A stretch of 20,364 nt of DNA from a virus. The translations under genes were made by a program, and so were the position numbers. Below are positions 1 through 20,364 of the stretch, in pieces (the stretch's first letter is position 1; each line of letters starts with the position of its first letter). The stretch is taken from IMG/VR virus record IMGVR_UViG_3300025070_000311, positions 1-20,364 of that record. One strand, given 5' to 3'. Below the pieces are notes generated by a model that had not been told where the DNA came from, did not search any database, and saw nothing but the letters and a program-made list of their open reading frames with translations.

Positions 1-55
1 TAATTGCTTGAGTTGTTGTGGAAATCTGATTCCCACTAATTTTTGAAAGTGCCAT
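1..55 (-). CDS. Start of a virion/fibre-like protein (3' end outside window)
   Basis: Only the first 18 codons are in the window, beginning MALSKISGNQ and running off the left edge. An ATG at 55-53 is preceded by AAGGAGA (complement of 69-75), a good ribosome binding site about 13 bases upstream, which is a little long. It follows the 1321-residue structural gene by 26 bases in the same direction, so it is probably the next gene of the fibre/structural operon. The short 'KIS' opening resembles that of the 441-residue structural protein (MGTRKISQLD), which suggests a related surface protein. The function cannot be judged from 18 residues. Confidence 0.6.
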   Translation of the reverse strand, partial: MALSKISGNQISTTTQAI

Positions 56-78
56 GGCAGTGCTAGTTTCTCCTTAGT

Positions 79-86
79 TATTTAGA
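79..86 (-). promoter_or_regulatory. Weak candidate late promoter box
   Basis: The minus strand reads TCTAAATA, seven of eight matches to the T4 late box TATAAATA. It overlaps the TAA stop of the 1321-residue gene and sits 23 bases upstream of the partial gene at 55. The box is short and AT-rich, so a chance match is possible. Confidence 0.3.
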
Positions 87-3000
87 TAGGCAGTTCTAAA
101 ATGTGAATAGTATCAGTAGATAATGGGGCATCACCAGCACTGAACACAACATTAGCACCGTTAGAATCAACAGTGTAGTTTGTACCTGCAATCTGTACAA
201 CACCATTTAATGATACTAATAGAGAATCATCAGAGTGCTGAATACCACCGCCATAAGTAGTGACTGCAAATGTAAGAGTTGTACCGTCTCCAGTATATGT
301 TTTGGTAATATACTTATCGGCACCAACACCACCTCTACCAGTAACAACTAAGTCACCATCAACTTTAGCATTACCTAAAACACCAACTCTAAATCCAGCA
401 ACAGCAGCAGTACCAATACCAATATGCTGCTCATTACTAAATGTAGCAATATCGATATCTCCAGTATCTGTGAGACCAAATTCTTTCCAAACACCAGCAT
501 AGTAGATCCAACCTAAAGATTTACCAGGAGTCCAGTTGATATTATAAACAAGATCACCATCAGCAGGTGTAGTATAACCCGTGATATTGGCAAAACTAGG
601 TTGACCATTAGCATCTTCAGGTGCAAGAAGAGTCTGCTTAATTACAGTACCATCTTGGTTGTAATAAGAAATCTTCTTCGCTTGAATATTATTTGTGAAT
701 GTTGTAAGTCCTTGGAATGTAACAGGACCAGCAAAGATTGATTCTAACTGGTTAGATGCACCACCAATAACGGTCAGTTTATCAGTCAGCACCAACTCAG
801 AGAATGTTTCAATCGTTGTATTCTCTTCACCAATAACATTCAGTTGTGCAATATCTTCGTTAGTAATCTGACCCGTAACAGGGTTGATAACCTGGTTACC
901 AATGAATAGGTCACCATTAGAGTTAAGACCTGAGTAGAATGCAACACCTGCTTCCTCTTTAATAGACTGAGAGAACTTAATCTGATCAGCAGATAGCGTC
1001 TCTACTTGAGTCTGAGGGAATGCAGTTGAATAGTTACCAGGACCGAAACCAAGATACTCAAAAGTATGGTTACCAGATCTCATAATCGAGTGGCGTCTAA
1101 ACTCAACAGCAATAGGAGCAACAGTACCATCATTATTCTGTCTGATGTTAATTTTCCTAGTCTCTTCATCACCAGCACGAGCAGTAAGATCTACATTGCT
1201 GAGACGCTTGTTAACACTATCGTAGTTAGGTGTTGTTCCTGGTTGTGTCCAACCAGTATCAGTCAATAAGAACTCAACACCTTCTTTTGTAATAGAACGC
1301 TTAGGATCGAGATTAGGTGTCGGTGATGCACCATCAGTAGAGTTTACTAGACCTATAGTTTCATTGTCAGCAACGGATATCGCAGCATCAGGGTCAGCAA
1401 GAGGGTTGTCTCTGTCAAACGTAGGATAGACTTCGTTGACGTTTTGAGAGAACTTTCTGTCGTTAAAGTTAGAAGTTGAAGGTGAAATAGATGCACAAAG
1501 CAGGGTAAGGTAGAAGATTCCATCAGAAACGCCTCGTTCAAATGCTTGGACAACCTCGATATCATAGATATAAAATGCTCTCTGGAGGTTGTAGTTTGTT
1601 GTATCACTATTCAGCGGTTGCATAACATAACCGCTAAGGGGATCACGGGGAAGAGGATTAGTCTTATCCTTATCAATTACCAGACGAACACGATATGTTC
1701 TATCTTGTAAATCACGAGGGTCAGGAATCCTCTTTAAGAATGCACTAGGAGTAAAGTTAACATTGTTGTACTGTGTATTTGTAGATAATGTTGTATAGAT
1801 TTCATTATCAGTTGCATCAACATTCAAATACCATCCACCAACAGATCCAGCAACACCATTAATTGTGTATGTAGAACTATCATACTGAATAGGTGAACCT
1901 GCTACGCCAGCAGCAATACTAGAAACAGCAGGACCATATGGAGAAATTTTTGCTGACTGAACAGTAGCACTAGTTGCCCCATTAGCAACCAAAAGTATAT
2001 TTAATTTATCAGGGACTGCATTGACACCCGTGCCATCTTGGCGAGCACCTACAGCATAACCCTGTACTTTTGTTGTTGGTGGTGATGCTTCTGTCGTGTA
2101 ACCATAAAGATATAATCTACTACCAGGAGTTCCACCAGAACCTGCAAGAGCAGCATTGACGACCTTTGTACGCTGAATATCAACGTTTACCCAGTTAACT
2201 GAAGTTTCTTCACCAAAGATGATATTGTTATTAACTGTACCTGTATTAGTTGCAGATAAAGTTACGACTCTGGTATTTACATTGAAAGAAACAACAGTTG
2301 TACCTGCTGCAATATTACTTCCATTTACGGTCATACCTTGAATAAGACCGTTTACACTACCGTCATTTGTAAGTGTAATGGTAGAAGCACCAGATGCACC
2401 CGTAGCAGATGTTGAGATAACATTCAGTGCCTTAGGAGGAATGATATGTGTGACTGCTCCTGCTTTATCTTTAGAGAATGCTTTTGCTTTGAATCCAGCA
2501 GATCTTAAAGCGGTGTTTCCGAAGTTACTGTTAGAGTTAGTAATCGACATGTCAGCACCACTAAGTGCTGTAAAGTGTGTGCCATATCCAACAGCAAACA
2601 CCGAAACTGCCTGAATAAAGGAATCATTACTACACTTAATATGCTCGTGTGCCCAACCCTTACGATACTCAGCAAAACCATCTAAGTGAGCACCATCACC
2701 AGCAACTGCTGCATCATAATTACCAGTAGAAGCATTATATCTTACAAACGCTCTATCATCTTTTTGAAGACTCAAACCTGTGAACTGAGCAACAACCATT
2801 GATTTGAAACCAGTTGCCTTACTACCATCAGCGTGCATACCATTCATGCCCCAGACACTTCTCAGTGACAAGTTAAACGCATATGGTGATGCAGAGTCAA
2901 CAGTATCAATCTCAGTCTTAACAGTGATGTTAGAACCTACAGCATTTCCTGTTGGTACTGATGATAACTGATATGTGAATGTACTACCTGTTGGTGTTGA

Positions 3001-4047
3001 CGTAACAATGAAAGAACCATTGAATGCTGAAGCATCAACCTCTGATGATGGTCCTGTTGATCCAGTAACACCACTAACATTAATGTTAACACCAACAGAG
3101 AATCCATGATCTCTAGGGTTATCAAACTCATCAACTGTTACTGCTGTTGCTGTCTGACCGTTTCTTGTAATCTGAAGGACTCTATATTCATCAGAAATAG
3201 GACCAACGATACGATTTTCTTCTACCCTTGCCTGAATTTGATCATTAGCAGGATCTCCAGATGTATCAGGAATAGTAGCAAATGCTTTCGATACTTTCTG
3301 ATAATAGATATCTAAGTCAGTTCTCTCAAGAATATTAGGTACGGCAGTATAATCTGCGTTAGGAACTGTACCACCAGTAATCAATGTAGATAGATTATTC
3401 AGACCATCTGCAAACTCGAAGCAGGTGATTCTATGGTGAGAGAACTTTGGAGAAAGTGTTTCTGTACTATCGGGTTTGAAATATACACCCTCTTCAGCAC
3501 CATCGAAGAAGGAGAATTGCCAGAAGTAAGTACCACCAGTTACCTTAAAGATTGCTGTTCTAGAAGGTATTTGATCTTCTGTGTTAATACCCTTTGCAGC
3601 ATACACTGTAGGATATGGAATATACTTGGGAATAATTTTTGTACGACGAAGGTCAGTACCTACGAGAGAACAACCTCTAGGAACGATAACTCCACCTTCA
3701 ACAGAGTTGTACTTATACAGTACATTGTTTGGTGATGTTAAGTCAAGGTTGGAGTTCTCATCAATAGGAGGAACATTCGTATATAATACTTCACCTGGAC
3801 GATTGTCAATGATATATTCTGCTGGATACAGCATAATCGAGAAGGCGTCAAATTCATCGTTTGACAGACCTACTCGATACGAAAATCTAGCAACCTCTAG
3901 AAATGCTCTCTGAATAGACTTAAAGGGTCTCAATGCAGAGTTACCCCTGTTATCGATAGCATCAGAAGCATCAAAATCATCGGGATTGACGTAAATGATA
4001 CGCCCCGTCCTCGAAGTAATAATATTCTTAAGTCTAGTTAGAGACAT
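82..4047 (-). CDS. Large virion structural protein, fibre/baseplate-like (1321 aa)
   Basis: A 1321-residue protein with the conserved opening (YVNPDDFDASDAIDNRGNSA, then FLEVARFSYRVG) that I recognise from large cyanomyovirus structural proteins; its exact position in the virion is not known to me. Composition is beta-rich, with much T, S, N, G and V and few Cys. Three portable beta modules stand out. Residues about 300-380 carry a 'HGFSVG...FNGSFIVTSTP...TFTYQL' unit. Residues about 543-613 carry a 'GMTVNGSNIAAGTTV...VTLSATN' unit. Residues about 1245-1321 carry a terminal 'LVSLNGVVQIAGTNYTV...DTIHILELP' unit of the kind that ends many marine phage fibres. The start is an ATG with AGAAGAG upstream, and a late box lies at 4068-4075. 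It is the third gene of the fibre-like block. It could be a baseplate-attached fibre or a collar/tail-surface protein. Confidence 0.8.
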   Translation of the reverse strand: MSLTRLKNIITSRTGRIIYVNPDDFDASDAIDNRGNSALRPFKSIQRAFLEVARFSYRVGLSNDEFDAFSIMLYPAEYIIDNRPGEVLYTNVPPIDENSNLDLTSPNNVLYKYNSVEGGVIVPRGCSLVGTDLRRTKIIPKYIPYPTVYAAKGINTEDQIPSRTAIFKVTGGTYFWQFSFFDGAEEGVYFKPDSTETLSPKFSHHRITCFEFADGLNNLSTLITGGTVPNADYTAVPNILERTDLDIYYQKVSKAFATIPDTSGDPANDQIQARVEENRIVGPISDEYRVLQITRNGQTATAVTVDEFDNPRDHGFSVGVNINVSGVTGSTGPSSEVDASAFNGSFIVTSTPTGSTFTYQLSSVPTGNAVGSNITVKTEIDTVDSASPYAFNLSLRSVWGMNGMHADGSKATGFKSMVVAQFTGLSLQKDDRAFVRYNASTGNYDAAVAGDGAHLDGFAEYRKGWAHEHIKCSNDSFIQAVSVFAVGYGTHFTALSGADMSITNSNSNFGNTALRSAGFKAKAFSKDKAGAVTHIIPPKALNVISTSATGASGASTITLTNDGSVNGLIQGMTVNGSNIAAGTTVVSFNVNTRVVTLSATNTGTVNNNIIFGEETSVNWVNVDIQRTKVVNAALAGSGGTPGSRLYLYGYTTEASPPTTKVQGYAVGARQDGTGVNAVPDKLNILLVANGATSATVQSAKISPYGPAVSSIAAGVAGSPIQYDSSTYTINGVAGSVGGWYLNVDATDNEIYTTLSTNTQYNNVNFTPSAFLKRIPDPRDLQDRTYRVRLVIDKDKTNPLPRDPLSGYVMQPLNSDTTNYNLQRAFYIYDIEVVQAFERGVSDGIFYLTLLCASISPSTSNFNDRKFSQNVNEVYPTFDRDNPLADPDAAISVADNETIGLVNSTDGASPTPNLDPKRSITKEGVEFLLTDTGWTQPGTTPNYDSVNKRLSNVDLTARAGDEETRKINIRQNNDGTVAPIAVEFRRHSIMRSGNHTFEYLGFGPGNYSTAFPQTQVETLSADQIKFSQSIKEEAGVAFYSGLNSNGDLFIGNQVINPVTGQITNEDIAQLNVIGEENTTIETFSELVLTDKLTVIGGASNQLESIFAGPVTFQGLTTFTNNIQAKKISYYNQDGTVIKQTLLAPEDANGQPSFANITGYTTPADGDLVYNINWTPGKSLGWIYYAGVWKEFGLTDTGDIDIATFSNEQHIGIGTAAVAGFRVGVLGNAKVDGDLVVTGRGGVGADKYITKTYTGDGTTLTFAVTTYGGGIQHSDDSLLVSLNGVVQIAGTNYTVDSNGANVVFSAGDAPLSTDTIHILELPI

Positions 4048-4067
4048 TTCTTACTCTTCTTTATTAG

Positions 4068-4075
4068 TATTTATT
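4068..4075 (-). promoter_or_regulatory. Late promoter box AATAAATA
   Basis: The minus strand reads AATAAATA, matching the T4/cyanophage late motif NATAAATA recognised by the gp55-type late sigma factor. It lies 20 bases upstream of the 1321-residue structural gene, in the short gap after the 495-residue gene. Position and motif agree, but the motif is short. Confidence 0.6.
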
Positions 4076-4086
4076 AGAGGTTATTT

Positions 4087-5574
4087 TTAACTACCACCGC
4101 CACTGACAACATCAGCAGCAGCACCTGTACCAAAGTTCCTTGTAGGGAATGCAGTGGATGCATCTTCAAATCCAATAATATTGAAAGAGCAGTGTCCACC
4201 ATTACTTTCAACAAGAAGTCGTTCACCTGGACCAAGAACTAATGACTTAGTTTCTTCAGTTACATCCGAAGCAATTGCATTGTCTTTTTTAAGGAACATT
4301 TCAGCACTTACTGCCGTTGTTGCTAATGCAATAGAACTAATAGTAACAGCACTACGAGAAGTAGTATTCAACAAAGGTGAATCTTGGAATGAATCGGAAG
4401 TTGTGAAGTCTGCCGAGTTAAGACCCTTAAGAACCTTACAAGCAGTACCTGTAAAATCTCGTACATAACCATAAGCACCAGCAGTCTGTGATTGGACTGT
4501 GTAAGAAACACCGTTTGCCAAGAAACTATCAACAGTATTTGCCCATGTGCCTTCAATGTCATAAACATATACAGCACTATATGCAAAGTCGGTACTAACA
4601 ATTAAGAGTCTGTCACTACCACCATAAGCAGACTTTGCTGCGGTTCCAGTATCACCATCATAAAAATATAGATTACCCGCTAAAGTTGCTTGTGAGAAAT
4701 CATACTGAATATATGCACCACCAGAACCAGCAGTACCATTTGTAGTTTTTCCAGTCGTAAACTCTGTACCATCATCACCAGTTCCAGCAGTATTATCAGG
4801 ACCCCACTCACCATTAACAGTAATAGAAAGTTTGAAATCTGTACCACTCATACTGGAATCAGAAGTATCAAAGCGATACACTCTGTCAGAAAATACAGTA
4901 AGATCTGTACCTAAGAACAAATCATATGTAACGCCAGCATCAGTAGAGAAAATATACTCATCAACACCAGTACCAACACCACCTGTTTCAACTGCTGCTG
5001 TACCACCACCAGATGCAGTTAATGCATCGGCATCAGTAAATTCAGTACCAGTTCCATTCAGTGTAGAAGGTCCAACATAAAGAATCGTAGATCCAGAACC
5101 TTGCTGCACACCAAAAATAGTTGCTACTGTATCATTAGGACTAGTACCTTTACTGATAGTTTCACCAACAGAAAATGTTCCTACAACACTAGTGAGTGTG
5201 AGTGAGCGGATAGCAATTTCTTTTACATTGATTGTAGTAAAAGGTTCGAGATAATAAGATTCAAAAATCGCATTCTTCTCACCATCCTCAGATGAAATAG
5301 CATCACCTGGTTGTAACGCAGAGGTCACTGGAATATTTGTTGCTAGGTTAAAACGATATCCAGTAATAACATCACCCTTATGCAACTTATAAGTGCTTGC
5401 ATCAAGAGTAAGATTCTGATCGTGATCTTTAATAGCAATGTCGTATGAATCAGCAGAACCTTGAGCAGCAACACTCAATACCGTACTTGCCGAAGAAGCA
5501 ACAGGTGCAGAATATAATACAGTATTAGTTCCCGCTGCTGGTTTTACTTGTCCAAGAAGTCCTTGTTTTGCCAT
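4087..5574 (-). CDS. Virion structural protein (495 aa)
   Basis: This 495-residue protein begins MAKQGLLGQVKPAAGTNTVL and ends with a beta-rich section containing LGPGERLLVESNGGHCSFNI. I recognise this layout as a recurrent cyanomyovirus structural protein of unassigned position. Residues about 125-200 form a separate glycine/threonine-rich unit (VGTFSVGETISKGTSP...) that looks like an inserted beta module. No signal peptide, membrane segment or catalytic motif is visible. The gene starts five bases after the stop of the 441-residue gene, with no late box between them, so the two are probably co-transcribed from the promoter at 6933-6940. Its position between two other fibre-like proteins supports a tail surface or fibre role, which is inference. 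Confidence 0.75.
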   Translation of the reverse strand: MAKQGLLGQVKPAAGTNTVLYSAPVASSASTVLSVAAQGSADSYDIAIKDHDQNLTLDASTYKLHKGDVITGYRFNLATNIPVTSALQPGDAISSEDGEKNAIFESYYLEPFTTINVKEIAIRSLTLTSVVGTFSVGETISKGTSPNDTVATIFGVQQGSGSTILYVGPSTLNGTGTEFTDADALTASGGGTAAVETGGVGTGVDEYIFSTDAGVTYDLFLGTDLTVFSDRVYRFDTSDSSMSGTDFKLSITVNGEWGPDNTAGTGDDGTEFTTGKTTNGTAGSGGAYIQYDFSQATLAGNLYFYDGDTGTAAKSAYGGSDRLLIVSTDFAYSAVYVYDIEGTWANTVDSFLANGVSYTVQSQTAGAYGYVRDFTGTACKVLKGLNSADFTTSDSFQDSPLLNTTSRSAVTISSIALATTAVSAEMFLKKDNAIASDVTEETKSLVLGPGERLLVESNGGHCSFNIIGFEDASTAFPTRNFGTGAAADVVSGGGS

Positions 5575-5579
5575 TGTTA

Positions 5580-6905
5580 TTAGAATCCAGAGTAGAAGAA
5601 TTGTTGTTGTCTTGTTTGTCCTGTGAGGTTATTTGCGCCAATACCAGCACCAAAGTTAACATCCTCAAGTGTTACGTTATCGGTAGATAACAGAGTTGCA
5701 TTAGAGTCAGGGAATCTAATTACTCTAGGACCAGTAATATTGTCGGTAGTAAATGATACTTGACCGTCAGTATTACCGCTATTTTTTATAACGGGGGTGA
5801 ATAAAGTTTTGTTTGAAAGGTCTTGACTTGCAAGTTCCGTAACCAGAACATTAGGATCACTTCCACTATTTAGAGTATTTGTTGGTGGAAAGACTACAGT
5901 AGAATTAGTAAGAGTAGTTTGATTACTAACTTGAAATGTAATCTTCTTAGTATTATCCGCTGGATCTTGGAGAACAAGAACTTCGTAGTTCTTGTTTTTA
6001 ATAATTTGGTTCGCGACTGTTCCTACGAGAGTCAAACTCTGGTCAGGAAGAGTAATGGTTCTGTTTTCAGTTAATGCCGACGTATTAATCTGTGCATATT
6101 TTGTGTCTACCGCATCATCAGGAACAAATTTAACATCAACAAATGTTTTGTTAAATGAAACCTGTGTAGTTTTAGTATCAAGAAGTGTGGAATCTAAACC
6201 TTGAGGGTTTGCAACCGTAACAGAACTAATGCCAGCATCTGGTAGAAAGTATCTACGAGTCTGACCGATAGACTCTGAGTATGATAACTGAAACTTTGCA
6301 ACATCATCACCATCAACGATACTTAAGTTATCTTCATCAATAACAATAGATTTGTTTCTTAAAGTTTGATCAGTATCATCACCAACAATAGTTGTTCCAT
6401 TTCCAGAAGTGATAGCAGGGAATGTAAATACCCTGGTATTAGTACCAGTACCTACATTACTAACTTCAAATCGTGCCCTAGGACCTTGAGAATCAGAAAG
6501 AACAAAAGATTGATCATCAATCAAAAACTGACCTGTTACTTGAACAGCGCCAGTTCCTTTCGGTGCTAATACGATATTTGTATTACTAGCACTCTCATCA
6601 GTTGCGGTAATATAAAGAGATGTACTACCACCACCATTGTCAATTCTAGACATATAGAATCCACCATCACCAAAACCTAGACCAATTTGGTCATACGCAT
6701 CTTGGTATAATCCAGTATCTCGGTCTAAGTCAAAACATAGACCAGGTGCTGCTTTTGTGCCTTGCGACACTCCTCTAAAAAGTTGTTTAACGGTTGCTTT
6801 TCGGTTGGGAATCAAAGGGTCAGATACTACAATAGGCAGAATTGCTTCTCCCGATACATTTGCATCTGAGATTGTATCCAACTGAGAAATTTTTCTGGTT
6901 CCCAC
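5580..6905 (-). CDS. Fibre-like virion structural protein (441 aa, GTG start)
   Basis: This 441-residue protein opens MGTRKISQLDTISDANVSGE. A conserved segment follows (LCFDLDRDTGLYQ...IGLGFGDGGFYMS, about residues 56-86) that I associate with cyanophage tail-fibre-like proteins. The remainder is a repetitive beta region, with recurring 'ITFQVSN/RTITLPDQS/RVIRFPDSNATLLST' units typical of elongated trimeric fibres. The start codon is GTG at 6905-6903; no better in-frame ATG precedes it, and the KIS-type N-terminus argues for this choice. A perfect TATAAATA late box lies 27 bases upstream. It is the first gene of the fibre-like block and is followed five bases later by the 495-residue gene. 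Confidence 0.75.
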   Translation of the reverse strand: MGTRKISQLDTISDANVSGEAILPIVVSDPLIPNRKATVKQLFRGVSQGTKAAPGLCFDLDRDTGLYQDAYDQIGLGFGDGGFYMSRIDNGGGSTSLYITATDESASNTNIVLAPKGTGAVQVTGQFLIDDQSFVLSDSQGPRARFEVSNVGTGTNTRVFTFPAITSGNGTTIVGDDTDQTLRNKSIVIDEDNLSIVDGDDVAKFQLSYSESIGQTRRYFLPDAGISSVTVANPQGLDSTLLDTKTTQVSFNKTFVDVKFVPDDAVDTKYAQINTSALTENRTITLPDQSLTLVGTVANQIIKNKNYEVLVLQDPADNTKKITFQVSNQTTLTNSTVVFPPTNTLNSGSDPNVLVTELASQDLSNKTLFTPVIKNSGNTDGQVSFTTDNITGPRVIRFPDSNATLLSTDNVTLEDVNFGAGIGANNLTGQTRQQQFFYSGF

Positions 6906-6932
6906 GAATAATCACACGATTTGCTACAAGGT

Positions 6933-6940
6933 TATTTATA
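6933..6940 (-). promoter_or_regulatory. Late promoter box TATAAATA (perfect T4 consensus)
   Basis: The minus strand reads TATAAATA, identical to the T4 late promoter consensus. It lies in a 120-base intergenic region just upstream of the 441-residue structural gene and marks the switch from the small-gene accessory block back to virion genes. Transcription would start a few bases downstream, around 6925. Confidence 0.75.
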
Positions 6941-6942
6941 CG

Positions 6943-6960
6943 GATACAATTCGTTGTATC
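6943..6960. repeat. 7-bp perfect inverted repeat with tetraloop
   Basis: GATACAA and TTGTATC form a perfect 7-bp stem around a four-base loop (TTCG on plus, CGAA on minus). It ends two bases before the TATAAATA box. No T-run follows on the minus strand, so it is not a standard intrinsic terminator. It may be an RNA hairpin ending or processing the small-gene transcript, or a protein-binding palindrome. Confidence 0.55.
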
Positions 6961-7025
6961 TCAAAAATCTGCGTTTATTAGGTTCTATACCAAAAGATGC
7001 ACACACATCAGTGTATGATTCCCAT

Positions 7026-7331
7026 TCAGTCTCCAAGTGAGAAGGAATGGAGAGATTGCATTGGTCTGTGTCCGAGCATGAGTTCTTTGAGTTCAACTGC
7101 TTTTTCCTGACTTGATTTGTGATATTGAATTGTGTTATCTATACAAGATAGCATCTCTTCGTATGCTCTTCGTGCATCAACTCTATCATCATTTAGATAA
7201 TCTTCAATGGCATCGTGCATACGATCCTTTCTCTGTCTGCTATACTCAGCAGTCCAATCAACATCAATAGTCTCCTCCTCAGTTTCAGGTTTTTGAGGTT
7301 GTGTCCAGTATTCGTTGATCAAATCATTCAT
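7026..7331 (-). CDS. Small protein of unknown function (101 aa)
   Basis: A 101-residue, soluble, charged protein (MNDLINEYWTQPQKPETEEE...). It has an acidic N-terminal third, then a helical stretch (residues about 30-90) rich in Arg, Asp and Glu. I do not recognise a family and see no signal peptide, membrane segment or metal-binding motif. Its ATG lies inside the end of the preceding 67-residue gene (8-base overlap), which indicates translational coupling. It is the last gene of the chain of small genes running down from 8086 and is followed by the hairpin and late promoter at 6933-6960. Tight packing and intact overlaps make it a real gene; its function is unknown. Confidence 0.7.
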   Translation of the reverse strand: MNDLINEYWTQPQKPETEEETIDVDWTAEYSRQRKDRMHDAIEDYLNDDRVDARRAYEEMLSCIDNTIQYHKSSQEKAVELKELMLGHRPMQSLHSFSLGD

Positions 7332-7527
7332 TGTTTTGCTCTCGTTTAAGTTTGAAATAAAGTTTGTAATACGGTTTTTTCATTTCATTGAGCGTGTTCA
7401 TATCTTCTTCAAACCCCATCCATTTACAGAGTTGATATGATCCTTCTAACTCACTAATCAATCTTAGTATGTTAGCAGGGTGACGTTCAAGACCATTGAA
7501 TTGATACTTACTTAGATCCTGTGTCAT
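7324..7527 (-). CDS. Small protein of unknown function (67 aa)
   Basis: A 67-residue protein with a likely all-helical fold (LERHPANILRLISELEGSYQ, then a Lys/Tyr-rich end). It carries no Cys pair, signal or membrane segment that would suggest a function, apart from a single Cys near residue 34. Its start overlaps the end of the 52-residue upstream gene by 20 bases, and its end overlaps the 101-residue gene by 8 bases, so it is embedded in a translationally coupled chain. Family unknown; perhaps a small host-takeover protein, judged only by its location in the accessory block. Confidence 0.65.
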   Translation of the reverse strand: MTQDLSKYQFNGLERHPANILRLISELEGSYQLCKWMGFEEDMNTLNEMKKPYYKLYFKLKREQNNE

Positions 7528-7666
7528 AACCTAGTTTATCATCTTCATCCTTTAGACTACGTTTGCGAATATCTTCATGGAGACGAGCAATTGCTGCACG
7601 AACCTCTGGAGTTTCATCATACTCCCACTGTGCATTCTTCTTGGACTTAAATGTTTTCTTAGTCAT
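7508..7666 (-). CDS. Very small basic protein of unknown function (52 aa)
   Basis: A short reading frame from ATG at 7666-7664 to TAA at 7510-7508 encodes 52 residues beginning MTKKTFKSKKNAQWEYDETP and ending with an acidic DEDDKLGYDTGSK tail. The start shares ATGA with the stop of the 55-residue gene upstream, and the end overlaps the 67-residue gene by 20 bases. It fills what would otherwise be a gap of 135 bases in a tightly packed operon. The Lys-rich N-terminus could bind nucleic acid, which is only a guess. I do not recognise the family. Confidence 0.6.
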   Translation of the reverse strand: MTKKTFKSKKNAQWEYDETPEVRAAIARLHEDIRKRSLKDEDDKLGYDTGSK

Positions 7667-7830
7667 TTGCCAGTATACAGATAAAGTTTGTAATTACAAT
7701 TGTATCTATTTACATACTTTTCAGCATGTTCTTCACAGGTAAACCAACACTTTTTACCCTCACTCATATCTTGCATGAAGTACGGAAAAGTTTCAACCCA
7801 TGGGAATAAATCTTTCTTACGAGAGTTCAT
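7663..7830 (-). CDS. Small Cys/aromatic-rich protein of unknown function (55 aa)
   Basis: Encodes 55 residues beginning MNSRKKDLFPWVETFPYFMQ, with a C-terminal half containing KKCWFTCEEHAEKYV and NRYNCNYKLYLYTGK. Three Cys (about residues 29, 32 and 46) and His 35 could form a small metal site (CxxC then HxxxxxxxxxxC), but this is unproven. The reading frame stays open upstream to 8079, but that part is a shadow of the acidic gene in another frame. The ATG at 7830 overlaps the end of that gene by 14 bases and gives the typical coupled arrangement. It ends in ATGA with the 52-residue gene. Function unknown. Confidence 0.65.
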   Translation of the reverse strand: MNSRKKDLFPWVETFPYFMQDMSEGKKCWFTCEEHAEKYVNRYNCNYKLYLYTGK

Positions 7831-8086
7831 CACCTTCAATTTTATTTGCTTCTGGACCGTGCCAGAAGTCTTCCCAGTCTTCCTCTGTCGCTTCTTTGGA
7901 GTCTCCATCTTCTCCAGATTTTTCTCCAGATTCTTCTGAGTTCTTACGGAGTTCTTCTTTTGCTGCCCAGGCGAGGAAGTTTGTGAAGTCTTCTTTCGTC
8001 CAGTCGTTGAAGATGCTTTCTTCTTCGTTGTTTTCGTCCCATTCGATGACGAATGAACCGTCTGCGTTGTCCTTGACATTAATCAT
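7817..8086 (-). CDS. Small acidic protein of unknown function (89 aa)
   Basis: The 89-residue product begins MINVKDNADGSFVIEWDENN and continues ESIFNDWTKEDF, a pattern I recognise from small uncharacterised cyanophage proteins. The C-terminal half is very acidic and Ser/Gly-rich (residues about 44-89). The frame remains open upstream through two tRNA genes to 8368, and an ATG at 8176 would give 119 residues. I chose 8086 because a near-consensus sigma70 promoter lies at 8108-8136, inside the extended version, with transcription expected to start near 8101. Neither start has a convincing ribosome binding site. It heads the small-gene chain down to 7026. Acidic phage proteins often act as inhibitors or DNA mimics, but nothing here proves that. 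Confidence 0.65.
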   Translation of the reverse strand: MINVKDNADGSFVIEWDENNEEESIFNDWTKEDFTNFLAWAAKEELRKNSEESGEKSGEDGDSKEATEEDWEDFWHGPEANKIEGDELS

Positions 8087-8107
8087 CTTGAAAAGAGAAC
8101 TGAGTGT

Positions 8108-8136
8108 ACTATACCATGATTTATGAAAGAGGTCAA
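8108..8136 (-). promoter_or_regulatory. Sigma70-type promoter before the small-gene chain
   Basis: On the minus strand a -35 TTGACC (8131-8136) and a -10 TATAGT (8108-8113) are separated by 17 bases, ten of twelve consensus matches. Start of transcription is expected near 8101, about 15 bases before the ATG of the 89-residue gene. It would drive the five small genes down to 7026. Confidence 0.65.
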
Positions 8137-8193
8137 CCTTCCAATATGGTGCGTACAAAGGATATTGATAATTCATAATATAATTGTTACTAA

Positions 8194-8266
8194 CTCCTCC
8201 ACCTGGACTCGAACCAGGGACAGGGTGATTAACAGTCACCTGCTCTACCAACTGAGCTATAGAGGA
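8194..8266 (-). tRNA. tRNA-Asn (anticodon GTT)
   Basis: A complete 73-base cloverleaf. The 7-bp acceptor has one T-G wobble, the D arm is TAGCTCAGTTGGTAGAGCA, and the anticodon stem GGTGA/TCACC is perfect around CTGTTAA with anticodon GTT. The T arm carries TTCGAGT. Discriminator is G and CCA is not encoded. It lies five bases from tRNA-Thr, so both are probably cut from one transcript. Confidence 0.95.
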
Positions 8267-8271
8267 TTGAG

Positions 8272-8343
8272 AGCCTCTGACAAGATTTGAACTTGCGACC
8301 TGAGCTTTACAAAAGCCCTGCTCTACCACTGAGCTACGGAGGC
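8272..8343 (-). tRNA. tRNA-Thr (anticodon TGT)
   Basis: A 72-base cloverleaf. Acceptor GCCTCCG pairs with CAGAGGC except for a C6-A67 mismatch. The D arm is TAGCTCAGTGGTAGAGCA. Anticodon stem GGGCT/AGCTC (one G-T pair) holds TTTGTAA with anticodon TGT, reading ACA. The T loop is TTCAAAT. Discriminator T73 resembles plastid/cyanobacterial trnT. CCA is not encoded. It starts 14 bases after the stop of the 182-residue oxygenase gene. Confidence 0.92.
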
Positions 8344-8357
8344 GATAATAAGGCATC

Positions 8358-8906
8358 TTATTTAACAAAATTACTGTTCAATAAGATGCGATTCATACGT
8401 TTACTTGGTGAATGTCCCGTATGATAGAAACTACCATCAAAGAATACAATTCTATTCTTTTTAGGTTCTACAGTTTGTTGGACTGTATATGTTTCGGATT
8501 GTACTCTTTCGTTATAGATTACAGTATCCCCATCCGAATCTTTTAGATAAAGGATAGTAGTCCAATGAGGTTGTTTAAGATCTACATGAGGTGTATGTAA
8601 AGTATTTTTGGGTGACTTCACCGTCATGTCTAGTCTTGTTCTGATTAAAGATGCTTTCTCTTTAATGAGTTCCTGTTCCATTTTTAGTATAGCAGGAATC
8701 CATATTTGTCCTTTAGAATCATCAAATCGGAGTCCATAGTTAGGATCATATAATCCATGACTAAATCCATGTAACCAACCTGATTCGTCCTCAGTAAAAG
8801 TAGAAACATTTTTTTGATATTTCCATTCAAAAGATTGATTAGTTACACAATCTTCCAAATAATCAATATAATATTGATCTAGGAAATTATCAATTACTTT
8901 AATCAT
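8358..8906 (-). CDS. 2OG-Fe(II) oxygenase-fold protein (182 aa)
   Basis: A 182-residue protein with the layout of small phage 2-oxoglutarate/Fe(II)-dependent dioxygenases (prolyl-hydroxylase-like, double-stranded beta helix). The iron triad is visible as His107-x-Asp109 (LHTPHVDL) and His162 (FYHTGH). A following Arg, probably Arg173 in MNRILLNSNF, would bind 2-oxoglutarate. It opens MIKVIDNFLD, very similar to the opening of the second such protein at 9242-9739 (MKIVDNFLAE), so the two look like paralogues. Such enzymes hydroxylate protein side chains, nucleic acids or small molecules; the substrate here is unknown. A GAGAAAG sequence precedes the ATG. Short 68-base gap from tRNA-Leu; tRNA-Thr follows. 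Confidence 0.82.
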   Translation of the reverse strand: MIKVIDNFLDQYYIDYLEDCVTNQSFEWKYQKNVSTFTEDESGWLHGFSHGLYDPNYGLRFDDSKGQIWIPAILKMEQELIKEKASLIRTRLDMTVKSPKNTLHTPHVDLKQPHWTTILYLKDSDGDTVIYNERVQSETYTVQQTVEPKKNRIVFFDGSFYHTGHSPSKRMNRILLNSNFVK

Positions 8907-8974
8907 ACTACTTTCTCATTATGTAAAGGGGGCGCTGCTTCTACTTGCAGATCTTTTGTACTCCCCCAGGTATA

Positions 8975-9059
8975 TAGGAGTGGGGGGACTTGAACCCCCA
9001 CGAGATTAATTCTCAACAGATTTTAAGTCTGGTGCGTCTACCGATTCCGCCACACTCCC
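8975..9059 (-). tRNA. tRNA-Leu (anticodon TAA)
   Basis: An 85-base class II tRNA. Acceptor GGGAGTG pairs with CACTCCT, with a terminal G-T pair. The D stem is GCG/CGC. The loop CTTAAAA carries anticodon TAA, reading TTA. The long variable arm has a GAGA/TCTC stem, and the T stem is five G-C pairs with TTCAAGT. The top anticodon-stem pair is C27-T43, a mismatch. Its 5' 54 bases overlap the end of the 79-residue frame at 9006-9245. CCA is not encoded. Confidence 0.95.
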
Positions 9060-9245
9060 ATCAATGTGGAGCACCCCAATTTGTTTGGTGTTACCAATTT
9101 CCCAGGTAGGGGGATGAAAAGCACAATACTCATTGAATGTAATCTTCATTTCCTTATCTGTCAAGTTGCAATTTCTTGCTGCCTTTGGTAAGTTCCATTT
9201 AGCGGACCAAAGGTTTTCCATTGATTCGCGAGTTTCAGGTCTCAT
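9006..9245 (-). CDS. Small protein of unknown function, ending inside tRNA-Leu (79 aa)
   Basis: The first 60 residues (MRPETRESMENLWSAKWNLP, then AARNCNLTDKEMKITFNEYC) match a pattern I know from small uncharacterised cyanophage proteins: 'NLW-A-WNL-KAARNC-L--EEMK--F-EYC'. It is probably a helical, helix-turn-helix-like unit, though I cannot assign DNA binding. The frame has no stop before the tRNA, so the last 18 residues (roughly GSVAESVDAPDLKSVEN) are encoded by the 5' part of tRNA-Leu. The start shares ATGA with the stop of the 165-residue oxygenase gene, showing translational coupling. The true gene family may end earlier, and the tail may be an acquired extension. Confidence 0.7.
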   Translation of the reverse strand: MRPETRESMENLWSAKWNLPKAARNCNLTDKEMKITFNEYCAFHPPTWEIGNTKQIGVLHIDGSVAESVDAPDLKSVEN

Positions 9246-9739
9246 AAGAAATTAAAATTAATATTGAATCTGCCATGGGCATTGGTTGTTGTAGAAGAAC
9301 TGTGTTTAACTTGGGGATCGAAAAACATCATTCGATTTGCTACACTATCTACCTTAGTTCCATCTTCAAATAATGTGTATCCATCACATGTATTGATAGA
9401 AAATACTGCACCCATGTTTTTAAATGTATAATCAACGTGAAATGGGTGTGTTTTTACTTCAGGTGTCCAAGGGAAAAAATTTGCTTTGATTCTAAGTAGA
9501 GAACGCATCTGAATCTTACTCAGAAACATATGACTCATAATACCAAAGAAAGGACTCTTAGGTTCAAGTTGATGGTAAATCATATGTGTTCCCATCCATG
9601 ACCATGGTTCTGTTTTTTCACTGCTGTGAGCAACACTTTTTTGAATGTAGAAGGGAAATTCTTTATCATGAGTGTTCATGATAGTCATCTCAAGTATTCT
9701 AAAGTCATCCTCAGCAAGAAAGTTATCAACTATCTTCAT
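9242..9739 (-). CDS. 2OG-Fe(II) oxygenase-fold protein (165 aa)
   Basis: A 165-residue protein of the small phage 2-oxoglutarate/Fe(II) dioxygenase type. Candidate iron ligands are His101-x-Asp103 (HPFHVDY) and His146 (PQVKHSS). Arg157 in HGRFNINFNF is the likely 2-oxoglutarate-binding residue. The region MMFFDPQVKH fits the strand before the second ligand in the double-stranded beta-helix fold. It is a probable paralogue of the 182-residue protein downstream; both open with an I/V-DNFL signature. Its start overlaps the end of the upstream 73-residue gene by 14 bases, and its stop shares ATGA with the 79-residue gene. Substrate unknown. Confidence 0.82.
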   Translation of the reverse strand: MKIVDNFLAEDDFRILEMTIMNTHDKEFPFYIQKSVAHSSEKTEPWSWMGTHMIYHQLEPKSPFFGIMSHMFLSKIQMRSLLRIKANFFPWTPEVKTHPFHVDYTFKNMGAVFSINTCDGYTLFEDGTKVDSVANRMMFFDPQVKHSSSTTTNAHGRFNINFNFL

Positions 9740-9947
9740 TTTGTTCCAGGAATTGTTTTTGGAATTCTTCCACTTGAGTTTGAATTTCGTCTGGAACTGG
9801 CGAAACCTCGTTGACAGGAACCATCATTACAGATTTACCGTCAGGACGAGTAATCTTCCAACAAACACGTTGATTATCTGTGAGATCTAAGAGAAACTCA
9901 AAGTTATCTTCTGCTTGTTCTAGCGTAACACCAATCGGTCCAATCAT
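9726..9947 (-). CDS. Small protein of unknown function (73 aa)
   Basis: A 73-residue protein beginning MIGPIGVTLEQAEDNFEFLL. Its middle is beta-like (RVCWKITRPDGKSVMMVP) and its C-terminus is Gln/Glu-rich and helical. The reading frame allows an ATG at 9962, but I chose 9947 because that ATG forms the ATGA overlap with the stop of the upstream 63-residue gene, the arrangement used repeatedly in this operon. The end overlaps the 165-residue oxygenase start by 14 bases. I recall similar small proteins in cyanophages without a known function. No signal peptide, membrane segment or metal site. Confidence 0.7.
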   Translation of the reverse strand: MIGPIGVTLEQAEDNFEFLLDLTDNQRVCWKITRPDGKSVMMVPVNEVSPVPDEIQTQVEEFQKQFLEQNEDS

Positions 9948-10135
9948 TGTACAGCAAAGCAATAGGTAATCAAGTCGTTATCAATAATCTCCTGAACTTC
10001 AGAGATTGTTTCGGCAAATCCTTCTGAACCTTCGTCATCGAATTTCCATTGAACATCTTTCTCATATCCTTCGTCATCAACCAGAGTCATTTTACGTTTG
10101 GAGAAGTTTACGAAGATGTGTGAGAGGGAGTCCAT
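9944..10135 (-). CDS. Small acidic protein of unknown function (63 aa)
   Basis: A 63-residue acidic protein (MDSLSHIFVNFSKRKMTLVD, then a Trp-Lys-Phe-Asp-Asp-Glu segment and a helical ISEVQEIIDNDLI). It is the first gene after the sigma70 promoter at 10159-10187, with a leader of about 16 bases containing AAGAGA as a modest ribosome binding site. It ends in ATGA with the 73-residue gene. Being first behind a near-perfect host-type promoter suggests early, strong expression and a host-takeover role, which is inference. Family not recognised. Confidence 0.7.
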   Translation of the reverse strand: MDSLSHIFVNFSKRKMTLVDDEGYEKDVQWKFDDEGSEGFAETISEVQEIIDNDLITYCFAVQ

Positions 10136-10158
10136 GTTGGTCTCTTCAGTACCTATGT

Positions 10159-10187
10159 AGTATAGCAGGTCTGAGGCAGGATGTCAA
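10159..10187 (-). promoter_or_regulatory. Strong sigma70-type promoter of the accessory/tRNA block
   Basis: On the minus strand a perfect -35 TTGACA (10182-10187) and a -10 TATACT (10159-10164) are separated by exactly 17 bases, eleven of twelve consensus matches. Start of transcription is expected near 10152. The -35 begins three bases after the gp5 stop codon. It would drive the block from the 63-residue gene through both oxygenase genes and three tRNAs. Confidence 0.85.
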
Positions 10188-10190
10188 GGG

Positions 10191-12776
10191 TCAGTTCAGT
10201 TTGATTGTCAGAGCAGTCAGTTGCATAATGCCAGCAGCAGCAGTTAATGCCATGGCACCAGCGGTAGCAGTAAGGGTCGCAGCACCTGCTCCAACTGTTG
10301 TAGTCCATGCACCAGCACCAACATTACAAACATATGCGCCAGCACCAATATTTAGATTATATCCTGCTGCTCCACACTGTCTAGTGATCGTTCCTGCTGC
10401 GATGATAATCGAGTTGGTAGGAACAGTATCAACACCATTCAATGCTCCAGGAGTCTGTGTCGTAATAATAGATCCTGCACATACAGTAGTAATACCAACC
10501 TTTGCTGCCAATGGATTGGGTGGAGTATTAATCAACTGTGTTAAGTGTGTTGTGGACATATTGATTGTACTGTCCCCTGCTAGCGTAAGTTCACCAGCAG
10601 CATATGTTTGTTTAGAACAACTATTATCCAGAACCCCACCAGAAATTTGATGCTTATTTGCATGTAGATCCATTTCTGCTGACTGTAGATTCAATCTAGC
10701 ACCAGTAACATTCACATCAAGGTCAGAACCAAACCGCATAGTATGTTTCTGAATACTTTGTCCTGATCCATTACTTTCACCGTTCTTATCTACCATTCGG
10801 GGACCACCTTCAGCAGACAAGAAGAATCCCCCACCAACTTCAAGATGGCAATTGCCAGTAACTTTTAAGAAATAATCCCCATTAATAGTTCTAACGTAAT
10901 CATTATCGATAATTTTACAATCATCACCAGCAACTGATGCTGTTAAGTTGCCCGCATAACTGACGTCATCAGCAACTAATGAACCAGTATTTCCTTTACC
11001 AGAGTTATTATCTTTTTCAAATTGTTTTACTGCTTTTTGTATTTCTTCCTCTGTTGCATCAGGGTTCTTTCTCTGAAATTGATCTTGTGCATTTCTTCTT
11101 GCTGCCTCGGTCTGATTAATATTTGTGGAAATATGCGTAGTACCATTTGCTCTTTTTGATACTGTTGCTTGACGACCAGGAGTACCGATATGAAGTTCAG
11201 ACGCACCATCTAAAAATGTTGTCGCGGCAACTAGATATGGATCTGCATCTTCTAAGATAGAATCTATAAGACTACCAGCACCAAAAGCATCTCCACAAGA
11301 TTTTCTCCCCCTATCAGTACCCATGATCTTTTGAATACTCTCAAGTTCTTCCTCAGTACAATGAGTTACACCATATAAAGGATACCAACCAACAGTATCT
11401 TTACCACCATCAGCACTTCTACCACAAGGAGTAGGAATAAACTTAATGAATAACTTAATAAGACCTGTGATACTTGTAATACCATTCAAAAGACCATCAA
11501 ATCCTGCAGCAAAAATTTCAGAACCTTGTTGCCATGCATCAATGATTTCAGTTGCTTGCTCATATCCGCTTACGATAGTCTTTACAGTATCAACTACAGA
11601 CAGCATAGTAGAAAGAACTGACTGTACACTACAGACAATGCTGTTAACAACATCCTGAACACCTTGTACAACCAATGCTGCCTTATCAATCAGACCATCC
11701 AAAAATGAATCTAACTGTGAAGTCAATGCTCCAATAGGATCCTGAATCATGCCAATCAATTGATTATCGACTGCACACAATGCTTTCAGGATAGTAACAA
11801 CTGCTGTCTGAATTACTGTCGTAAGAGCAAAAGGAATACCCGCACCAATTGAACCTAAGAGATTCACTAACTCTAGTTGTTCAGCAAGAGCACTAATCTG
11901 TTGCCTAATTGCAGAAACAATTTGAGCGAATACAGCACCTAAAAAGTTTTGCATCTTTGCCATTAGTGCTTTTGCACTAACGAGTTTGCCAGTAACAATA
12001 TTTAAGAAGTCGCCATCTTCTGCTTTAACTAGGTTACCTGCATGAGACGCAATATCTTCTACGAGATATGATAGTTGGTACTCTAACGTTTTCCAAGGTC
12101 CACCAACACCATTTGCAGCAGGAAGAGGTTTACTTACAGTCTTTGGTTTATGAGGATTACCAGAACTACCAGCAGTGTAAGAACCAATAGTTCTACCTGC
12201 TGGTGCTCCTTTACCAGCAACCTGTGTTGTTTTTGTTCCACCAGGAATAGGAACACTGTTATTACCGTCGTTACCTCTTTGTTTATTTCCTGCGTTACCT
12301 CTCTCGTTAACTACACTATAAGTTGGATCTGCAGGATGATATAAGACTGGATTTACATGACCAGTGCTACCTGGTTCCATAGTTTCGCCTGTAAAAGCAA
12401 AGACATTCTTGGTATTAGTTTCAGGAGATTTGTTAACACGCATAACACCCATAACAATAGGCATTTGAGCGTTTTCTCCATCCATGAAGAAACCCATAAC
12501 AATTGCACCTGGTTGCAACTGTCCAGAACTTTCACCCTGACCATCATTACCTGGTTGAGACGTATGCTGTAGTACAGTTGCCCAAGGTAATGCTTCTGTA
12601 GGAAGATCAGCAGTTGTTCCACCTCTTACATTGGTGTAGTATCCCAGAACTCGGACTTTCACTCGTCCAAGTTCCATAGGGTCGGTATTATCTTCTACTT
12701 CGCCAACCCACCAAAAGAATCCGTCTTTACCAACAAAATTGATAGTGGGTTCATTAATGATACCATCAATAGACAT
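10191..12776 (-). CDS. 5: Baseplate hub / central spike protein, gp5-like (861 aa)
   Basis: T4 gp5-type central spike: it sits at the tip of the tail tube and punctures the outer membrane. Residues about 10-115 form the OB-fold typical of gp5/VgrG (DPMELGRVKVRVLGYYTN, LPWATVLQHTSQPGNDGQ, GFFMDGENAQMPIVMGVMR). Residues about 225-445 are long hydrophobic and amphipathic helices. Residues about 600-861 are repeats (EVGGGFFLSAEG, then GAG-x-x-x-x-VGAGA-type units) expected to form the triple beta-helix needle. T4 gp5 has a lysozyme domain after the OB-fold; I see no lysozyme motif here, only the helical region. The late box at 12800-12807 precedes the gene, with AAAGG upstream of the ATG. The accessory sigma70 promoter starts three bases after its stop. 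Confidence 0.85.
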   Translation of the reverse strand: MSIDGIINEPTINFVGKDGFFWWVGEVEDNTDPMELGRVKVRVLGYYTNVRGGTTADLPTEALPWATVLQHTSQPGNDGQGESSGQLQPGAIVMGFFMDGENAQMPIVMGVMRVNKSPETNTKNVFAFTGETMEPGSTGHVNPVLYHPADPTYSVVNERGNAGNKQRGNDGNNSVPIPGGTKTTQVAGKGAPAGRTIGSYTAGSSGNPHKPKTVSKPLPAANGVGGPWKTLEYQLSYLVEDIASHAGNLVKAEDGDFLNIVTGKLVSAKALMAKMQNFLGAVFAQIVSAIRQQISALAEQLELVNLLGSIGAGIPFALTTVIQTAVVTILKALCAVDNQLIGMIQDPIGALTSQLDSFLDGLIDKAALVVQGVQDVVNSIVCSVQSVLSTMLSVVDTVKTIVSGYEQATEIIDAWQQGSEIFAAGFDGLLNGITSITGLIKLFIKFIPTPCGRSADGGKDTVGWYPLYGVTHCTEEELESIQKIMGTDRGRKSCGDAFGAGSLIDSILEDADPYLVAATTFLDGASELHIGTPGRQATVSKRANGTTHISTNINQTEAARRNAQDQFQRKNPDATEEEIQKAVKQFEKDNNSGKGNTGSLVADDVSYAGNLTASVAGDDCKIIDNDYVRTINGDYFLKVTGNCHLEVGGGFFLSAEGGPRMVDKNGESNGSGQSIQKHTMRFGSDLDVNVTGARLNLQSAEMDLHANKHQISGGVLDNSCSKQTYAAGELTLAGDSTINMSTTHLTQLINTPPNPLAAKVGITTVCAGSIITTQTPGALNGVDTVPTNSIIIAAGTITRQCGAAGYNLNIGAGAYVCNVGAGAWTTTVGAGAATLTATAGAMALTAAAGIMQLTALTIKLN

Positions 12777-12799
12777 GTTATCTTTTTACCTTTACGATT

Positions 12800-12807
12800 T
12801 ATTTATT
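12800..12807 (-). promoter_or_regulatory. Late promoter box AATAAATA before gp5
   Basis: The minus strand reads AATAAATA, matching NATAAATA. It overlaps the stop of the metallopeptidase gene and lies 23 bases upstream of the gp5 ATG. The placement lets gp5 be transcribed late, independently of the cassette in front of it. Confidence 0.6.
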
Positions 12808-13483
12808 CGCGAATATAACCGAAGTCTACAAGATACTTACGAGTCAAAGGAGTTGGTTCATATACTTCCCACATATTACCACCAGCACACGCTGCAAGAG
12901 CATCCATAGTCATATTCTCTGTTCTACCTGCCCACTGTGCTTCTGCTTCCCAAGGTACAGCAGACTTAGGATATGTACGCTCTACTAGTACCTTCCAGAT
13001 CATAGGTACTTCATCTTCAGGTTTGATGATAGCAATCAAACTATTATCAATCGTACCTGCCATACAATCTTGTGCAGCGTGCCATCCTTCATGACGCATA
13101 ACCATCATGAGTGTAGCAGGATCACCCATAAACTCCTTATTCAAAAAGAAGTTATTGCTTACCGTGTGATATACACCACGATGCATTTTAGGGAAATACT
13201 TCTCATCAGCAAGGAATACATTAACTCCAATTTGATTCAGTGAGTGTAGAATGTTATGAAACTCACCAGTAACACCAGTAAATGCTTCAGTGTTATCATA
13301 TTGTGACGAGATGTCAAGCATTGAGTATACTTTCTCTACATCATCAGTGCATTCACCAAGGAGCATACATCCCATGGAGTGCATAGTTTTGTATTCGGTT
13401 TCTTTGATGGGTTCTGCCATGGCAGGACTAATAGACCCCAAAAGTCCGAGTGTCAAGAATGCATTAATAAGTTTGTTGTTCAT
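12803..13483 (-). CDS. Exported HExxH metallopeptidase-like protein (226 aa)
   Basis: A 226-residue protein with a clear N-terminal signal peptide: Asn-Asn-Lys start, hydrophobic core LINAFLTLGLLGSI, and an AMA cleavage site before Glu24. That would send it to the periplasm or outside the cell. His131-Glu132-Gly-Trp-His135 (MRHEGWHAAQDC) is a zinc-peptidase HExxH motif. Glu179 or Glu181 in PWEAEAQWAG, about 45 residues on, could be the third ligand as in gluzincins. Four Cys (39, 45, 140, 199) fit disulphides in an exported protein. It follows tRNA-Val by 16 bases, without a convincing ribosome binding site. Possible roles are cell-envelope processing, lysis help or virion maturation; its target is unknown and catalysis is unproven. 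Confidence 0.7.
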   Translation of the reverse strand: MNNKLINAFLTLGLLGSISPAMAEPIKETEYKTMHSMGCMLLGECTDDVEKVYSMLDISSQYDNTEAFTGVTGEFHNILHSLNQIGVNVFLADEKYFPKMHRGVYHTVSNNFFLNKEFMGDPATLMMVMRHEGWHAAQDCMAGTIDNSLIAIIKPEDEVPMIWKVLVERTYPKSAVPWEAEAQWAGRTENMTMDALAACAGGNMWEVYEPTPLTRKYLVDFGYIRE

Positions 13484-13499
13484 GATAATAAATTGAACA

Positions 13500-13571
13500 T
13501 GCCCGAAGAGGGGATCGAACCCCCGACAATCTCCGTGTAAAGGAGGTGCTCTACCTCTGAGCTATTCGGGC
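13500..13571 (-). tRNA. tRNA-Val (anticodon TAC)
   Basis: A 72-base cloverleaf. The 7-bp acceptor GCCCGAA/TTCGGGC is perfect and the D arm is TAGCTCAGAGGTAGAGCA. The anticodon loop TTTACAC carries TAC, reading GTA. The T arm GGGGG/CCCTC has one G-T pair and loop TTCGATC. The top anticodon-stem pair is C27-A43, a mismatch. Discriminator is A; CCA is not encoded. Its first ten bases contain the end and stop codon of cpeT. Confidence 0.94.
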
Positions 13572-14020
13572 TTCCTAGTGAAGCGATACAGTTCTGTACT
13601 ACCCCACATAAGTTCACCTGTTTCCAAGTCTCTTCCTTGGTCACAAGTATGTAGTTTGTCTTTATAGACGTGTATTTCAGAAATTACACGGTCTCCCCTA
13701 TAACCTCTACATTTATCTCCAGCAAGTTGACCGTGCCAAGCATTGCCATCGAACTTAAATATCATATCACAATCTTCGTGTCTTGTCCAGTCCAAGTGAT
13801 AGTTCTCTACTAACACTTCGGTTTCGGACAATACAACTATCCTGTGATTCTTCTGACGATAAGGAGACTCTGGACCTTCTCGTCTCTTGAAATTTGTAGA
13901 TTGAAATCCATCATCATGACGTTTCCAAGTGATCTCTACAGAAACCCAATTGCATGGATCAGATTGTGCTTGGTGGCGATTTTCCCAATGACCTAAGATA
14001 TAGTCTTCAAATTTAGCCAT
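13562..14020 (-). CDS. cpeT: CpeT/CpcT-family phycobiliprotein lyase
   Basis: A 152-residue protein with the CpeT/CpcT family pattern in order: GHW (10-12), QAQSDP (17-22), PYRQ (53-56), CDMIFKF (84-90), GDKCRG (101-106) and DQGRDLETGELMWGS (127-141). In cyanobacteria this family binds bilin and helps attach it to phycobiliproteins. Cyanophage versions are known as auxiliary metabolic genes, thought to bind bilin and influence light harvesting during infection. It is shorter than many host CpeT proteins but has all recognisable blocks. A near-consensus sigma70 promoter at 14047-14075 lies directly upstream, and the stop codon (TAG) falls inside tRNA-Val. The ribosome binding site is weak. Confidence 0.9.
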   Translation of the reverse strand: MAKFEDYILGHWENRHQAQSDPCNWVSVEITWKRHDDGFQSTNFKRREGPESPYRQKNHRIVVLSETEVLVENYHLDWTRHEDCDMIFKFDGNAWHGQLAGDKCRGYRGDRVISEIHVYKDKLHTCDQGRDLETGELMWGSTELYRFTRKPE

Positions 14021-14046
14021 AACAATCTCTGAACCCTTACATGGTT

Positions 14047-14075
14047 ATTCTAAAAGAAATTCACTCCCCTGTCAA
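14047..14075 (-). promoter_or_regulatory. Sigma70-type promoter of cpeT
   Basis: On the minus strand a perfect -35 TTGACA (14070-14075) and a -10 TAGAAT (14047-14052) are separated by 17 bases, eleven of twelve consensus matches. Start of transcription is expected near 14040, 20 bases before the cpeT ATG. The -35 begins one base after the CP12 stop codon. Confidence 0.8.
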
Positions 14076-14076
14076 G

Positions 14077-14304
14077 TCAATCCTCGTAAACTAAACACTC
14101 AGGTTCAGATGGATTTTGATCACAGAAAAGTTCTAAGTAACTAGGATCGTGATGATCGCCAGCTTCAATTTCTTTTTTGTGATGCTCTACATACTCTTCT
14201 AACTCATGCAACTCGCCTTCAATGTGACGTCGTTGCTGTGGAGATGTAGACGGACTGTCTAGAATCTCTTTATCGACAGCAATATGCTTCTCGATACTTT
14301 CCAT
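14077..14304 (-). CDS. cp12: CP12-like Calvin-cycle regulator
   Basis: A 75-residue, highly charged protein. The C-terminus DPSYLELFCDQNPSEPECLV matches the CP12 C-terminal block (Y-CD-NP---EC--YED/DD) that binds GAPDH, with Cys61 and Cys70 as the expected disulphide pair. The N-terminal half (MESIEKHIAVDKEIL, ELHELEEYVEHH) is helical, like marine picocyanobacterial and phage CP12. The N-terminal Cys pair of canonical CP12 is absent. CP12 holds GAPDH and phosphoribulokinase in an inactive complex, and in phages it is thought to turn off carbon fixation and favour the pentose phosphate pathway. A perfect AAGGAGGA ribosome binding site lies at 14308-14315, with a late box at 14326-14333. cpeT follows after its own promoter. 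Confidence 0.87.
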   Translation of the reverse strand: MESIEKHIAVDKEILDSPSTSPQQRRHIEGELHELEEYVEHHKKEIEAGDHHDPSYLELFCDQNPSEPECLVYED

Positions 14305-14325
14305 GTATCCTCCTTTTGTAATAAT

Positions 14326-14333
14326 TATTTATT
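14326..14333 (-). promoter_or_regulatory. Candidate late promoter box before CP12
   Basis: The minus strand reads AATAAATA (NATAAATA) in the 33-base gap between the hub gene and CP12, with the CP12 ribosome binding site 10 bases further on. The surroundings are very AT-rich, so a chance match is more likely here than at 6933-6940. Confidence 0.45.
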
Positions 14334-14337
14334 TGAT

Positions 14338-15711
14338 TTATATGGTGGAATCCTTCATTAAAAGCAATTCCGTAGTCATGTTAACGCCATTAGTATCATG
14401 AGTCAAGCTAGCAATTAGATATCTACCACTATATCTACGGTCTACTTTAGGTGTCTTTCCAGATTTTGCTGAGGTAGGAATGATGATATCAATTCCTGAA
14501 CCAACATACAAATCCATATTTCCTGGAATAGTTATTTGTAGTTTGATAGTCTTTAGACTTTCAATCCTCATCCATTGGTATGCCTGGAGTTCTACGAGTG
14601 ACTCATAATTTTTTTGAGGATTATCTTCAAATCTTTGATCAAAAATTTGATTCGGAAGAATTGTGTATCTAACTCTCTTTGGATACTCAATTAATTTCTG
14701 AATTCCCTGATCCATAGAATTAATAATATTCTTATTACCACCGTCTTTCAAGTGAGACATACTATTCCAGTATGTGTTGATATTATAATAATGAGCATCT
14801 ACAGAGATGTCTGTACTAATACCCATTTTAGATTGTGTAATGGTAGTTGGGTCAAATCCAATACTATAACCAGACCATGTACCATGACGTAATCCCATCA
14901 AAAAGTTCTTCTCTTCAGGAAAAACTACAGCATTAATTCTATATTGGTCTGCAGCACCATCATCTGCTATATTTTTTGGTGCTTGAGTATACCTATACAA
15001 TCTTGGTTGTCCAGTATTGATATTAGTTTCTTCATTATCCTTCATGGCATTTGCATCATCAATCATCTTATCGATAGACTTGTAATGATATCCTAATGCA
15101 TTCTCAAAAAATGCAAATCCATTCTGCAATGAAGTACCTGCTGATTTACGAATAGATCTCTCAGTCATCCAGTAGATTGCATCAAATGGTCTCCAGTTAG
15201 GAATGATAAATTTATGGTCATTTAATGTTTCTTCTAGATACAGTCTTTTTCTAGTCCCAATATATCTGCTACTCTTTAATATATCTTCAACAATCTGAGA
15301 AGTTTCAGTTTTATTCTTAAAGATAACATCAGTCATACCAAATATGTTTACTGCTTCATTCTTAATAAACTCATCTGATGCTAAGTTGATAACATATACG
15401 TCAGTATCTTGATTTGTTCTAGAACGAGATAGGATATTATATGAACGCATAAAAAATGTTCGATCAATGATACTTCCTACAATCTGTACTTTAAAAAGTT
15501 CAGATCCTGTGAAGGTATTAACCAAACCAGCAGAATCTTCAATAACAAGTTTTGCTTCCATTGTAGAGGAAGTAATAGATTCATATATCTGGAATCCCCT
15601 AACAAAATCTTTGATGTCATATTGACCATTAGGAGTCTTTAATTTTTCACCATCGCGAAAGATGGATACGGAGATTTCTACATCACCAGGATTTTCTCTA
15701 AAAATTGTCAT
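14338..15711 (-). CDS. Baseplate hub protein candidate, gp27/gpD-like (457 aa)
   Basis: A 457-residue protein without signal or membrane segment. The N-terminal part (YDIKDFVRGFQIYESITSST, then MEAKLVIEDSAGLVNTFTGS and ELFKVQIVG) resembles the first tube-like beta barrel of hub proteins of the gp27/gpD class, which connect the tail tube to the gp5 spike. The C-terminal part (LQITIPGNMDLYVGSGIDII, then YSGRYLIASLTHDT) looks like a second barrel of the same class. The gene shares ATGA with the upstream 892-residue gene, and gp5 is the next virion gene downstream, as expected for a partner of the spike. The T4 gp27 identification is by pattern and context only; it could be another tail-tip protein. 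Confidence 0.6.
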   Translation of the reverse strand: MTIFRENPGDVEISVSIFRDGEKLKTPNGQYDIKDFVRGFQIYESITSSTMEAKLVIEDSAGLVNTFTGSELFKVQIVGSIIDRTFFMRSYNILSRSRTNQDTDVYVINLASDEFIKNEAVNIFGMTDVIFKNKTETSQIVEDILKSSRYIGTRKRLYLEETLNDHKFIIPNWRPFDAIYWMTERSIRKSAGTSLQNGFAFFENALGYHYKSIDKMIDDANAMKDNEETNINTGQPRLYRYTQAPKNIADDGAADQYRINAVVFPEEKNFLMGLRHGTWSGYSIGFDPTTITQSKMGISTDISVDAHYYNINTYWNSMSHLKDGGNKNIINSMDQGIQKLIEYPKRVRYTILPNQIFDQRFEDNPQKNYESLVELQAYQWMRIESLKTIKLQITIPGNMDLYVGSGIDIIIPTSAKSGKTPKVDRRYSGRYLIASLTHDTNGVNMTTELLLMKDSTI

Positions 15712-18386
15712 TTGAAAATACCTCTGAGAGGATTATTAGTAGAACCAAGAAGAGCAGCAGCAGTTCCGACGAGAGCACCACCAATGTTCACACCGCCGCC
15801 ACCAGCACCTCCTCCTCCGCCTCCACCGCGACTACCGACCACTACAGGAGGTCCTTTCCTTTGTCCTGCTTGTATTGCCATCTGGACCGCTTGCTGTGCC
15901 TGTGCAACCATCTGAGAGTTCATACCATTTGATTGGCCAACTTGTTCTATGACAGCACCAACCATCTCGCGTGTTCTTTCATTTATTCTCTCCCTTGCTT
16001 CATTACGTTCTTCAGTTGATCTCGAAAGACTGCCTCGTCTGCCCCGTGCTTTAATCTCTGCATCGCGTTGTGGTGCTGCAGTTTTAGTTCTTCCACCTTT
16101 AACACTTGTCGTTGGACCACCGAGAATCATATTCCCCATACTTCCAGAAGAAGAACTGCTACTGCTGCTATTACTAGAACTCATAGTACCAGAACCAGCA
16201 CCAAATCCTCCACTGGTAGTAGCACCACCTGCTTTCATTGCTGCAGAAACAGCAGCATCACTTTCATGTTGCAATCCAATCCAGGTACTCTTCAATGTAG
16301 ATACGTTACCTCCAGTCTGTTTCACTAAAGCAACACCGAGTTTATTTTGAGTTTCTGGTGAGAACTGATCTGTTTTATTAACAACACCTTGGTCAACTAA
16401 ACCCTTTAAAGTACTTCCAATAAACTGATAACGACCGACAGCATGTAACTTACCAGATGATTTCCACTGAGCATCACTCATGGTTCCATCATCATATTGC
16501 TTGTCCATGACCTCCTGAACGGTCATAGAAGTTAGTTCTTTACCAGATGGATTAAATGGTGCCTTTCTATAGTCTCCACTGTATCCAAGAGCAGTGTGGC
16601 CACCATCAGCACCACCCTGATTAACTGCGTTATATCCTCCAACACTATCAGATTCTCTCTTACCAATAAGATCGAGAATAGCACCATAACCCCCTGCTGC
16701 AGCAGGCATATTAGTATTACCGCTGCCACCTTGAATACCTGAACTAATACCATCTAAGAAACCTAGATGTAAGTGAGTTGGGTGTCCTGTATTTCCAGGT
16801 CCAGTCTTACCACCACCTTTAAACCATGATCCCCATCCATCAGTGATGATTTGGGATAGTTTCATTTTATCGCGAAGTTGATATGCTTCCTCTGCTAATT
16901 GTGCAGTTCTTGCTTTCCAAGCACCAGCTCTCCAATCAGTAATATCAATTGCTAAACCTTTATAATGAAGACTACCAGAACTATGCCCACCAACTGCTTC
17001 ACCACCATTTTTATTAAATCCAACTCCTCTATTAGGACCACTACCACTATGATTATTCTTTCTAAAGTTTGGATGCTCGGCAACAGTAAAACCTTTATCT
17101 AATGCCCATTTACCACCAGCAGCAACTGCCTGTAAACCAGCACCTATAACTGGTTTTTCTTCTTGCCCCTTCTTCGATACAGGTTCGGTTGTAGTTGTTT
17201 TTGGTTTTCCACCACCACCAGTGAGACTGTTCCACCAATTTCCTACAGCACCCATCGCACCACCAAGAGCCATCTCAGGAACTTTTCCTCCTTGAGATCT
17301 ACCAGGAACTTTATATCCCTGACTTCTTGCTTCACCAAGTCTCTTCTGAGTTAAGTGAGGTTGCGTTTTTGTTCCAGGAGTATTAAAAGGAACGACGAAA
17401 GCTCCCCCATTGCTCTTTCTAGCAACATACTCAGTTCCATGTCCGATGAACGAGGTTGATCTCCCCCCGTCCAAAGATACCTTGTATCCTGATTGTGGTC
17501 CACTAATCCATCCTCCTTGTGATCTACTTGGAAGATTCTTGACTGAACCTCCTTGGGATTTCTCTTCGTCTTTATTATTTAATGCATTGAGACCAATCAT
17601 TGTCCCCCCTGCTATTGCAGTACCAAGCAGAATTTTTCCTAAAGCACCGCCCCTTCTACCACCTCGTCTACCAGGGAGACCACCACCACCTCGTCCACCG
17701 CCACGAGTGACAAACTTAATCAGAGCACGAACACCCTTCGCAATATCAGTAATAATCTTAGTTGGATTCTTTAAGTACCTAATACCTAATACAATCGAAC
17801 CAATTCCAACAATTGCTTTACCAAATCCTAAAAGTCTCTCTTGCCAAGTCGCATCATCTTTAAGTAAATCATAGAGACCATCGATGGTAGTTGTGATACT
17901 CCATTTTGCCCAATCAAAAATAAATTGAACAACAGTCTTAATGACGTCTAAGATTTTTACAATTGTATCTTGATTTTTCGGATCACTTAACCATTTAAGA
18001 ACTGGAATGACAACTGCTATTTTAAACAGATTACCAAATAAACCAAGAAGTCCTTCTAGAAAACTTCCACTTTTTGATAAGACACCAGATACAAGACCAC
18101 CTTGTTTCTTTTCCTTCTTTGGTGTTGTAAATTCTGGTTTAAATTGAGTTTTATCCTTTTTTTGTGCTTCTAAGTTACTAAGACTAACTTTTTTAAGATC
18201 TACAAGAACTTTGCCGAGAGAATTTACAGTCTCTCCTAGGTTGTTGATTGCACGAGTATTCGTGTTTATTGACTTCGCTAAAACAATATCAGATTTTTTT
18301 ACGTCAGGATCAGCACTGCCCGAGGGATCTTTGACCTGTACGAACTTATAAAAATTAATTTTTGAACTTTTTTGTACAGTTGCCAT
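15708..18386 (-). CDS. Tail protein with M15-like peptidase and lysozyme-like domains (892 aa)
   Basis: An 892-residue modular protein. Residues 1-90 look helical or coiled-coil. Residues about 98-225 hold several hydrophobic helices, then a Gly/Arg stretch (228-250) and a further hydrophobic segment (251-268). Residues about 415-545 contain SLHYKGLAIDI (His474, Asp481) and HPTHLHLGF (His538, His540), the zinc pattern SxHxxGxAxD...HxH of M15-type peptidoglycan peptidases. Residues about 566-718 look like a lysozyme/transglycosylase: LIGKRES with candidate catalytic Glu578, and GRYQFIGSTL (651-660). A poly-Ser linker (about 735-749), a charged helix and a glycine-rich tail follow. It starts in TAATG overlap with the upstream tail gene. 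I infer a tail-borne cell-wall opening role; it may double as tape measure. Confidence 0.65.
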   Translation of the reverse strand: MATVQKSSKINFYKFVQVKDPSGSADPDVKKSDIVLAKSINTNTRAINNLGETVNSLGKVLVDLKKVSLSNLEAQKKDKTQFKPEFTTPKKEKKQGGLVSGVLSKSGSFLEGLLGLFGNLFKIAVVIPVLKWLSDPKNQDTIVKILDVIKTVVQFIFDWAKWSITTTIDGLYDLLKDDATWQERLLGFGKAIVGIGSIVLGIRYLKNPTKIITDIAKGVRALIKFVTRGGGRGGGGLPGRRGGRRGGALGKILLGTAIAGGTMIGLNALNNKDEEKSQGGSVKNLPSRSQGGWISGPQSGYKVSLDGGRSTSFIGHGTEYVARKSNGGAFVVPFNTPGTKTQPHLTQKRLGEARSQGYKVPGRSQGGKVPEMALGGAMGAVGNWWNSLTGGGGKPKTTTTEPVSKKGQEEKPVIGAGLQAVAAGGKWALDKGFTVAEHPNFRKNNHSGSGPNRGVGFNKNGGEAVGGHSSGSLHYKGLAIDITDWRAGAWKARTAQLAEEAYQLRDKMKLSQIITDGWGSWFKGGGKTGPGNTGHPTHLHLGFLDGISSGIQGGSGNTNMPAAAGGYGAILDLIGKRESDSVGGYNAVNQGGADGGHTALGYSGDYRKAPFNPSGKELTSMTVQEVMDKQYDDGTMSDAQWKSSGKLHAVGRYQFIGSTLKGLVDQGVVNKTDQFSPETQNKLGVALVKQTGGNVSTLKSTWIGLQHESDAAVSAAMKAGGATTSGGFGAGSGTMSSSNSSSSSSSSGSMGNMILGGPTTSVKGGRTKTAAPQRDAEIKARGRRGSLSRSTEERNEARERINERTREMVGAVIEQVGQSNGMNSQMVAQAQQAVQMAIQAGQRKGPPVVVGSRGGGGGGGAGGGGVNIGGALVGTAAALLGSTNNPLRGIFK

Positions 18387-20364
18387 TATTGTGATCTCGT
18401 CGTTATGCTAGAAGGAGTCGCTTTAACTACTTCACCACCACCATTATTTATGGGAACAGCAGTAGGAATAGGAACCAACTTCTCAAGAATAACGGGAATA
18501 GGAATAAAGTCTAACGCCTGATTCATAGCATATTCAGCGGATATACCACCTTCAGACAATGCTTGAGATGCTACATCTTTAACCCCACCAATAACTTTAG
18601 GATCAACTCCTATCTGTCCTGCTATATCTGCCATAGCAGACATCATATCTCCACCCATCGCACCAGTAACTGCATTATAAAGTCCACCAAGTCCAAAGTG
18701 AGTTGCAGCACCTTGAATCATATTCATAGGATTCAATCCACCTTTCAATACAGAATTGGCAAATCCTCCTAAAGAAGGACTAAGCATCCCAAGTCCAGTA
18801 CTCAAAGCACCTCCAAAGTTTCCAGTTAATACATTAGAAGCAATTTGACCTATAGGTCCTGACATAAACTCACCAACCTTACCCATGATCCCACCCATAC
18901 CAGGAATCATTCCTAACATTGCCATAGGATTGCCCGTGGCAAGTGTATTAATGCCTGCCATGATAGGTGCAGCACCAGGAATAAACGATGCAGCAGTTCC
19001 AAGCACTTGTCCAATAGGACTTTGCATAACACCACTAACTGCCTTACCAATACCACCTGTAACTCCTTTGATGGCATTACCAACACTCTTAACTACACCA
19101 CCAAGGAACATCTCTTGTTCAGGAACTTCTTGTCCTTCATCTTCCTTCGCTTTACCCATAAGGGTATTAATAATCTCACCAATATTAGGCAGTTTTGATA
19201 ATACCTTATCAATATCAGTTTTTAATCCTCTTGCACCGATAGCATCAACAACTCCTTCTTCTCCCTCTTGCAATTGAGGAACAAAATCACGAACGAACAT
19301 ATATCCGTCAAGAAGCATTGATGCTACGTTACCAGCACCTGCTGTAGCAAGACCAGCAACATCTAAGATACCAGAAGTACCTTCAATCAATGCACCAATA
19401 GAGTCGCCATTTGCTGCCCTATCATAAGCAAATGCAAGGTTTACAATTCCACCAACAACAGGAAGAATTGCTGCTGCTCTTTTTCCTAACTTAGAACCTG
19501 CTGTTGCAACATCACCAAAACTAGCAATACCTTTCTTCTTAAGGATCTCTGTTGCCTTGTCCATCCCAGGCAGTTTCTTGAGCATATCGAACAATCCCTG
19601 TCCGATTTTTGCTGCCTTGTTTGCTATAGGATCAATGATCGGTTTTAATGGAGTTAAAATCTTCTCCAGGAAAAAGTTCTTAGCACCTGTTCCTAGTGAT
19701 TCAAGTCCACCCTTAAATGCATTTCCTGCAGCTGCTGACCACTTCCTACCCTTTTCTGCAATAAATTGAGTTGCCTTAACAGTGTTTTCCCAACCTGCTT
19801 TAGCTGCTTTGCTTAAATTACTATACTGCTTACCTGCCCAATCAGGAAGTCCTTTCAATCCTCTATGAAGTGCCCCAAGACCTCTCCTTCCTAGATCGAC
19901 ACTAGTATCAAGAGCACCACCAAAAAAGTTTCCTATTCTTGTTAAAGCACCTGGTTTGGGAGGATCAAGTTTTGGTAATTTAAGACGATTGAATGCTTTT
20001 AGTGCCTTGGATGCATCACCACCAGAGTTGCTTAATGCATTGGCATATGCTCTTGCAGCATCATCACCATACTCTGCAAGAATCTTCTTATATTGTTTTG
20101 ATGCTGCTTCACCAAACTGTTCCGCAACAGTAGATGCCTTTACTCTACCTCTAGGACCATCTAAGTCAGGGTCAGCACCAGAAGGGTTTGCTCGTGTAGG
20201 TTTTCTCGGTTTATCAGGTTTGTCAGGGTTTCTTGGTCTTGGATCAGGAGGATCTACAGGAAGATCTGGATCAAGAAGATTGCGAATACCATCTGCTGCT
20301 TTAATTAATCCAGCAATACCACCGATTGCAAGAGCAATTTTGCCGAACGCTTCAAGACGATCGT
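18386..20364 (-). CDS. Tail structural / tape-measure-like protein (5' end outside window)
   Basis: The frame is open from the right edge to a TAA at 18388-18386, giving 658 visible residues. A TTG at 19858 is in frame, but uninterrupted coding continues above it (for example FFGGALDTSVDLGRRGLG and a Pro/Asp-rich linker LLDPDLPVDPPDPRPRNPDK), so it is not the start. The protein is rich in Gly, Ala, Met and Lys, with many short hydrophobic helices (AAILPVVGGIVNLAFAYDRA; MLGMIPGMGGIMGKVGEF). Such low-complexity hydrophobic sequence is common in tail tape-measure and tail-tip proteins that enter the host membrane. The stop overlaps the next ATG by one base (TAATG), so the pair are coupled. The specific role is unproven. 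Confidence 0.6.
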   Translation of the reverse strand, partial: DRLEAFGKIALAIGGIAGLIKAADGIRNLLDPDLPVDPPDPRPRNPDKPDKPRKPTRANPSGADPDLDGPRGRVKASTVAEQFGEAASKQYKKILAEYGDDAARAYANALSNSGGDASKALKAFNRLKLPKLDPPKPGALTRIGNFFGGALDTSVDLGRRGLGALHRGLKGLPDWAGKQYSNLSKAAKAGWENTVKATQFIAEKGRKWSAAAGNAFKGGLESLGTGAKNFFLEKILTPLKPIIDPIANKAAKIGQGLFDMLKKLPGMDKATEILKKKGIASFGDVATAGSKLGKRAAAILPVVGGIVNLAFAYDRAANGDSIGALIEGTSGILDVAGLATAGAGNVASMLLDGYMFVRDFVPQLQEGEEGVVDAIGARGLKTDIDKVLSKLPNIGEIINTLMGKAKEDEGQEVPEQEMFLGGVVKSVGNAIKGVTGGIGKAVSGVMQSPIGQVLGTAASFIPGAAPIMAGINTLATGNPMAMLGMIPGMGGIMGKVGEFMSGPIGQIASNVLTGNFGGALSTGLGMLSPSLGGFANSVLKGGLNPMNMIQGAATHFGLGGLYNAVTGAMGGDMMSAMADIAGQIGVDPKVIGGVKDVASQALSEGGISAEYAMNQALDFIPIPVILEKLVPIPTAVPINNGGGEVVKATPSSITTRSQ

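Follow-up and report, generated by a model that had tools for sequence, protein, structure and literature searches.

How does a T4-like phage breach the peptidoglycan of its cyanobacterial host if its spike protein has no recognizable tail lysozyme? The question is raised by a 20,364-nucleotide stretch of DNA (hereafter the window; positions 1 to 20,364 of IMG/VR virus record IMGVR_UViG_3300025070_000311) from a T4-like cyanophage, a virus of a marine cyanobacterium. In T4, one GH24 lysozyme lies inside gp5. Here, by contrast, the gp5-like baseplate spike (10191–12776, minus strand) has none, and two other enzymes are predicted in another protein, an ORF of 892 amino acids that we call Y (15708–18386, minus strand). 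We propose that Y, a carrier encoded in the hub operon, is probably a virion-borne, wall-breaching tail-hub protein, and that its exchangeable middle cassette combines a zinc LAS/M15-type peptidase with a lambda-type lysozyme.

Two predicted wall hydrolases in protein Y

Relatives of Y are found in 312 cyanophage records, and PHROG_1200, named 'endolysin', matches it over its full length (950 bits). Single-sequence scans of Y were uninformative, giving chance matches only in Pfam and NCBIfam and low-complexity matches only in the PDB, so alignments were needed to detect its domains. The initial annotation had read an M15-like zinc pattern and a lysozyme-like region into this one protein, and both are present, with His474, Asp481, His540, Glu578 and GRYQ (from residue 651) at the residues it had named; the LAS/M15-type domain comes first and the lambda-lysozyme-like domain second. 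On either side lie a conserved N-terminal carrier region (residues 1–375; 17262–18386) and a conserved C-terminal tail (residues 781–892; 15711–16046) that is kept through enzyme swaps. All parts of Y are on the minus strand.

The peptidase domain (residues ~416–545; 16752–17141) is predicted from an invariant zinc pattern, a structure model and weak profile matches. Its H-x6-D, followed by a distal His within H-x-H, is the arrangement that defines LAS/M15 enzymes. The first element, H474 to D481 (H-Y-K-G-L-A-I-D; 16944–16967), is invariant; in the second, H538-L-H540 (16767–16775), H540 is the putative third zinc ligand and H538 the counterpart of VldE H373. None of the 21 aligned homologues differs at H474, D481, H538 or H540, and the predicted catalytic residues remain invariant in relatives that fall to about 50% identity with Y. 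A search for relatives of this family in plasmids and bacterial genomes returned none. When the sequence of Y was shuffled 20,000 times, the complete pattern, S-x-H-x-x-G-x-A-x-D-[ILV]...H-x-H, never arose, and a loose form of it arose in 55 shuffles. Among profiles, Pfam Peptidase_M15_4 matched with an E value of 0.018 (16 bits, under the curated cutoff of 25), and the hedgehog N-domain matched the 26-residue zinc motif (E = 0.003). The domain model has a pLDDT of 75–92 over most of its core and lower values in the 518–534 loop. Its top PDB match, although weak (E = 0.11), was the LAS fold of VldE, an L,D-endopeptidase whose zinc ligands are H301, D308 and H375, plus H373 (PMC11667670); LdcB (M15B) was also among the matches (E = 2.3).

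The predicted glycan-cutting domain (residues 566–715; 16242–16691) was recognized from a profile and a model. Lambda lysozyme, a GH104 transglycosylase, aligns with it at the catalytic Glu, the GRYQ motif and the helix that follows, although the sequence similarity of our alignment profile to lambda lysozyme (1am7/3d3d) is remote (E = 0.085) and the lambda enzyme is a free endolysin. The putative catalytic acid, Glu578 (16653–16655), corresponds to lambda lysozyme Glu19 and is invariant (32/32), as are G651, Y653 and Q654 of the GRYQ motif (residues 651–654; 16425–16436), in which R652 is replaced by K once. This invariance of the predicted catalytic residues extends to relatives with 31–50% identity to Y. 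PF06737 matched 3 of the 32 members (E = 0.0013). The model of this domain is confident (pLDDT 83–98), and 1am7 ranks eighth among its PDB matches, as a weak fold match (E = 1.1). Judged from these sequence patterns, the putative catalytic residues of both domains are not there by chance.

The initial annotation had proposed a structure prediction and profile search of residues 410–720. The two-domain model is confident and VldE and lambda lysozyme are among its best PDB matches, but each is weak (E ≥ 0.11), and neither domain reaches a Pfam cutoff. With E values above 0.1 for the two-domain model, PDB fold matches were never used alone. Against a viral library, the same model gave 27 matches at E ≤ 0.001, some of them to other phages' proteins of the baseplate-hub and gp5/OB-fold types.

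Enzyme exchange in a tandem gene pair

The hub operon has the conserved order 26-51-X-Y-gp27-like-CpeT-gp5. Neighbour X (18386–20362, minus strand), which is cut by the window edge, is a tandem paralogue of Y and carries enzymes in some other phages: the N-terminal region of Y is paralogous to the N terminus of X (~residues 5–225), matching X proteins of several loci in BLASTP (E = 1e-10 to 1e-19) and, as a profile, X of S-RIM12 isolates (E = 1e-49 to 1e-55). On the other side of Y lies a 457-amino-acid tail protein (14338–15711, minus strand; PHROG_350 'tail protein') that is gp27-like by position; its similarity to T4 gp27 is collinear and weak (E = 0.07), and we treat it as a candidate gp27.

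The middle of Y differs between close relatives. In the sister phage S-RIM12 RW_01, the flanks are 72–81% identical to those of Y (72% in the C-terminal tail), and the core, at about 22%, holds an amidase and a SleB-type hydrolase (Amidase_2 and Hydrolase_2). Syn33 likewise keeps the flanks and has Amidase_2 and Hydrolase_2 in its core. Sister viruses have thus exchanged both domains, in one and the same position, for unrelated enzymes of the two corresponding kinds, which points to a possible standard socket for attack on the host wall; X and Y, as tandem paralogues in the hub operon, act as exchangeable enzyme carriers.

In 11 of 15 named phages, the X/Y pair joins one enzyme that cuts glycan to one that cuts peptide or amide; in the other 4, profiles show a single enzyme, and none of the 15 has two enzymes of the same kind. 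Only an M15 domain was seen in P-SSM4, S-SM2 and two further loci (L026 and L133), so the pairing may have exceptions. IMG/VR loci showed further combinations, but searches for these very enzymes supplied many of the loci, and their counts are biased accordingly. In three loci (L114, L115 and L122), the domains in the second slot look lysozyme-like by eye, and a PDB profile search with them gave no match. The glycosidases named for the socket are lambda-like, GH24, GH73, SleB-type and SLT, and the peptidases or amidases are LAS/M15, M15_3, VanY and Amidase_2.

We tentatively suggest that T4-like cyanophages might share a two-slot enzyme socket in X/Y, in which recombination in the conserved flanks would swap unrelated enzymes, selection would always keep one per chemistry, and exchange would adapt the phage to the wall type of its host. 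The double arrangement, which had been called unusual, is in any case the usual state of the X/Y gene pair in cyanophages and has a tested parallel: gp15 of the Anabaena myophage A-1(L) is likewise one cyanophage tail-hub protein with several wall-hydrolase domains, two of which, the peptidase and the 'endoglucanase', lysed host cells in vitro (PMC10966104). The likeness noted here is one of domain content; the A-1(L) enzymes sit within the hub protein that bears the barrel domain, whereas those of Y belong to a distinct protein, whose gene lies upstream of the gp27-like one.

A proposed wall-breaching role in the virion

We infer the following course of action for Y. Its conserved N- and C-terminal parts would hold the protein in the tail. 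The gp5-like spike would pierce the outer membrane first, after which the peptidase, with zinc held by H474, D481 and H540, would cut stem peptides and the lysozyme would cut glycan strands through Glu578; together, the two cuts would open a hole for DNA entry. Y would do the job of the T4 gp5 tail lysozyme at the same stage. The middle of Y is an exchangeable cassette: related phages have other enzymes in its place or divide the two between X and Y, and every pair in which both enzymes could be identified retains one cutter of glycan and one of peptide or amide.

X and Y could instead be the tape-measure proteins of cyanophages, with embedded hydrolases as in mycobacteriophage TM4, a reading that we regard as possible but rather doubtful. 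Both are long, hydrophobic and Gly-rich; in S-CREM2, one long-tailed phage (418-nm tail), they reach 1,565 and 1,456 amino acids; and a tblastn search with T4 gp29 listed ten genera, none of them a cyanophage genus. The TM4 tape measure also shares, with Y and with VldE (Spr1875), the LAS-type zinc pattern HxxxxxxD...HxH (PMC1796659, PMC11667670). In TM4 this element, motif 3, is part of a tail protein and aids the phage in infecting cells in stationary phase (PMC1796659). It occurs alone, in a siphophage tape measure, whereas Y has both a peptidase and a lysozyme, and similarity between the Y peptidase profile and TM4 (NC_003387) was too low for detection. Against the tape-measure reading, the N-terminal region of Y lacks similarity to T4 gp29, a candidate match that we rejected (hhalign probability 0.1). 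A tape-measure role would be compatible with wall breaching. By analogy, the dual-hydrolase hub of A-1(L) and the TM4 motif serve as precedents for Y as a wall-breaching tail protein.

That Y is a free endolysin, acting from inside the host to lyse it when infection ends, is improbable. The PHROG_1200 and RefSeq cyanophage names, 'endolysin' or 'lysozyme murein', cover the full-length family of Y and imply such lysis, and the text on S-SZBM1 virion mass spectrometry lists neither X nor Y. However, homologues of both are abundant in purified S-CREM2 virions (73 and 71 peptides by mass spectrometry; PMC10665884), and Y, at about 900 amino acids, is encoded in the baseplate-hub operon and shares its conserved N-terminal carrier region with a tandem paralogue. 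Genome position and the S-CREM2 proteomics point to the virion.

The gp5-like protein and the source of the lysozyme

The gp5-like protein has, like its relatives, an OB fold (Gp5_OB) and a trimeric needle, both in common with T4 gp5 (1k28, E = 9e-23 over these parts), and lacks the GH24 lysozyme that T4 gp5 carries between them. As the initial annotation had supposed, no lysozyme is visible: Phage_lysozyme (PF00959) matched 0 of 21 aligned members, and our enzyme profiles found no match in nine gp5 proteins from named phages. A lysozyme fold in the helical middle (residues 226–426; 11499–12101, minus strand), which would have spoken against that view, was looked for; a low-confidence model (pLDDT 46, used for secondary structure only) shows long helices of 44, 44 and 38 residues instead, and a fold search with this region returned mainly helical bundles.

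It had further been proposed that the activity moved from gp5 into a neighbouring tail protein, which would make the Y lysozyme a descendant of the gp5 domain. We consider this unlikely. The lysozyme-free gp5-like protein fits such a move, as do the T4-type GH24 lysozyme in Y of S-SM1 and P-RSM4 and the presence of the Y lysozyme family in gp5 of the jumbo phage Atu_ph07. Yet the Y lysozyme of this phage resembles lambda lysozyme and is not GH24; the S-SM1 domain matches T4 gp5 and T4 endolysin about equally and shows no particular closeness to the gp5 versions; the Atu_ph07 lysozyme is appended after the needle, whereas that of T4 is inserted between OB fold and needle; and unrelated enzyme families have been exchanged at the Y site even between sister phages. 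Nor is Y two genes upstream of gp5, as had been described: the gp27-like protein, CP12 (14077–14304), CpeT, tRNA-Val and a 226-amino-acid protein lie between them. Least probable is that one or both Y domains are degenerate and serve only structure or wall binding, given that all predicted catalytic residues stay invariant at the identities described above, even though neither domain reaches the curated score of its family and only two of three enzyme domains in the A-1(L) hub are reported active (PMC10966104).

Annotation gives gp5 in these cyanophages as 'baseplate hub + tail lysozyme', but the gp5-like proteins tested have no detectable lysozyme; the predicted wall-cutting domains reside in proteins that bear the label endolysin or hypothetical. 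Should the socket be real, sister phages that differ mainly in the cassette would be a natural experiment relating wall-breaching enzymes to host range, and the cassettes would supply paired enzymes directed against the peptidoglycan of cyanobacteria.

Two predicted enzyme domains in the tail protein Y

The window comes from a T4-like cyanophage in the S-RIM12/Syn33 group (Kyanoviridae, Brizovirus) and covers its tail region; the nearest record, S-RIM12_WH_07_0310, is 90.5% identical in DNA over the entire gene for Y, an 892-residue ORF (15708-18386, minus strand). The coding-strand order is X (18386-20362, minus strand, partial), Y, a 457-residue protein that is gp27-like by position (14338-15711), CP12, CpeT, tRNA-Val, a 226-residue protein and the gp5-like spike (10191-12776). 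With these genes in between, Y is several genes, rather than two as initially annotated, upstream of gp5. The cpeT and CP12 genes (13562-14020 and 14077-14304), which belong to photosynthesis and carbon metabolism, sit within the baseplate-hub operon and adjoin tRNA-Val; CP12 was recognized in the window by position and look only. The window also encodes tRNAs for Asn, Thr, Leu and Val (8194-9060 and 13500-13571) and two small proteins (8358-8906 and 9242-9739) that by eye resemble 2OG-Fe(II) oxygenases.

The residues assigned in the initial annotation to an M15-like peptidase and a lysozyme are present in Y at the positions named. Single-sequence library scans of Y detected neither domain, and domain alignments were made from IMG/VR relatives. 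In the first domain (around 416-545), all 21 aligned sequences share H474, D481, H538 and H540; in the second (around 566-715), E578, G651, Y653 and Q654 are identical in 32 of 32, with R or K at position 652. The pattern S-x-H-x-x-G-x-A-x-D...H-x-H never occurred in 20,000 shuffles of Y. Weak library matches of the first domain were mostly to LAS-type folds or relatives (Peptidase_M15_4, hedgehog N-domain, M74), and two peptidase families passed their own Pfam cutoffs elsewhere in the gene pair (M15_3 in S-RIM2 Y, VanY in ACG-2014d X). The second-domain profile matched lambda lysozyme (E 0.085), with the lambda catalytic Glu within the segment aligned to Glu578; some members touched the Rpf-like family PF06737.

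An AlphaFold model of residues 402-730, built from 54 sequences, had a mean pLDDT of 81 (83-98 in the lysozyme part, 75-92 in most of the peptidase part). The best PDB match was VldE, followed by lambda lysozyme and the M15B enzyme LdcB; because all E values were above 0.1, we treat these predicted-fold matches as supporting, not proving, the assignment. Among predicted viral structures, 27 matched at E <= 0.001, including a Sinorhizobium phage phiM12 'baseplate hub', a gp5-OB protein, the gp5 of jumbo phage Atu_ph07 and a 'Peptidase M15B'. VldE, an L,D-endopeptidase described as having a LAS fold, binds zinc through H301, D308 and H375 and has H373 in its active site (PMC11667670); its domain takes its name from motif 3 in the tape-measure protein of mycobacteriophage TM4. 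That motif hydrolyses peptidoglycan and aids infection of stationary-phase cells (PMC1796659); in the TM4 protein we found the arrangement of the Y peptidase domain (H810-x6-D817 and H880-x-H882). The presence of two domains in Y is confirmed.

The X/Y carrier pair and its enzymes

Y and X, its immediate upstream neighbour, have paralogous N-terminal regions, and the pair keeps a constant place (26-51-X-Y-gp27-like) in the records examined. Y combines M15 with a lambda-like lysozyme in the window, S-RIM8 and S-CAM22; Amidase_2 with a lambda-like lysozyme in S-CAM8; Amidase_2 with Hydrolase_2 in Syn33 and ACG-2014a/b; GH24 T4-type lysozyme with M15_3 in S-SM1 and P-RSM4; and GH73 glucosaminidase with M15_3 in S-RIM2. 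Elsewhere the enzymes are split between X and Y, respectively: M15 and lysozyme in S-SZBM1, VanY and lysozyme in ACG-2014d, Hydrolase_2 and M15 in SynMITS9220M01. IMG/VR records add M15 with GH24, lysozyme with M15_3, and the splits GH73/M15 and its mirror image, M15/GH73. X was seen as a tandem paralogue of Y in the window (18386-20362) and at loci L024, L025, L121 and S-SZBM1, and in some phages it holds one enzyme of the pair.

The double arrangement, first thought unusual, is ordinary for the clade: a glycan cutter accompanies a peptide or amide cutter in 11 of 15 named phages, a sample not fully unbiased (mostly picked by the N-terminal region; S-SZBM1, SynMITS9220M01 and S-SM2 through enzyme or mixed matches). 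Profiles found a single enzyme in four (P-SSM4, S-SM2, syn9, S-MbCM6) and two of the same kind in none of the 15. In syn9 and S-MbCM6, a Cys-containing NlpC/P60-like stretch was seen by eye ahead of the SLT domain. Separately, an unrelated carrier of about 575 residues (loci L088, L082 and L098) has the same two predicted activities as Y in reversed order, a lambda-like lysozyme and then a weak M15-like match.

Comparison with S-RIM12 RW_01, of the same genus, shows an exchange of both enzymes with the flanks retained: identity is 81% at 1-200, 77% at 271-375 and 72% at 781-892 (56% in the variable stretch 201-270), but only 18-25% at 376-545 and 22% at 566-715, where RW_01 holds Amidase_2 and Hydrolase_2. 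The gp27-like, CpeT, 226-residue and gp5 proteins are 82-91% identical between the two, and S-RIM12 WH_07 retains the window's enzymes at 86-90% identity.

The gp5-like spike and hub enzymes

The spike has no detectable lysozyme domain, as first noted. Across the window protein and its relatives, the Gp5 OB domain was matched in 20 of 21, the T4 gp5 needle was also matched, and Phage_lysozyme was matched by none of the 21; the middle forms long helices in a low-confidence model, for which fold searches gave mainly helical bundles. The gp5 proteins of nine named phages matched no enzyme profile (0/9), so in the proteins tested no sequence basis is detectable for the 'tail lysozyme' of gp5 annotations.

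The proposal that the activity moved from gp5 is not supported, and the initial interpretation is partly supported overall. The lysozyme of window Y is of another family than that of T4 gp5, and the S-SM1 GH24 domain matches T4 gp5 and T4 endolysin about equally. Atu_ph07 gp5 does have the window's lysozyme family, placed after the needle. These relationships fit a traffic of enzymes between hub proteins better than a single relocation. In Atu_ph07 gp5 (L165:3498-6095), a trypsin-like peptidase domain (PF13365, E 6e-17) follows the lysozyme.

Probable action during infection

Purified S-CREM2 virions contain the X and Y homologues (73 and 71 peptides), which that study names endolysins packed in the particle (PMC10665884); the text on S-SZBM1 virions names neither. 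In A-1(L), another cyanophage, the hub has a peptidase and an 'endoglucanase' domain that lyse host cells (PMC10966104). Most likely, the spike would pierce the outer membrane, and Y, within the hub or tube, would then open the peptidoglycan through combined cleavage of its peptides and glycans. That X and Y are also tape-measure proteins is conceivable, albeit somewhat doubtful. S-CREM2 has a very long, 418 nm tail and the longest X and Y found here (1565 and 1456 residues; L166:8289-17360); its Y carries a lambda-like lysozyme and GH24, and its X shows, by eye, amidase-like, NlpC/P60-like and GH19-like stretches.

The literature searched yielded no paper describing the carrier pair, the cassette swap or the complementary pairing. 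What stands out in these phages is a shared X/Y carrier pair, a clean swap of its cassette and enzymes that complement one another.
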